NCBI GenBank assembly: GCA_001564115.1
Contig: LKNG01000001.1
Span: 1 to 48,804, forward strand
Reading direction: 5' to 3'
Length of the DNA: 48,804 nucleotides
Origin: Natrialbaceae archaeon Tc-Br11_E2g8
Lineage (GTDB): Archaea > Halobacteriota > Halobacteria > Halobacteriales > Natrialbaceae
The notes under the pieces are model-generated. The model made no database searches. It saw nothing but the letters and a program-made list of their open reading frames with translations, and was not told the origin of the DNA. Positions 1 to 48,804 of this stretch are shown here, piece after piece (position 1 is the first letter of the stretch; each line of letters starts with the position of its first letter). Both the position numbers and the translations under genes were made by a program.

Positions 1-1
1 G

Positions 2-1549
2 ATCACCGACCTCACGGCGACTCCCGACGCGAAACATCGGTGGGGTGGCTGGAGCCACGACGGCGAGCGGTTCGCGTTCGCCTCGAACCGTCGCGAGGAG
101 TCGGTCTTCGACGTTTATGTCCAGGACCGGAACGCCGTCGGCGACGAGGCTGAGCTCGTCTACGAGGGCGACGGCTGGCTCACCCTCGCGGGCTGGAGCC
201 CCGACGACTCCCGGCTGCTTCTCTCACAGGCGTACTCGAACTTCGATCAGGACCTCTACGAGCTCGAACTCGCCTCCGGCGAGTGTCGGCATCTCACCCC
301 CCACGAGGGCGACGTCCGGTTTCGGAGCGCCAGCTGGGCTCCCGACGGCGAGGGGATCTACCTCGTGACCGACGAGGGTTCGGACACCCTCTATCTCGCC
401 TATCTCGACCTCGAGGAGCTGGAGCTCGAGACGGTCGTCGACGGGGACGGCTGGAACGTCGACGGCCTCGCGCTCGACGACGGGACGGGCCGGTTCGTCT
501 ACTCCCGGAACGTCGAGGGCTACACCGAGCTCGCGGTCGGCGCGTTCGACGGCGACGATCCGACGTCGTTCGAACGGTTCCCCGACCCCGACCTCCCCGG
601 CGGCGTCTCGGGGGGTGTGAGCTTCGGCCCCGACGCCGACCGCTTTGCCTGCTCGACCACCGGGGATACGGTGAACACGAACGTCTTCGTCGTCGACGTC
701 GAGAGCGGCGAGAGCGAGCGGTGGACAGCGGCACCGACCGCGGGCATCCCCCCGGAGACGTTCCGGGAGTCGGAGCTGGTCGCTGTCGAGAGCTTCGACG
801 GGCTCGAGGTGCCGGGCTTTCTCTCGCTGCCGGAGGACGGGGGAGCTTCCGGGGAAGGCAACGTGGACGACTATCCCGTCATCGTCGACATCCACGGCGG
901 CCCCGAGAGCCAGCGTCGGCCGTCGTTCTCGAGTGTGAAACAGTACTTCCTCGGGCGCGGGTACGCCTACTTCGAGCCGAACGTCCGGGGCTCGTCGGGG
1001 TACGGCGCCGAGTACGCGAGCCTCGACGACGTCGAAAAGCGGATGGACTCGGTCGCGGACGTCGCGGCCTGCGTCAACTGGCTCCGCGACCGCGAGGGGA
1101 TCGATCCCGACCGGATCGCCTGTATGGGTGGCTCCTACGGCGGGTTCATGGTACTCGCCGCGATGACCGAGTATCCCGACCGCTGGGCTGCGGGCGTCGA
1201 CGTCGTCGGAATCGCGAACTTCGTCACCTTCCTCGAGAACACCGGCGACTGGCGCCGCGAGCTCCGGGAGGCCGAGTACGGCAGCCTCGAGGAAGACCGG
1301 GAGCTACTCGAATCGATATCGCCGATCGACGACGTCGATCGGATCGAGGCACCGCTTTTCGTCCTCCACGGCGCGAACGACCCGCGGGTGCCGGTCGGCG
1401 AGGCCGAACAGGTCGTCGAACGGGCCCGCGAGGCCGGCGTCCCCGTCCGGAAGCTGATCTTCGAGGACGAGGGCCACGGCTTCTCGAAACTCGAGAACCG
1501 GATCGAGGCCTACTCGGCGATCGCCGACTTCCTCGACGAACACGTCTGA
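2..1549 (+). CDS. S9 family peptidase (acylaminoacyl/dipeptidyl peptidase type), 5' truncated
   Basis: The frame is open from the window edge (515 residues seen), so the N-terminus lies outside. The first ~270 residues show WD40-like propeller strands (WSHDGERFAF, WSPDDSRLLL, WAPDGEGIYL), as in the S9 propeller that gates access to the active site. The C-terminal alpha/beta hydrolase has the nucleophile in GGSYGGFM (Ser at residue 378 of the visible part), Asp in HGANDPRVPV (460) and His in DEGHGF (492), so the triad is complete. It probably cleaves short or N-acylated peptides in the cytoplasm. The last codons form the first unit of a 29-bp tandem repeat that continues downstream. The next gene is convergent. 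Confidence 0.92.
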   Translation: MTDLTATPDAKHRWGGWSHDGERFAFASNRREESVFDVYVQDRNAVGDEAELVYEGDGWLTLAGWSPDDSRLLLSQAYSNFDQDLYELELASGECRHLTPHEGDVRFRSASWAPDGEGIYLVTDEGSDTLYLAYLDLEELELETVVDGDGWNVDGLALDDGTGRFVYSRNVEGYTELAVGAFDGDDPTSFERFPDPDLPGGVSGGVSFGPDADRFACSTTGDTVNTNVFVVDVESGESERWTAAPTAGIPPETFRESELVAVESFDGLEVPGFLSLPEDGGASGEGNVDDYPVIVDIHGGPESQRRPSFSSVKQYFLGRGYAYFEPNVRGSSGYGAEYASLDDVEKRMDSVADVAACVNWLRDREGIDPDRIACMGGSYGGFMVLAAMTEYPDRWAAGVDVVGIANFVTFLENTGDWRRELREAEYGSLEEDRELLESISPIDDVDRIEAPLFVLHGANDPRVPVGEAEQVVERAREAGVPVRKLIFEDEGHGFSKLENRIEAYSAIADFLDEHV

Positions 1550-1648
1550 CCGTCAGCGTTCGCGACGAGCACGTCCGATCGGACACGTTCGCGACGAACA
1601 GGGCTGACCGTCGACTCCCGTGACGAGTACGCAGATCGGACACGTCCG
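1534..1648. repeat. 29-bp degenerate tandem repeat, 4 units, anchored in the peptidase stop codon
   Basis: Units are 1534-1562, 1563-1591, 1592-1620 and 1621-1648. Each starts C/TGACGA and most contain a GAYCG core; units 1 and 2 match at about 22 of 29 positions. Unit 1 contains the last codons (D-E-H-V) and TGA stop of the peptidase gene; the rest is noncoding between two convergent genes. Confidence 0.8.
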
Positions 1649-1670
1649 TGAGGGGTCCGTCCGACCGTGC

Positions 1671-3017
1671 TCAGGCCTCGTACTCGACGCTGTCTACGAC
1701 CTCCGTCCCGGACGCCACGAACTCGTGGACGTCGTAGCTCGCCACGGAAAGGTCCCCGTCCGCGTCGAACTCGACGGGGCCCGAAGCGCCCCGGTACTCG
1801 ACGTCCTCGCCCGCGGCCGCCAGCTCCGCGCCCTCGACGAGCGACGACGGGTCGACGGTCTCCCCGCCGGGCTCGGTGACCTCCCGGATCCGTCCGGCGA
1901 CCGCCGACCCGTCGTCCTCGCCAGCGCGGGCGTTCGCGAGCACTTGGACGGCGCTGGCGTCGTACGCCCGCGCGTGCCAGACGTCGAGGTCTTCGCGGTC
2001 GGTGCCGTACTCCGTCGCGTGTAGCTCCGCGAACGAATCGAAGCCCGAACCCGTCGCCGGGGCGACGCCGACGAGGGAGTCGACGGAGCGGCCGAACTCC
2101 TCCGGGAGCTCCCCGACCAGCCACTCCGGAACGATCGTCGGCAGCTCCCCGAGGCTCTCGTAGATGGTGGTCAGAAACTCGACGGCCTCCGGTGGAGGGA
2201 ACACCGCCGCGAGCAGGACGTCCGGCTCGTTTTCGTGTACTATCTCTAATATCTCCGGAGACGGGCGTCCGCCTTCGACCGCCGTCTCGGTCAGAACCTC
2301 CCCGCCTAGCGTTTCGAGCCGTCGCCGGAACCCCGAGGCGAGTTCCCGGAGAGAGTCGCCGGTGGGATGTAAGATCGACGCCGTCTCCCAGCCGCGTTCG
2401 TCCGCGAGGTCGGCCATCACGGTTCCCTGAGGCCCGAGACCCGGATCGGTGCGCAACGCGTACTCGCCGCCGAGATCGGTCAGCTCGGCGGTCGCTCCCG
2501 CCGTCGAAAGGAACGGAACCGACTCCGAGACCGCGACGCTCTCGGCGACGGCGACCGCGACGTCGGGTTCGACGACGCCGGTGAGCGAGGGGACACCGTC
2601 GGCGACGAGTTCCTCGGCGATGCCGGCGGCCCGTTCCGGCGATCCCCCCGTGTCAGCTCGCGTCGTCTCGACCGAAAGCGGCGTCCCGGCGGCGTCGAAC
2701 TGGACCGTCGGGAGCGCCGCGGCGTCGGCGATCGGGGAGAAAAACTCGGCGGTCGGCCCGCTCTCGGGCCACAGGATTCCGTACCGAATCGACCGGTCGT
2801 CGACGTCCTCGGGTTCCTCGCCATCAGTGTCGCCGTCGGCCGACCCGTTATCACCGTTCTCGCCATCGCCGGCCTCGGCGCCCGCCAACCCGCCGTCCCC
2901 GCCTTCGTCGCCGAGATCCTCCTCTAAGATCGTCCGCATGCAGCCGGCGAGGCCGACGACGCCGGCGGAGCCACACGCGACCAGCCAGCTCCGGCGCGAC
3001 GTTCCGTCTTCGTTCAT
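1671..3017 (-). CDS. ABC-type substrate-binding lipoprotein (branched-chain amino acid/amide type, Peripla_BP_6 fold)
   Basis: 448 residues. The start is ATG at 3017 rather than GTG at 3038, because a TATA-like box lies 29 nt upstream. The N-terminus has a twin-arginine motif (SRRSW), a hydrophobic core and the lipobox LAGC, so it is an exported lipid-anchored protein. A strongly acidic linker (about residues 30-65) leads to a two-lobed periplasmic binding domain beginning IRYGILWPESGPTAEF, with the LSVETTRADTGGSPERA stretch typical of type-1 binding proteins for amino acids or urea/amides. No permease or ATPase genes are adjacent, so the ligand is unknown. The signal and early linker closely match those of the next lipoprotein upstream (3102-4934). 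Confidence 0.85.
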   Translation of the reverse strand: MNEDGTSRRSWLVACGSAGVVGLAGCMRTILEEDLGDEGGDGGLAGAEAGDGENGDNGSADGDTDGEEPEDVDDRSIRYGILWPESGPTAEFFSPIADAAALPTVQFDAAGTPLSVETTRADTGGSPERAAGIAEELVADGVPSLTGVVEPDVAVAVAESVAVSESVPFLSTAGATAELTDLGGEYALRTDPGLGPQGTVMADLADERGWETASILHPTGDSLRELASGFRRRLETLGGEVLTETAVEGGRPSPEILEIVHENEPDVLLAAVFPPPEAVEFLTTIYESLGELPTIVPEWLVGELPEEFGRSVDSLVGVAPATGSGFDSFAELHATEYGTDREDLDVWHARAYDASAVQVLANARAGEDDGSAVAGRIREVTEPGGETVDPSSLVEGAELAAAGEDVEYRGASGPVEFDADGDLSVASYDVHEFVASGTEVVDSVEYEA

Positions 3018-3041
3018 CGTACGCGAACGTTCGATCACGTT

Positions 3042-3050
3042 CGAATAACG
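3042..3050 (-). promoter_or_regulatory. TATA-like box of the substrate-binding protein gene
   Basis: On the minus strand the sequence reads CGTTATTCG, centred about 29 nt from the ATG at 3017. The spacing fits a leaderless transcript and suggests this gene has its own promoter despite following the propeller gene by only 84 nt. Confidence 0.4.
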
Positions 3051-3101
3051 CTTCTGGCTCGTGGTCGGTTCCGGTGGCTCCCCTTGCCGGTCGCCGATCG
3101 A

Positions 3102-4934
3102 TCACGCCCGGTCGGGAACCAGCGCGTACAGTTCGTCCCCGGCGCCGGCGTACACCGCATCGACGGTGGCGACCGGACCGGCGCGTGCCGAACCGCCCGC
3201 GTCGAACGTCCACAGCTGTTCGCCCGTCTCGGCGTCGAGCCCGTGGACGGCACCGTCCCACGGGCTGACGTAGACGGTGTCCTCGACCACCGCGGGTTTG
3301 CCGGTGATCCAGTCGGTTTCCTCGGGGGGGCTTACCTCGAACGTCCACTCGGGAGTGCCGGTGTCGGCGTCGACGGCGTGGAGCCTGTTGTCCCGCGTTC
3401 CGACGTAGACCGTTCCGTCGGCGACCGACGGGCTACAGGTCATCCAGCCGTCGGTCTCGTACGTCCAGGCCGTCTCGCCGGTGTCGGCGTCGACGGCGTA
3501 CAACACGCCGCCGCCGTCGTCCGTCGTGCCGGCGTAGACGGTGCCGTCGACGACCGCCGGGGAGCTCCGTGCCGTGCCGACGTTTACGTTCCAGACGAGC
3601 TCGCCCGTCTCCGGCTCCAGCCGGGAGATCCCCGAGCCGGCGACGAACACGCCATCGTCGGTGACGGCGGGAACCGTCCGATCGAGGCCACCGGTCGAAC
3701 CCCCGTCGTCTCCCTCGTAGCTCCAGCGGATCTCGCCCGTCGCCGCATCTAGTGCGTACGGTCCCTCGCTCCACGTCCCGGTGTAGAGCGTGTCGCCGTC
3801 GGGCGAGGGCATCGGCGAGGTACTGAACCGGTCGTCGAACTCCGCGTTCTCCCAGCGTTGCTCGCCCGTCTCGGCGTCGAGCGCGGTCACCAGCCCGGCC
3901 GAATCGTGCTCGTCGTCGTCGTGCATCCAGTGGCCGTACGCGACGTAGACGACGCCGTCGAGCACCGTCGGACTGCCGCTGACGTGCTTTTCCTCCCGCT
4001 CGAACCCCGCGTCGAACGACCACTCGAGTGTCCCCGTGGCGCCGTCGAGGGCGTAGAGCCGTTCGCTGTCCGTCGAGAAGTAGACCGTCCCCTCGACGAT
4101 TGCGGGACGCGAGGTGATGTGCTCGCCGACGTCGAACGTCCAGGCCAGCGTGGGCTCCTCGCGGATCCGAATCGCCGACGTGTACTCGCCGGTGTTCCGG
4201 CGGTCGGCGCCGAAAAACCGCACCTCGCCGCCGCCGACGTCGGTGACGTCGTCGGTGAACGCGAGCGTGGTCGTCCTGGAGACTGCCGGCTCGGTTTCGG
4301 GCTCCGGGCCCACCGCGACCGTCAACTCGCCGTCATCGACATCATCGACCGTCAGCTCACCGTTCTCGCTCCCCTCGACCGTCTCGAGTGTCATCGAGAA
4401 CTCCCCGTCTCCGGAGGCTCTCGCCGTGGAGGGCTCCTCCCCTTCCACGGCCAGCGAGGCGTGGACGCTCTCCTGGTTCGTTTCGCCGGCGACGGTCACC
4501 GACTCGGTACGCTCTAGGGTGACGCTTTCGACGAACTCGCCGTCGCGAGCCTCCATCGAAACCGACCGGTCCTCGACCGTGACGTCGGAGAGCCGGTCGC
4601 CTCCGTCTTCCGATTCGTCTTCTTCCTCCGATTCGTCCTCGTCTCCCCCGTCATCCTCGGGTTCGTCGTTCTCGACTCCGTCCTCGTCGTCATCTTCCCC
4701 GGCCGCCGATTCGCCTTCTTCCTCCGATTCGTCTTCCTCGTTTCCATCCTGATCCTCTCTACCTTCCGACTCCTCGTCTCCTGACTCGGACTCACCGCCG
4801 TCGACGGCCTCCTCCTCGTCCTCGAGGTCACCCTCCAGAACCGTCCGCATGCAGCCGGCCAGGCCGACGACGCCGGCGACGCCGGTTCCCCGGAGCCAGG
4901 ACCGACGCGAGAACCGCCGTGGGCCCGGAGTCAT
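3102..4934 (-). CDS. PQQ-like beta-propeller lipoprotein
   Basis: 610 residues. A Tat motif (SRRSWLRG) and lipobox LAGC give an exported lipid-anchored protein. Residues ~30-115 are an almost uninterrupted Asp/Glu/Ser linker. A beta-sandwich-like stretch follows (~115-235), then a propeller of about seven PQQ-type blades, each with a motif such as YALDGATGTLEWSF, TALDAETGEQRW or AVDADTGETAWTYE. Such proteins are usually outer-surface scaffolds rather than enzymes; no catalytic dehydrogenase residues are obvious. Its ATG directly follows the TAG stop of the PH-domain gene (4935), so the two are co-transcribed. The signal region is near-identical to that of the downstream binding protein. Confidence 0.88.
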   Translation of the reverse strand: MTPGPRRFSRRSWLRGTGVAGVVGLAGCMRTVLEGDLEDEEEAVDGGESESGDEESEGREDQDGNEEDESEEEGESAAGEDDDEDGVENDEPEDDGGDEDESEEEDESEDGGDRLSDVTVEDRSVSMEARDGEFVESVTLERTESVTVAGETNQESVHASLAVEGEEPSTARASGDGEFSMTLETVEGSENGELTVDDVDDGELTVAVGPEPETEPAVSRTTTLAFTDDVTDVGGGEVRFFGADRRNTGEYTSAIRIREEPTLAWTFDVGEHITSRPAIVEGTVYFSTDSERLYALDGATGTLEWSFDAGFEREEKHVSGSPTVLDGVVYVAYGHWMHDDDEHDSAGLVTALDAETGEQRWENAEFDDRFSTSPMPSPDGDTLYTGTWSEGPYALDAATGEIRWSYEGDDGGSTGGLDRTVPAVTDDGVFVAGSGISRLEPETGELVWNVNVGTARSSPAVVDGTVYAGTTDDGGGVLYAVDADTGETAWTYETDGWMTCSPSVADGTVYVGTRDNRLHAVDADTGTPEWTFEVSPPEETDWITGKPAVVEDTVYVSPWDGAVHGLDAETGEQLWTFDAGGSARAGPVATVDAVYAGAGDELYALVPDRA

Positions 4935-5555
4935 CTACGTTTCATCGATGCCCTCGCGAATTCGCTCGCCGACGGATTCGGGCTTCGGGACGTGTTCGAA
5001 CTCGACGAACCCGAGGCTGTGGTTCGTCCCACCGCTGAGCGTCGAGACGGTGCCGATCCCGAGGGCGGACTGGAGACGGTCCTGTTCGACGTCGAAGCCA
5101 CGGACGCGGTCGAACGGGAGCTGTCGGGTCCGGGACTTATACAGGAGGTGAAACTCCGAACGGATCGTCGAGTCGTCGATCACGTACCGTGTCCGGAGGA
5201 GCACGTACGTCCGGGCCAGCAGCCGGACGACGACGAGTGCCGTGACGAGGACGACGACCCAGACGGCGACCGCTGCCAGTTGCGGGTCGCCGAGTAGCTC
5301 CGGGACGGCGTTCAACAGCGCGGCGAGCCCCCCGCCGAGGACGACCGCGATTCCGATCCAGATCAGGACGGGTTTGATCGTCGGCCGGGTCCGGTACGCC
5401 TCCTCGGCTCCGGAATCCGCGGTCGCGGCCTCCCCGTCGTACTCGAGGATCTCGTCTTCGGTGGGATCGGTCGATACCTCTCGCGTCGGCTCGTCGGTGG
5501 GATCGGTCGATACCTCTCGCGTCGGCTCGTCGGATGCGTCGTCGAGTTCTGTCAT
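4935..5555 (-). CDS. Bacterial-PH-domain membrane protein (YdbS/YdbT-like)
   Basis: 206 residues. The start is ATG at 5555, overlapping the upstream stop by 4 nt (ATGA). An acidic N-terminal tail contains a perfect 12-residue duplication (DEPTREVSTDPT twice). Two transmembrane helices follow (LIWIGIAVVLGGGLAALL and AVAVWVVVLVTALVVVRLL), then a PH-like domain with YVIDDSTIRSEFHLLYK, TRQLPFDRVRGFDVEQ and LGIGTVSTLSGG, the typical bPH2 layout. The role is unknown; in bacteria such proteins sit at the membrane. It is the middle gene of a three-gene unit with the YIP1-like protein and the propeller lipoprotein. Confidence 0.8.
   Translation of the reverse strand: MTELDDASDEPTREVSTDPTDEPTREVSTDPTEDEILEYDGEAATADSGAEEAYRTRPTIKPVLIWIGIAVVLGGGLAALLNAVPELLGDPQLAAVAVWVVVLVTALVVVRLLARTYVLLRTRYVIDDSTIRSEFHLLYKSRTRQLPFDRVRGFDVEQDRLQSALGIGTVSTLSGGTNHSLGFVEFEHVPKPESVGERIREGIDET
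5461..5532. repeat. Perfect 36-bp tandem duplication inside the PH-domain gene
   Basis: 5461-5496 and 5497-5532 are identical. The duplication adds exactly 12 residues to the acidic N-terminal tail, so the frame is kept. Perfect identity suggests a recent slippage event. Confidence 0.95.
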
Positions 5556-6364
5556 GCGATGATCAACTCCCCTTCGATCAGTGCGAGCGCGAACACGAAC
5601 CCGAGCGCGTAGAACACCGGGGTGCTCGCGACGAACGCGATCGTGATGAGACTCGAGAAGCGGCCCGATCGGTGGTTGATGCGGGCGCCGAGATACAGCG
5701 AGTACAGGTAGTAGATCCCCGAGACGAACAGCCCGGCGATGACCAGCCTCCCGGTCGTCTCCATCCGCGCGGTGTCGACGTCGGCTAGCCGGGGTGCCGG
5801 GATCTCGTAGCTCACGCCGGCGGCGTCCATGATCAGGTAGACGAACTCGACCTGGAGCGCGATGAGCCACTCGTCGGCGACGACGATCCGGTCGGCGATC
5901 GAGAGATACCACGCGAGGCTGAAGATGACCGCGAGGTAGATGCCGGTGCTGTAGGCGATGGTCCGCATCGACTGCAACACGCCCCGGGAGCTGCGGGTCA
6001 GGACGACGGCGACGTGGAACGCCCCGAAGGTGAGCACCGAGGCGACGAACAGGTAGATACAGTTCTCCGCGAGCGAGATGGTGTACAGCCACGTCGTCGC
6101 GGGATCGGTGCCGAGTATCGTGGCGAGTTCGACGATCGCCGGCGGGACGGTTTCGGGGGCGTCGTCTGCGCCGAAACCTGCGTAGGTCAACGGCGCGGCG
6201 TACAGAAAGAGGCTGACCAGGTAAAACCACGTCAGAACGAACCCGCTCTTGGCGCGTCGGTACAGCGATCCGACCTCCCGGCCGCCGCGGGCGCCGACGA
6301 GCGACGACGGCCGAAACACCGCGTCGAACCCGAGTCGGACGAGACCGAGCAGCGACGTCGCCAT
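5552..6364 (-). CDS. YIP1-like multi-spanning membrane protein
   Basis: 270 residues with about six hydrophobic helices (for example VLTWFYLVSLFLYAAPLTYA, YTISLAENCIYLFVASVLTF, RLVIAGLFVSGIYYLYSLYL). The layout, with an amphipathic RPSSLVGA-type N-terminus followed by loosely conserved helices, resembles haloarchaeal YIP1-domain proteins, but no catalytic motif is visible. It is first in the unit with the PH-domain and propeller genes and overlaps the next gene by 4 nt. The function is not known; membrane organisation or transport is only a guess from the neighbours. Confidence 0.65.
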   Translation of the reverse strand: MATSLLGLVRLGFDAVFRPSSLVGARGGREVGSLYRRAKSGFVLTWFYLVSLFLYAAPLTYAGFGADDAPETVPPAIVELATILGTDPATTWLYTISLAENCIYLFVASVLTFGAFHVAVVLTRSSRGVLQSMRTIAYSTGIYLAVIFSLAWYLSIADRIVVADEWLIALQVEFVYLIMDAAGVSYEIPAPRLADVDTARMETTGRLVIAGLFVSGIYYLYSLYLGARINHRSGRFSSLITIAFVASTPVFYALGFVFALALIEGELIIA

Positions 6365-6599
6365 TCGGGCGAGCCTTATCAGCTCTCCTATTACAATTTT
6401 TTGGCCTCGGTCGGTCGGATACGGCGGTTTTTGCCGAAATGTCGAAACGTCAGCGAGGACCGGTGGTCGAGGTGTTTGTGACCGATCCGAACCGGCTACC
6501 GGTGCCCCCGGCCGGCGTGGGGAGAACCCGTCGGAACGGGCCGGGACTTCCGGTCGTCCGAACCGGACGGCGGTTCGTCACAGCGGCACAGCGCGGAAG

Positions 6600-6619
6600 C
6601 CCACCGCTGCAGCGGTGGG
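6600..6619. mobile_element. Terminal hairpin resembling an IS200/IS605 (IS1341, TnpB-type) right end; possible PATE remnant
   Basis: A perfect 20-bp palindrome (arms CCCACCGCTG/CAGCGGTGGG) is preceded by GAAG and followed by TAGCCGAC. This context resembles the right-end hairpins of haloarchaeal TnpB-only elements and their derived palindrome-associated elements. No tnpA or tnpB frame is present; the 272-bp gap (6365-6636) could hold only a short derivative. It lies 17 bp past the end of the His-rich lipoprotein gene, so a transcription terminator is the main alternative. Confidence 0.45.
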
Positions 6620-6636
6620 TAGCCGACGGGACGGCG

Positions 6637-7641
6637 TCAGTAGCCGTCGTCCTCGACGTCGACCGCGATCGGCTCGGTCTCGAAGTCGGCGTGGTCGTCG
6701 TGCCACAGCTGGAAGACGACCTCGGTGGTGCCTTCCTCCTCGCCGATGACGTGGACGTGGTCGCCGTGGTAGTCGAACTCGACGATGTCGTCGGCGTCAT
6801 CCGCGAGCCGGACCCGGAGCTCGAACTCGTGGTCGAGGTCGGCGAGGTTACCCTCGTCGTCCTCGAACTCGGCGCCCAGGGAGACGTGCTCGCCCACGGG
6901 AACGGTCGGCAACTCGCCGTCCCAGTGGTCGTCGTGGTAGTGGGCGACCTCCTCGTGGGGGTCGGGAGCGCGATCGAAGATGCGGACGTCCGCCACGTGG
7001 TGGGCGTCGAACTCGTGTTCGTGTTCGTGTTCGTGGTCGTCCTCCTCGACGACCTGGGCGTCGATCGGCGGGCTCTGGTAGTCGGCGTGGTCGTCGTGCC
7101 AGATCAGGAAGACGACCTCGGTGATCCCCTCGCTCTCGCCGTTGATGTGGACGTGATCGCCGTGGTAGTCGCCCTCGTCGATGCCGACGATCCCCTCGGG
7201 GGCGTCGTGGGCCTCCGCGACCCGGAGCTCGTACTCGTCGCCGAGCTCGAGGCTGTCGCCGTCCTCGGGTTCGATCTCCGCACCGAGCGAGACGTTGTCC
7301 CCGACTTCGATGTGTGGCAGACTCCCGTGCCAGTGGTCGCCGTGGACGTACGCGACCTCCTCGTGGGGGTCGTGAGCCCGGTCGAGGACGACGAAGCCCT
7401 CGTCGGCCACGCCGAGCTCGTCGAACGCCTCCTCGGCGACCTCCTCGTCGTGGTCGTGGTCGTGGTCGTCCTCGTCGTGGTCGTCCTCGTCGTGGTCGTC
7501 CTCGTCCTCGTCGTCTTCGTCGTCACCGGGGTCTTCCTCCTCGGCGTCGTCGCCGAGACAGCCGGCGAGCCCGAGGGCGGCCAGCGAGCCCGAGGCGACG
7601 AGCAGTCGACGGCGTGTCTCCGCGTCTGGATCGACAGTCAT
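6637..7641 (-). CDS. Two-domain His/Asp-rich lipoprotein, probable extracellular metal binder
   Basis: 334 residues. The N-terminus has twin arginines (ETRRRLLVASG) and lipobox LAGC, then a run of Asp/Glu/His including repeated DEDDH and DHDHDH. Two homologous domains follow: about 82-199 and 216-330. Each contains DPHEEVAxxHxDHWxGxLP, a VSLGAE strand, EL(R)VR/A, YHGDHVHxxGExEGxTEVVF and an LIWHDDHAD-like motif, so each carries a cluster of conserved histidines. A second HEHEHEHEF string links them. The composition suggests capture of Zn, Cu or Ni at the cell surface. No transporter gene is adjacent. An AT-rich palindrome overlaps its promoter. I do not recognise a named family. Confidence 0.75.
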   Translation of the reverse strand: MTVDPDAETRRRLLVASGSLAALGLAGCLGDDAEEEDPGDDEDDEDEDDHDEDDHDEDDHDHDHDEEVAEEAFDELGVADEGFVVLDRAHDPHEEVAYVHGDHWHGSLPHIEVGDNVSLGAEIEPEDGDSLELGDEYELRVAEAHDAPEGIVGIDEGDYHGDHVHINGESEGITEVVFLIWHDDHADYQSPPIDAQVVEEDDHEHEHEHEFDAHHVADVRIFDRAPDPHEEVAHYHDDHWDGELPTVPVGEHVSLGAEFEDDEGNLADLDHEFELRVRLADDADDIVEFDYHGDHVHVIGEEEGTTEVVFQLWHDDHADFETEPIAVDVEDDGY

Positions 7642-7664
7642 TGTTCGGGCTAGCCGAGGGCCGT

Positions 7665-7694
7665 CTTACTAATGAATCTGACGATATTATTAAG
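7665..7694. promoter_or_regulatory. AT-rich inverted repeat (operator candidate) over the His-rich lipoprotein promoter
   Basis: CTTACTAAT at 7665-7673 pairs with ATTATTAAG at 7686-7694 (8 of 9 positions, 12-bp gap). It sits 24-53 nt upstream of the ATG at 7641 and overlaps TATA-like sequence on the minus strand. Dyads of this size are typical sites for dimeric metalloregulators such as DtxR/SirR-type proteins; which regulator binds is inference. Confidence 0.55.
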
Positions 7695-7788
7695 AAGAGG
7701 TATCTCGGTTCGGTGGGATGTGATCCGGCGGGCGACTCCGGGGGCTGACTCGCCGGAGCCGGGGTCGTCGCGGTCGACGACGGCCGAC

Positions 7789-8256
7789 TCACTCGGCCGT
7801 AGCCCGGGCGTCGGCGGATTCCGGGTGCTCCTGGCCGACGTTGATCGTCAACACGGGAACCTGCGCACAGCGGACGACCCGTTCGGCGACGCTGCCGAGC
7901 AACAGCCGGTCGATCCCACCCCTCCCGTGGGTGCCCATCACCACGAGGTCACACCGGTCCGGGGTCGCCTCCTCGACGATGGTACGGCTGGGCGAGCCCT
8001 CGAGGACGGCCGTCTCGACGGGGACGTCGCCGACGAGCTCCTCGACCCGCTCGACGGCCGCCTGTCCCTCCTCTTTGAGCGCGTCGCTGATTCCCTCCCA
8101 GGCGGTCTCCATCGGCAGCCCCCCGTAGCTCGCGGTGTTGATCACGTAGATCGAACGCAGCCTCGCGTCGTGGCGACGGGCCAGCTCGGCGGCGTACTCG
8201 ACGGCTGCCTCGACCTCCGTCGATCCGTCGGTAGGCACGAGGATGCGGTCGTACAT
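7789..8256 (-). CDS. Universal stress protein (UspA family), ATP-binding type
   Basis: 155 residues and one Usp domain. It starts MYDRILVPTDGSTEVEAAV, the usual first strand and nucleotide loop, and ends with GTHGRGGIDRLLLGSVAERV, matching the ATP-binding G-2x-G-9x-G(S/T) pattern. VLTINV forms the last strand. The protein is probably a cytoplasmic dimer with a general stress or signalling role. A TATA-like sequence on the minus strand (8288-8295) lies about 35 nt upstream. The 264-bp gap on its 5' side (8257-8520) holds no gene I can support. Confidence 0.92.
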   Translation of the reverse strand: MYDRILVPTDGSTEVEAAVEYAAELARRHDARLRSIYVINTASYGGLPMETAWEGISDALKEEGQAAVERVEELVGDVPVETAVLEGSPSRTIVEEATPDRCDLVVMGTHGRGGIDRLLLGSVAERVVRCAQVPVLTINVGQEHPESADARATAE

Positions 8257-8520
8257 TTGTTACCGTTTTTCATGACGGTCCACGAGGTAATAAACGTTGG
8301 CACGAATCGCCTGTCGGTCCGGGCGGGGTGGAACCGGGGGCTCGGCGGAGCTGCCACCGAACATCTCGGTAACGGGAACCGACACGGCGAGAGGCGGGCT
8401 CCTCCGTCGGCAGTGTGAGGGGGTGGTCGCTCCGGAGCGATCCGGTTCCGAACGGGGAGGATCGGGACGTACCCACGGGTTCGACACTCCCCTTTTCGAA
8501 TAGAAGTTCGCGACCCTGAC

Positions 8521-9540
8521 TCACGGGACGAGGAGCTCCTCGACGTCGGCGACGCCCGCCCGCCGAACGATCGCCCGGACCGGATCGAGCGCACCGGCGA
8601 GGTTGTCCGAGCCGCCGTCGACGACGGCGATCCGGGCGGGCTCGCCCTCCGCGATCAGCCCGTACTCGAGGCCGGCGACCTCGGCGCCGTTTACCGTCGC
8701 CATCCGGAGCACCTCACGGGAGCCGAGGTCGGTCAGCCGCTCGAGGGTGGCCATCTCGCGGAACATCGACGGCGAGTTCGTCATCACGTTGTCCGTCCCG
8801 AGCGCGACGGTCGTCCGCTCGGCGAGCGCCTCGACCGGCGGGAAGCCGACGCCGGTGGCCTGGTTCGACCGGGGGCAGACGACGACCGGGAGCCCACGGT
8901 CTTCGATTCGATCCAGGTGGAGCTCCTCGAGGTGTACCGCGTGGACCAGAAAGTCCGGATCGAGGTCGATCGCCGGGTTGACGTCGCTCGCGTCGACCTC
9001 ACCGGCGTGGATCCCAAACAGCTTCCCCGCCTCGCGGGTCGCCGTCCGCTCGCGGTCGAAGACGCCGTCGTTGGCCCCGCTCGCGCCGAATCCGTCGCTT
9101 TCCTCCATGGCTTCGATCGACCCCCTGCCGAGTGCGAGGACGTCGATGTCGAGCCCCCGGGCGGCCTCCTGGAGCGCCCTGACGCCGTAGACCCCACCCT
9201 CCCTGAAGTCGAGACAGGCGGCGGTCCCGCCGGCGGTCATATACCGGAGCGAGCGACGCATTCCCCGGACCAGCTCCGCCCGGTCGGCCTCCTCGAGCAG
9301 CCGGTGTTTCAGTCCGTCCGGGGGTGCGACGAGCGCCTCCAGGCTGAGCCCCTCGCCTGCGCCTTTGGCGATCGAGTCCCCGAGGTGGGTGTGGGCGTTG
9401 ACGAATCCCGGGAGGAGGATCGCCTCGGAGTCGACGTCTTCCTCCTCGATTCGGTCGATCAGCCCGTCGTCGTCGATCACGATCCGTCCCTCGACGGGCT
9501 CGAGTTCCCGGCCGCGGAGGATCGTCCCCGCACGTTCCAT
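8521..9540 (-). CDS. Amidohydrolase superfamily metal-dependent hydrolase/deaminase
   Basis: 339 residues from ATG 9540 (an upstream GTG at 9582 would overlap the HD gene and adds no conserved sequence). Metal-binding motifs of the superfamily are visible: GFVNAHTHLGDS (HxH), FGIHAGE and FLVHAVHLEE (later His) and ALGTDNVMTNSP (Asp). The short beta-sandwich at both ends (GRIVIDDDGLIDRI and GEPARIAVVDG) is as in the cytosine deaminase/TRZ-ATZ group. It probably hydrolyses a cyclic amide or deaminates a nucleobase-like substrate; the substrate is not predictable. It follows the HD gene by 38 nt. Confidence 0.88.
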   Translation of the reverse strand: MERAGTILRGRELEPVEGRIVIDDDGLIDRIEEEDVDSEAILLPGFVNAHTHLGDSIAKGAGEGLSLEALVAPPDGLKHRLLEEADRAELVRGMRRSLRYMTAGGTAACLDFREGGVYGVRALQEAARGLDIDVLALGRGSIEAMEESDGFGASGANDGVFDRERTATREAGKLFGIHAGEVDASDVNPAIDLDPDFLVHAVHLEELHLDRIEDRGLPVVVCPRSNQATGVGFPPVEALAERTTVALGTDNVMTNSPSMFREMATLERLTDLGSREVLRMATVNGAEVAGLEYGLIAEGEPARIAVVDGGSDNLAGALDPVRAIVRRAGVADVEELLVP

Positions 9541-9578
9541 GCCGGTAGCCTTTCGTCGGCAGGCCCTTGAACGGTTCG

Positions 9579-10811
9579 TCACGGACCGTCGACGAACTGA
9601 TCGAGCGTCGCGTACAGCCCGTCACGGACCTCGCTGACCAGCGGCCCGTCGATCTCGAGTTCGAGGACGTCGGCTGCGGCCGATCCCACCCGCTCGCGGA
9701 CGTCCGCGGGAGAGTACACCCCGAGACGCCACTGTGCGTGTCCCGCCGCCCGCAGCGCGCCCACGAGCGGCGACTGGCGGTCGAGCCGGCGGATCTCGCC
9801 GTTTACGACCACGCGCGTCGTCGATTCCGCCATCGAGGGCCGTTCGGGCACGTCGAGGATCACCGCCCCGGGCTCGACGCCGGCGGTCTCGGCGATCTCG
9901 GCTTCGAGCCTCCGACGGGCGTCGTGGTCTGCGTCGACGACCGCGTCGGGCACGTCGTCGATCTCCGCCCAGAGCGCCCGTTTGTACAGCGCTCGCTCGT
10001 CGAGGCGCCCGAAAAATCCGGCCGTCTCCTCGGTGCCCCTGAGCGCGGCGATCAGGTCGTGGTCGTCCATCCGGGCGAGCGTTTCCGGGTCGGTCGCGCC
10101 GACGGCGAGCAGCCGGCGGGTCGCCGCCCGCAACATCGCCTTCCCGATCCGGGCGACGCCGTGGGTGTAGACGGTCGGGTTCATGAGCGCCCGCGCGATC
10201 AGCAGGCTCTCGGCGGACTGGACGTTCCCCTCCGCGAGGACGAGCTCGCCGTCGACGAACGTCAGCTCGCGGACGAGCCGGCCGTGGTCGATCGTCCCGT
10301 ACGGGACCCCCGTGTGGTGGGCGTCGCGTACGAGGTAGTCCATCCGATCGACGTCGAGCTCGCCCGAGACGAGCTGGCCGAACCGCCCCTCGCCGGCGAC
10401 GAGTGCCGCGACCGCCCCCGGATCGAGTCCGTGATTCTCCAGGACCTCGCCGACCCGCCCGTCGGCGAGCAGCTCGTCGACGTCGTCGTGGTACCGGCCG
10501 GTGTGACGGTGGATGATCCCCTCGACGTTGTGGCTGAACGGGCCGTGGCCGACGTCGTGGAGGATCGCCGCCGCGCGAACCCGCTCGGCCTGGACCCCCT
10601 CGACCCCGAACCCCTCGAGGGCTCGACAGGCGAGGTGGTACACACCCAGGCTGTGTTCGAATCGGGTGTGGTTCGCGGAGGGGTAGACCAGCGAGACCGT
10701 CCCGAGCTGGCTGATCCCCCGCAGGCGCTGTAGCTCGGGCGTGTCGAGCAACTCGAGGGCGACGCCCTCGATCTCGATGTGGTCGTGGACGCTGTCTTTG
10801 ATGCTCTTCAC
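9579..10811 (-). CDS. HD-domain phosphohydrolase (dNTPase-like)
   Basis: 410 residues from GTG 10811, giving VKSIKDSVHDHIEI, the standard start of this family; a TATA-like box lies 27 nt upstream. The HD metal site is visible as HTRFEHSLGVYHLA and AAILHDVGHGPFSH, with a later ELDVDRMDYLVRDAHHTG. Length and motifs match archaeal YpgQ/SAMHD1-like HD proteins that hydrolyse nucleotides. It is probably cytoplasmic and needs a divalent metal. The downstream amidohydrolase may be co-transcribed. The intergenic DNA upstream carries copies of the neighbouring methyltransferase 3' end. Confidence 0.88.
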   Translation of the reverse strand: MKSIKDSVHDHIEIEGVALELLDTPELQRLRGISQLGTVSLVYPSANHTRFEHSLGVYHLACRALEGFGVEGVQAERVRAAAILHDVGHGPFSHNVEGIIHRHTGRYHDDVDELLADGRVGEVLENHGLDPGAVAALVAGEGRFGQLVSGELDVDRMDYLVRDAHHTGVPYGTIDHGRLVRELTFVDGELVLAEGNVQSAESLLIARALMNPTVYTHGVARIGKAMLRAATRRLLAVGATDPETLARMDDHDLIAALRGTEETAGFFGRLDERALYKRALWAEIDDVPDAVVDADHDARRRLEAEIAETAGVEPGAVILDVPERPSMAESTTRVVVNGEIRRLDRQSPLVGALRAAGHAQWRLGVYSPADVRERVGSAAADVLELEIDGPLVSEVRDGLYATLDQFVDGP

Positions 10812-10833
10812 GGTCGACCGTTCGGCGGATCGG

Positions 10834-10841
10834 TACAAAAA
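10834..10841 (-). promoter_or_regulatory. TATA-like box of the HD phosphohydrolase gene
   Basis: On the minus strand it reads TTTTTGTA, centred 27 nt from the GTG at 10811. This supports the GTG start and a leaderless transcript. Confidence 0.45.
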
Positions 10842-10873
10842 CCGTCGCCCGCCTGGACGGGCTGCGAAGGAGT

Positions 10874-10997
10874 TAGTGGTCCAGGGACGGACGGCCAGCT
10901 GGGGCGTCGATGGCTCGGCGACAGTCTGGGAGGGACGGTGGTTCAAGGGCGGACGGCCCCGGGAAAACTCGCAGTCGGTGGCTCAGGGGCGGACGGC
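10874..10997. repeat. 22-bp repeat, 3 copies, anchored in the methyltransferase stop codon
   Basis: Copies are 10976-10997, 10936-10957 and 10874-10895 (spacing 40 and 62 bp). On the minus strand the core reads GCCGTCCGCCCCTGAGCCAC in the first copy, where TGA is the methyltransferase stop; the two downstream copies are close variants in noncoding DNA. Confidence 0.75.
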
Positions 10998-11882
10998 GAG
11001 GAACCTGAGCCGCCGGTAGTCGGCGATCCACCGCGCGTCGCCGTACAGCGTCGGCCGGAGGCGGTCCTCGACGGCCCGATAGACCCCCTCCCGCTCGTCG
11101 GCCGGCACCGCCGCGAACAGCCCGTCGCCGAACATCTCGAGCCAGTTCCGGAGCCCGTCCTCGCCGTCCTCGAGCGGCGTGGGTCGGTCGAACAGCCTGG
11201 CGTGTCGGACCTCGAAGCCGGCCCGTTCGAGGCGGGTCGCGTACTCGCCGATGCTCGGGAAGTACCAGGGAGTCCCCGTTTCGTACCCCCGGCGACCGAG
11301 TTCGGCGCCGACGGCGTCGACGATCGCCCCGACGTTCCCGAGGCCGCCGAGTTCGCCGACGAACCGACCTTCCGGCGCGAGCGAGTCGTGGACGCCCGCC
11401 AGGACGGCGTCCTGGTCGGTCGCGTCGATCCAGTGGAGTGCCGCGTTCGAGAACGCCGCGTCGAAGCCGGACGCGAGCGGGAGCGCCCGGGCGTCGGCGA
11501 CGACGAACGGGTGTTCGGGGTGGCTCCCGCTGGCCGTCTCGAGCATCGACGCCGATCGGTCGACGCCGACGACGTGGGCGCCCGATTCGGCGACCTGCGC
11601 GGTGAGGTGTCCCGTTCCACAGCCCAGATCGAGTATCCGTTCCTCCGGGGCGGGCTCGAGGAGACCGAGCAGGTCGGCGCCGTACTCGTAGACGAACGAG
11701 TGGTCACCGTCGTACTCGTCGGCGTCCCAGACGTTGCCGGCCTCGGCGTCACTGCCGCCCCTGGTCTCGGAATCCCAGCCGTCGCCGGCCTCGTCGTCGT
11801 TCCCGCCGTCCGCCGATATCCGGCCGTTCCCCGCGATTTCGGCGTCGTCGTGGCCCGTCTCCGGGCGCTCCGGATCGGTCAT
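10983..11882 (-). CDS. Class I SAM-dependent methyltransferase (Methyltransf_11 type)
   Basis: 299 residues. An unusual N-terminal extension of about 50 acidic, Gly-rich residues precedes the fold. Motif I is ILDLGCGTGHLTAQVAESGA, motif II VVGVDRSASMLETA, then VVADARALPL and FDAAFSNAALHWIDATD, the pattern of trans-aconitate/ubiquinone-type methyltransferases. It is soluble, with an unknown substrate. The gene is divergent from the MFS gene. Its 3' end is copied twice in the downstream gap. The extension may reflect a late true start, but no internal Met is available. Confidence 0.9.
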   Translation of the reverse strand: MTDPERPETGHDDAEIAGNGRISADGGNDDEAGDGWDSETRGGSDAEAGNVWDADEYDGDHSFVYEYGADLLGLLEPAPEERILDLGCGTGHLTAQVAESGAHVVGVDRSASMLETASGSHPEHPFVVADARALPLASGFDAAFSNAALHWIDATDQDAVLAGVHDSLAPEGRFVGELGGLGNVGAIVDAVGAELGRRGYETGTPWYFPSIGEYATRLERAGFEVRHARLFDRPTPLEDGEDGLRNWLEMFGDGLFAAVPADEREGVYRAVEDRLRPTLYGDARWIADYRRLRFLAVRP

Positions 11883-11983
11883 CGGTCCCGAGATGGCGCC
11901 GCCGGCGATTCAACCTTTCCCTCGATTCAGGCGATCGAATCCCGTTCAGCAACTCTTAGGACGGGGCCGCGTCTCGTGCCGGT

Positions 11984-13261
11984 ATGTCCCTGTGGTCCTC
12001 GCCGTACCGCCGCCGGTGGCTCCTGTGGGGGGTGCTCGCGGCGTCGTTTCTGCTGGTCAACGTTTACCGGCTCTCGACGGCGGTGATCGCCGAGGATCTG
12101 ATGACCGCGTTTCGCACCACCGGCACTCAGCTCGGGACGCTGCACGCGACGTTCTTTTTCGTCTACGCCGCCATGCAGATCCCGACGGGGGTTCTCGTCG
12201 ACCGGATCGGCCCCCGGCTGACGGCGGCCACCGGAGCGGTGGTGATGAACCTCGGAGCGATCTGGTTCGCCCTCGCGTCGGGGTACGGCGGCGCGCTCGT
12301 CGGCCGACTGCTGATCGGTCTCGGGGGGAGCGTGATCTTCGTCTCGATGCTCCGGTTCTCCGCGAACTGGTTTCGGGCCGACGAGTTCGCCACGCTGAAC
12401 GGGCTGAGTTTCGCCGTCGGCGGCGTCGGCGGAATCCTCGCGACGACGCCGTTCGCGTTGCTGGTCGGGGCGACCGGCTGGCGGGAGGCGGTGCTCGCTC
12501 TGGCCGCCGTGGGGCTCGTCTTTGCGGTCGCGACCGCTCTCTTCGTGCGCGATACGGCCGAACGGGCGGGGTTCGCGCCGATCGACGGGGCGACCGAACA
12601 GTCCCGCCTGACGGTCGCCGAGGTACGAACGTCGCTGGCGGTGATTCTCCGGGATCGCTGGACGTGGATCGTCTCCCTCCTGCTTTTCTGTACCGGCGGG
12701 GTGAACCTCACCCTGTTCGGGCTGTGGGGGATCCCCTTCGTCGTCCAGATCTACGACGTTTCGGTGACGGCCGCCTCGACGATCACGCTGCTCGGCGGTG
12801 CGGGACTCGTCGTCGGCCCGCCGGTGATCGGCCGGCTCTCGGATCGCCTCGACCGGCGCAGCGAGCTCATCGTCGCCGGCACGGTCGTCTACGCGGCGCT
12901 GCTCGGTGCTATCGCGGTCCTGGGGGAACCCCCACTCGCGTTCGTCGGCGTCGCGTTCTTCCTGGCCGGGGCCCTGCTCGGCTCGTTCGTGCTCACGTAC
13001 CCGATGATCAAAGAGCGAAACCCGAGCCGGGCCAGCGGCATCTCGCTCGGAACGATAAACGGCGCCTCCTTTTTCGGCGCCGCGGCGTTCCCGTCGATCA
13101 TGGGCTGGACGCTCGACGCGTACTGGACCGGCGAGATGGTCGGCGGCGTCCGGGTGTACACACTCACCGGCTACCGGATCGCGTTCGCCATCGCCGCCGG
13201 CGCCGGCGTCGTCTCGGTCGCGTGTGCGACGTGGGTCCACTGGAACGAGCCGGGCCGGTAG
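11984..13261 (+). CDS. MFS transporter (12 TM helices)
   Basis: 425 residues with about 12 hydrophobic helices. The loop 2-3 signature of the major facilitator superfamily is present (PTGVLVDRIGPRLTAATG), with its second-half counterpart VIGRLSDRLDRRSELI. The helix-4 stretch RLLIGLGGSVIFVSML resembles the nitrate/oxalate-sugar-phosphate branch, but the substrate cannot be told. It is probably a secondary transporter in the cytoplasmic membrane. The start is supported by a weak TATA-like sequence (CTCTTAGG, near 11956) 28 nt upstream. It is divergent from the methyltransferase and convergent with the SHOCT gene, 40 nt away. Confidence 0.9.
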   Translation: MSLWSSPYRRRWLLWGVLAASFLLVNVYRLSTAVIAEDLMTAFRTTGTQLGTLHATFFFVYAAMQIPTGVLVDRIGPRLTAATGAVVMNLGAIWFALASGYGGALVGRLLIGLGGSVIFVSMLRFSANWFRADEFATLNGLSFAVGGVGGILATTPFALLVGATGWREAVLALAAVGLVFAVATALFVRDTAERAGFAPIDGATEQSRLTVAEVRTSLAVILRDRWTWIVSLLLFCTGGVNLTLFGLWGIPFVVQIYDVSVTAASTITLLGGAGLVVGPPVIGRLSDRLDRRSELIVAGTVVYAALLGAIAVLGEPPLAFVGVAFFLAGALLGSFVLTYPMIKERNPSRASGISLGTINGASFFGAAAFPSIMGWTLDAYWTGEMVGGVRVYTLTGYRIAFAIAAGAGVVSVACATWVHWNEPGR

Positions 13262-13301
13262 CGCGACGGACACCAGGGCCGACCGAGCCGACAGCGAACG
13301 C

Positions 13302-13811
13302 TCACCGCTCGTATTCGGGATCCCGGTCCCGGTCGTCACGCTCGACGCTCCGATCCCGGTCGTCCCCCGGACGGTTCCGACCCCGTTCGTCACGCTCAAC
13401 GCTCCGACCTCGGTCGTTCGGGGTCCGCCGGTTTCGATCGTCGCGGGCGTCTCGACGCCACCGTTCGGCGTCTTCCGGGCTCTCGGTCCCGAGCAGCCGC
13501 TCGAGCCTGCGTTCGAACTCAGCGTCGGTGAGCTCCCCCCGGGCGTACCGCTCCCGGAGCGTCTCGAGGGGATCCTCGGACGTCGATTCGGTCTCCGTCT
13601 CCTCGTCGTTCCACCACTCCCGGCGGTCCTCCTCGTCGCCGTAGAGCAGGGCGACCAGGGGGACGACGACGATGTAGCCGACGAGCATCGCCGGAAGCCA
13701 GAGGTTCCCCCCGAACGGGAGAAAGAGCAGGGCGAGCCAGACGCCGGTGACGACCGTCGCGGTGATCTCCGTGACGTTCTCACGGAACCGGGTCGCCGGG
13801 TCGCCGGTCAT
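13302..13811 (-). CDS. SHOCT-domain membrane protein
   Basis: 169 residues from ATG 13811 (a GTG at 13850 is the alternative). Two transmembrane helices (about residues 18-58, including LPAMLVGYIVVVPLVALLYG) are followed by an acidic linker and a SHOCT motif (DPLETLRERYARGELTDAEF). The C-terminal ~50 residues are a charged low-complexity tail with repeated RSVERD-type segments, encoded by a 32-bp repeat (13331-13362 and 13385-13416, 28 of 32 identical). SHOCT helices often sit at the end of small membrane proteins; the function is unknown. It is common in haloarchaea. Confidence 0.82.
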   Translation of the reverse strand: MTGDPATRFRENVTEITATVVTGVWLALLFLPFGGNLWLPAMLVGYIVVVPLVALLYGDEEDRREWWNDEETETESTSEDPLETLRERYARGELTDAEFERRLERLLGTESPEDAERWRRDARDDRNRRTPNDRGRSVERDERGRNRPGDDRDRSVERDDRDRDPEYER

Positions 13812-13859
13812 GAGCCCACCTGGATCGGCGACGGTCAAAGGCGTTTCCACCGGAGGGAG

Positions 13860-14405
13860 TCACCAGGGCTCGTTTTTCAGCCCGAGTTTGAACGCGAGGA
13901 CGTTCGTCGCCACGTGGAGGACCGGGGTGAGCACCACGACGACGAGGATCACCTCGAGGGTGAACACCGTCCGGAACCAGTCGGTCGCCACGAGCGCGGT
14001 CAGGGGCAAGGAGACGACGACGAAGTCGAGCTGGTCGAGCCCGGGGAACATCGCGCCGCGCTCGCGACCGGTCCGGCGCTTGAGAAAGGACGCGAGGACG
14101 TCACCGAGCATCGCGCCGGCGGCCAGCGAGAGCGCCGCGGCGGGGGTAAACGCCGGGACCGCGATCCCCGTCGCGGCGCGTGCGTCCGCCGCGAACAGCG
14201 TCAGAACCGCCGCCAGCGCGACGCCCGCGAGGATCCCCGCCGCCGTCCCGCGCCAGGTCTTCCCGTCGCCGAGCAGCCGCCGGCCGCCCCACGAGCGACC
14301 CCCGTCGATCGGACGACCACCGCCGGCGAGTACCGCGGCGTTGTTCGGCACGTACGCGGGCAACATCGCCCAGAAGGCGACGACGATCGTCTCGATGACG
14401 GCCAT
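13860..14405 (-). CDS. carS: CDP-2,3-bis-(O-geranylgeranyl)-sn-glycerol synthase (CDP-archaeol synthase)
   Basis: 181 residues, the family length. It transfers CMP from CTP to unsaturated archaetidic acid, giving the CDP-activated precursor of archaeal polar lipids. It is a membrane enzyme with about five helices. Recognisable CarS motifs are LPAYVPNNAAVL, LGDGKTWRGT, AGAMLGDVLASFLKRR and MFPGLDQLDFV. The start ATG has a TATA-like sequence (TTTAAGA on the minus strand, near 14434) about 29 nt upstream. The SHOCT gene follows after 48 nt. Confidence 0.95.
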   Translation of the reverse strand: MAVIETIVVAFWAMLPAYVPNNAAVLAGGGRPIDGGRSWGGRRLLGDGKTWRGTAAGILAGVALAAVLTLFAADARAATGIAVPAFTPAAALSLAAGAMLGDVLASFLKRRTGRERGAMFPGLDQLDFVVVSLPLTALVATDWFRTVFTLEVILVVVVLTPVLHVATNVLAFKLGLKNEPW

Positions 14406-14466
14406 GTGCGCCCCGAGGACCGTCGCCGTCTTAAACGGTTCTCTCGACGCCCGCTCGATCCGGCCG

Positions 14467-14991
14467 CTACTCCTCGCGCCCCGAGGCGACGCCGAACGTC
14501 GCCAGCCCGTACTGTGCGACGAGGATCGCCCCCAGCCCGGCGGCCGCGAAGGAGGGACCGGCCAGCCCGGCTGTCACCTCTCCGGTCCCCGGCGCGGCGG
14601 CGATCAAGGCGGCGTTCCACGTCGCCGCCAGCAGCCAGACGGTCGCCAGGGCGGTCGGCACCAGCAGCGTCGCGTAGTCGGGGACGATCCAGTCCGGCGC
14701 CAGGACGATCGCGGCCACGACGGCGAGGCCACAGCCGACGGCCGCCCCCTTCAACACGACCATCCCGGGCAAGCCGGCGAGCTCCAGGGCCGCCACGCCG
14801 ACCGGATTCGCCTCGACTAGCCCGAGCCGCAGGCCGAAAGCGGTGGTCCCCAGATCGGCCAGCGCGGCGATCGCGACGGCGATCCAGAGCGTCCGGTCGG
14901 CCGGGGTCCGGGCGACGTGCCACGGGCTCTCTGGCCGGCTGCGTGTCTCCACCCGTTCGGCGAGAAGCCGTGTGATCGTCGAGAGTCCCAT
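14467..14991 (-). CDS. DUF5658-like multi-spanning membrane protein
   Basis: 174 residues from ATG 14991. About four hydrophobic helices: LWIAVAIAALADLGTTAFGL, MVVLKGAAVGCGLAVVAAIV, YATLLVPTALATVWLLAAT and a C-terminal one. The first helix followed by GLVEANP, then the LKG helix, matches the haloarchaeal DUF5658 pattern. No catalytic motif is visible and the function is unknown. It follows the small hypothetical gene (15014-15361) by 22 nt and may share its transcript. Confidence 0.65.
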   Translation of the reverse strand: MGLSTITRLLAERVETRSRPESPWHVARTPADRTLWIAVAIAALADLGTTAFGLRLGLVEANPVGVAALELAGLPGMVVLKGAAVGCGLAVVAAIVLAPDWIVPDYATLLVPTALATVWLLAATWNAALIAAAPGTGEVTAGLAGPSFAAAGLGAILVAQYGLATFGVASGREE

Positions 14992-15013
14992 CCTCGTTCC
15001 CCCAGCGGACGGT

Positions 15014-15361
15014 TCAGCCGTCTCCGGTCGACTCGCGGACCCAGAGGGTGATCTCGGAGACCACGCCCTGGCTCCGATCGAGCCCCTCGACGTCGTAGTC
15101 GACGGCGAGATACTCGATCTCCCGGCGCTCGACCACGTACGTCGTCGGCTCGGAGCCGTGCTCGCGGTAGTCGACATCCCCGTCGACGTCACCCTCCATA
15201 CTCGCCTCCAGCACCGAAATCCGGTCGCCGGAGACCGGGATCTCGAGCCCGTCGGCCTCGTAGACCGCATAGAGGAGCTCCCCGCCCTCCTCGCGGACGT
15301 ACAGCGTCACGTAGTCGTAGCCGGGTTCGAGCTCCCGTGGTTTTCCGTCGTCCGTGGTCAT
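15014..15361 (-). CDS. Conserved-looking hypothetical protein
   Basis: 115 residues, acidic and soluble, with alternating strands such as YDYVTLYVREEGGELLYAVY, TTYVVERREIEYLAVDYDV and GVVSEITLWVRE, suggesting an all-beta fold. I do not recognise the family. Coding is supported by length, composition and the absence of a better frame. It is probably co-transcribed with the DUF5658-like gene. The 235-bp gap upstream (15362-15596) contains an AT-rich patch near 15560-15570 but no gene I can support. Confidence 0.6.
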   Translation of the reverse strand: MTTDDGKPRELEPGYDYVTLYVREEGGELLYAVYEADGLEIPVSGDRISVLEASMEGDVDGDVDYREHGSEPTTYVVERREIEYLAVDYDVEGLDRSQGVVSEITLWVRESTGDG

Positions 15362-15596
15362 GATCTCCGGGACCCGCTCGGCCGAGGGCCGCGCGGACGG
15401 TCGCCCCGTCCGGGACCGGCCGTGCCGACGCGCCGGGGGACCCGACCCGGTTTCGCGCGTCGAGTGTCTCCCCCGCCCGTCAGAGCGGCACCGTCCTCTA
15501 GACGAACGTGACAGTCAGAGACACGTTGTAATTCGGAGCCTGTGACCGTTCAACGAGAGATTACTTATGACGGGGGCGACGCGTCGGGCCGTCCCG

Positions 15597-16484
15597 TCAC
15601 CGGCGGAACTCCGCTCCGGGGACCTCCTCGTTCTCGGCGTCCCGCCAGCCGTGTTCGGGCTCCCAGCCCAGCTCCCGCCGGGCTTTCGCGGTCGAGAACG
15701 CCGACTCCTCGCCCTCGAGCGCACAGTCGTCGGGCACGTCGCCGAAGACGGCCTCGATCGTCGCCGCCGTCTCCCGGCCGAGGTAGTTGTCGGCGGCGAC
15801 GGCCAGATACGGCTCGTGGCCCGCTATCTCCGCCTCGAGGGCCCGCTCGACCAGCGAGACGACGTCGCGGACGTCGACGTACGACCAGAAGTTCCCCGAC
15901 GGCTCGGCGGTCGCCGGATCGAACGACTCCCTGACGGCCGACAGCTCGTAGCTCCCGGGGTAGTTCACCCACGACGGCCGCAGGGAGGCGACCGAGATCC
16001 CGTACCGGCGGACGACCATCTCCGCGAGCTCCTCACAGACCAGCTTGGAGGTGCCGTACGGATCCTCCGGGGCCTTCGGGTGGCCCTCGTCGATCGGCAG
16101 ATACTCCGGGAGCCGGGGCTCCCGGGCGAACGGCATCCCGTAGAGGCTCTCGCTCGAGGTCCAGACGACGTCCGCGTCGACGGTGCCGGCGGCGACGAAC
16201 GTGTTGTACGTACAGTCGACGTTGGTCCGGAACGTCTCCGCGCCGGGACGTTCGCCCAGTCGCGGGATCGACGCACAGTGGACGACGGCGTCCGGCGATT
16301 CGGTCTGGATCAGCTCCCTTGCCTGGCCGTGGTCGGTCAGGTCGGCCGCGTAGAATCGGACGCCCTCGCGCCCGCCCGGGGGTCGGTCGAGGTCGACGCC
16401 GACGACCGCGTGGCCGGCTCCTGCGAGCCGTTCTACGACCCAGCTCCCGATACCGCCGGTCGCGCCGGTGACGAGTACGTTCAC
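15597..16484 (-). CDS. NAD-dependent epimerase/dehydratase (extended SDR family)
   Basis: 295 residues from GTG 16484; upstream residues in the open frame do not fit the fold and a TATA-like sequence lies 27 nt upstream of the GTG. It begins VNVLVTGATGGIGSWVVERL (Rossmann GxxGxxG), has an AADLTD stretch, CASIPRLGE, the catalytic region TSSESLYGMPF and YGTSK (YxxxK). The C-terminal part FWSYVDVRDVVSLVERAL is typical of sugar-nucleotide epimerases. The substrate is not predictable; haloarchaeal paralogues act in sugar catabolism or glycosylation. No glycan genes are adjacent. Confidence 0.88.
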   Translation of the reverse strand: MNVLVTGATGGIGSWVVERLAGAGHAVVGVDLDRPPGGREGVRFYAADLTDHGQARELIQTESPDAVVHCASIPRLGERPGAETFRTNVDCTYNTFVAAGTVDADVVWTSSESLYGMPFAREPRLPEYLPIDEGHPKAPEDPYGTSKLVCEELAEMVVRRYGISVASLRPSWVNYPGSYELSAVRESFDPATAEPSGNFWSYVDVRDVVSLVERALEAEIAGHEPYLAVAADNYLGRETAATIEAVFGDVPDDCALEGEESAFSTAKARRELGWEPEHGWRDAENEEVPGAEFRR

Positions 16485-16506
16485 GGCCGACCGTGCGGGC
16501 GAGGAG

Positions 16507-16515
16507 GGATAAATC
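16507..16515 (-). promoter_or_regulatory. TATA-like box of the epimerase gene
   Basis: On the minus strand it reads ATTTATCCC, centred about 27 nt from the GTG at 16484. It supports the GTG start and a leaderless transcript. Confidence 0.45.
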
Positions 16516-16587
16516 TCGGCGTTCCTGCAGCCCGCACTCGAGTGTTTCATTTCAACGGCCGTCACTCAACTTCGCGTTCCCCGACCC

Positions 16588-17412
16588 TCACTCGAGCTTT
16601 CCGAGTCCGTCGAAAAACGTCGTCCGCGGTCCGGCGATCCGGACCGGCTCGGCGTCGGCGGCGACGGTGACGGTCGCCGGTGGCTCCAGCTTCCGGCGGC
16701 TCCGGCCGTCGGCGATCGCCCACCCTCGATCGGCCCCCGAGAGCCGGAGGACGACCGCCTCGTCGGCGTCGACGACCAGCGGCGCCACCGGCCCGGACGG
16801 CGCCATCCCGGTCACGACCAGCGCGTCGACCGACGGGGAGACGAGCGGCCCCCCCTCGCTCAGGTTGTAGGCGGTCGAGCCCGTCGGCGTCGCCACGAGG
16901 ACGCCGTCGGCGTGGCTCTCGGCGTACCGGTCGCCGCCGATCTCGACCGTGATCGTCCCGCCGCCGCCGCGTCCCCGACGGGGGCCGTGGACGAGCACCT
17001 CGTTGAGCGCGGGCGGTAGTTTCCACCCGTCCCCGGTCGCCGAGAGCCGGTCGAGCCGGTCGACAGCGAGCTCGCCACCGTCCCGGAACCGCTCGGCGAG
17101 TCCCTCGAGGACCGCCACGGCGTCTTCCGGGGCGACGGCGTTGAGAAAGCCCACTTCCCCGAGGTTGACGCCGACTATCGGCGCGGGTGTGGCCTCCCGG
17201 GCGACGAACAGGAACGTGCCGTCGCCGCCGATGCTGACCACGAGGTCGCTGTCGCCCATCGCCGACACCGGCGCGGAGTCGCCGCCGACGCGCTCGCCGG
17301 TCGTCTCGTCGACCGTGACGGAGACCCCGATGCCCTCTAAGCGTTCCCTGATCGCCGTGGCGAGCTCTCCGGCCCTGGGGTTTCCCCGCTGGGCGACGAC
17401 GCCGACGCGCAT
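16588..17412 (-). CDS. nadK: NAD kinase (ATP-NAD kinase)
   Basis: 274 residues. It phosphorylates NAD to NADP in the cytoplasm. The family fingerprints are clear: VVSIGGDGTFLFVAR (GGDGT), VGVNLGEVGFLN, LNEVLVHG and the NAD-binding ATPTGSTAYNLSEGGPLV. Length is normal for archaeal NadK. The start ATG is preceded at about 29 nt by a TATA-like CTTTTTGAT on the minus strand (near 17441). It is divergent from the KaiC-like gene. Confidence 0.95.
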   Translation of the reverse strand: MRVGVVAQRGNPRAGELATAIRERLEGIGVSVTVDETTGERVGGDSAPVSAMGDSDLVVSIGGDGTFLFVAREATPAPIVGVNLGEVGFLNAVAPEDAVAVLEGLAERFRDGGELAVDRLDRLSATGDGWKLPPALNEVLVHGPRRGRGGGGTITVEIGGDRYAESHADGVLVATPTGSTAYNLSEGGPLVSPSVDALVVTGMAPSGPVAPLVVDADEAVVLRLSGADRGWAIADGRSRRKLEPPATVTVAADAEPVRIAGPRTTFFDGLGKLE

Positions 17413-17616
17413 CGTCGCCCGATAACGCCCCGGCGATCAAAAAGCCCCCTCCCACGGGCGGCCGGTTCGTGGGTGACAACATTCATTCCCCTGGGGGTAC
17501 TCCGGCCGAACGAGGATACCCGTGTCCGGAGCCAGAGGACGGTCAGACCCCGAGAGAACACGCGGCGCCGGCTACCGGCCGGGGACGGAGCTCCGGCACA
17601 CGGGTGGGGTGGTGCC

Positions 17617-18732
17617 GTGAGCGAGGACGACCTCGCGGAACCCGACGGCTCTGGGAGATCCGAAGAGCCGGGCCACTCCGACGAGACCGAAGAGCCGGGC
17701 CACTCCGACGAGACCGAAGAGCCGTCCCACTCCGACGAGACCGAGAGACCACCCGGCTCCGACGGGTTCGATGGCCTCGACGGATCGGACGGCGGCTCCG
17801 GGGACTGGTTCGAAGCCGAATCCGTCGGCGTCGACTCCGGACGGAGGGAGGTCGGAGCGGGGGACTGGTTCGACGCCGAGTTCGACGACGGCTCGGCAGG
17901 CGGGGGATCGCTGTTCGAGGAGGATTTCGCGGCGGCGTTCGCGGAGGCCGACGTCCCCGGCCTCGGCGACGACGGTCCGGGACTCGGATTCGAGACCGCC
18001 GGCGAGCCCGAGTTCGACGGCGAGCCAGACTCCGAGCTGCCCCGATTCGATCTCGGCATCGAGGGGCTCGACGGGATGATCCACGGCGGCATCCCCGAGC
18101 GGTCGCTGATGGTCGCCATCGGCGGCGCCGGAACCGGCAAGACGACGTTCGGGCTCCAGTTTCTCACCCACGGACTCGAAAACGGCGAGCGCGCGGTATT
18201 TCTCAGCCTCGAGGAGAGCCACGAGCGGGTCGTAAACAGCGCGACAGAGAAGGGGTACGCGTTCGAGAGGTACCTAGAGGAGGGGCGACTCGCCGTCGTC
18301 GATCTCGACGCGATCGAGATGGCAAACAGCCTGACGTCGATGGGCAGCGAGCTTCCCCGGCTGATCGAGGAGTTCGGCGCCTCCCGGCTCGTGTTGGACT
18401 CGGTCTCGTTGCTCGAGATGATGTACGACGAGCGCTCGAAACGCCGGATGGAGATCTACGAGTTCACGAGACAGCTCAAGGAAGCCGGCATCTCGATCCT
18501 GTTTACGAGCGAGGTCTCACAGTCGAACCCCTACGCCTCCCGGCACGGCATCATCGAGTATCTCGCGGACGCCGTCTTCGTGCTCCAGTACGTCCGGCCC
18601 GACGACTTCCGGGAGACCCGGCTGGCCCTCGAGATCCAGAAGATCCGCGACGCGAACCACTCCCGCGATAAGAAACCGTACGAGATCACCGACGAAGGGA
18701 TCTCCGTCTACCACCAGGCGAACCTGTTTTGA
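17617..18732 (+). CDS. KaiC/RAD55-type single-domain ATPase with acidic repeat N-terminus
   Basis: 371 residues from GTG 17617. The first ~140 residues are acidic and disordered, opening with a 9-residue repeat (EEPGHSDET, three copies). One KaiC-like RecA domain follows: FDLGIEGLDGMIHGGIP, Walker A AIGGAGTGKTTFGLQFL, VFLSLEES and Walker B SRLVLDSVSLLEMM, ending ADAVFVLQYVRPDDF and RLALEIQKIRDANHSRDKKP. Such haloarchaeal proteins are ATPases of unclear signalling role; only one domain is present, so it is not a clock-type KaiC. It is divergent from nadK. Confidence 0.85.
   Translation: MSEDDLAEPDGSGRSEEPGHSDETEEPGHSDETEEPSHSDETERPPGSDGFDGLDGSDGGSGDWFEAESVGVDSGRREVGAGDWFDAEFDDGSAGGGSLFEEDFAAAFAEADVPGLGDDGPGLGFETAGEPEFDGEPDSELPRFDLGIEGLDGMIHGGIPERSLMVAIGGAGTGKTTFGLQFLTHGLENGERAVFLSLEESHERVVNSATEKGYAFERYLEEGRLAVVDLDAIEMANSLTSMGSELPRLIEEFGASRLVLDSVSLLEMMYDERSKRRMEIYEFTRQLKEAGISILFTSEVSQSNPYASRHGIIEYLADAVFVLQYVRPDDFRETRLALEIQKIRDANHSRDKKPYEITDEGISVYHQANLF
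17662..17742 (+). repeat. 27-bp in-frame tandem repeat (3 copies) in the KaiC-like gene
   Basis: Units are 17662-17688, 17689-17715 and 17716-17742. Units 1 and 2 are identical and unit 3 differs at the Gly codon (GGG to TCC region). Each encodes EEPGHSDET or EEPSHSDET. Confidence 0.95.
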
Positions 18733-18783
18733 ACCGGACGGACCGCCACTCGTCAGATATACGGGCGCCGAATCCCTGTCAGT

Positions 18784-18865
18784 CCGCAAGCGTCGTCTCT
18801 CCGGCAGCCGCGAGCGTCGATCATCAGTTCCGGGCCGCGAGCGTCGTCCGTCAGTCCGCGAGCGT
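18784..18865. repeat. Short tandem repeat (4 copies, 21-27 bp spacing) anchored in the ubaA stop codon
   Basis: The core CCGCRAGCGT occurs at 18784, 18808, 18835 and 18856. On the minus strand the 18856 copy encodes the last codons (T-L-A-D) of the E1-like gene and is followed by its stop (18851-18853). The outermost copy again has TCAGTCCGC next to it, as at the gene end. Confidence 0.75.
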
Positions 18866-19672
18866 GCAGGTTCCCTCGTAGGAGCCGTCCTCGATCGAGT
18901 CGATCGCCGGCTCCTCGCCACAGACCGGACACGCCGGCGACGGGACGAACTCGACGGTCTCGAAGCTCATCTCCATCGCGTCGTACATCAACAGCCGTCC
19001 CTCCAGTGGTTCTCCCTTCCCGAGTAAGAGTTTGACGGCCTCGGTGGCCTGGATGCAGCCGACGGTGCCGGGGAGGACGCCGAGGACGCCCGTGGTCGCA
19101 CAGTCGGGGACGGTGCCCGGCTCGGGGGCCTCGGGGAACAGACAGCGATAACACGGCCCCTCCCCGTCGTTCGTGAACGTCGTCACCTGTCCCTCGAAGC
19201 GATAGATCGCGCCGTGACAGAGGGGGATCCCCTCGAGGGCACAGTAGTCGTTGAGCAGGTACCGGGTGGCGAAGTTGTCGCTGGCGTCGAGAACGAGGTC
19301 GTAGTCGTCGACGATATCGGCGACGGAGTCGGGAGTTAGCCGGCTCTCGAAGGTCCGGACGTCGACGTCGGGGTTCAGCCCGCGGACGTACTCCCCTGCG
19401 CTCTCGACTTTCGGCCGGCCGACGTCGTCGTCGCCGTGGACGATCTGGCGCTGGAGGTTCGATCGCTCGACGATGTCGTCGTCGACGATTCCCAGACGGC
19501 CGACCCCCGCCGCCGCGAGATACTGGATCGCGGGCGAGCCCAGCCCGCCGGCACCAACCACGAGGGCGCGCCCGTCGAGCAGCCGTTTCTGTCCCTCGGG
19601 GCCGACCTCGTCCATGATCACGTGTCTGGAGTATCGATCGAGCTGGGTCGGATCGAGGCGCAGATCGCTCAT
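18851..19672 (-). CDS. ubaA: E1-like ubiquitin/sulfur-carrier activating enzyme (UbaA/MoeB/ThiF family)
   Basis: 273 residues from ATG 19672. It adenylates the C-terminus of ubiquitin-like SAMP or sulfur-carrier proteins. Features: LDRYSRHVIMDEVGPEGQ, nucleotide loop VVGAGGLGSPAIQYLAAAG, D-and-R region SNLQRQIVHGDDDVGRPK, DASDNFATRYLLND, zinc Cys pairs (CYRC and CPVC) and the catalytic-Cys region DCATTGVLGVLPG. Haloarchaea normally have one such enzyme serving SAMP conjugation, tRNA thiolation and molybdopterin synthesis, which is why the ubaA name is proposed. It follows secD by 41 nt on the same strand. Confidence 0.9.
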   Translation of the reverse strand: MSDLRLDPTQLDRYSRHVIMDEVGPEGQKRLLDGRALVVGAGGLGSPAIQYLAAAGVGRLGIVDDDIVERSNLQRQIVHGDDDVGRPKVESAGEYVRGLNPDVDVRTFESRLTPDSVADIVDDYDLVLDASDNFATRYLLNDYCALEGIPLCHGAIYRFEGQVTTFTNDGEGPCYRCLFPEAPEPGTVPDCATTGVLGVLPGTVGCIQATEAVKLLLGKGEPLEGRLLMYDAMEMSFETVEFVPSPACPVCGEEPAIDSIEDGSYEGTCTLAD

Positions 19673-19713
19673 GTCGGTCCCTTCGACCGACGGCGTCAAA
19701 AGCCCCGCGGCGA

Positions 19714-21324
19714 TCAGCGATCGGTGAGCAGGTATCGGAGGATGTCGCCGTACGCCGGCCGGGTGACGAGCACGCCGATCAACACCCCGAGGATGGTGAT
19801 GATGGCGAACCCACGCAGGTCCCCGAGGCTCAACACGGCCAGCGGCGAGAGCGCGACGATCGTCGTCGCGGCGGCCGCGCCGATCACCCAGAACGCCTTC
19901 CGGAACCGCGAGTCGAAGATCCGGCGCTGGCTGACGTCGCCTTCGGACATCACCTCGTCGGCGATGATGATGAGGTCGTCGACGCCGGTGCCGATGACGG
20001 CGATGAAGCCGGCGATGTGAGAGAGGTCGAGTGGCATCCGGATCGCCGCTGCCAGCCCGAGCAGGATCACCACCTCCGCGAGCGCGGTGAGCACCATCGG
20101 CGCCGCGACCCGGACGTCCCGGTATCGCAGGTAGACCATCCCGCTTACCGTCAGCACCGAGAGGACGGCGATCAGCAGCGAGAACTCCTTGAACTGGTCG
20201 GCCAGCGCCGGCGAGATCATGAACGTCTGATCGCGCTCGAAGTCGAGTGGCGCGCGCAACTCGCCGGCCTGGAGGTTCACCGCGAGCGCGAACGCGTCCT
20301 GCTGGGTCGGCGTGATCATCTCGAAGCTCGGGCTCGCCGCCCACTCGCCGTCGTGCATGTTCGCGCCGAGTGTACTGCCCATGCTGTGGGCGTCGACGAC
20401 CTCGCCGTCGACGACGGTCTTCAGACAGTAGTTGGGCTGGCCCCTGTCGTAGTCGACCGTGCCGGTTTCTCGATCCCTGATGTCGCAGTTCTGGAGCCCC
20501 TCCCCGGTGGTGAAGCCGAGCTCGTTCAGCCGCTCTTGGTACTCGAAGGCCCGGTCGTCGACGTCGGTGACCGTGACGGGCACGTAGTGGTACCCTCGCT
20601 CCTCGTTGTAGGAGGCCGAGCCGATGTTGGTGAGGTCGTCGCGGGTGAGGAGGGTCTCGTTTACCTGCTCGCCGTCCTCGTCGGGGTAGTGGCCGACGAT
20701 CTCGACGACGCCACGCTCCTGGAGCAGCGCGCGCAGCTCCTCGGGGGACATGTCGGGCACCTCGACGACGATGAACCAGGTGTCACCCGACAGCCGCTGT
20801 GTGACCTGCCCGCCCGAGAGGCCGGCCTCGTTGATCTTGATCTGGATCGTCTCTACGATCTCGTCGCGGGTTTCGGCGGTGACGCCCTCGCTCACGTCCC
20901 CCTCGTCGACGTCCAGACCGGCAGCCTGCAGGGCCGCGGCGAACTCCGCGGGCGTGACCGAGTCGTCGAACACCTCCGCGCTGAGCGTCCGGGAGTCCTC
21001 GTCGAAGCGGACGATGGCGTCTGCCGTCTCTAACTCGAGTTCGTCGTACAGCGTCGACTGTATCTCCCCCTGTTGCTCCGGGTCGGCCTGCAGGCCGTCG
21101 ACGTGCATCCCGACGACCGGCGCCGCGACGCGCGTGCCGCCGTCGAGTCCGAGGCCGTACTCGATGTTCGTCAGTCCCTGCTCTGCGCGCTCGCCTTCCT
21201 CGGCGGGAAGCTCCTGTTGGGCGATGATCCCACCCGGGATGAACAGCGCGACGAGCGCCGCCGACACGAAGACGACGAGGGTGATGATCCGCCAGTTCTC
21301 CTTGAGAAAGGCGATCGCGCTCAT
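19714..21324 (-). CDS. secD: Preprotein translocase accessory subunit SecD
   Basis: 536 residues. With SecF it forms the RND-type complex that helps release Sec-exported proteins using ion gradients. The N-terminal helix (IITLVVFVSAALVALFIPGG) is followed by the conserved GLGLDGGTRV, a large exported P1-like domain (about 50-350), and five more helices, including FSLLIAVLSVLTVSGMVYLR and HIAGFIAVIGTGVDDLIIIA, with the GTGVDDLI motif of helix 4. Overlaps secF by 4 nt (21321-21324), so translation is probably coupled. The 536-residue length and large P1 insertion are normal for haloarchaea. Confidence 0.95.
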   Translation of the reverse strand: MSAIAFLKENWRIITLVVFVSAALVALFIPGGIIAQQELPAEEGERAEQGLTNIEYGLGLDGGTRVAAPVVGMHVDGLQADPEQQGEIQSTLYDELELETADAIVRFDEDSRTLSAEVFDDSVTPAEFAAALQAAGLDVDEGDVSEGVTAETRDEIVETIQIKINEAGLSGGQVTQRLSGDTWFIVVEVPDMSPEELRALLQERGVVEIVGHYPDEDGEQVNETLLTRDDLTNIGSASYNEERGYHYVPVTVTDVDDRAFEYQERLNELGFTTGEGLQNCDIRDRETGTVDYDRGQPNYCLKTVVDGEVVDAHSMGSTLGANMHDGEWAASPSFEMITPTQQDAFALAVNLQAGELRAPLDFERDQTFMISPALADQFKEFSLLIAVLSVLTVSGMVYLRYRDVRVAAPMVLTALAEVVILLGLAAAIRMPLDLSHIAGFIAVIGTGVDDLIIIADEVMSEGDVSQRRIFDSRFRKAFWVIGAAAATTIVALSPLAVLSLGDLRGFAIITILGVLIGVLVTRPAYGDILRYLLTDR

Positions 21325-22199
21325 CGTGCCACCCCCTCGAACTTGTACCAGCGAAGGAGGGTGAAGTTCATCAGGTACGTGTTCATCAGGTCCGCCGCGA
21401 GCCCGACGAAGAGGATGATGCCGACCGATGCCAGCAGCTCGATGCCGAGTGCGTACGCCGAGATCGCCATCACGAGCATCGCCACCATCGAGGTGACCGT
21501 CATCGTCACGCCCGTCCGGGTCGCCCGGTGGACGCTCTCGTAGAAGCTCCCGCTCCGTCTGAGGACGTGGTTGTTGAGCAGGATGTCCGAGTCGACGGAG
21601 TACCCGATCAACAGGAGCAACGCCGCGACCGTCCCCAGGGTGAGTTCGATGCCGATGACGTTCATGAAGGCGAGGGGAATCACCAGGTCGGAGAACGCCG
21701 AGGCGACGATCGCGATCGAGGGGACGAACGTCCGGAACAGCAAGAACGCGAGCACGCTCATTCCGACGAACGCGACCGCGAGGCCGAACAGCGCGGTCCG
21801 CTGGGCCTGCTGGGCGAACGCCGGTGAGACGCTCGAAATCTGCTGGACGACGCTACCGTCGTCGACCGGTTCGAGGTTCGCCTCGGCCTGGTCGGTCAGC
21901 GCGTCCTCGTCGTCGGAGGTAAACTGGACGATGTACTGGTTCTCCTGAGCCTGGACGGCCTGAACCGACGACGGTGCCGGATCGAACGCCGCCGCGACTT
22001 CGTCCTCGCTCGAGGTCGTCTCCACGGTCATCTCCGTTCCGCCGCCGAGCTCGACGCCGACGGCGACCGGCGAGCCAGTGACGAGATACCAGCCTCCGAG
22101 TATCGCGAGTGCCATCGCGAGCACCGCGAGTGGCACCACCAGAAGCTGGCGGTTGGTGTACCGCGAGTATTCGAACTCCGGTACGGCGAATCGGCCCAT
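21321..22199 (-). CDS. secF: Preprotein translocase accessory subunit SecF
   Basis: 292 residues. The N-terminal helix is followed by VGVELGGGTEMTVET (the conserved D/E-x-x-GG motif of SecF), a short exported domain and five C-terminal helices, with IGYSVDSDILLNN as the helix-4 signature and VSPAFAQQAQRTALFG before helix 2. First gene of the secF-secD unit, possibly also carrying ubaA. A TATA-like box lies 26 nt upstream of the ATG. Confidence 0.95.
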   Translation of the reverse strand: MGRFAVPEFEYSRYTNRQLLVVPLAVLAMALAILGGWYLVTGSPVAVGVELGGGTEMTVETTSSEDEVAAAFDPAPSSVQAVQAQENQYIVQFTSDDEDALTDQAEANLEPVDDGSVVQQISSVSPAFAQQAQRTALFGLAVAFVGMSVLAFLLFRTFVPSIAIVASAFSDLVIPLAFMNVIGIELTLGTVAALLLLIGYSVDSDILLNNHVLRRSGSFYESVHRATRTGVTMTVTSMVAMLVMAISAYALGIELLASVGIILFVGLAADLMNTYLMNFTLLRWYKFEGVAR

Positions 22200-22220
22200 T
22201 AGCCGGCACGTGGAGATGAG

Positions 22221-22230
22221 GTAAAGTAAG
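22221..22230 (-). promoter_or_regulatory. TATA-like box of secF-secD
   Basis: On the minus strand it reads CTTACTTTAC, centred 26 nt from the ATG at 22199, fitting a leaderless secF transcript. Confidence 0.5.
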
Positions 22231-22308
22231 CCTTCTCAATTCGTGACCGTTATCGCCGACCGATTCGACGGTCCACGACCGGCCGAGGGCAGGCCGGAGG
22301 GGGCCGGA

Positions 22309-23106
22309 TCACCGGTTCCAGGCCGCCTTCTCCGGATCGATCAGCCGGTCGCCCCCCTCTAGCGCGTCGATCCGTTCGAGCTCCTCGGAGGAGAGCTCGA
22401 TGCCGTACCCCGCGAGGTTCTCCTCGACGTGATCGCCGGTCGCTTTCGGGATCGGGACGACGTCGTCTTTGGCGGCGAACCAGGCCATAGCGATCTGTGC
22501 CGGCGTCGCGTCGTGGCGTTCGGCGAGTTCGACGAACGTGTCGATTTCGGTAACCTCCCCTCTGATCAGCGGGCAGTACGCGACCGTGGTGATCCCGTGT
22601 TCGCGGCCCAGCTCGACCAGCTCGTGTTGGGGGAGTCTTGGGTGAAGCTCGATCTGGTGGGCGAGGATCGGCGACTCGAGGATCTCGACGGCCTCCTCGA
22701 GCAGCTCCGGAGTGAAGTTGCTGACGCCGACGTTGCGGGTGAGCCCACGTTCGCACGTCTCGTCTATCGCCGGCAGCGTCTCCGCCGGATCGTAGGCGTC
22801 GAACGGCCAGTGGACGTACAGCAGATCGACCCGATCGAGCCCCAGCCGGTCGAGGCTCGCCTCGGTGGACTCGATCACGTCCGCGGGCGCGAGGTTCGGC
22901 GAATCGACCTTCGTCGCGACGAACACCTCCTCGCGGTCGAGGTCGGCGCTCGCGATCGCCTCGCCGACCTCGCGTTCGTTTCCGTACATCTGTGCGGTGT
23001 CGACGTGGCGGTAGCCGGCCTCGAGCGCCCGTCGGACGCTCTCCACACAGCTCTCGCCCTCGTGTCGTGCGGTGCCGAAACCGGGCTCGGGAACCGTCTC
23101 GGTCAT
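22309..23106 (-). CDS. Aldo/keto reductase
   Basis: 265 residues from ATG 23106. The catalytic tetrad is visible in order: Asp and Tyr in HVDTAQMYGNE, Lys in FVATKV and His in DLLYVHWPFDAY. The NADP-binding C-terminal part VVPIPKATGDHVEENL is standard. Length matches the AKR5-like prokaryotic branch (no long loops). It probably reduces aldehydes or ketones with NADPH; the substrate is unknown. Divergent from the dehydroquinate synthase gene, with degenerate 43-bp repeats in the gap. Confidence 0.92.
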   Translation of the reverse strand: MTETVPEPGFGTARHEGESCVESVRRALEAGYRHVDTAQMYGNEREVGEAIASADLDREEVFVATKVDSPNLAPADVIESTEASLDRLGLDRVDLLYVHWPFDAYDPAETLPAIDETCERGLTRNVGVSNFTPELLEEAVEILESPILAHQIELHPRLPQHELVELGREHGITTVAYCPLIRGEVTEIDTFVELAERHDATPAQIAMAWFAAKDDVVPIPKATGDHVEENLAGYGIELSSEELERIDALEGGDRLIDPEKAAWNR

Positions 23107-23177
23107 ACCCTCGCCGTCGAGCGGACGGGCGTAAGCCGTCGGGGAACCGGCAAGGTGGACGGTCGGAGACGGCCGAG

Positions 23178-23288
23178 GAGATCCCGAAAGGCGGCGTCGA
23201 CAGCCTCTGGAGTCGGAGCCGGGATCCCGAAAGTCGGCGCCGGCATCTCCGGGGGTCGGCGCCGAGACCCGGAAAGTCGGCGGGGTCA
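23178..23288. repeat. 43-bp degenerate tandem repeat between divergent genes
   Basis: Units are 23178-23220, 23221-23263 and a partial third from 23264. Shared core: GRGATCCCGAAAGTCGGCG, then GTCGGMGCC at the end. It occupies the intergenic region between the aldo/keto reductase and 3-dehydroquinate synthase genes. Confidence 0.75.
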
Positions 23289-23342
23289 ACGATACTCTCC
23301 AGATCCGCCACGTTCAAGCCGACCGCCTGCGAGGGGGGAGTC

Positions 23343-24518
23343 ATGAGCAGAGCAGTCTGGGTGAAAGCCGACGACAGCGTCGGCGACTGGGAGGACAGAC
23401 GGGCGCGGATCACCGCCGCGCTCGAGGCGGGTGCCGACTGGGTGCTGGTCGACGAGGTCGACGTCCCACGGGTCCGCGAGCTCGGGGAGATCGGCGTCGC
23501 GGCGTTTCGCACCGACGCCGACGTGACCGTGATCGACGACGCCGAGGACGGTGAGGGACGGCCGATCCCGGACGCCCTGATCGTCGGCAAGGACGGCGAG
23601 GGAGACGGGACGATCGACCTCCCCGGGGACTTCTCCGGCTCGGCCGATCTCTCGGCGCTCAGGCGCTCGAGCGACCTCGCCGGCGGTGCCTACGTCCGGA
23701 TCCTCGATGAGGCCTACGAGGAGTTCGCCGAGGCCGCGGCCGCCGACGCCGCGTACACGATCGTCGTCGGCGAGGACTGGACGATCATCCCGCTCGAGAA
23801 CCTGATCGCTCGCATCGGCGAGGAGACCGAACTCGTCGCGGGCGTGACGACCGCCGAGGAGGCTCGCACCGCCTTCGAGACCCTCGAGATCGGTGCGGAC
23901 GCCGTGTTGCTCGACTCCGACGATCCGGACGAGATCCGTCGGACGGTCGCGGTCCGCGACGAGGCCGACCGCGAACGGCTCGACCTGGAGTGGGGGGAGC
24001 TGGTCGAGATCGAACGGGTCGGCTCCGCCGATCGGGTGTGTGTCGACACCGGGAACCTCCTCGAGGACGACGAGGGGATGCTCGTGGGCTCGATGTCCCG
24101 CGGGCTGCTTTTCGTCCACGCCGAGACCGCCGACTCCCCGTACGTCGCGTCCCGACCGTTCCGGGTCAACGCCGGCGCCGTCCACGCCTACGTCCGCACC
24201 CCCGACGGCGGCACGAAGTACCTCTCGGAGCTGCGAAGCGGCGACGAAGTCCAGGTCGTGGACCTCGACGGGAAGACCCGCGAGGCGATCGTCGGCCGGG
24301 TGAAAATCGAGAAACGGCCGATGTTCCGCCTCGCCATCGACGTCGGCGGCGACCGCGTCGAGACCCTCCTCCAGAACGCCGAGACGATCAAAGTGGCCAC
24401 CCGCGAGGGGCGGACGGCGGTGACCGACTTGGCCGTCGGCGACGAGCTCGCCCTCTACTACGAGGACACCGCCCGTCACTTCGGCGAGGCCGTCGAGGAG
24501 AGCATCGTCGAGAAGTGA
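23343..24518 (+). CDS. aroB': 3-dehydroquinate synthase II
   Basis: 391 residues. This archaeal enzyme converts 2-amino-3,7-dideoxy-D-threo-hept-6-ulosonate to 3-dehydroquinate using NAD, replacing bacterial AroB in aromatic amino acid synthesis. Start MSRAVWVKADDSVGDWEDR, then KDGEGDGTIDLPGDF, TIIPLENLIARIG, DTGNLLEDDEGMLVGSMSRG and FRVNAGAVHAYV are all typical. A G-rich ribosome-binding-like stretch (GGGGGGAG, 23333-23340) directly precedes the ATG and a weak TATA-like sequence lies near 23312. The partner aldolase (AroA') gene is not in the window. Confidence 0.94.
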   Translation: MSRAVWVKADDSVGDWEDRRARITAALEAGADWVLVDEVDVPRVRELGEIGVAAFRTDADVTVIDDAEDGEGRPIPDALIVGKDGEGDGTIDLPGDFSGSADLSALRRSSDLAGGAYVRILDEAYEEFAEAAAADAAYTIVVGEDWTIIPLENLIARIGEETELVAGVTTAEEARTAFETLEIGADAVLLDSDDPDEIRRTVAVRDEADRERLDLEWGELVEIERVGSADRVCVDTGNLLEDDEGMLVGSMSRGLLFVHAETADSPYVASRPFRVNAGAVHAYVRTPDGGTKYLSELRSGDEVQVVDLDGKTREAIVGRVKIEKRPMFRLAIDVGGDRVETLLQNAETIKVATREGRTAVTDLAVGDELALYYEDTARHFGEAVEESIVEK

Positions 24519-24557
24519 CGGCTCCCGAACCGGGTCGGGAGCCGTCGCGATGGGCGC

Positions 24558-25217
24558 CTACGCCGACCGGTCGTCGGACTCCGTCGGCTCGGCGTCCCCG
24601 TCGTTCTCGTTCCAGTCGAACGCGTCGTTCGATCCGCCGGCTCGATCGTCGTTCCCCGGACTCGGCGGCGTCGATCCGCCGGCTTCCAGCGGCGTCGGCT
24701 CTTCGCCTTCGATCGGCGTCGGATCCTCCCCATCGATCGGTGTCGGCTCGCCCCCGCCAGCTTCGATCGCCGGTTGCGTCGACTCCCGGTCGGGATCGAG
24801 GGCCTCCTCGTCGAACGTCTCGGCGTGTTCGGTCCGTTTGAGCTCCTGGACGCCCCGTCGAGTCGTCTCGATCTCGTCTTCGATCGCCGCCAGCCGGTCG
24901 TCGAGCACCTCGAGCACCTCGCTTCTGACGCGCTCGGTGTCGAAGGCGTCGGCGGCGGCCTCGCCGGCGGCCCGAGGGAGGGTCACGTAGAGCGCGAAGC
25001 TCCGGCCGAGCAGCCAGACGACCAGTCCGGCGAGTGCCAGCGCTCCGGTTACCGCCGGGTTCGCGGCGGCGGCCGGATCCGTCGGATCGGCGAGAAACGC
25101 CGAGAGGTCGAATCCGACGACGAGACCGAGCCCGACGAGCCCGGCGCCGACGACGACCGAAAGCAGCCAGATCCCACGGTACATCAGCGTCCACCTGAAC
25201 GCGTCACGACCGTCCAT
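24558..25217 (-). CDS. Membrane protein with two helices, coiled coil and acidic repeat tail
   Basis: 219 residues from ATG 25217; a TATA-like sequence (GGTTATACA on the minus strand, near 25244) lies 27 nt upstream. Two helices (about 15-40 and 55-75: LLSVVVGAGLVGLGLVVGFD, AVTGALALAGLVVWLLG) precede a coiled-coil-like segment (EVLDDRLAAIEDEIETTRRG) and a Pro/Glu/Asp-rich tail with repeated EPTPI(D/E)GE units. No known family is recognised. It is divergent from ppsA and shares the repeat-rich promoter region. Confidence 0.68.
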   Translation of the reverse strand: MDGRDAFRWTLMYRGIWLLSVVVGAGLVGLGLVVGFDLSAFLADPTDPAAAANPAVTGALALAGLVVWLLGRSFALYVTLPRAAGEAAADAFDTERVRSEVLEVLDDRLAAIEDEIETTRRGVQELKRTEHAETFDEEALDPDRESTQPAIEAGGGEPTPIDGEDPTPIEGEEPTPLEAGGSTPPSPGNDDRAGGSNDAFDWNENDGDAEPTESDDRSA

Positions 25218-25249
25218 GCGTGGGGGGTCACAGCCGACCTGTATAACCG

Positions 25250-25400
25250 CTATGGGCGATCGACCCCGTCCCGTGCAACCGCGATGGACGATCGACCCCG
25301 TCCTGTACAAACGCTGATGGACGATCGACCCCGTCCTGTACAAACGCTGATGGACGATCGACCCCGTCCTGTACAAACGCTGATGGACTATCGACCGCGG
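25250..25400. repeat. 33-bp tandem array in the divergent promoter region of ppsA
   Basis: Units: 25250-25282 (variant), then three identical copies 25283-25315, 25316-25348 and 25349-25381, and a partial copy from 25382. A weaker relative seems to precede the first. Each perfect unit contains GGACG-N8-CGTCC, a short inverted repeat, and a CGATCG centre. No spacers, so not CRISPR. Confidence 0.95.
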
Positions 25401-25423
25401 CCGACCCTGACGGGTTCGCAACC

Positions 25424-25432
25424 CTTTTTATC
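25424..25432 (+). promoter_or_regulatory. TATA-like box of ppsA
   Basis: CTTTTTATC, centred 30 nt upstream of the ATG at 25458. It lies just after the 33-bp repeat array and fits a leaderless ppsA transcript. Confidence 0.55.
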
Positions 25433-25457
25433 GGATCGACTGAGCCTATACGTACAG

Positions 25458-28400
25458 ATGGCAGTACTCTGGCTGGACGAGATCGACGCCGACGACGTAG
25501 AGCTGGTCGGCGGCAAGGGTGCCTCCCTGGGCGAGCTCACGGGAGCGGGGCTGCCGGTTCCACCGGGGTTCGTGGTCACGGCCGGAACCTATCGGCGCTT
25601 CATCGAGGACGCGGGGATCGACGAGGAGCTGTTCGAGACCGTCGACGTCGACGTCGACGACTCCGGCGCGCTCGCGACCGCGGCCGAGCGGGCACGGGAG
25701 CTCATCCGCGAGACGCCGTTTCCCGACGCGCTCCGCGAGGAGATCCTCGAGGCCTACGACGCGCTCGGGGACGAGCCGTTCGTCGCCGTCAGGTCGTCGG
25801 CCACGGCGGAGGACCTGCCCAGCATCGCCGCCGATGAGACCGCACTCTTGCGGATCGACGGCGAACCCGCGTTCGGCCGGATGGACGAGCTCGCGCCGCT
25901 CGACTGCAGCCGTCGGACGGTCGAAGTCCCCTCGCTGACCGACGACGGCATCGAGTGGCGAGAAGTGGAGACACTGTACGAACATCCGGCCGAAGACGAG
26001 ACGCTCCACCGCGTGACCACGACCACCGGTCGGCGGATAACGGTCACGCCGGATCACTCCCTCGTCGTGCTGGACGAGGACACCCTCGAGCCAACGACCG
26101 CGACGGTCGACGAGCTCGACGGCGAGGAGAAGCTGCCCGTCGTCCGGGAGCTGGCACCGATGAACGCCGGGCCGGACGAGATCGACGTGACGGAGTACGT
26201 CCGTGGCGGCGACGTCCTCGTCGGCGACGGTGGCGTCATGATCGACAACGATTCGCAAAACGAGACGATTCAGCACGCGCTCTCGGAGACGATCCGGGCC
26301 GACGAGGAGTTCGCGTACTTTCTCGGACTCTACGTCGCGGAGGGAAGCACGTACGGGGGCCACGAGATCACGATCACGAACACCAACGACGAGCTCCTCG
26401 AGCGGGCCCGTGAGTTCATGGACCGACTCGGGCTCTGGAACGGCCAGGCGAAAAACAAGGACTCCTACCGGTTTTACTGCAAATCGTTGGTCAGGTTCCT
26501 CCATGCGGTCGCCGGACGCCCGGGCGACACCGAGGGGAAAGGTCGGCTCGCCGAGAACAAGCGCGTCCCCGAGTTCGTTTTCGGCTGGGATCGATCCCGC
26601 ATCGGACAGTTCCTCCGGGGCTGTTTCGACGGCGACGGAACCGTCGGCGACGAGATTGCGTACGCTACGACCTCCGAACGGCTGGTCGAGGGGCTGGCCC
26701 GCCTGCTCGAACTGGTGGGACTCGACTATCGGATCCGCGAACGGAGCGGCCAGGGGGAGTGGAGTGACTCCTACCGTCTTTTCCTCCCGGCCCGGGAGGC
26801 GGCGGCGTTTCGCGAACGGGTCGGGTTCGAGTCCACGGCGAAGTCCGACCGGCTCGACGATCTGATCGACCGACACGAAAAAAAGGCCTATCATCCGCAG
26901 TTTTCCAGGACGATCACCGTCTCCGAGGCGCTTTCAGAACGGATCGGGGACCGGTTCGAGGACACCCTCCGGACCGAACGAGTTACCGTCGCCCGGTGTC
27001 CCGACTGCGACGGGGTAATAAACAAGTCGAGCCCGTACGATGGACGGGATCGGTGGTACTGTCCGGACTGCAGCGGAGCCTACTACGCAGAGGAGGTCAC
27101 GTTCGTCTCGGAGGACCGGAACGACCGACGCGACGAACGTGGCCGGTTCGAATCCGGCAACGCGCCGTGGAACAAGGCACGGATTACGGGAACGTACAGC
27201 CAGTCTCGGTTCAACGAACTCCTGGCGGAACGTGGCGTCGACTCGCTGGCGTTCGACGAGACGGTCGGCTGGGAAGGTATCGAACGGATCGAGCCGATCG
27301 AGTACGACGGCCCGGTGTATGACTTCTGTGTCCCGGAGGCGGAGAACTTCGCTGCGGGACGGGGGAGTGTCATCACCCACAACACCGCTTCGTTTGCGGG
27401 CCAGCAGGACACCTACCTCAACGTCACCGGCGAGAAGCTGCTCGATCGCGTCCGTCAGTGCTGGGCGTCGCTTTTCACCCAGCGGGCGATCTACTACCGA
27501 CAGGAGCAGGGGTTCTCCCACGCCGACGTCAACATCGCCGTCGTCGTCCAGCGGATGGTCGACGCCGATAAATCCGGCGTGATGTTCACCAGCCACCCCT
27601 CGACGGGCGAGTCGACGATGATCCTCGAGGCGGCCTGGGGGTTAGGCGAGGCGGTCGTCTCCGGGGCAGTCTCGCCGGACAACTACGTCGTCGACCGCGA
27701 GAACGGCGAGGTCGACGTTACCGTCGCCGAGAAGAAGGTGATGCACGTGAAAGACGAGGAGACCGGCGAGACGGTCGAACGGGAGGTCCCCGAGGAGGAC
27801 CGCGACAGGCAGGTGCTCTCGGCTCCGGAGGTCGAGCGGCTCGTCGAGCTCGGCGAACAGGTCGAGGACCACTACGGCACCCCCCAGGACGTCGAGTGGG
27901 CAATCGTCGGCGGCGACGAGCAGGAGCCCTCGACGCAGTCCGGCGAGGTGTACATGCTCCAGTCCCGGCCGATCACGACGATCGACGAGAGCCGAGCCGA
28001 GGCCGCGGGCGGGGCGACCGACGGGAGCGGGGCCGCGACGGCGGCGGAGGGCGAGCTCCTCGTCGACGGCCTGGGCTCGAGCCCGGGGACGGTCACCGGC
28101 CCCGCCCGGATCATCGGCAAGCTCGACGAGCTCGACAAGGTCGCCGAGGGTGACATCATCGTCACCGCGATGACCACACCAGACATGGTGCCGGCGATGA
28201 AGCGGGCGGCGGCGATCGTCACCGACGAGGGCGGGATGACGAGCCACGCCGCGATCGTCTCCCGCGAGCTCGGCGTCCCCGCCGTCGTCGGCGCCGGCGA
28301 CGCCACGAGCACCCTCGCCGACGGCCAGCTCGTCACCCTCGACGGCGACAAGGGGACGATCACCGCCGGCGAGGCGGACGTCGAAGAGGAGTACGACCCC

Positions 28401-29321
28401 GTCGAGGAGGTCCGACCACAGTCGCCGGTGAAGCCGATGACCGCCACGAAAGTCAAAGTCAACGTCTCGATCCCCGAGGCCGCGAGGCGTGCCGCGGCGA
28501 CCGGTGCCGACGGCGTCGGCCTGCTCCGGACCGAGCACATGATCCTCTCGCTCGGACAGACCCCCGGAAGCTACATCGAGGAGCACGGCGAGGACGCCTA
28601 CGTCGAGGAGCTCGTCGACGGCGTCCGGGAGGTCGCAGACGAGTTCTACCCACGTCCGGTCCGCGTGCGGACCCTCGACGCGCCGACCGACGAGTTCCGC
28701 CAGCTCGAGGGCGGCGACGACGAGCCCAGAGAGCACAACCCGATGCTCGGCTACCGGGGGATCCGACGCAGCCTCGACCGGCCGGACGTGTTCGCCCACG
28801 AGCTGGAGGCGTTCCGGCGGCTGTACGAGATGGGCTACGACAACGTCGAGATCATGCTCCCGCTGGTCAACGACAGCGAGGACGTCCTCGCGGCGCGAGC
28901 GTTGATGCGCGAGGCGGGCATCGACACGGAGAAACGCCGGTGGGGCGTGATGATCGAGACGCCGGCATCCGCGCTCTCGATCGACGGGATGGCCGAGGCC
29001 GGCATCGACTTCGCCTCCTTCGGCACCAACGATCTCACCCAGTACACGCTGGCCGTCGACCGGAACAACGAGCACGTCGCCGACCGGTTCGACGAGCTCC
29101 ACCCGGCGGTGTTGACGCTGATCGGCGACGTGATCGAGCGCTGTCGCGAGCACGGCGTCGAGACGAGTATCTGTGGGCAGGCCGGTTCGAAACCCGAGAT
29201 GGTCCGGTTTCTGGTCGAGACCGGCGTCAGTTCGATCTCCGCGAACATCGACGCCGTCCGCGACGTCCAACACGAGGTAAAACGGGTCGAACAGAAGCTG
29301 TTGCTCGACTCGGTCCGGTAG
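25458..29321 (+). CDS. ppsA: Phosphoenolpyruvate synthase interrupted by an intein
   Basis: 1287 residues as read; 766 after removal of the 521-residue intein, the normal length for this enzyme. PpsA converts pyruvate, ATP and water to PEP, AMP and phosphate for gluconeogenesis. N-terminal nucleotide-binding domain: LVGGKGASLGELTGAGLPVP and FVAVRSSATAEDLP; after the intein it resumes TASFAGQQDTYLNV. The mobile phosphohistidine domain has TDEGGMTSHAAIVSRELG (His of TSHAAI). The C-terminal PEP-binding TIM barrel has VGLLRTEHMIL, EHNPMLGYRGIRR, FASFGTNDLTQYTLAVDRN and SICGQAGSKPEM (catalytic Cys). The ATG is supported by the TATA-like box 30 nt upstream. A frameshift or pseudogene is excluded because the frame is continuous. 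Confidence 0.95.
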   Translation: MAVLWLDEIDADDVELVGGKGASLGELTGAGLPVPPGFVVTAGTYRRFIEDAGIDEELFETVDVDVDDSGALATAAERARELIRETPFPDALREEILEAYDALGDEPFVAVRSSATAEDLPSIAADETALLRIDGEPAFGRMDELAPLDCSRRTVEVPSLTDDGIEWREVETLYEHPAEDETLHRVTTTTGRRITVTPDHSLVVLDEDTLEPTTATVDELDGEEKLPVVRELAPMNAGPDEIDVTEYVRGGDVLVGDGGVMIDNDSQNETIQHALSETIRADEEFAYFLGLYVAEGSTYGGHEITITNTNDELLERAREFMDRLGLWNGQAKNKDSYRFYCKSLVRFLHAVAGRPGDTEGKGRLAENKRVPEFVFGWDRSRIGQFLRGCFDGDGTVGDEIAYATTSERLVEGLARLLELVGLDYRIRERSGQGEWSDSYRLFLPAREAAAFRERVGFESTAKSDRLDDLIDRHEKKAYHPQFSRTITVSEALSERIGDRFEDTLRTERVTVARCPDCDGVINKSSPYDGRDRWYCPDCSGAYYAEEVTFVSEDRNDRRDERGRFESGNAPWNKARITGTYSQSRFNELLAERGVDSLAFDETVGWEGIERIEPIEYDGPVYDFCVPEAENFAAGRGSVITHNTASFAGQQDTYLNVTGEKLLDRVRQCWASLFTQRAIYYRQEQGFSHADVNIAVVVQRMVDADKSGVMFTSHPSTGESTMILEAAWGLGEAVVSGAVSPDNYVVDRENGEVDVTVAEKKVMHVKDEETGETVEREVPEEDRDRQVLSAPEVERLVELGEQVEDHYGTPQDVEWAIVGGDEQEPSTQSGEVYMLQSRPITTIDESRAEAAGGATDGSGAATAAEGELLVDGLGSSPGTVTGPARIIGKLDELDKVAEGDIIVTAMTTPDMVPAMKRAAAIVTDEGGMTSHAAIVSRELGVPAVVGAGDATSTLADGQLVTLDGDKGTITAGEADVEEEYDPVEEVRPQSPVKPMTATKVKVNVSIPEAARRAAATGADGVGLLRTEHMILSLGQTPGSYIEEHGEDAYVEELVDGVREVADEFYPRPVRVRTLDAPTDEFRQLEGGDDEPREHNPMLGYRGIRRSLDRPDVFAHELEAFRRLYEMGYDNVEIMLPLVNDSEDVLAARALMREAGIDTEKRRWGVMIETPASALSIDGMAEAGIDFASFGTNDLTQYTLAVDRNNEHVADRFDELHPAVLTLIGDVIERCREHGVETSICGQAGSKPEMVRFLVETGVSSISANIDAVRDVQHEVKRVEQKLLLDSVR
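25821..27383 (+). mobile_element. Intein with LAGLIDADG homing endonuclease and zinc-ribbon insertion, in PpsA
   Basis: 521 residues (PpsA residues 122-642). Block A begins with Ser1 (SIAADETALLRI), block B is ITVTPDHSLVV with the TxxH motif, the endonuclease motifs are YFLGLYVAEGS and FLRGCFDGDG, block F is VYDFCVPEAENFAAG and block G is SVITHN followed by extein Thr+1. All residues for splicing are present (Ser1, block-B Thr/His, penultimate His, terminal Asn, Thr+1). A Cys4 zinc ribbon (CPDC...CPDC, encoded near 26998-27071) and a GRFESGNAPWNK segment lie between the endonuclease and block F. Insertion is exactly between Pro121 and Thr of the nucleotide-binding motif. Confidence 0.93.
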
Positions 29322-29323
29322 TT

Positions 29324-29379
29324 CACTCGGGATCGCCGTCGATTCGGGAGCCACCTCGGCTCGCCGTCGATTCGGGAGC
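29324..29379. repeat. 28-bp tandem duplication between ppsA and the aldehyde oxidoreductase gene
   Basis: 29324-29351 and 29352-29379 share the 20-bp segment TCGCCGTCGATTCGGGAGCC perfectly (with the last base spilling into the next unit); the first 8 bases differ slightly. A partial third unit may follow. It occupies most of the 98-bp gap between two convergent genes. Confidence 0.8.
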
Positions 29380-29419
29380 CCACCCCGTCTCCGGTCCGGA
29401 TACCAGCGACGGGCGCCCG

Positions 29420-31273
29420 CTACGCTCCGACGCCGTCGGGAGCGAGCTCCTCGAGGTCGAGTCGTTCGAGGGTCTCGTCGGTCGGAACGCCGTCTTCGGT
29501 CCAGCCCCGGAGCTCGTAGTACTCATCGAGCATCGTCTCGAACTGGGCCTCGGAGATGGCGTTGCCGTCGGCGGGACCACCCGCCTCGAGGGGACGGGTG
29601 AACCGCTCGGGCATGGCGTCGTCCTCGCGGCCAAAGCCCTCCCGCAGATTGAAAAGCCGCGTGGCGTTCCAGGCACGTTCGCCGATCGTCTCGAGGGTCT
29701 CGCGCTCGAGGTCGTAGCCCAACGCCGTCAACCACTCGTGTACGCGGTCGTAGTCGTACGCGGTGAAATCACAGGCGACCATGCTGAACGTCAGGGCGTT
29801 CTCGTCTTGCTCGTCGACGACGACCGCGGCGTGGCCCTCGACGTCGAACGGGTCGCGCTCGCCCCCGAAGGCGTCGGTACCGATCGGCCAGGCCCGCTGG
29901 TGACAGCCCCCGCGGTCGGCCGTCGCGTACGCCAGCGCCATCCCGTAGGAGGCCCGGGGTTCGTACGCCGGCAGCTCCATCCCTTTCACCTCGACGGCGG
30001 CCTCGCGGGCGTCGGGATGGCCGTCACAGAGGCGTTCGGCCGCACCGGCGGCCCCCTCGGCCAGCCCGTCGCCGATCCCCTCGCGGTGGGCGATCCTCTC
30101 TATCACCCGCGCGGCGGAGTCGGCGTCGCCCCACTCGAGCCCGGAGTCGACGAGGCCGGCCTCGGTGACCTCCATCAGCCACGAGAGGACGTTCCCGAGC
30201 GAGATGGTGTCCATCCCGAGCGTGTCCGCGAGGTTCGCGAGCTCGGTCACCGCCGTGACGTCGGTGATGTCGGTGTTCGCGCCCATCATCCCGATCGTCT
30301 CGTACTCCGGCCCCCAGTCGACGCTCGCGCCGGCGAACGCACCCTCGGTCCCGCTGTCCTCGAAGTCGACGACGTGGCCACAGGCGACCGGACAGCCGAA
30401 ACAGGAGTCGGTGCCGACGTGGCCCGCCGAGAAGGCGTCGATGTTCAGCTCGTCGACGTCGGGGATCGTCCCTTTCGACCAGTTGTGGGAGGGGAGCGTG
30501 CCGACCTCCTGGGCCCAGTCGACGATGAGCTGGGTGCCGCCGTTTCTGGCCCAGGAGACCTCATCGGAGGTGCCGAGCCGCTGGGTGTGTTCGACTTTCA
30601 GCTCGCCGACGTCGGGTGCCGTCGGCGGCGAGGTCCCCGTCGCGACGACCGCCTTCAGCCGTTTCGAGCCCATCACCGCGCCGACGCCGCCCCGGCCGGC
30701 GTGGTGGGTGCCCTCGTCGCTCGTGATCGTCGCGAACTTCACCTCGTTCTCGCCAGCCGGCCCGATGCAGGCGGTCTTCGTCTTCCGTCCGGAGAACCGT
30801 TCGGCGGTCGCTTTGGTGTCGAGCCCCCAGAGGTCGCTCGCGTCATCGATCGTGACCTCCTCGTCCGTGATCCGGAGGGTGACCGGCTCGTCGGCTCGCC
30901 CCTCGACGGCGATCCCCAGATACTCCGGGAGGGCGTACCGGACCATCGCGGGGAAGTGTCCGCCGGAGTACGAATCGACGAACGTGCCCGTCAGCGGCGA
31001 CTTCGTGACCGCAGCGTACCGGGACGTTCCCGGCGCGTACCCCGTCAGCGGACCGAACAGGAAGTACAGCTGGTTCTCCGGGGAGAGCGGGTCGACGCCG
31101 GGTTCGAGCTCCTCTAAGAGCAGGGCCGCGCCGAGTCCCTTCCCGGAGACGAACCGATCGCGAAGCGCCGAGGACACCTCCTCGGTTTCGACGGTCCGCT
31201 CGGTGAGGTTCACCCGGAGCAGTTTCGAGAGCTGTGTGACCTCCTCGGGTCTGTCGGTGATCGACTGTGACAT
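29420..31273 (-). CDS. Aldehyde:ferredoxin oxidoreductase family protein (tungstopterin enzyme)
   Basis: 617 residues. Oxidises aldehydes to acids with ferredoxin, using a W- (or Mo-) bispterin and a [4Fe-4S] cluster. N-terminal domain LLRVNLTERTVETEEV and GKGLGAALLLEEL, FGPLTGYAPGTSRYAAVTKSPLTG, GPAGENEVKFATI, RGGVGAVMGSKRLKAVV. Cluster/cofactor cysteines are seen in DSCFGCPVACGHVVDF and GGCHQRAWPIG. Length is normal. Paralogues with diverse substrates exist in haloarchaea, so the aldehyde is unknown. It is convergent with ppsA; no ferredoxin gene is adjacent. Confidence 0.92.
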   Translation of the reverse strand: MSQSITDRPEEVTQLSKLLRVNLTERTVETEEVSSALRDRFVSGKGLGAALLLEELEPGVDPLSPENQLYFLFGPLTGYAPGTSRYAAVTKSPLTGTFVDSYSGGHFPAMVRYALPEYLGIAVEGRADEPVTLRITDEEVTIDDASDLWGLDTKATAERFSGRKTKTACIGPAGENEVKFATITSDEGTHHAGRGGVGAVMGSKRLKAVVATGTSPPTAPDVGELKVEHTQRLGTSDEVSWARNGGTQLIVDWAQEVGTLPSHNWSKGTIPDVDELNIDAFSAGHVGTDSCFGCPVACGHVVDFEDSGTEGAFAGASVDWGPEYETIGMMGANTDITDVTAVTELANLADTLGMDTISLGNVLSWLMEVTEAGLVDSGLEWGDADSAARVIERIAHREGIGDGLAEGAAGAAERLCDGHPDAREAAVEVKGMELPAYEPRASYGMALAYATADRGGCHQRAWPIGTDAFGGERDPFDVEGHAAVVVDEQDENALTFSMVACDFTAYDYDRVHEWLTALGYDLERETLETIGERAWNATRLFNLREGFGREDDAMPERFTRPLEAGGPADGNAISEAQFETMLDEYYELRGWTEDGVPTDETLERLDLEELAPDGVGA

Positions 31274-31344
31274 GCCGACACGGTACTCCCGCCGGGGGTA
31301 AGTAACTATTCGATCGATGCCACAGGGGACCGACGGCCCGGCGA

Positions 31345-31737
31345 TCAGGGCACGAGGAGGACGGGAACGTCGTGACCCTCGAGGACGCGTTCGGTCGTGT
31401 CGCTGCGAAGCGCCCGGTCGACGAGCGACTTCGGCTCGTATCCGAGCACGACGAGGTCGATCTCGCGGGAGTCGACGATCTCGACGATCGACTCACGAAC
31501 CGTGTCTTTCGACGGTGGACTGCCGTCGAGGATCCGGATCTCGGCCTCGACGGAGATCCCGCGCCGTTCGCCCATCGCCTCGATCTCCCTGGCGGCGATC
31601 CGGCTCGGATCCTCCTCCCTGTCGCTTACGTGGACCGCGATGACGTGGACGTCTCGGTCGCTGCCGAACAACTCGAGGGTCGCACGCACCGCTCGCTCGC
31701 TGACTGGCTGCACCTCGAACGGAACCAAGACGTTCAT
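31345..31737 (-). CDS. Small UspA-like stress protein with degenerate nucleotide motif
   Basis: 130 residues. Usp fold strands: MNVLVPFEVQPVSERAVRA, VHVIAVHVSD, IDLVVLGYEP and DVPVLLVP. In place of G-2x-G-9x-G(S/T) it has GYEPKSLVDRALRSDTTERV, so ATP binding is doubtful; Usp proteins without ATP binding are known. It lies between the oxidoreductase and aminotransferase genes on the same strand (71 nt and 25 nt gaps) and may be co-transcribed with the aminotransferase upstream. Confidence 0.85.
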   Translation of the reverse strand: MNVLVPFEVQPVSERAVRATLELFGSDRDVHVIAVHVSDREEDPSRIAAREIEAMGERRGISVEAEIRILDGSPPSKDTVRESIVEIVDSREIDLVVLGYEPKSLVDRALRSDTTERVLEGHDVPVLLVP

Positions 31738-31762
31738 ACGGTACCGTCGAGCCGGGGACCCG

Positions 31763-33109
31763 TTACGTCTGTCGGTCGGCCAGCATCGGGGCGACCTCCG
31801 CGAACGCCGCGAGGTGTTCCTCGACGTGTTCGCGCTCGTGTTGGACGCTGATCGTCCACTGCTGGGAGGCGTGGTGTGGATGCGGGATGACGCCGCGTTC
31901 GAGCATCGCGAACCAGTAGTTCTCGTGGAACTCGACGTCGACGTGTTCGTCGAAGTCGCGGTAGTTCCGGATCGGCTCGTCGGTGAAGTGGACGATCCCC
32001 TGAGAGCGGACGTTCGCGACGTGACCGACGACGCCGGTGTCCTCCATGATCTCCTCGTAGCCGGTGGCCAGCCGCTCGCCGAGGGCGTCGACGTGGTCGT
32101 AGGCCGACTCGGTGAGCACCTCCTCGAGTACGGTCGAGACCGCCCGCAACACGAGTGGGTTCCCGTTGTACGTCCCGAAGTGGGCGGCGTCGCCTTCGAT
32201 CCCGCGCATGATCTCCTCGCGGCCGCCGAAGGCGCCGACGGGGTAGTTGCCCCCGATGCTCTTTGCCATCGTCACGAGGTCGGGCTCGACGCCGTAGTAC
32301 TCGGCTGCGCCGCCGGGGGCGAGTTTTACGCCCGTTTTGACCTCGTCGAAGATGTAGGAGACCTGGTACTCGTCACACAGCTCCCGGAGTCCCTGGAGGA
32401 ACTCGCCGGTCGGTTCGGTCATTCCGACGTTCATCACGATCGGTTCGACGATCAACGCGCCGATCTCGTTGCGGTTCTCGCGGAAGATGGCCTCGACGGC
32501 CTCGAGGTCGTTCCACGGGGCGACCTCGACGGTGTCGGCGATCGCCTCGGGGACGCCGTCGCTCTCGATGACCGTCCTCGGGCGTTCGGGGTGGCCGAGC
32601 TCGTGTGCCGGGGCGGCCTTGCTCGCGAGCACGTAGTCGTGACAGCCGTGGTAGGCACCCTCGATTTTCAGCAGCTTATCGCGGCCGCTGTACGCCCTGG
32701 CGATCCGGATCGCGTGCATGGTGCTCTCGGTGCCGCTGTTGGTGAATCGGACGAGGTCGACCGGCTCCCACCGCCGGGCGATCGCGGCGGCGGCCTCCGC
32801 CAGCAGCTCGTGGGGGTGGGTGTAGAGGGTGCCACGCTCCAGCTGATCGCGGACCGCCTCGGTGACCGCGGGGTGGTTGTGGCCGACCATGCCGGCCCCG
32901 TTGTTGAGGTCGTAGTCGAGATACCGGTTGTCGTCTACGTCGTAGAGGTACGGGCCGTCGGCGCGATCGATCACCATCGGGTACGGCTCGAACGCCCGGT
33001 AGGTGCTCGCCACGCCCGCGGGGACGTGCTCGCGGATGTGGTGATAGCGCTGCTCGCTGGTCGGCGTCCGCTCGCGGTAGGTCGCCTCGATCTCGTCCCA
33101 GAGTTCCAT
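31763..33109 (-). CDS. Class III PLP-dependent aminotransferase
   Basis: 448 residues from ATG 33109; a TATA-like box lies 28 nt upstream. It has the fold-type-I class III signatures: YLDYDLNNGAGMVGHNHPAV, RFTNSGTESTMHAIRIAR, IEGAYHGCHDYV, YIFDEVKTG (Asp binding the PLP pyridine N) and MAKSIGGNYPVGAFGG (PLP Lys). It resembles glutamate-1-semialdehyde aminomutase in layout but lacks a heme-pathway neighbourhood, so an omega-aminotransferase (beta-amino acid, diamine or GABA-like substrate) is more likely. It is divergent from an Lrp/AsnC regulator, which probably controls it. Confidence 0.9.
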   Translation of the reverse strand: MELWDEIEATYRERTPTSEQRYHHIREHVPAGVASTYRAFEPYPMVIDRADGPYLYDVDDNRYLDYDLNNGAGMVGHNHPAVTEAVRDQLERGTLYTHPHELLAEAAAAIARRWEPVDLVRFTNSGTESTMHAIRIARAYSGRDKLLKIEGAYHGCHDYVLASKAAPAHELGHPERPRTVIESDGVPEAIADTVEVAPWNDLEAVEAIFRENRNEIGALIVEPIVMNVGMTEPTGEFLQGLRELCDEYQVSYIFDEVKTGVKLAPGGAAEYYGVEPDLVTMAKSIGGNYPVGAFGGREEIMRGIEGDAAHFGTYNGNPLVLRAVSTVLEEVLTESAYDHVDALGERLATGYEEIMEDTGVVGHVANVRSQGIVHFTDEPIRNYRDFDEHVDVEFHENYWFAMLERGVIPHPHHASQQWTISVQHEREHVEEHLAAFAEVAPMLADRQT

Positions 33110-33133
33110 ACCTGCTGGATACGGTGGCGTCGT

Positions 33134-33140
33134 CTTAACT
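33134..33140 (-). promoter_or_regulatory. TATA-like box of the aminotransferase gene
   Basis: On the minus strand it reads AGTTAAG, centred about 28 nt from the ATG at 33109, fitting a leaderless transcript. Confidence 0.45.
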
Positions 33141-33345
33141 GTTGGTGAGCGTTCGAATCCGCAGCGCTGAGGGCGAACGGAGTTCGACCTCCGGGTTCGA
33201 TCGTTGCCGATCGCCGAAACGGACGTCAGTCGGTGATCGTCGAAGCGAGTAGCTGCCGGTCTCATCGAAGCGGACGGCACTCGACGGGGCGCCGGAGCGG
33301 ACACCGCCGATCGCGGCTTCCCCATCGGGGGAGGAACCAACGGCA

Positions 33346-33355
33346 ATAGTTAAAC
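33346..33355 (+). promoter_or_regulatory. TATA-like box of the Lrp/AsnC regulator gene
   Basis: ATAGTTAAAC, about 28 nt upstream of the ATG at 33379, fitting a leaderless transcript. With the aminotransferase promoter it bounds a divergent regulatory region of 269 bp. Confidence 0.5.
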
Positions 33356-33378
33356 GGAGTCCGACGCGATACGGTGTT

Positions 33379-33900
33379 ATGGGACTGAGTCCGAATCTCG
33401 AAGCGTTCGACGACACCGATCTGCACATTCTCCAACAGCTGGAGTCGGACCGCGAGGTCAACCTCTCGGAGCTCTCCGAGGAGACCGGCCTCTCGAAGTC
33501 GGCGATCCACTACCGGCTGAACAAACTCAAAGACGACGGCGTCGTCCAGGGGATGTCCGCGCGGCTCGATCCGCTCGCGTTCGGCCTCGAGATGATGGTC
33601 ATCACGGAGGTCACCGTCACCCACGAACGGGGGTACGCCGAGGAGATCGGCGAGCGCCTCTCGGAAGTCGGCGGCGTCAACCAGGTCTACTACACGATGG
33701 GCGACGTCGACTTCGTCGTCATCTCACGGACCCAGAACCGCGAACAGATGAACGACCTGATCGACGAGATGATCGCCATCGACGGCGTCACGGAGACGTC
33801 CTCGACGTTCGTGATGGACGAGTACAAGACCGACGGCCGGGTGCTCTCTAACATGTCCGTGGAGATGCGCGAGAACGTCCACGAGGGCGGGGGCTCCTAG
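33379..33900 (+). CDS. Lrp/AsnC family transcriptional regulator
   Basis: 173 residues. N-terminal winged helix-turn-helix (about 10-60): LHILQQLESDREVNLSELSE and TGLSKSAIHYRLNKLKDDGV. C-terminal RAM-type domain (about 70-150): MMVITEVTVTHE, GVNQVYYTMGDVDFVVISRT, typically binding amino acids or cofactors and forming octamers. It is divergent from the class III aminotransferase, an arrangement usual for Lrp-like regulators of amino acid catabolism. Its TAG stop lies in the palindrome CTAG (33897-33900), which also gives the stop of the convergent RdfA-like gene. Confidence 0.92.
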   Translation: MGLSPNLEAFDDTDLHILQQLESDREVNLSELSEETGLSKSAIHYRLNKLKDDGVVQGMSARLDPLAFGLEMMVITEVTVTHERGYAEEIGERLSEVGGVNQVYYTMGDVDFVVISRTQNREQMNDLIDEMIAIDGVTETSSTFVMDEYKTDGRVLSNMSVEMRENVHEGGGS

Positions 33901-34514
33901 AGCGACCCGTCTTCTACCTCACAGTCACAGCCGCCGGCGTCGATCAGTTCGTCGACGGCGTAATCGCGCCCGCAGTCCTCACAGACCACGCGGACGCTCA
34001 CGAGCGTCTCGTACTCCCGACCGGTGAGCTCGCCGGAGTTGACCAGCTCGCCGATGGTCGACTCGGTGACGATCTGGGTCCGGCTCACCAGCCGCTGGAC
34101 GGTCTCCTTTTTGCGCTGGGTGCGGTCGCCGTCGTCGCGCTCGAGTTTCGCCTCCCGGACGTTCGTGAGGTAGGTGTGGATCGCCTGGTGGGTCACGAAG
34201 TCCCCGAGCACCCGTTCGACGTCGACGCCGGCTCGTTCGAGTTCGCGTCGCTTCCGCACCCGGTCGGCCCGCGAGACGTCGTCGTCGGTCAGCGTTCGGT
34301 GGCTGCTCTCGACGTCGGAGGCGACCGTCGACTCGCCGGCCTCGGCGAGCGCCGACCGGAGCACGGCGCGGTTGAACTTCCGGGCGAGATCCCGCAGACT
34401 GGTCCGCTCGGCACCCTCGCCGAGCCACTCGGCCTCCAGACGCTCACCCCACCCTTCCAGATCGTACTCCTCGATGACGCGCTCGACTTTCGTCCGTCGT
34501 CGTCCGTCGCTCAT
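33897..34514 (-). CDS. rdfA: RdfA-like protein (rod-determining factor family)
   Basis: 205 residues from ATG 34514. Signature segments: TKVERVIEEYDLEGWGERLE, TSLRDLARKFNRAVLRSALA, TLTDDDVSRADRVRKRRELE, DFVTHQAIHTYLTN, TVTESTIGEL-like TIVTESTIGELVNSGELTG and a C-terminal zinc-ribbon-like VVCEDCGRDYAVDELIDAGG then CDCE. This matches my memory of haloarchaeal RdfA proteins, needed for rod formation in Haloferax; family assignment is from recall, and several related paralogues may exist. A TATA-like sequence (34603-34611) implies a leader of roughly 60 nt. Confidence 0.7.
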   Translation of the reverse strand: MSDGRRRTKVERVIEEYDLEGWGERLEAEWLGEGAERTSLRDLARKFNRAVLRSALAEAGESTVASDVESSHRTLTDDDVSRADRVRKRRELERAGVDVERVLGDFVTHQAIHTYLTNVREAKLERDDGDRTQRKKETVQRLVSRTQIVTESTIGELVNSGELTGREYETLVSVRVVCEDCGRDYAVDELIDAGGCDCEVEDGSL

Positions 34515-34602
34515 CTCTGATACTCCGACTTCCGGCTCCGTCGCCGGTGGGCACCCACGTGGGGCGGCCGCGTCGGTCGGTCGACACGAGGGGGGCTTCT
34601 CA

Positions 34603-34611
34603 CTTAATATT
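34603..34611 (-). promoter_or_regulatory. TATA-like box of the RdfA-like gene
   Basis: On the minus strand it reads ATATTAAGT-like sequence, about 90 nt upstream of the ATG at 34514, so the mRNA probably has a leader, unlike most genes here. Confidence 0.35.
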
Positions 34612-34751
34612 CCCGTCCTGGGGTCGGACGGGCGTCCGGAGAGTCCGGAGCCCCCGGACCGCGGTGAGCCGTCCGAAGAACCCCCCGAACCGACACACGT
34701 TGCCGACTCCCGAACCAACGCGGTTTTTTCCGCGTGCCCCCAAGGGGGCGT

Positions 34752-36824
34752 GTGCGAGCGCTCACCGTCGTGGCCGTCGCCGTCCTCGTCCTCGGCGTCG
34801 CCGGTCTGTTCGTCGTCGACGCCGGCTCGGCCCCCGAGGAGCCCGCGGACTTCGACCGGACCGTCTCGATGGGGCTCACCTACGACCAGGAGTTCGGCCT
34901 CGACGACGACGTCGTCCTCCCCCGGACGCAGGTTTACTACTCCCAGTACCGCTACGTCGTCGGCTACTACGGCGTCGAGACGTTCCTCGAGGACCGTCGC
35001 GGGGAGGGCCACGAACAGCGCTTTGGCTACCCGCTCGCGATCTACGTCACCGACTTCAGCGGTGCCGAGCCGACGCTCACCGAGGCGGGTCACACCCGGG
35101 TCGACGCCGAGCCGGGGTGGACCGACGCGACCGAGGCGGCGTACGTCGTCGGCAGCGACGCCCGGACGCCGGCCGGCGAGACCGTCGTCCCCTTCTCCGA
35201 ACGGTCCGACGCCGACGCCTTCGCCGCCGAGTACGGCGGGACGGTCCTCGGGTGGGAGGCGCTGCTCGCGGAGCGGTTCGAGGTCGACGACGCCGACGTC
35301 GTCCGGGACCGGGTCGGCGACCAGCACGCGGCGGCCGACGCCTTCGTGGCTGATTCGCAGGCGGCCCTCGATCGTCCCGTCTCGGTCGTCGTCGGGGACG
35401 CCGAGGCGGCCGACCCCGTGGACGCGGACGAGGGCGATTACGCGGACAGCGACGCCGACGGGGACGGCCGCGCCGAGGGAGACGACCACGCCGGCGGGGA
35501 CGACCCACCGGTCGAACGCGTCGACACGATCGCCGAGGCGGTCGCGACGGCGCCGGCGAACACGACCGTCGTCGTCGCCGGGGGCCACCACGACGAGCGG
35601 ATCGAGATCGATCGACCGATAACCCTCGCCGGCGACGACGGCGCGACCGTCGACGGCGGCGGAAACGGCTCGCCGATCGCGGTGAGCGCGCCCGGGGCCG
35701 CGGTGACCGAGCTCCGGATCGTCGGCGTCGGCAACGAGTCCGGCGACGTCGACCCCCTCGATCTCGATCACCACGTCGACCCCGACGAGGTCGACGAGGA
35801 AGAGTGGGAAGCGGACCTGCTGGCGGCGTACGCCCGGGGCGACGCGGGGATCGAGGCCGACGGGGCCGACGGCCTCCTCGTCGAGAACGTCACCGTCGAG
35901 ACGCCCGCGAACGGGGTCATCGCCAGGGGGAGCCCGGGGCTCGTCGTCCGGAACCTGACGGTGTACGGCGCGGACTCCTGGCGGGACGGCTACATGGGCG
36001 TCGTCGTGGCCAACGGCGACGGTGTGATCGAGGGCTCGACGTTTTACGACGGCCGGGACGCCGTCTACACCCACCGCGCCGACGGGCTCGTTGTCCGGGA
36101 GAACACGATGCGCGGGAACCGGATGGGCGTCCACTTCATGCACACCTCGGACGCGCTGATCGCCGACAACTACGTCCGCGACCAGGGGAGTACGGGGATC
36201 TACATCATGACGGGGCCGACCCGGAACGCCGTCGTCGGCAACGACGTCTTCGAGAACCCGATCGGGATCCGCCCCGAAGGGACCGACTCCTACGTCGCCG
36301 ACAACGTCGTCGCCGGCAACGAGCTCGGCCTGCGCGCGGAGGCGAGCAACTCGATCTACGAGGGCAACGTCGTCGTCGGCAACTTAGAGGGGTTCCAGGC
36401 CCGGACGATGCTCCCCTCGAACCGGATCGTCGGCAACGACTTCGTCGACAACCGCCGACACGTCACCAGCGGCCCGTTCACGCCGCTGCGGATCTGGAGC
36501 CACGACGGCGTCGGCAACCACTGGGACGGCGCGATCGGCGACTCCACCGGCGCGATCGACGATCGCGACGGTGCGGTGCTCGACCGCCCGTACTCGCCGA
36601 CCCACGCCGTCGACGGCCGGCTCCACGAGCTCGACGGGACGCCCGCGCTCGCCCGGGCGCCGGCGCTCGACGCGGTAGCCGGCCTCCAGGGGACGGTCCC
36701 GGGGATGCGCGCCGGCGAGGTCGTCGACCCCGCGCCGCTGTGTGATCCCAACCGGCCGACGGAGATCGAACGGATCGGCTGGGAGGTCGAGGAACGCTGT
36801 GACCTCCGGCCCCCCGAGCCGTGA
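34752..36824 (+). CDS. nosD: NosL-NosD fusion protein (copper-site maturation type, exported)
   Basis: 690 residues from GTG 34752, placed by a T-rich TATA-like element 26 nt upstream (34724-34729). An N-terminal helix (LTVVAVAVLVLGVAGLFVVD) acts as signal or anchor. Residues ~35-190 resemble NosL: YVVGSDARTPAGETVVPF and ADAFAAEYGGTVLGWEALL. An acidic linker follows, then a right-handed beta-helix (~255-600) of NosD/CASH repeats such as GLLVENVTVETPANGVIARG, GMGVHFMHTSDALIADNYV-like MGVHFMHTSDALIADNYV and NAVVGNDVFENPIGIRPEG. NosL binds Cu(I); NosD helps mature the copper centre of nitrous oxide reductase. No nosZ, nosF or nosY is in the window. Confidence 0.82.
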   Translation: MRALTVVAVAVLVLGVAGLFVVDAGSAPEEPADFDRTVSMGLTYDQEFGLDDDVVLPRTQVYYSQYRYVVGYYGVETFLEDRRGEGHEQRFGYPLAIYVTDFSGAEPTLTEAGHTRVDAEPGWTDATEAAYVVGSDARTPAGETVVPFSERSDADAFAAEYGGTVLGWEALLAERFEVDDADVVRDRVGDQHAAADAFVADSQAALDRPVSVVVGDAEAADPVDADEGDYADSDADGDGRAEGDDHAGGDDPPVERVDTIAEAVATAPANTTVVVAGGHHDERIEIDRPITLAGDDGATVDGGGNGSPIAVSAPGAAVTELRIVGVGNESGDVDPLDLDHHVDPDEVDEEEWEADLLAAYARGDAGIEADGADGLLVENVTVETPANGVIARGSPGLVVRNLTVYGADSWRDGYMGVVVANGDGVIEGSTFYDGRDAVYTHRADGLVVRENTMRGNRMGVHFMHTSDALIADNYVRDQGSTGIYIMTGPTRNAVVGNDVFENPIGIRPEGTDSYVADNVVAGNELGLRAEASNSIYEGNVVVGNLEGFQARTMLPSNRIVGNDFVDNRRHVTSGPFTPLRIWSHDGVGNHWDGAIGDSTGAIDDRDGAVLDRPYSPTHAVDGRLHELDGTPALARAPALDAVAGLQGTVPGMRAGEVVDPAPLCDPNRPTEIERIGWEVEERCDLRPPEP

Positions 36825-36920
36825 TTCTGTAGCCACCGGGTTCCCTGCCCCAAACCGCGACAGCTGTAGCCACCGGCTCCGCTGGGCCCCAACAGCCGTA
36901 ACCCCCGGTTCCACTGAGCC
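36817..36920. repeat. Degenerate tandem repeat (about 3 units) anchored in the nosD stop codon
   Basis: Unit 1 (36817-36852) begins in the last codons and contains the TGA stop; unit 2 (about 36853-36891) matches it in ...CTGTAGCCACCGGSTYC; unit 3 is weaker. Spacing between the CTGTAGCC cores is 37 bp. Confidence 0.6.
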
Positions 36921-37015
36921 ACGACGCCGGCCGTTCGTGGGCTTCGCGTCGGCCGGATTTAACTGGTGGAACAGTGCAGTCGGAGGTTCAGGGAGGTCCG
37001 GTTCCAGGGTGGGCC

Positions 37016-37870
37016 ATGGATCGGACTCGCAGGGACGACCGCGCGACGAGCCGCCGGTCGCTTCTCGGCGCCGCCGGCTGGTCGCTCGCGCTCCCGGTTC
37101 TCGGTGGGGTGCGGATCGCGACCGAACGGGCCGCGACCGACGCCGCCGGCGACGGGATCCCGGTTCGAAAGCAACGCTCGGCGGAGCTCCACCGGCGGCT
37201 CGAGGGGGTCTTCGGGGACGCCTTCGAGGGGCTCGAACCCGGCCGACCCGACCTCCTGCTCGACGTGCGGTACGTCGAGGGGACGGCCGTCTCCCCGGAG
37301 ACGAAAACGCGGATCGTCGAGCTGTTCCGGCGAAACGGGATCTACGCCCAGTGGCTCGATCACCCGCAGACGTACGATCGCTCGCGGCTGCGAGACCAGT
37401 ACGGCTGGTCGACGGATGCCTTCCTGTGGGGCAGGGAGAGCCTCTACCGGGAGACGGTCGAGCCCTGGCTGCGGGACCTGGCCCTCCAGCTGTTCGTCGT
37501 TCCCGGAGTCGCCGGCCGCTGGTCCGAGGGACGGATCTACAGTCCGACGATGGACGCCCTCGACGCCGGAATCGAGGGCTACGTCAACGGCTTCAGCGTC
37601 GGCAACCGCGCGGTCGTCGCCGAGCGGGGACGGCCGGCCGACGAGGCACGGCTCTGTCTCCACGAGATCGCACACTACGCGCTCTGTCACGACGACGACC
37701 CCGAAAACGACGGGGTGATGGGGACGGCCGACGTCGTCGATCTCACCCCCGGGGAGTGGGAGCGGCTCCGGACCGGACTCGGCAACGTCCGGGACACCAC
37801 GGGGTACGACGTCCTCCTCCGGACGTGTCTCTGGGAGGAGTGTCTCCGGGACCTCGCGGGTCGGGGGTGA
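37016..37870 (+). CDS. Tat-exported HExxH metalloprotease-like protein
   Basis: 284 residues from ATG 37016 (a GTG at 36974 would only lengthen the pre-signal). Twin-arginine signal SRRSLLGAAGWSLALPVLGG, no lipobox Cys. A zincin-type motif, LCLHEIAHYALCHDDD (HExxHxxxxxH), with a nearby GVMGTADVVDLTPGEWERLR, resembles the Met-turn layout of archaemetzincin-like or matrixin-like peptidases. The N-terminal half (LLLDVRYVEG, RNGIYAQWLDHP) shows no other motif. It is likely extracellular and zinc-dependent; the substrate is unknown. It follows the NosL-NosD gene by 191 bp with its own TATA-like GATTTAACT (near 36958). Confidence 0.75.
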   Translation: MDRTRRDDRATSRRSLLGAAGWSLALPVLGGVRIATERAATDAAGDGIPVRKQRSAELHRRLEGVFGDAFEGLEPGRPDLLLDVRYVEGTAVSPETKTRIVELFRRNGIYAQWLDHPQTYDRSRLRDQYGWSTDAFLWGRESLYRETVEPWLRDLALQLFVVPGVAGRWSEGRIYSPTMDALDAGIEGYVNGFSVGNRAVVAERGRPADEARLCLHEIAHYALCHDDDPENDGVMGTADVVDLTPGEWERLRTGLGNVRDTTGYDVLLRTCLWEECLRDLAGRG

Positions 37871-37884
37871 CCGCCGGCGAACGG

Positions 37885-37892
37885 CTTAAGTG
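37885..37892 (+). promoter_or_regulatory. TATA-like box of the FMN split-barrel gene
   Basis: CTTAAGTG centred 29 nt from the ATG at 37917, fitting a leaderless transcript and supporting that ATG over the GTG-like codon at 37890. Confidence 0.45.
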
Positions 37893-37916
37893 CCGATCCG
37901 TGGAAGCGTTGACACG

Positions 37917-38435
37917 ATGACTATCGACCAACTCGAGGGACTCGGCGTCGTCGAGCTCGAGGACGCGGCGATCGACCGGCTCCTCGAGAACCGGCGTGTC
38001 GCCGTGCTGGCGCTGCCCGACGAGGGGGCGCCGTACCCGGTTGCGCTGTCGTTCGGCTTCGACGGGGACTCCGAGCTGTATTTCACCTACGTGGGGACCG
38101 ACGGCCGGAAGCGACGGCTGAGCGACCGGGCCGAGGCCGCGAGCGTACTCGTCTACGGCGCCGAGACGTCGTTCACCTGGGAGAGCGCCCACCTGACCGG
38201 GACGCTTCGAGCCGTCCCCGAGAGCCGGTGGGACGAGCTCGCGGAGGTCCTCGAGGGCGCCTGGCGACCGGAGCTTTTCGCCCGCGCGGCCGACTCCCTC
38301 GAGGTCGCGGTCTACGCCTTCGAGATCGAGACGCGATCTGGATTCAGACACGCCGGATTGCCGGCCGGTTTCGACGTCGACGTTCGCGACGGGGACGACG
38401 GAGTGGGGGACGAGGGTGAGGGAAGCGAGAACTGA
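37917..38435 (+). CDS. Pyridoxamine 5'-phosphate oxidase-like FMN split-barrel protein
   Basis: 172 residues from ATG 37917. Split beta-barrel pattern: RRVAVLALPDEGAPYPVALS, ELYFTYVGTDGRKRRLSD, ASVLVYGAETSFTWESAHLT and GTLRAVPESRWDEL, as in the Pyridox_oxase_2 proteins of haloarchaea that bind flavin or F420. The enzyme activity is not predictable from sequence. The C-terminal ~20 residues are an acidic tail. It lies upstream of the tRNA-Ser/ribosomal protein cluster on the same strand but a separate promoter follows. Confidence 0.85.
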   Translation: MTIDQLEGLGVVELEDAAIDRLLENRRVAVLALPDEGAPYPVALSFGFDGDSELYFTYVGTDGRKRRLSDRAEAASVLVYGAETSFTWESAHLTGTLRAVPESRWDELAEVLEGAWRPELFARAADSLEVAVYAFEIETRSGFRHAGLPAGFDVDVRDGDDGVGDEGEGSEN

Positions 38436-38498
38436 GAGGCAGCGTGGGTGATGACGGCGACGGCGAAACCGTGTGAGGTTCCTCCGGCTTTCGTTGGG

Positions 38499-38507
38499 CT
38501 TAAGTAG
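38499..38507 (+). promoter_or_regulatory. TATA-like box upstream of tRNA-Ser and the ribosomal protein cluster
   Basis: CTTAAGTAG, about 83 nt before the tRNA. Transcription probably starts near 38530 and reads through tRNA-Ser(GCU) into the uS13 gene, as is usual for this haloarchaeal cluster. Confidence 0.5.
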
Positions 38508-38585
38508 TTCTCGGGGGTAGATTCCGGTGCGATACGTGTAGGGGGTCCGCCCCCGAGTCCGGAAGGGCGACGATACAGACACGGT

Positions 38586-38668
38586 GTCGTGGTAGCCAAG
38601 CGGCCCAAGGCGCATGGTTGCTAACCATGTGGCGTCAAGCCTCCGGGGTTCGAATCCCCGCCACGACG
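38586..38668 (+). tRNA. tRNA-Ser (anticodon GCU)
   Basis: 83 nt. Acceptor stem GTCGTGG pairs with CCACGAC; anticodon stem CATGG/CCATG holds the loop TTGCTAA, giving anticodon GCT. A long variable arm (GTGGCGTCAAGCCTC region) is typical of serine tRNA. The T arm is CGGGG-TTCGAAT-CCCCG. CCA is not encoded. Confidence 0.95.
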
Positions 38669-38730
38669 TCGGCACGGGATCGTCGGCGAGCGTCGACCGA
38701 CGGTCCTCGACGCACAGACGCACCCAACAC

Positions 38731-39237
38731 ATGAGCGAGGAAGATACCCAACAGGACGACGACCTCCGATACTTCGTCCGGATCGGTCGGACCGACCTCG
38801 ACGGCACGAAGTCCGTCGAGCGGTCGCTCTCGGAGATGAACGGGATCGGTCGACGGACCGCCCGGATCATCGCCGAGCGGGCCGGCGTCGACCGAACGGC
38901 GACGTTCGGCGGCCTGGACGACGAGGTCATAGACGAGGTCGTCGAGATCGTAGAGAACTACGCCGAGGAGACCCCCGACTGGCTGACGAACCGCCAGCGG
39001 GACTTCTACACCGGCGAGACGGATCACGAGATCGGCAACGACCTCCAGTTGACACGCCAGCACGACATAAACCGGATGAAAATGATCGACTCCTACAAGG
39101 GCGTCCGTCACAAGCGCGGCCAGAAGGTCCGCGGCCAGCGGACGAAGTCCACGGGCCGGACCGAGGGCACCATCGGCGTCAACGTAGAGGAGATCCGAGA
39201 GGAGGCTGCCGAGGAGGCAGCGGAGGACGACGAGTAA
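38731..39237 (+). CDS. rps13: 30S ribosomal protein uS13
   Basis: 168 residues from ATG 38731. Binds 16S rRNA in the head of the small subunit. Typical parts: [39 protein letters not shown] (helix-two-turn-helix) and the basic C-terminal [20 protein letters not shown]. The acidic tail ([12 protein letters not shown]) is a haloarchaeal feature. First protein gene of the cluster; uS4 starts 1 nt after its stop. Confidence 0.97.
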
Positions 39238-39238
39238 G

Positions 39239-39760
39239 ATGCCGCTTGGAACGAAAACCAAACAGTACGAGACGCCGAATCACCCGTTCCAGGGCGAGCG
39301 TATCTCCAGTGAACACTCGCTGGTCGACCGCTACGGCCTGAAGAACAAAGAGGAGCTCTGGCGTGCACAGTCGGAGCTTCGCTCCTACCGACGGGAGTCC
39401 CGGGAGCTGCTCGCCCAGCCACAGGACGACGCGGTCGTCGCCCGACGGCGCGGGGAGTTTCTCGGCCGACTCAAGCGGGTCGGGATCCTCGGGGAAGAAG
39501 ACGGGCTGGGCGACGTGCTCGGCCTCGAGGTCGAGGACGTCCTCGAACGCCGCCTCCAGACCGTCGTCTACCGGAAGGGGCTGGCGAACACGCCCCGACA
39601 GGCACGGCAGTTCATCGTCCACGGCCACGTGGTCGTCGACGACCGCCGCCGCCGGATTCCCTCCTACGTCGTCGACGTCGACGAGGAGGAGCTGGTCGCG
39701 TTCGACGAGACCAGTCCGCTGGCGGACGAACTCCACCCGGAACGAGCGGAGGGACAGTAA
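39239..39760 (+). CDS. rps4: 30S ribosomal protein uS4
   Basis: 173 residues. One of the primary 16S rRNA binders. Start [18 protein letters not shown], then [20 protein letters not shown] and the S4 RNA-binding domain [19 protein letters not shown]. Length is normal for archaea. It directly follows uS13 (1 nt gap) and precedes uS11, the standard order. Confidence 0.97.
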
Positions 39761-39761
39761 C

Positions 39762-40148
39762 ATGGCAGACGACGACAAGTGGGGCATCGCCCACGTGCAC
39801 GCGTCGTTCAACAACACCGTCATGACCGTCACCGACCTCACGGGCGCGGAGACGATCGCCAAGTCCTCCGGCGGGACGGCGGTCAAACAGAACCGCGACG
39901 AGGCGTCGCCGTACGCGGCCATGCAGATGGCCGAGTCGGTCGCCGAGGAGGTCAAAGCTGCCGGCATCACGGGCCTGCACGTCCGCGTTCGCGGCCCCGG
40001 CGGCAACCTCCAGAAATCCCCCGGTCCCGGCGCGCAGGCGACGATCCGCGCGCTCGCCCGCTCGGGCATCGAGATCGGGCGCATCGAGGACGTCACGCCG
40101 ATCCCACACGACGGATCGCGCGCCCCGAAAGGCAAGGGCGGCTACTGA
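39762..40148 (+). CDS. rps11: 30S ribosomal protein uS11
   Basis: 128 residues from ATG 39762. Forms part of the mRNA channel platform. Typical [40 protein letters not shown], and the C-terminal [16 protein letters not shown] then [20 protein letters not shown] are visible. The start follows the uS4 stop by 1 nt. Confidence 0.98.
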
Positions 40149-40149
40149 C

Positions 40150-40944
40150 ATGACAGAGGAGTACGACGTCGAGTTCGTCGAACGCGGCGACCGGGAGGCA
40201 CGATTCCTGGTTCGCGGGATCACACCCGCGTTCGCCAACGGGATCCGCCGGGCGATGATCGCGGACGTGCCGACGTTCGCGATCGACACCGTCCGGTTCA
40301 TCGAGAACTCGTCGGTCATGTTCGACGAACAGCTCGCCCTCCGGCTCGGGCTCGTCCCGCTCTCGACGCCGCCCGAAGGCGAGTTCGTCGAGGGAGACGT
40401 CGTCACGCTCTCGATCGACGTCGAGGGGCCGGCGACGGCCTACTCGGGCGATCTCGTCTCGAGTGACGAACTCGTCCGGCCGACGGCGGAGAACGTCCCG
40501 ATCATCGATCTCAAGGAGGGCCAGCGCCTCGAAGCCGAGGCCGACGCCGTCATGGGCCGTGGCAGGGACCACGCCAAACACCAGGGCGGGGTCGCCGTCG
40601 GCTACCGACACCTCCAGCGGGTGGAGGTCGTCGGCGATCTGCCGGCGTTCGAGGACGAGGAGTCCCGGATCGTCCGTGGCGTGATCGAAGAGGGCGCACC
40701 GGAGGCCGCCGAGCCGTCGAACGGCGACGAGCCACGGGAAGGCGAACTCGTCTCGACCGAGGCGTTCGGCCACGACCTCACGGAGCGATACCCCGGCAAG
40801 GAGCTCCGCGTCGAGGACGTCCCCGGAGCGTTCGTCTTCCACGTCGAGACCGACGGCTCGTTTACCGTCGAGGAGCTCGTAGACCGTGCGGCGGCGACGA
40901 TCGAGACCCGAGCCGCCGAACTCGAGGAGGCAGTACAGCTGTAA
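40150..40944 (+). CDS. rpo3: DNA-directed RNA polymerase subunit Rpo3 (D)
   Basis: 264 residues. Archaeal counterpart of bacterial alpha/eukaryotic RPB3; pairs with Rpo11 to nucleate the enzyme. Start [20 protein letters not shown] and the alpha-motif [19 protein letters not shown] are clear, then [17 protein letters not shown] and [20 protein letters not shown]. No cysteine occurs in the protein, so the Fe-S cluster found in some archaeal D subunits is absent here, in line with haloarchaeal D. The tRNA-Leu gene follows. Confidence 0.96.
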
Positions 40945-41013
40945 GATGAGCCGTCGCCCCGCCTTTCGACCGACGCCGGCGGCCGCGAGCGACGCGGCCG
41001 CCCCCTCGGCAAC

Positions 41014-41029
41014 CGAAAGGGGTTTTACG
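41014..41029 (+). promoter_or_regulatory. BRE/TATA-like element of tRNA-Leu and the downstream ribosomal genes
   Basis: CGAAAGG (BRE-like) followed by GGTTTTACG, about 26-30 nt upstream of the tRNA start, so a new transcript probably begins just before the tRNA. Confidence 0.5.
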
Positions 41030-41054
41030 GGGCGACGGATACTCGGGAGTGCGA

Positions 41055-41139
41055 GCAGGGATAGCCAAGTCTGGCCAACGGCGCAGCGTTCAGGGCGCTG
41101 TCTCGTAGGAGTCCGCAGGTTCAAATCCTGCTCCCTGCA
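41055..41139 (+). tRNA. tRNA-Leu (anticodon CAG)
   Basis: 85 nt. Acceptor stem GCAGGGA pairs with TCCCTGC; anticodon stem CAGCG/CGCTG with loop TTCAGGG gives anticodon CAG. Long variable arm as in leucine tRNA; T arm GCAGG-TTCAAAT-CCTGC. Its position between rpo3 and eL18 is conserved in haloarchaea. Confidence 0.95.
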
Positions 41140-41171
41140 TCCGCTTCTCGAACCAGAAACCAACGATACCA

Positions 41172-41525
41172 ATGAGTAGCAAGACCAATCCGAGGCTCAC
41201 CGACCTCATCGCCGAACTGAAGTCGACGTCCAGACGGACGGACGCCGACGTCTGGCGTGACGTCGCGGCTCGCCTCGAGAAACCCCGGTCGAGTCACGCC
41301 GAAGTGAACCTGGGGCGGATCGAGCGATACGCACGCGAGGAGGAGACCGTCGTCGTTCCCGGCAAGGTGCTGGGATCCGGCGCGTTGCGCAAGCCGGTCA
41401 CCGTCGCCGCCGTCGACTTCTCGTCGTCGGCCGCGACGAAGATCGATCAGGTCGGCGAGACTGTACAGCTCGAGCAACTGCTCGAAGAGAATCCCGACGG
41501 TTCGGGCGTGCGGGTGATCGCATGA
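41172..41525 (+). CDS. rpl18e: 50S ribosomal protein eL18
   Basis: 117 residues. Typical [52 protein letters not shown] and [20 protein letters not shown]. Large-subunit protein shared by archaea and eukaryotes. It overlaps uL13 by 4 nt (ATGA), indicating translational coupling. Confidence 0.97.
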
Positions 41526-41956
41526 GCGCCGCCGAGTTCGACGCCGACCTCGTCGTCGACGCCGCCGACTGCATCCTCGGTCGCGTCGCCAGCCAGGTCG
41601 CCGAACGCGCCCTCGATGGCGAGCGGATCGCCGTCGTCAACGCCGAAGACGCCGTGATCACCGGCGACAGAAACGACATCTTGGAGACCTACCGGACGCG
41701 AGCGGGGCTCGGCTCGGACCGCGGGCCACACTACCCCCGACGACCCGATACGATCTTCAAACGGTCGGTCCGCGGGATGCTCCCGTACAAGAAACGGCGC
41801 GGCCGGGAGGCCCTAGAGAACGTCCGGGTGTACGTCGGCAACCCCTACGAGGAGGCCGAACCGCTCCCCGATACGTCGCTGGATCGGCTCTCGAACATCC
41901 GCTTTCTGCAGCTGCGGGAAGTGAGCGAACAACTGGGTGCGACCAAAACATGGTAA
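41522..41956 (+). CDS. rpl13: 50S ribosomal protein uL13
   Basis: 144 residues. Early-assembling large-subunit protein. Start [20 protein letters not shown], then [36 protein letters not shown] and [11 protein letters not shown] are family-typical. It overlaps eL18 (4 nt) and uS9 (7 nt). The C-terminal half is basic, as expected for rRNA binding. Confidence 0.97.
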
Positions 41957-42348
41957 CGAACACGAGCGGCAAGAAGAAGACGGCGGTCGCCCGCGCGACC
42001 GTCCGCGACGGCGGGGGACGAGTCCGCGTCAACTCCCAGCCCGTCGAGCTGGTCGAACCGGAGATGTCCAGGCTGAAGATGCTCGAACCGTTCCGCATCG
42101 CCGGCGACGAGCTCCGCGAGGAGCTCGACGTCGACGTCCGCGTCGAGGGCGGGGGCATAAGCGGCCAGGCCGACGCGGTCCGCACCGCCATCGCCAGGGG
42201 TATCGTCCAGCACACGAACGACGCCGAGCTCCGGGACGCGTACATGGAGTTCGACCGCTCGCTGCTGGTCAACGACGTCCGCCAGTCCGAACCGAAAAAG
42301 TGGGGCGGCCCCGGCGCACGGGCCCGTTACCAGAAATCCTACCGCTGA
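41950..42348 (+). CDS. rps9: 30S ribosomal protein uS9
   Basis: 132 residues. Its C-terminal tail contacts P-site tRNA. Visible: [40 protein letters not shown] and the C-terminal [18 protein letters not shown]. It is followed after 12 nt by the Rpo10 gene. Confidence 0.97.
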
Positions 42349-42360
42349 GGTGATGGGGAT

Positions 42361-42555
42361 ATGATGGTACCGGTCCGGTGTTTCACGTGCGGTTCGGTCG
42401 TCGGCGAACACTGGGACGAGTTCAGAGAGCGCACACGCGAGGGCGACGAGGACCCACAGGCGGTCCTCGACGAGCTCGGCGTCGAGCGGTACTGCTGTCG
42501 CCGGATGCTCGTCTCACACGTCGACCTCGTCGACGTCGTCTCGCCGTATCAGTGA
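42361..42555 (+). CDS. rpo10: DNA-directed RNA polymerase subunit Rpo10 (N)
   Basis: 64 residues. Small zinc-binding RNA polymerase subunit that bridges Rpo3 and the large subunits. The atypical zinc site is visible as [15 protein letters not shown] and [14 protein letters not shown]. Two adjacent ATG codons exist; the first is used here. Its TGA stop overlaps the Rpo6 ATG by one base. Confidence 0.97.
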
Positions 42556-42734
42556 TGAGAGGGGAACAGTACAACCGCTACGAGAAAGCCCGCATCCTCG
42601 GAGCCCGGGCGTTGCAGATCTCCCACGGCGCGCCGGTGTTGATCGAGACCGACCAGGCCGAGCCGATCCTCATCGCCGCCGAGGAGTACGACGCGAACGT
42701 GCTCCCGTTTACGGTCAAGCGGGGGGACCGATGA
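42555..42734 (+). CDS. rpo6: DNA-directed RNA polymerase subunit Rpo6 (K)
   Basis: 59 residues from ATG 42555. Omega/RPB6 homologue that stabilises the clamp and assembly. Signature: [20 protein letters not shown] and GAPVLIETD, then [20 protein letters not shown]. Overlaps Rpo10 by 1 nt and enolase by 4 nt, so the three are translationally coupled. Confidence 0.96.
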
Positions 42735-43936
42735 CGCTGATCGCCGGCGTCCGCCTCCGGACGGTGCTCGACTCCCGGGGGAATCCGACCGTCGAGGCCG
42801 ACGTGCTCACCGAGAGCGGCGGCTTCGGCCGGGCGGCGGCACCCTCCGGAGCGAGTACGGGCGCCCACGAGGCGGTCGAACGGCCACCCGGCGAGGCGAT
42901 CGCTGCCGCCCGCGAGCACGCGATACCCCGGCTCGTCGGGGAGGCCTACGCCGGCAACCAGCGGGAGGTCGACGCCGCCTTACACGCCGCCGACGGCACC
43001 GAGGACTTCTCGGAGATCGGCGCGAACAGCGCGGTCGCGGTCTCGATGGCCGCCGCGAAAGCCGGCGCGGACGTCCTCGGTGCCCCCCTCTACCAGCACC
43101 TCGGGGGGACGTTCCGCGGTGAGAGCCTCCCGACGCCGCTTGGCAACGTCGTCGGCGGCGGGGAGCACGCCGCCGACGCGACGGACATCCAGGAGTTTCT
43201 CGTCGCGCCCGTCGGCGCGCCGGGAATCGCCGACGCCGTCTTCGCCAACGCGGCCGTCCACGCCGAGGTCGGGGAGCTGCTCGCCGAACGGAACCTCCCG
43301 GCCGGCAAGGGCGACGAGGGCGCCTGGGCGCCCTCGATCGAGGACAGCGAGGCGTTCGAGATCGTCGCGGAGGCGGCCGCGACCGTCGAGGCCGACGTCG
43401 GCTTCGAGATCCGTCTCGGGCTCGACGTTGCAGCCACGGAGCTGTACGATCCCGACGCCGGCGTCTACGAGTACGAAGACGGGAGCCGGGAGCCGGACGA
43501 GCAGATCGCGTACGTCGCCGAGCTGGTAGCGGAGTACGACCTCGTCTACGTCGAGGACCCACTCGAGGAAGAGGACTACGAGGGGTTCGCCGAGCTCACT
43601 GCCGACGTCGGCGACCGGACGCTGATCTGTGGGGACGACCTGTTCGTGACGAACGTCGACCGGCTCGCCGAGGGGATCGAGACGGGGGCTGGAAACAGCA
43701 TCCTGATCAAACCCAACCAGATCGGCACGCTCACCGACGCCGTCGACGCCATCGAGCTCGCAGCCCGAAACGGCTACGAGCCGGTCGTCTCCCACCGATC
43801 GGGGGAGACCGAGGACACGACGATCGCACACCTCGCCGTGGCGACCGACGCCCCGTACATCAAGACGGGGGCCGTCGGCGGCGAGCGAACCGCAAAGCTC
43901 AACGAACTCGTTCGGATCGCAGACGACGCGACATGA
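42731..43936 (+). CDS. eno: Enolase (phosphopyruvate hydratase)
   Basis: 401 residues. Interconverts 2-phosphoglycerate and phosphoenolpyruvate. Family motifs: [47 protein letters not shown] (metal/catalytic Glu), [31 protein letters not shown] (catalytic Lys), [20 protein letters not shown] and [20 protein letters not shown]. Its place between RNA polymerase and uS2 genes is conserved in haloarchaea. Overlaps both neighbours by 4 nt. Confidence 0.97.
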
Positions 43937-44682
43937 CAGAAAACGACGCACAACAGGAGGGGCTCGACGCCGCCGAGGAGGTAGAAGAGTCGGCCGACGG
44001 GGCCGGCGAGGACGTCGAACCCGCAGACGAACAGGACGCCGAGGCAGCCGCCGAGGCCGAGACAGGGCCGACACTCGACGACGACGTGATGGGCGACGAG
44101 GAGGCCGACCTGCTGATTCCCGTCGAGGACTACCTCGGCGCCGGTGTCCACATCGGCACCCAGCAGAAGACCAAGGACATGGAGCGGTTTATCCACCGCG
44201 TCCGGACCGACGGCCTCTACGTGCTCGACGTCTCGAAGACCGACGGCCGGATCCGGACGGCCGCGAACTTCCTCGCGAACTACGCGCCCGAACAGATCCT
44301 GGTCACCTCGAGTCGCCAGTACGGCCGGTTCCCGGCCGAGAAGTTCGCCGAGGCCGTCGGCGCCCGCGCCCGGACGGGCCGATTCATTCCGGGGACGCTG
44401 ACGAACCCGAAGTACGACGGCTACATCGAACCCGACGTCGTCGTCGTCACCGACCCGATCGGCGACGCCCAGGCGGTAAAGGAGGCGATCACGGTCGGCA
44501 TCCCCGTGATCGCGATGTGTGACTCGAACAACCAGACCGGCAACGTCGACCTCGTCGTCCCGACGAACAACAAGGGACGGAAGGCGCTGTCGGTCGTCTA
44601 CTGGCTGCTCGCCAACGAGACCCTCGACCGTCGTGGCGCCGAGCCGGCGTACGCGCTCGAGGACTTCGAGAGCATCGTCTAG
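43933..44682 (+). CDS. rps2: 30S ribosomal protein uS2
   Basis: 249 residues, with an acidic N-terminal extension of about 50 residues before the conserved part, as is usual in haloarchaea. Conserved: [90 protein letters not shown] and [19 protein letters not shown]. Last gene of the cluster; it is convergent with the metal ATPase, and a short T-run (44706-44709) after the stop may aid termination. Confidence 0.96.
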
Positions 44683-44720
44683 CGGCTCCGACCCCGTACG
44701 AGGCTGTTTTGCCCGTCCAG

Positions 44721-47129
44721 TCACCGGTCTCCGCCGACCAGCGACCGTTCGGCGTTTGCCGCCACCAGCGAGGCCGCGAGCACCGTCGCCCCGAACGCCG
44801 CCGGCGGGCTCAGGACCCCGAGGAGGGCCGCGGGGATCACGACCGCGTTGTACGAGAGGGCGAGCGCCACGTTCTCCCGGAGACGCCGGCCCGCGGCGCT
44901 CGCGAGGTCAAAAGCCGTCTCGACCGCCGCCAGCCCCTCGCCGACGACCGCGAGATCGGCGGCGTCCGAGGCCAGGGCGGTGCCGGAGCCGAGCGCGATG
45001 CCGAGGTCGGCCGCCGCCAGCGCGGGGGCGTCGTTCGTCCCGTCGCCGACCATCGCGACGGTTCCTCTTTCGCGTAGCCGGCGGATCGCCGCGGCCTTGC
45101 CCGCCGGCGGAACGTCGGCGAAGACGTGGTCGACCCCCGGATGCTCGCGGGCGAACGCCGCGGCCTCGCCGTGGTCGCCGGTGAGGACCACCGTCTCGAT
45201 TCCGCGGTCGTGTAGCGCCGTCATCGTCTCGGCCCATCCCTCGCGGGGCTCGTCGCCGAGGACCACGACTCCCTCGGCGTGTCCGTCGCGACCGACGACG
45301 ACGGGAAGCCGGCCGTCGGCCCGGACGGCGGCGAGCCGCCCGCGGATCGTCTCGGGGATCGACCACCCCCGCTCCTCGAAGAGCTCCGGATGGCCGACGA
45401 GGACCGTCCGTCCGTCGACCCGACCGCCGACACCCGTCGCGTGGGTCCGAAACGCCGAGACGTCCCCGCGCTCGACCCCGCCGTCGGTCTCCCCCCGGTC
45501 GGCCTCCGCGGCGGCGACTACTGCCCTCGCGGCCGGGTGAGCCGACCGTCGTTCGAGGGCGGCGGCCATCTCGAGGGCGTCCGCCTGGAGCTCGACGTCG
45601 AGGACGGCCATCGAGCCGGTCGTGAGCGTCCCCGTCTTGTCGAAGACGACGACGTCGACCCCGCGTAAGCGCTCGAGGACGCTCTCGTCGAAGACGACGA
45701 TCCCGCGTCGGGTGGCCTCACGGACGCTCGCGGCGACCGAAAGCGGCGTCGCGAAGCCGACGACCCACGGCGTACAGACGAAAAGCGTCGCGAGCGAGGC
45801 CAGCGTGGCCTCGATCGGGCTCGCCCCGAGAACGGCCGTCCCGATCCCGACGAGGACCGCGAGCCCGAGGACCGCCGGCACCGCCCGCCCGGCCAGCTCG
45901 TCGGCCCGACGCCCGACGCCGTGGTCGGCGCTTTGTAGGTTCCAGACGGTCGCCGTCAGCCGGTCGATCCCCCGCTCGGAGCCCGAGCCGGCCTCACAGA
46001 CGGCCGCCCCGTCGAGGACGGCCGAGCCGCCGACGAGCTCGTCGCCGGCTCGTTTCGCCACCGGGAGGTTCTCGCCCGTGATGACGGCCTCGTCGACCGC
46101 ACACTCCCCCTCCGCGAGGACGCCGTCGACGGGGATCCGCTCGCCGGCCCGGACGAGCACCCGATCGCCTGGCTCGACCTCCTCGACGGGGACGCGGTCG
46201 CCGCTTCCCTCGAGCCGTGCCTCCCCGACCTCCGAGACGGTGAGCGCCGAGAGCTCGTCGACGGCCAGCCGTTTCACCAGCGACTCGTAGTAGATCGCGG
46301 CGACCGTGACGACGACGATCGCGATCGTCAGGTCGTGGTAGACGTCCGTCCGGCCCAGGCCGATGGCGATCAGCCCGTAGACGAACGCGCCCGCCGCCGC
46401 CAGCGCGACCAGCGACTCGGTGTTCGCCCGGCGCATCCGGACGCCGACGTAGCTCCCGCGTATGAGCGGCGCGCCGGTGAACCAGAACACGAGTCCCGTG
46501 AGCGTCGAGAGGACGAGAAAGAAGATCATCGCGGCGGGGCTCGCGAGCGCCCGATCGAACACCGAGAGGACGACGTCGTCGTACAGAAATCGCAGGTGTG
46601 CGGGGTAGAGGATCGTCAGGTAGTGGACCATCACGAACAGCCCGAACATGACGCCGGCGATGTACCGCCCCTGGAGCATGTCACGTGAGCGTCGGCTGCG
46701 CAGCCCGGTCACCTCCCGGGAGCGGCGGGTCCGCCCGTCGCCGTCGGCCGTGGCGGCGTCCTCCCGGAGGTACGCCTCGTAGCCCGTTCGGCTCAACGCC
46801 CGCCGGAGGTCGTCCTTTCCGATCCGGTCCGGGACGTGGTCGACCCGGACGGTCTCTGTGACGTAGCTGGCCTCCGCGTCCGCGACGCCGTCCTCGGCGG
46901 TCGCGAGCGCCTCGAGGTACGCCTCACAGCTCCGGGAGTGCATGCCGTCGACCCGCAGGAACGTGCGGACGTGCCCCTCGGGGATCGGACTGGGGCCGCC
47001 GGCGCTCGGGCCGTCGCCTTCCGCCGGCGATCCGAGCTCCCCGTGGACGGCCCGACAGCCCGACGAACAGAACCGCTCGGAGCCGTCCACGGCCTCCCCA
47101 CAGAGCCGACACGCGCTCGAGCCGGTCAC
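44721..47129 (-). CDS. P1B-type heavy-metal ATPase with atypical TPW motif
   Basis: 802 residues from GTG 47129 (a second GTG at 47156 is possible). N-terminal Cys4 metal/zinc finger (CRLCGEAVDGSERFCSSGC), then an HMA-like domain whose metal loop is GMHSRSC (first Cys replaced by Ser). About eight helices; the helix-6 motif is VCTPWVVGFATP, with T and W flanking Pro where Cu/Zn pumps have Cys-Pro-Cys/His. The ATPase core is intact: phosphorylation DKTGTLTTG, actuator AVITGENLPV, HP motif RSAHPAARA and hinge GDGTNDAPALAAADLGIALG. Probable metal efflux or cofactor-supply pump; the metal is uncertain. Confidence 0.9.
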   Translation of the reverse strand: MTGSSACRLCGEAVDGSERFCSSGCRAVHGELGSPAEGDGPSAGGPSPIPEGHVRTFLRVDGMHSRSCEAYLEALATAEDGVADAEASYVTETVRVDHVPDRIGKDDLRRALSRTGYEAYLREDAATADGDGRTRRSREVTGLRSRRSRDMLQGRYIAGVMFGLFVMVHYLTILYPAHLRFLYDDVVLSVFDRALASPAAMIFFLVLSTLTGLVFWFTGAPLIRGSYVGVRMRRANTESLVALAAAGAFVYGLIAIGLGRTDVYHDLTIAIVVVTVAAIYYESLVKRLAVDELSALTVSEVGEARLEGSGDRVPVEEVEPGDRVLVRAGERIPVDGVLAEGECAVDEAVITGENLPVAKRAGDELVGGSAVLDGAAVCEAGSGSERGIDRLTATVWNLQSADHGVGRRADELAGRAVPAVLGLAVLVGIGTAVLGASPIEATLASLATLFVCTPWVVGFATPLSVAASVREATRRGIVVFDESVLERLRGVDVVVFDKTGTLTTGSMAVLDVELQADALEMAAALERRSAHPAARAVVAAAEADRGETDGGVERGDVSAFRTHATGVGGRVDGRTVLVGHPELFEERGWSIPETIRGRLAAVRADGRLPVVVGRDGHAEGVVVLGDEPREGWAETMTALHDRGIETVVLTGDHGEAAAFAREHPGVDHVFADVPPAGKAAAIRRLRERGTVAMVGDGTNDAPALAAADLGIALGSGTALASDAADLAVVGEGLAAVETAFDLASAAGRRLRENVALALSYNAVVIPAALLGVLSPPAAFGATVLAASLVAANAERSLVGGDR

Positions 47130-47294
47130 GGGCCGACCACCCCGGCGACCGGCCACCCGGGGAGCGTCACGGCCCGCGCGTCGAACGGTCGCATACGTAC
47201 TCCGGGAGGACGCGACGACGGAAACAGGTTTCCCCGCGGCGGCGAGACGGCCGAACGGGGGCCCGCGACGGGTCGGACCCGGCGTGGGGCGCTC

Positions 47295-48536
47295 TCATCC
47301 GGTCTCGTCGCTCGAGTCACCTTCGCCGGCGGCGGCTGGTTTTCCGGCTCCATCGGCCGGCCCCTCTTCGTCGGCCGACTCGTCGTCGGTTCCTCCCGAC
47401 GACCCACCGGTCCCGTCGTCGGTTCCTCCCGACGACCCACCGGTCCCGTCGTCGATCCCTTCCGACGACCCACCGGTCCCGTCGTCGGTGCTTGGACCAG
47501 AGGGGTCGTCCGCCTCACGCGCCTCGGCCAGGGGTCCCGATTCGCGGCCGTACAGCTCGGCGACGGTCTTGAACGTCCCGAGGACGACGGGGCCGAAGAA
47601 CAGCCCCATGACGCCGGCGACGGCGACGCCGCCGAAGATGCCGACGATGACGGTGGCGACGCTCATGCTGGCTCCACGCCCCACCGCGATCGGCCGGAGG
47701 GCGTTGTCCGAGAGGCTCACGATCACGGCGCCGTAAGCGAAAAGTGCCACGCCGGCTACCGGCCGACCGACGCCGACGAGGTAGATCGAGACCGGCGCCC
47801 AGACGAGCGAGGCTCCGATCAGCGGCAGCAACGAGAGGACGAAAGTGACGATGAAAAAGAAGACCAGACTCGGAATCCCCACGACCGCCAGCCCGATCGT
47901 CGTCAGCAGCGCCTGGACGCCGGCGACGGCGACGTTCGCGACGATCGCGACGTACAACAGCCGATCGACCCGACTGAAAAGCTCGGTCCGTGTGGCCCGA
48001 CTCAGGGGCAGTACCGCCCCGATCCAGCGGACGAGCCGGTCGCCGTCCCTGAGCAGCGAGTAGAGGGCAAAGAGCAACACGGTGAGGCCGATGAGAAAGC
48101 CGGGGAGGCCGCCGACGATCACGAGCGCCTGGTCGGCCAGCCCGCGGGCGGCGGTCTCGATCGGCCCCTGTAGCTCGCCGTACAGCGCCACGACGTCGAT
48201 CTCGAGACCGAGTTCGGCGAGGCGCTGCTCGAACACGTCGATCTCGAGGTCGCCGGCGTCGATCGCCATCGCGAGCTCGACGGCCTGGTCGGCCGCGACG
48301 AGCAAGACGACCGCCAGCGGGGCGAGGATCGCGACCGTCGCCACGACCAGGAGGGCAGCCGCCGCCGCCGTCCGTCCGGCCCGGGGCTCGAGCCGTCGTT
48401 GCAGCGGGTAGAGAACGTACGCGAGCACGACCGCGGCCAGCAGGAACTGCAGGTATGGGAGCACGACGATCGCCGATAGCGTCCCGACGCCGACCGCGAG
48501 GGCCGCGAGCCATCGACGGTCGTCCGGCTCGTCCAT
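47295..48536 (-). CDS. AI-2E family permease with repeat tail
   Basis: 413 residues. About eight helices in the AI-2E layout: LPYLQFLLAAVVLAYVLYPL, VATVAILAPLAVVLLVAADQ, GFLIGLTVLLFALYSLLRDG, VGIPSLVFFFIVTFVLSLLP-LIGASLVW, and GIFGGVAVAGVMGLFFGPVV. These are transporters or channels of varied substrates, not only AI-2. The C-terminal ~60 residues are an acidic, Gly/Ser-rich tail with an 11-residue repeat (DDGTGGSSGGT, three copies). The start is ATG 48536. Same strand as the metal ATPase but 165 bp apart. Confidence 0.87.
   Translation of the reverse strand: MDEPDDRRWLAALAVGVGTLSAIVVLPYLQFLLAAVVLAYVLYPLQRRLEPRAGRTAAAAALLVVATVAILAPLAVVLLVAADQAVELAMAIDAGDLEIDVFEQRLAELGLEIDVVALYGELQGPIETAARGLADQALVIVGGLPGFLIGLTVLLFALYSLLRDGDRLVRWIGAVLPLSRATRTELFSRVDRLLYVAIVANVAVAGVQALLTTIGLAVVGIPSLVFFFIVTFVLSLLPLIGASLVWAPVSIYLVGVGRPVAGVALFAYGAVIVSLSDNALRPIAVGRGASMSVATVIVGIFGGVAVAGVMGLFFGPVVLGTFKTVAELYGRESGPLAEAREADDPSGPSTDDGTGGSSEGIDDGTGGSSGGTDDGTGGSSGGTDDESADEEGPADGAGKPAAAGEGDSSDETG
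47382..47480 (-). repeat. 33-bp in-frame tandem repeat (3 copies) in the permease tail
   Basis: Units are 47382-47414, 47415-47447 and 47448-47480. The first two are identical and the third has a few substitutions. They encode DDGTGGSSGGT-type units at the C-terminus. Confidence 0.95.
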
Positions 48537-48589
48537 GGCTCACCGTACGGCGGGAGTCCACATGGTACTGTTCCCGCTCTTCACGCCGT

Positions 48590-48680
48590 GTATTCCCGGA
48601 CGGAGAGGTGTGTGTTTCCGGCCGGAGCCTTGTATATTTCCGGACGGGGAGGGTGTGTGTTTCCGAACGGGGCGGTGTGT
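48590..48680. repeat. 22-24-bp degenerate tandem repeat (4 units) upstream of the HAD gene
   Basis: Units: 48590-48613, 48614-48635, 48636-48658 and 48659-48680, sharing TTTCCGGACGGGGAGGTGTGT-like sequence (core TTYCSRNMCGG then GTGTGT). They end immediately before the TATA-like box of the HAD gene. Confidence 0.8.
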
Positions 48681-48685
48681 TTTTG
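48679..48685 (+). promoter_or_regulatory. TATA-like box of the HAD hydrolase gene
   Basis: GTTTTTG centred 28 nt upstream of the ATG at 48710, consistent with a leaderless transcript. Confidence 0.4.
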
Positions 48686-48709
48686 CGACGTGCGACCCTA
48701 GCTCGGACG

Positions 48710-48804
48710 ATGGACGTCGACGCGGTGTTGTTCGACCTCGATGGGACGCTCTGTACGGCCGATCAGTCCGGCGAGCGGCTGTACTTCGGAGCGTTCGAGC
48801 GTGC
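48710..48804 (+). CDS. HAD family hydrolase, 3' truncated by window edge
   Basis: Only the first 31 residues are present. They read MDVDAVLFDLDGTLCTADQS, containing the HAD nucleophile motif DxDGT(L), so the protein is probably a phosphatase of the haloacid dehalogenase superfamily. The subclass and substrate cannot be told from the fragment. Confidence 0.85.
   Translation, partial: MDVDAVLFDLDGTLCTADQSGERLYFGAFER

Follow-up and report, generated by a model that had tools for sequence, protein, structure and literature searches.

Bacteria are known to use accessory proteins that capture zinc. One is PhtD, a surface protein of the His-triad type that is encoded in an operon with the ZnuA-type AdcAII and was found by NMR to transfer zinc to it (PMC3842936). 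ZinT is accessory to ZnuABC, and AdcA is a ZnuA-ZinT fusion (PMC7858048). AztD, a distinct extracytoplasmic protein, binds zinc and delivers it to the ABC binding protein AztC (PMC6689063), and ZepA, which is Zur-regulated and has an Ig-like domain A, supplies zinc outside the cell (PMC10957091). For haloarchaea, no accessory zinc-capture counterpart was found in the literature searched.

We analysed a gene within a 48,804-nucleotide stretch of DNA from Natrialbaceae archaeon Tc-Br11_E2g8 (the window), and we propose, with a probability of about 0.8, that it encodes a lipid-anchored extracellular accessory protein capturing zinc for the ZnuABC importer. The ORF (6637..7641, minus strand, like all parts of the gene given below) has an ATG start and encodes a 334-aa, two-domain, His-rich Tat-type lipoprotein, for which relatives were found. 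It is flanked by a universal-stress-protein gene and an ORF without Pfam match.

The protein starts with a twin-arginine signal and lipobox (RRRLLVASGSLAALGLAGC, 7558..7641) ending in the lipid-anchor Cys28; R10, R11, A26, G27, and C28 of this RR...LAGC signal are invariant in 10 relatives. A flexible linker rich in Asp, Glu, and His follows (residues 29-78, 7408..7557), and residues 1-74 have low pLDDT. Domain copy 1 (residues ~79-200, 7042..7407) and domain copy 2 (residues ~215-334, 6640..6999), both predicted as Ig-like beta-sandwiches, are joined by a His/Glu linker (DDHEHEHEHEFDAH, 7000..7041). Each copy presents three His motifs, placed by sequence and by comparison with relatives. In copy 1 these are HGDHWH (residues 100-105, 7327..7344), HGDHVH (residues 160-165, 7147..7164), and HDDHAD (residues 182-187, 7081..7098); in copy 2, HDDHWD (residues 236-241, 6919..6936), HGDHVH (residues 292-297, 6751..6768), and HDDHAD (residues 314-319, 6685..6702). 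The HxxHxH type is represented by HGDHWH and HGDHVH in copy 1 and by HGDHVH in copy 2. The two halves, ~115-aa domains, share 55% identity in a pairwise alignment, with a score of 350 vs. 44.6 ± 8.4 for shuffled sequences (z = 36), and His makes up 34 of the 334 residues, 12 per domain. These values confirm the duplicated His-rich lipoprotein reported by the first-pass annotation, and the motifs that it listed (DPHEEVA, HxDHW, YHGDHVH, and WHDDHAD) are present in both halves. Elsewhere in the window, 3102-4934 (minus strand) encodes a lipoprotein in which a PQQ-type beta-propeller-like repeat region comes after a very long Glu/Asp linker.

As judged by sequence searches, the domain is an undescribed family. 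The whole protein and 67 single domains gave only sub-threshold matches in Pfam, NCBIfam, and PDB sequence families, a known non-metal family was not found with the single-domain profile, and plasmid records held no match to the protein. Strep_his_triad (PF04270) appeared below threshold in 2 of the 67 domains (best E 0.0091) and was not among the matches of the window protein itself; we take this weak signal to be that of the HxxHxH motif only. With 67 relatives in the alignment, AlphaFold gave a confident, nearly all-beta single-domain model (pLDDT 91.9, pTM 0.84), and the predicted fold is an Ig-like beta-sandwich. Foldseek placed it among generic Ig-like sandwiches, including Rib, SbsC, and filamin, and singled out no particular neighbour (best E 1.3e-3, TM about 0.4-0.55); the two-domain model likewise gave generic Ig-like matches only. 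Because all these matches are generic, we claim no homology from the fold. The earlier suggestion of an undescribed, extracellular, lipid-anchored, and probably metal-binding protein is supported.

The genome assembly comprises 2.29 Mb in 192 contigs and is 70% complete, so other co-regulated genes may be missing. Besides the window gene, two of its proteins carry one domain copy each; weaker matches were short and fell on the signal/acidic N-terminal part. Both paralogues are ZnuA proteins (PF01297, E 4e-41 and 7e-41) that contain a single inserted domain, and the window protein has no PF01297 match and no ZnuA core. When aligned to the solved structures of B. subtilis YcdH and pneumococcal AdcA, the insert falls in the ZnuA His-rich loop. 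Where these proteins carry the insert, plain ZnuAs of relatives with the same promoter dyad (described below) have a long His-rich loop. A folded module thus stands where the His-rich loop would be. On contig C178 (L054:2502-5827), the ZnuA-insert gene is directly followed by znuC and znuB, and this complete znuA-znuC-znuB set carries the dyad. On contig C191 (L053:5875-8366), znuA lies with a znuB-like gene and encodes a long His/Asp linker before the insert; no good dyad was found upstream of it (score 9 of 13). The window gene is on contig C5 and is not adjacent to znuACB (C178) in this genome.

A putative zinc-regulon operator, TTAATAATATCGTCAGATTCATTAGTAA, with two TTANTAA-type boxes at a 21-bp repeat spacing, occupies 7666..7693 (minus strand) and ends 24 nt upstream of the start codon. 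The upstream regions of the stand-alone genes have TTAATAANATCGNCANNTTCATTASTAA in common. The window site fits this longer box with 0 mismatches and is its sole match in the genome (0 expected in the window). Across 292 genomes, allowing up to 3 mismatches, the box gave 22 matches, one per genome, and the reversed control gave 0; about a dozen of the 22 are in genomes outside the derivation of the pattern. When positions were compared with those of the domain matches, 17 besides the window lay just upstream of stand-alone genes. In G029, G213, and G150 the box is upstream of a ZnuA-insert gene, and the remaining match (G183) is unexplained.

The exact dyad, TTAWTAA-N14-WTANYAA, has 2 matches in the 2.29-Mb genome, at the window gene and at znuACB (C178), vs. 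0 for the reversed control. For relatives, we defined the dyad core as two TTANTAA-type boxes 21 bp apart and counted it as present at a score of at least 12 of 13. The 180-420-aa class, into which some ZnuA genes truncated at the locus end also fall, had it in 43/43 promoters (0.08 in shuffles), and the longer ZnuA/large class in 28/39 (0.06 in shuffles); spacings other than 21 bp gave at most 12. Given only two exact genome matches and the sharp preference for 21 bp, we rejected a generic promoter element. The dyad is near the expected archaeal BRE/TATA position, so promoter function could explain part of its conservation, but its two-copy specificity argues for more than that. In relatives, the dyad also precedes plain znuA and cobW-type COG0523 GTPase genes, and the COG0523 family has known zinc-regulon members (PMC2770081). 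Since it shares the dyad with znuACB, plain znuA, and COG0523 genes, the window gene appears to be a member of the znu regulon, though apart from znuACB. In two genomes (L143, G160:C26; L156, G105:C2), the dyad has an oxidoreductase-like gene (GAGPAGIGTGVAL start) on one side and a formyltetrahydrofolate-deformylase-like gene on the other. To our knowledge, archaea are reported without a recognisable Zur.

The first-pass annotation spoke of haloarchaea, but the domain extends beyond them: it is also present in Izimaplasma-type bacteria and in one methanogen genus. Bacteria were sampled by one weak contig scan, made mostly with low-complexity peptides, and one phylum search, so the bacterial distribution is under-sampled. 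The scan gave one relative, a Candidatus Izimaplasma MAG, whose ZnuA has two tandem domain copies in its loop and is followed by ZnuC. In a second genome of the Izimaplasma phylum, genes for a two-domain lipoprotein, a one-copy ZnuA, ZnuC, ZnuB, and a Fur-family protein follow one another. In the tree, the stand-alone and ZnuA-inserted copies of Izimaplasma form one clade (100/96), which suggests that the domain entered ZnuA twice; the AU test did not reject a single origin of the insertion (p 0.062). Strong palindromes resembling Fur-family operators, CAAATGCAAACGGTTTGCAATTG and TAAACGCGAAAGACTTGCGTTTA, are present in Izimaplasma-type promoters (upstream of 4945 in L084 and of 4216 in L038).

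Among methanogens, domain copies were found in three genomes of one mcrA-bearing genus. In two of these, at L085:5597-7823 and L087:5844-8063, the Co/Ni importer gene cbiM is preceded by a two-domain copy that has a hydrophobic C-terminal anchor, with cobalamin-biosynthesis-type genes on the other side of this copy. Thus, the domain as such is not zinc-only. At both loci, the product of the next gene, which takes the usual cbiN position, matches CarboxypepD_reg weakly. Single-domain membrane-anchored copies are located beside formate-dehydrogenase-like genes (L088:5444-6619, L089:5033-6208, and L086:5548-6105), and two of them are fused to an N-terminal His/Cys-containing region of no known type.

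These cbiM-type neighbours speak for a scavenger whose metal specificity is broad or lies elsewhere (Co, Ni, or Mn), for which the association with zinc would be incidental. One haloarchaeal cluster that holds znu and cbi genes together with domain proteins fits such a scavenger too, and Halobacterium zurM/zurA/ycdH have been described as SirR-controlled Mn uptake genes (PMC3600143). However, the window gene shares the exact dyad in this genome only with the znuACB operon, and linkage in haloarchaea is overwhelmingly to ZnuA; we regard the broader or different specificity as rather improbable for the window protein.

Within the class Halobacteria, 45/292 genomes had a domain match at E 1e-8. 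Stand-alone genes (165-400 aa) lie within 5 kb of a ZnuA-insert gene in 32/35 cases, usually in the order [stand-alone gene]-znuA-znuC-znuB, and the domain ties this unnamed lipoprotein family to ZnuABC. This operon is present in G182, the nearest relative (79% identity over copy 1); the window copy is displaced, being one of the three exceptions to the ZnuA linkage. The domain is also found in large secreted haloarchaeal proteins (785-972 aa) and in short 150-aa proteins. One cluster, L051 (G218:C12:104000-120000), contains genes for an 889-aa domain protein, znuA, znuC, znuB, a 785-aa two-copy protein, cbiM, and a cbiO-like ATPase. The same neighbourhoods hold a second undescribed His-bearing domain (ELLAEANVDHDHACFHxEYDxRTPLEAG...HVIWEVTY...GYVTFD), which occurs as Tat lipoproteins of ~210 aa (L050:8389-9015, L058:928-1548, and L058:7759-8400) and repeated in the N-terminal parts of large proteins (L021, L029, L052, L050, and L051).

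An extracellular buffer or sink against excess zinc, copper, and nickel that feeds no importer could account for the high His/Asp/Glu content, the unstructured linkers, and the lipid anchor, as well as for a gene lying apart from znuACB in this genome. We consider it less probable still than the broad scavenger: the dyad is common to the uptake operon and stands before plain znuA and COG0523 genes in relatives, in most relatives the gene is embedded in uptake operons, and the same domain is built into ZnuA. Because of the ZnuA insert, the znuACB operons of relatives, and the dyad, zinc uptake is indicated rather than the undefined Zn/Cu/Ni buffer of the first-pass annotation, whose metal-binding part stays probable.

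In the column-wise alignment of the His motifs, HxxHW is invariant in haloarchaeal domains that stand alone (25/25) or are inserted in ZnuA (24/24), and the third His position of motif 1 has either H or D. HGDHxH survives in the stand-alone, methanogen, and short forms, but ZnuA inserts have it in eroded form. HDDHAD varies more than the other two motifs and is likewise eroded in these inserts. DPHEEVA is a local feature when relatives are aligned, and no family hallmark. Conservation of the His residues is thus real though uneven, and the non-conservation of His in homologues, named at that time as the refutation, did not occur. In haloarchaea, methanogens, and Izimaplasma-type bacteria alike, the fixed columns retain His and not Asp/Glu alone. 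This rules out low-complexity filler, as the first-pass annotation had held, and suggests that the motif His are metal ligands under selection in most copies. Almost all motif His are missing, and the Trp is kept, in second copies from large proteins and in two operon paralogues. Both paralogues (L025:784-1320 and L031:2429-2977) are from the same operon region and possibly have a protein-contact or structural role; their existence means that the fold can persist without metal ligands.

An ordinary Ig-like surface or S-layer-type protein, His/Asp-rich through halophilic composition bias, would agree with a fold search that finds only generic Ig-like surface domains, but the His columns fixed across these lineages, together with the operon and promoter evidence, make it very improbable.

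Our preferred reading, zinc capture at the surface for ZnuABC, builds on features read in the sequences: the architecture, the conservation of the first motif, the insertion at the ZnuA His-loop, the operon linkage in relatives, and the promoter dyad. From the insert, the operon, and the operator, all three out of view of the first-pass annotation, we infer function, including zinc binding and metal preference. Each Ig-like domain would present HxxHxH-type His motifs to bind Zn(II), with the acidic/His linkers acting as a loose antenna. Under zinc shortage, the gene would be co-expressed with znuACB through the common 21-bp-spaced dyad operator, if expression is zinc-dependent. By analogy with PhtD-AdcAII, the ZinT module of AdcA, and AztD-AztC, the protein would capture zinc at the cell surface and pass it to ZnuA. 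Close to its zinc site, the recipient ZnuA would have a domain related to these or else a plain His-rich loop.

With moderate confidence, we read domain and dyad jointly as a mobile Ig-like zinc-capture domain and a cis-element of a haloarchaeal zinc-starvation regulon, both undescribed. The domain occurs by itself, in tandem, and within the ZnuA His-rich loop in archaea as well as bacteria, perhaps independently, and is also found attached to Co/Ni uptake loci; the regulon would comprise this gene, znuACB, and COG0523 genes.

Compared with the known systems, the window protein probably resembles AztD in being a separate extracytoplasmic zinc-binding partner of an ABC binding protein; neither the single sequence nor the profile matched the solved AztD in PDB. 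Like the Pht proteins, it is located at the surface, has repeated HxxHxH triads, and has a ZnuA-type protein encoded alongside (here in relatives). Unlike the short Pht fold, its domain is a ~115-aa Ig-like sandwich, and PhtA/PhtD gave no PDB sequence match to it. ZinT, a zinc-capture module as our domain would be, is likewise found alone and fused to ZnuA. However, ZinT is lipocalin-like and fused at the C-terminus, whereas our domain is Ig-like in the AF2 model and lies inside the ZnuA His-rich loop; profile searches with the window protein and 67 domains gave no match to the ZinT family. ZepA, compared by its published description only, is likewise extracellular and has an Ig-like domain, and the window protein would supply zinc as it does; ZepA differs in its second unique domain, PEP-CTERM, and bacterial origin. 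Finally, ZnuA (PF01297) proteins of this genome and of relatives contain the domain within a loop, whereas the window protein carries it in two copies without the ZnuA core.

Follow-up and report, generated by a model that had tools for sequence, protein, structure and literature searches.

The PEP synthase gene (ppsA) of Natrialbaceae archaeon Tc-Br11_E2g8 carries an in-frame insert that, with a probability of roughly 0.9, represents a class 1 intein that bears an endonuclease, lies at a ppsA site new for haloarchaea, and splices and homes in the manner proposed below. The window (the whole stretch of DNA analyzed, 48,804 nucleotides) contains a forward-strand open reading frame at 24774–29321 that holds ppsA; the ATG at 25458 is its likeliest start. 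Within PpsA (25458–29321, forward strand, as are all parts of the protein described here) the insert occupies 25821–27383: 1563 bases, or 521 stop-free codons, equivalent to residues 122–642 of the product and foreign to PEP synthase. It begins with Ser, ends with SVITHN and is followed by Thr. These coordinates, the length and the junction residues had been given in an earlier sequence-only reading and proved exact when the frame was read again.

Taking out the insert leaves an ordinary enzyme. The N-extein (25458–25820, 121 amino acids, with AVRSSATAEDLP at its C-terminal end) and the C-extein (27384–29321, 645 amino acids plus stop, starting with Thr+1) join to 766 residues, a normal PEP synthase length and the size that the sequence-only reading had expected of the spliced protein. 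TIGR01418 (PEP synthase) scores above cut-off in two pieces that flank the insert, 2–133 on the N-extein and 127–784 on the C-extein, and the Pfam ATP-binding domain PPDK_N, matched by the N-extein at profile positions 2–115, is broken at about position 115/116. The flanks rejoin exactly, and the site is uninterrupted in 84 empty haloarchaeal loci, where it reads AEDLP-x-ASFAGQQ or a close variant; relatives therefore do possess the intein-free alleles that had been proposed as a check. The claim that the insertion lies inside a highly conserved stretch holds for this motif, but not for the position directly after the insertion (x), where the Thr found here is not the conserved residue. A 33-base unit (CCGTCCTGTACAAACGCTGATGGACGATCGACC) is repeated in five tandem copies with 90% matches some 60 bases upstream of the ppsA start (window 25234–25396) and could affect the ppsA promoter.

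Models of the splicing and endonuclease parts (intein_Nterm, intein_Cterm, Intein_splicing and LAGLIDADG_3) all match the insert above cut-off, and the individual blocks are readily located. Block A (SIAADETALLRID, 25821–25859) contains the nucleophile Ser1, invariant among 16 aligned inteins; block B (GRRITVTPDHSLVV, 26028–26069) contains TPDH, in which H79 is invariant across the 16 rows and T76 nearly so. Block C (26316–26348), covered by LAGLIDADG_3, is the first LAGLIDADG motif, YFLGLYVAEGS, and block E (FLRGCFDGDGTV, 26610–26645) the second. Block F (GPVYDFCVPEAENFAA, 27309–27356) includes V499, Y500 and D501, and block G (GSVITHN, 27363–27383) ends with the penultimate His520 and Asn521; V499–D501 and T519–N521 are invariant in the same 16 rows. 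Ser1, the block B TxxH (T76/H79), H520 and N521, and Thr+1 are together the sequence marks of a class 1 intein. Class 3 was considered and rejected: Ser1 is present, and position 4 of block F, which from the block numbering we take to be D501, is not Cys.

The predicted fold points the same way. An AlphaFold run with a 3-row alignment reached a pLDDT of only 40.9 and a 16-row alignment was used instead, giving a model with a mean pLDDT of 78.7 and a pTM of 0.78. This model has the Hint splicing fold, and intein structures stand first in its Foldseek list. The top matches are endonuclease-bearing inteins: TliVMA (PDB 7qss; E 4.6e-22, TM 0.62 by query length), PI-PfuI, PI-PkoII, PhoVMA and PI-SceI. 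The TliVMA intein, for all its likeness in predicted fold, differs in having Cys1, another host and just 16% identity. Motifs, profile models and predicted fold support, as a class 1 element, the full-length intein that the sequence-only reading had placed within PpsA's ATP-binding motif.

Were the insert to splice as proposed, ppsA would be translated into a 1287-residue precursor in which an N–O shift at Ser1 would produce an ester at the N junction; Thr+1 would attack this ester, Asn521 would cyclise, and the 766-residue PpsA would be released. In inteins that have been tested, proline at −1 often disfavours the opening step of splicing. The oxygen-based chemistry on both sides, singled out earlier as a feature of this intein, would indeed follow from Ser1 and Thr+1, yet is ordinary: the same pair occurs in 14 of 14 related RNA polymerase A'' (rpolA) inteins examined. 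The free 521-residue intein would then act as an endonuclease of the LAGLIDADG type, aided in DNA recognition by an accessory four-cysteine ribbon, and would cut empty ppsA alleles; repair would copy the intein in and flanking bases with it, so that the Thr+1 needed for splicing would replace the usual haloarchaeal Asp. We regard as very improbable the view that the insert is a domain that does not splice and is simply tolerated by the enzyme. Such a domain would interrupt the ATP-binding motif, and every splice residue has been kept despite an identity between copies that falls to 43%; no other copy of ppsA was found in this 70%-complete genome.

Homologues occupy the same site elsewhere. A protein scan of a genome collection covering 84,980 species, with a reach confined to close relatives, returned a close pair: L015 (QS_4_69_225) and L016, the latter from a Haloarculaceae bin, each 77% identical over its full length. 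When 394 genomes of the phylum were searched with a profile, a distant carrier from another archaeal class was added, G450, whose ppsA (L061) is interrupted at this site by an intein of 43% identity with all motifs intact. The L061 gene also has a repeat-like KTGTGAGARKTGTG insert in its C-extein and a PDPDPN run in its intein. Among 394 genomes of Halobacteriales, 377 gave ppsA matches and the gene is interrupted only in the genome of the window and in G312 (2/394), a count based on the contiguous matches in each genome. Matches that were weak or split were looked at apart; the weak PpsA matches showed no intein, those read through being empty alleles. Within the genus of G312 (20 genomes) the intein is present in three genomes, ppsA is uninterrupted in 16 and one is without a match. 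The three carriers are different species: G312 itself (the source of L015), G714 (the source of L016) and G710. A contig end truncates the G710 copy (L079), which equals L015 at 249 of 254 residues. On the PpsA tree the carriers fall in three separate places: the family of the window, a single genus in a second haloarchaeal family, and an archaeon from a different class. Neither the protein patterns nor the junction pattern matched viral contigs, and plasmids yielded nothing beyond weak endonuclease matches in helicases. Ser1, the block B His, the terminal HN and Thr+1 are retained in all four complete copies; the erosion of splice residues in relatives that would have counted against the sequence-only reading is not seen. 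Elsewhere in the genome of the window (L014, G000:C87:9000-22000) a PolB frame of 1731 amino acids holds two further intein-like inserts with endonuclease motifs.

The residue following the insertion differs between the carriers and the empty alleles of haloarchaea. Thr+1 is found in every complete carrier; in the 84 empty haloarchaeal loci, a few of them duplicated within a single genome's data, Asp occupies this position in 77, Ser in five, Arg in one, Glu in one and never Thr. Empty alleles from the family of the distant carrier (n = 30) have Thr in 27 cases, Ser in two and Asn in one. Asp is unable to act as a +1 nucleophile, and since haloarchaeal empty alleles mostly carry it, Thr was probably brought in together with the intein, through co-conversion. 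An alternative source could be the few Ser alleles, which lie a single base change away. There is precedent for a splice-blocking +1 residue in the haloarchaeal MCM inteins, in another gene and with Pro rather than Asp: the Pro at +1 of their empty alleles blocks splicing and must be co-converted to Ser (PMC10643990).

A tree of 75 PpsA proteins places the host genes with their own lineages: that of the window groups with its family (97/90), L015 and L016 lie inside their genus (99/97) and L061 lies inside its family. The starred branches of this tree force at least three changes of intein label. A further gene in the tree's reach, L063 (G706:C1:270102-271037), is a second ppsA in a genome of G312's genus that groups with the family of the window, and is apparently a transferred gene. 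Intein and extein identities are equal, both between the close copies (77 versus 76%) and with the distant one (43 versus 42%). At fourfold sites the nearest copies differ by 45–48% in the intein and by 32–46% in the exteins, and because of that divergence they are not recent transfers. First and second codon positions of the intein differ by 13%; set against the fourfold figure, this means that the intein is under constraint. No clear conversion tract was seen in the flanking codons searched beside the insertion site, as expected if the event is old and the tract by now invisible.

These data are compatible with independent gains and also with a single old element that was lost very many times, the gains requiring far fewer events. 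Judged from the sequences alone, the equal identities leave room for old co-inheritance with many losses. That the intein descended vertically from an ancestor shared by haloarchaea and the distant carrier, to be lost almost everywhere, nevertheless seems improbable to us: intein and extein identities do track each other and each host gene belongs to its own lineage, but losses would be needed in nearly all sampled haloarchaeal lineages, and the +1 residue of their empty alleles is Asp, not Thr.

The condition of the endonuclease bears on whether the element still moves. Both LAGLIDADG motifs of the window intein have their catalytic acids, E174 in block C (shared by the haloarchaeal copies and L061) and D272 in block E (shared by L016 and L061), and endonuclease activity is predicted from them. 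In the L015 intein (L015:5001-6563) residue 272 is Asn, block E reading FDGNG as opposed to FDGDG, with the splice residues intact; this copy is probably a dead nuclease. Inteins commonly pass through such a nuclease-dead state during the homing cycle. From L015, and from the lack of any recent transfer visible in the sequences, one might argue that splicing has been kept and homing lost, the endonuclease decaying and the intein being retained since precise loss is rare. We find this doubtful: both acids are intact in the window, L016 and L061, and the endonuclease part is conserved like the N-terminal splicing part (80 versus 81% identity). Constraint peaks in the C-terminal splicing part, at 88%, and is looser in the accessory part, at 63–69%. 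Intact acids and a patchy distribution lend partial support to the earlier description of the element as active or recently active and mobile; the 45–48% fourfold divergence of its nearest copies speaks against recent transfer.

The four complete PpsA inteins, which come from two archaeal classes, share an accessory region that follows the second LAGLIDADG lobe and precedes block F. It comprises a four-cysteine ribbon (C393xxC396-17-C414xxC417, 26997–27071), with cysteines and spacing invariant (C-x2-C-x17-C-x2-C), followed by GRFESGNAPWNK (27141–27176) with the motif PWN(K/E). The ribbon is modelled as strands with good confidence (pLDDT about 86), the PWN stretch poorly. Several zinc-ribbon models of Pfam and NCBIfam match the ribbon, all below cut-off. 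We presume that the PWN motif recalls DNA-binding motifs of the NUMOD3 type; Pfam did not report NUMOD3 for it. The ribbon is a putative zinc ribbon accessory to the endonuclease, in its DNA-recognition region. Accessory domains tune DNA recognition by inteins, and that of TliVMA alters cleavage specificity (PMC8966425). A parallel is found in yeast HO and WHO, intein-like endonucleases with a cysteine zinc finger, described in 2020 as the only known intein–zinc finger fusions (PMC7282813), a statement that may be out of date; neither of these splices, and in both the finger stands at the C-terminus, whereas the PpsA ribbon is enclosed by an intein whose splice motifs are all present.

Outside PpsA the best curated-model match is to archaeal rpolA inteins, which share Ser1, HN, Thr+1 and similar block A and LAGLIDADG parts at 26–32% identity; they differ in host gene and site, and ribbon and PWN motif are absent from those read. 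An rpolA allele was rejected as an identity for the insert: the rpolA site precedes TM(R/N)TFH, whereas the insertion in the window precedes TASFAG in PpsA. The same host enzyme has an intein in Methanocaldococcus jannaschii, probably at a site near the phosphohistidine and outside the ATP-binding motif; a pattern search for that site gave only out-of-frame or unrelated chance matches. A more specific history, in which a ppsA-homing element arose by the grafting of a zinc-ribbon targeting part onto an rpolA-type intein, crossed archaeal classes and converted Asp+1 to Thr in haloarchaea, is one that we offer tentatively, at somewhat less than even odds.

In 118 halobacterial genomes, a survey published in 2014 recorded 24 intein alleles in 13 genes, most of them encoding DNA or nucleotide enzymes and none of them ppsA (PMC4071816). 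Our search, made in the main texts of open-access papers, found none linking PEP synthase to an intein. Elements of this kind are well known; the PpsA intein is a new allele in a host gene off the published haloarchaeal list, and with it a central carbon enzyme joins the 13 intein-bearing genes listed in 2014. Its ribbon may exemplify the exchange of accessory DNA-recognition parts among inteins. With its carriers, its Asp-bearing and Ser-bearing congeners and a distant family in which Thr is native, ppsA offers a natural test of intein invasion into alleles whose +1 residue forbids splicing.
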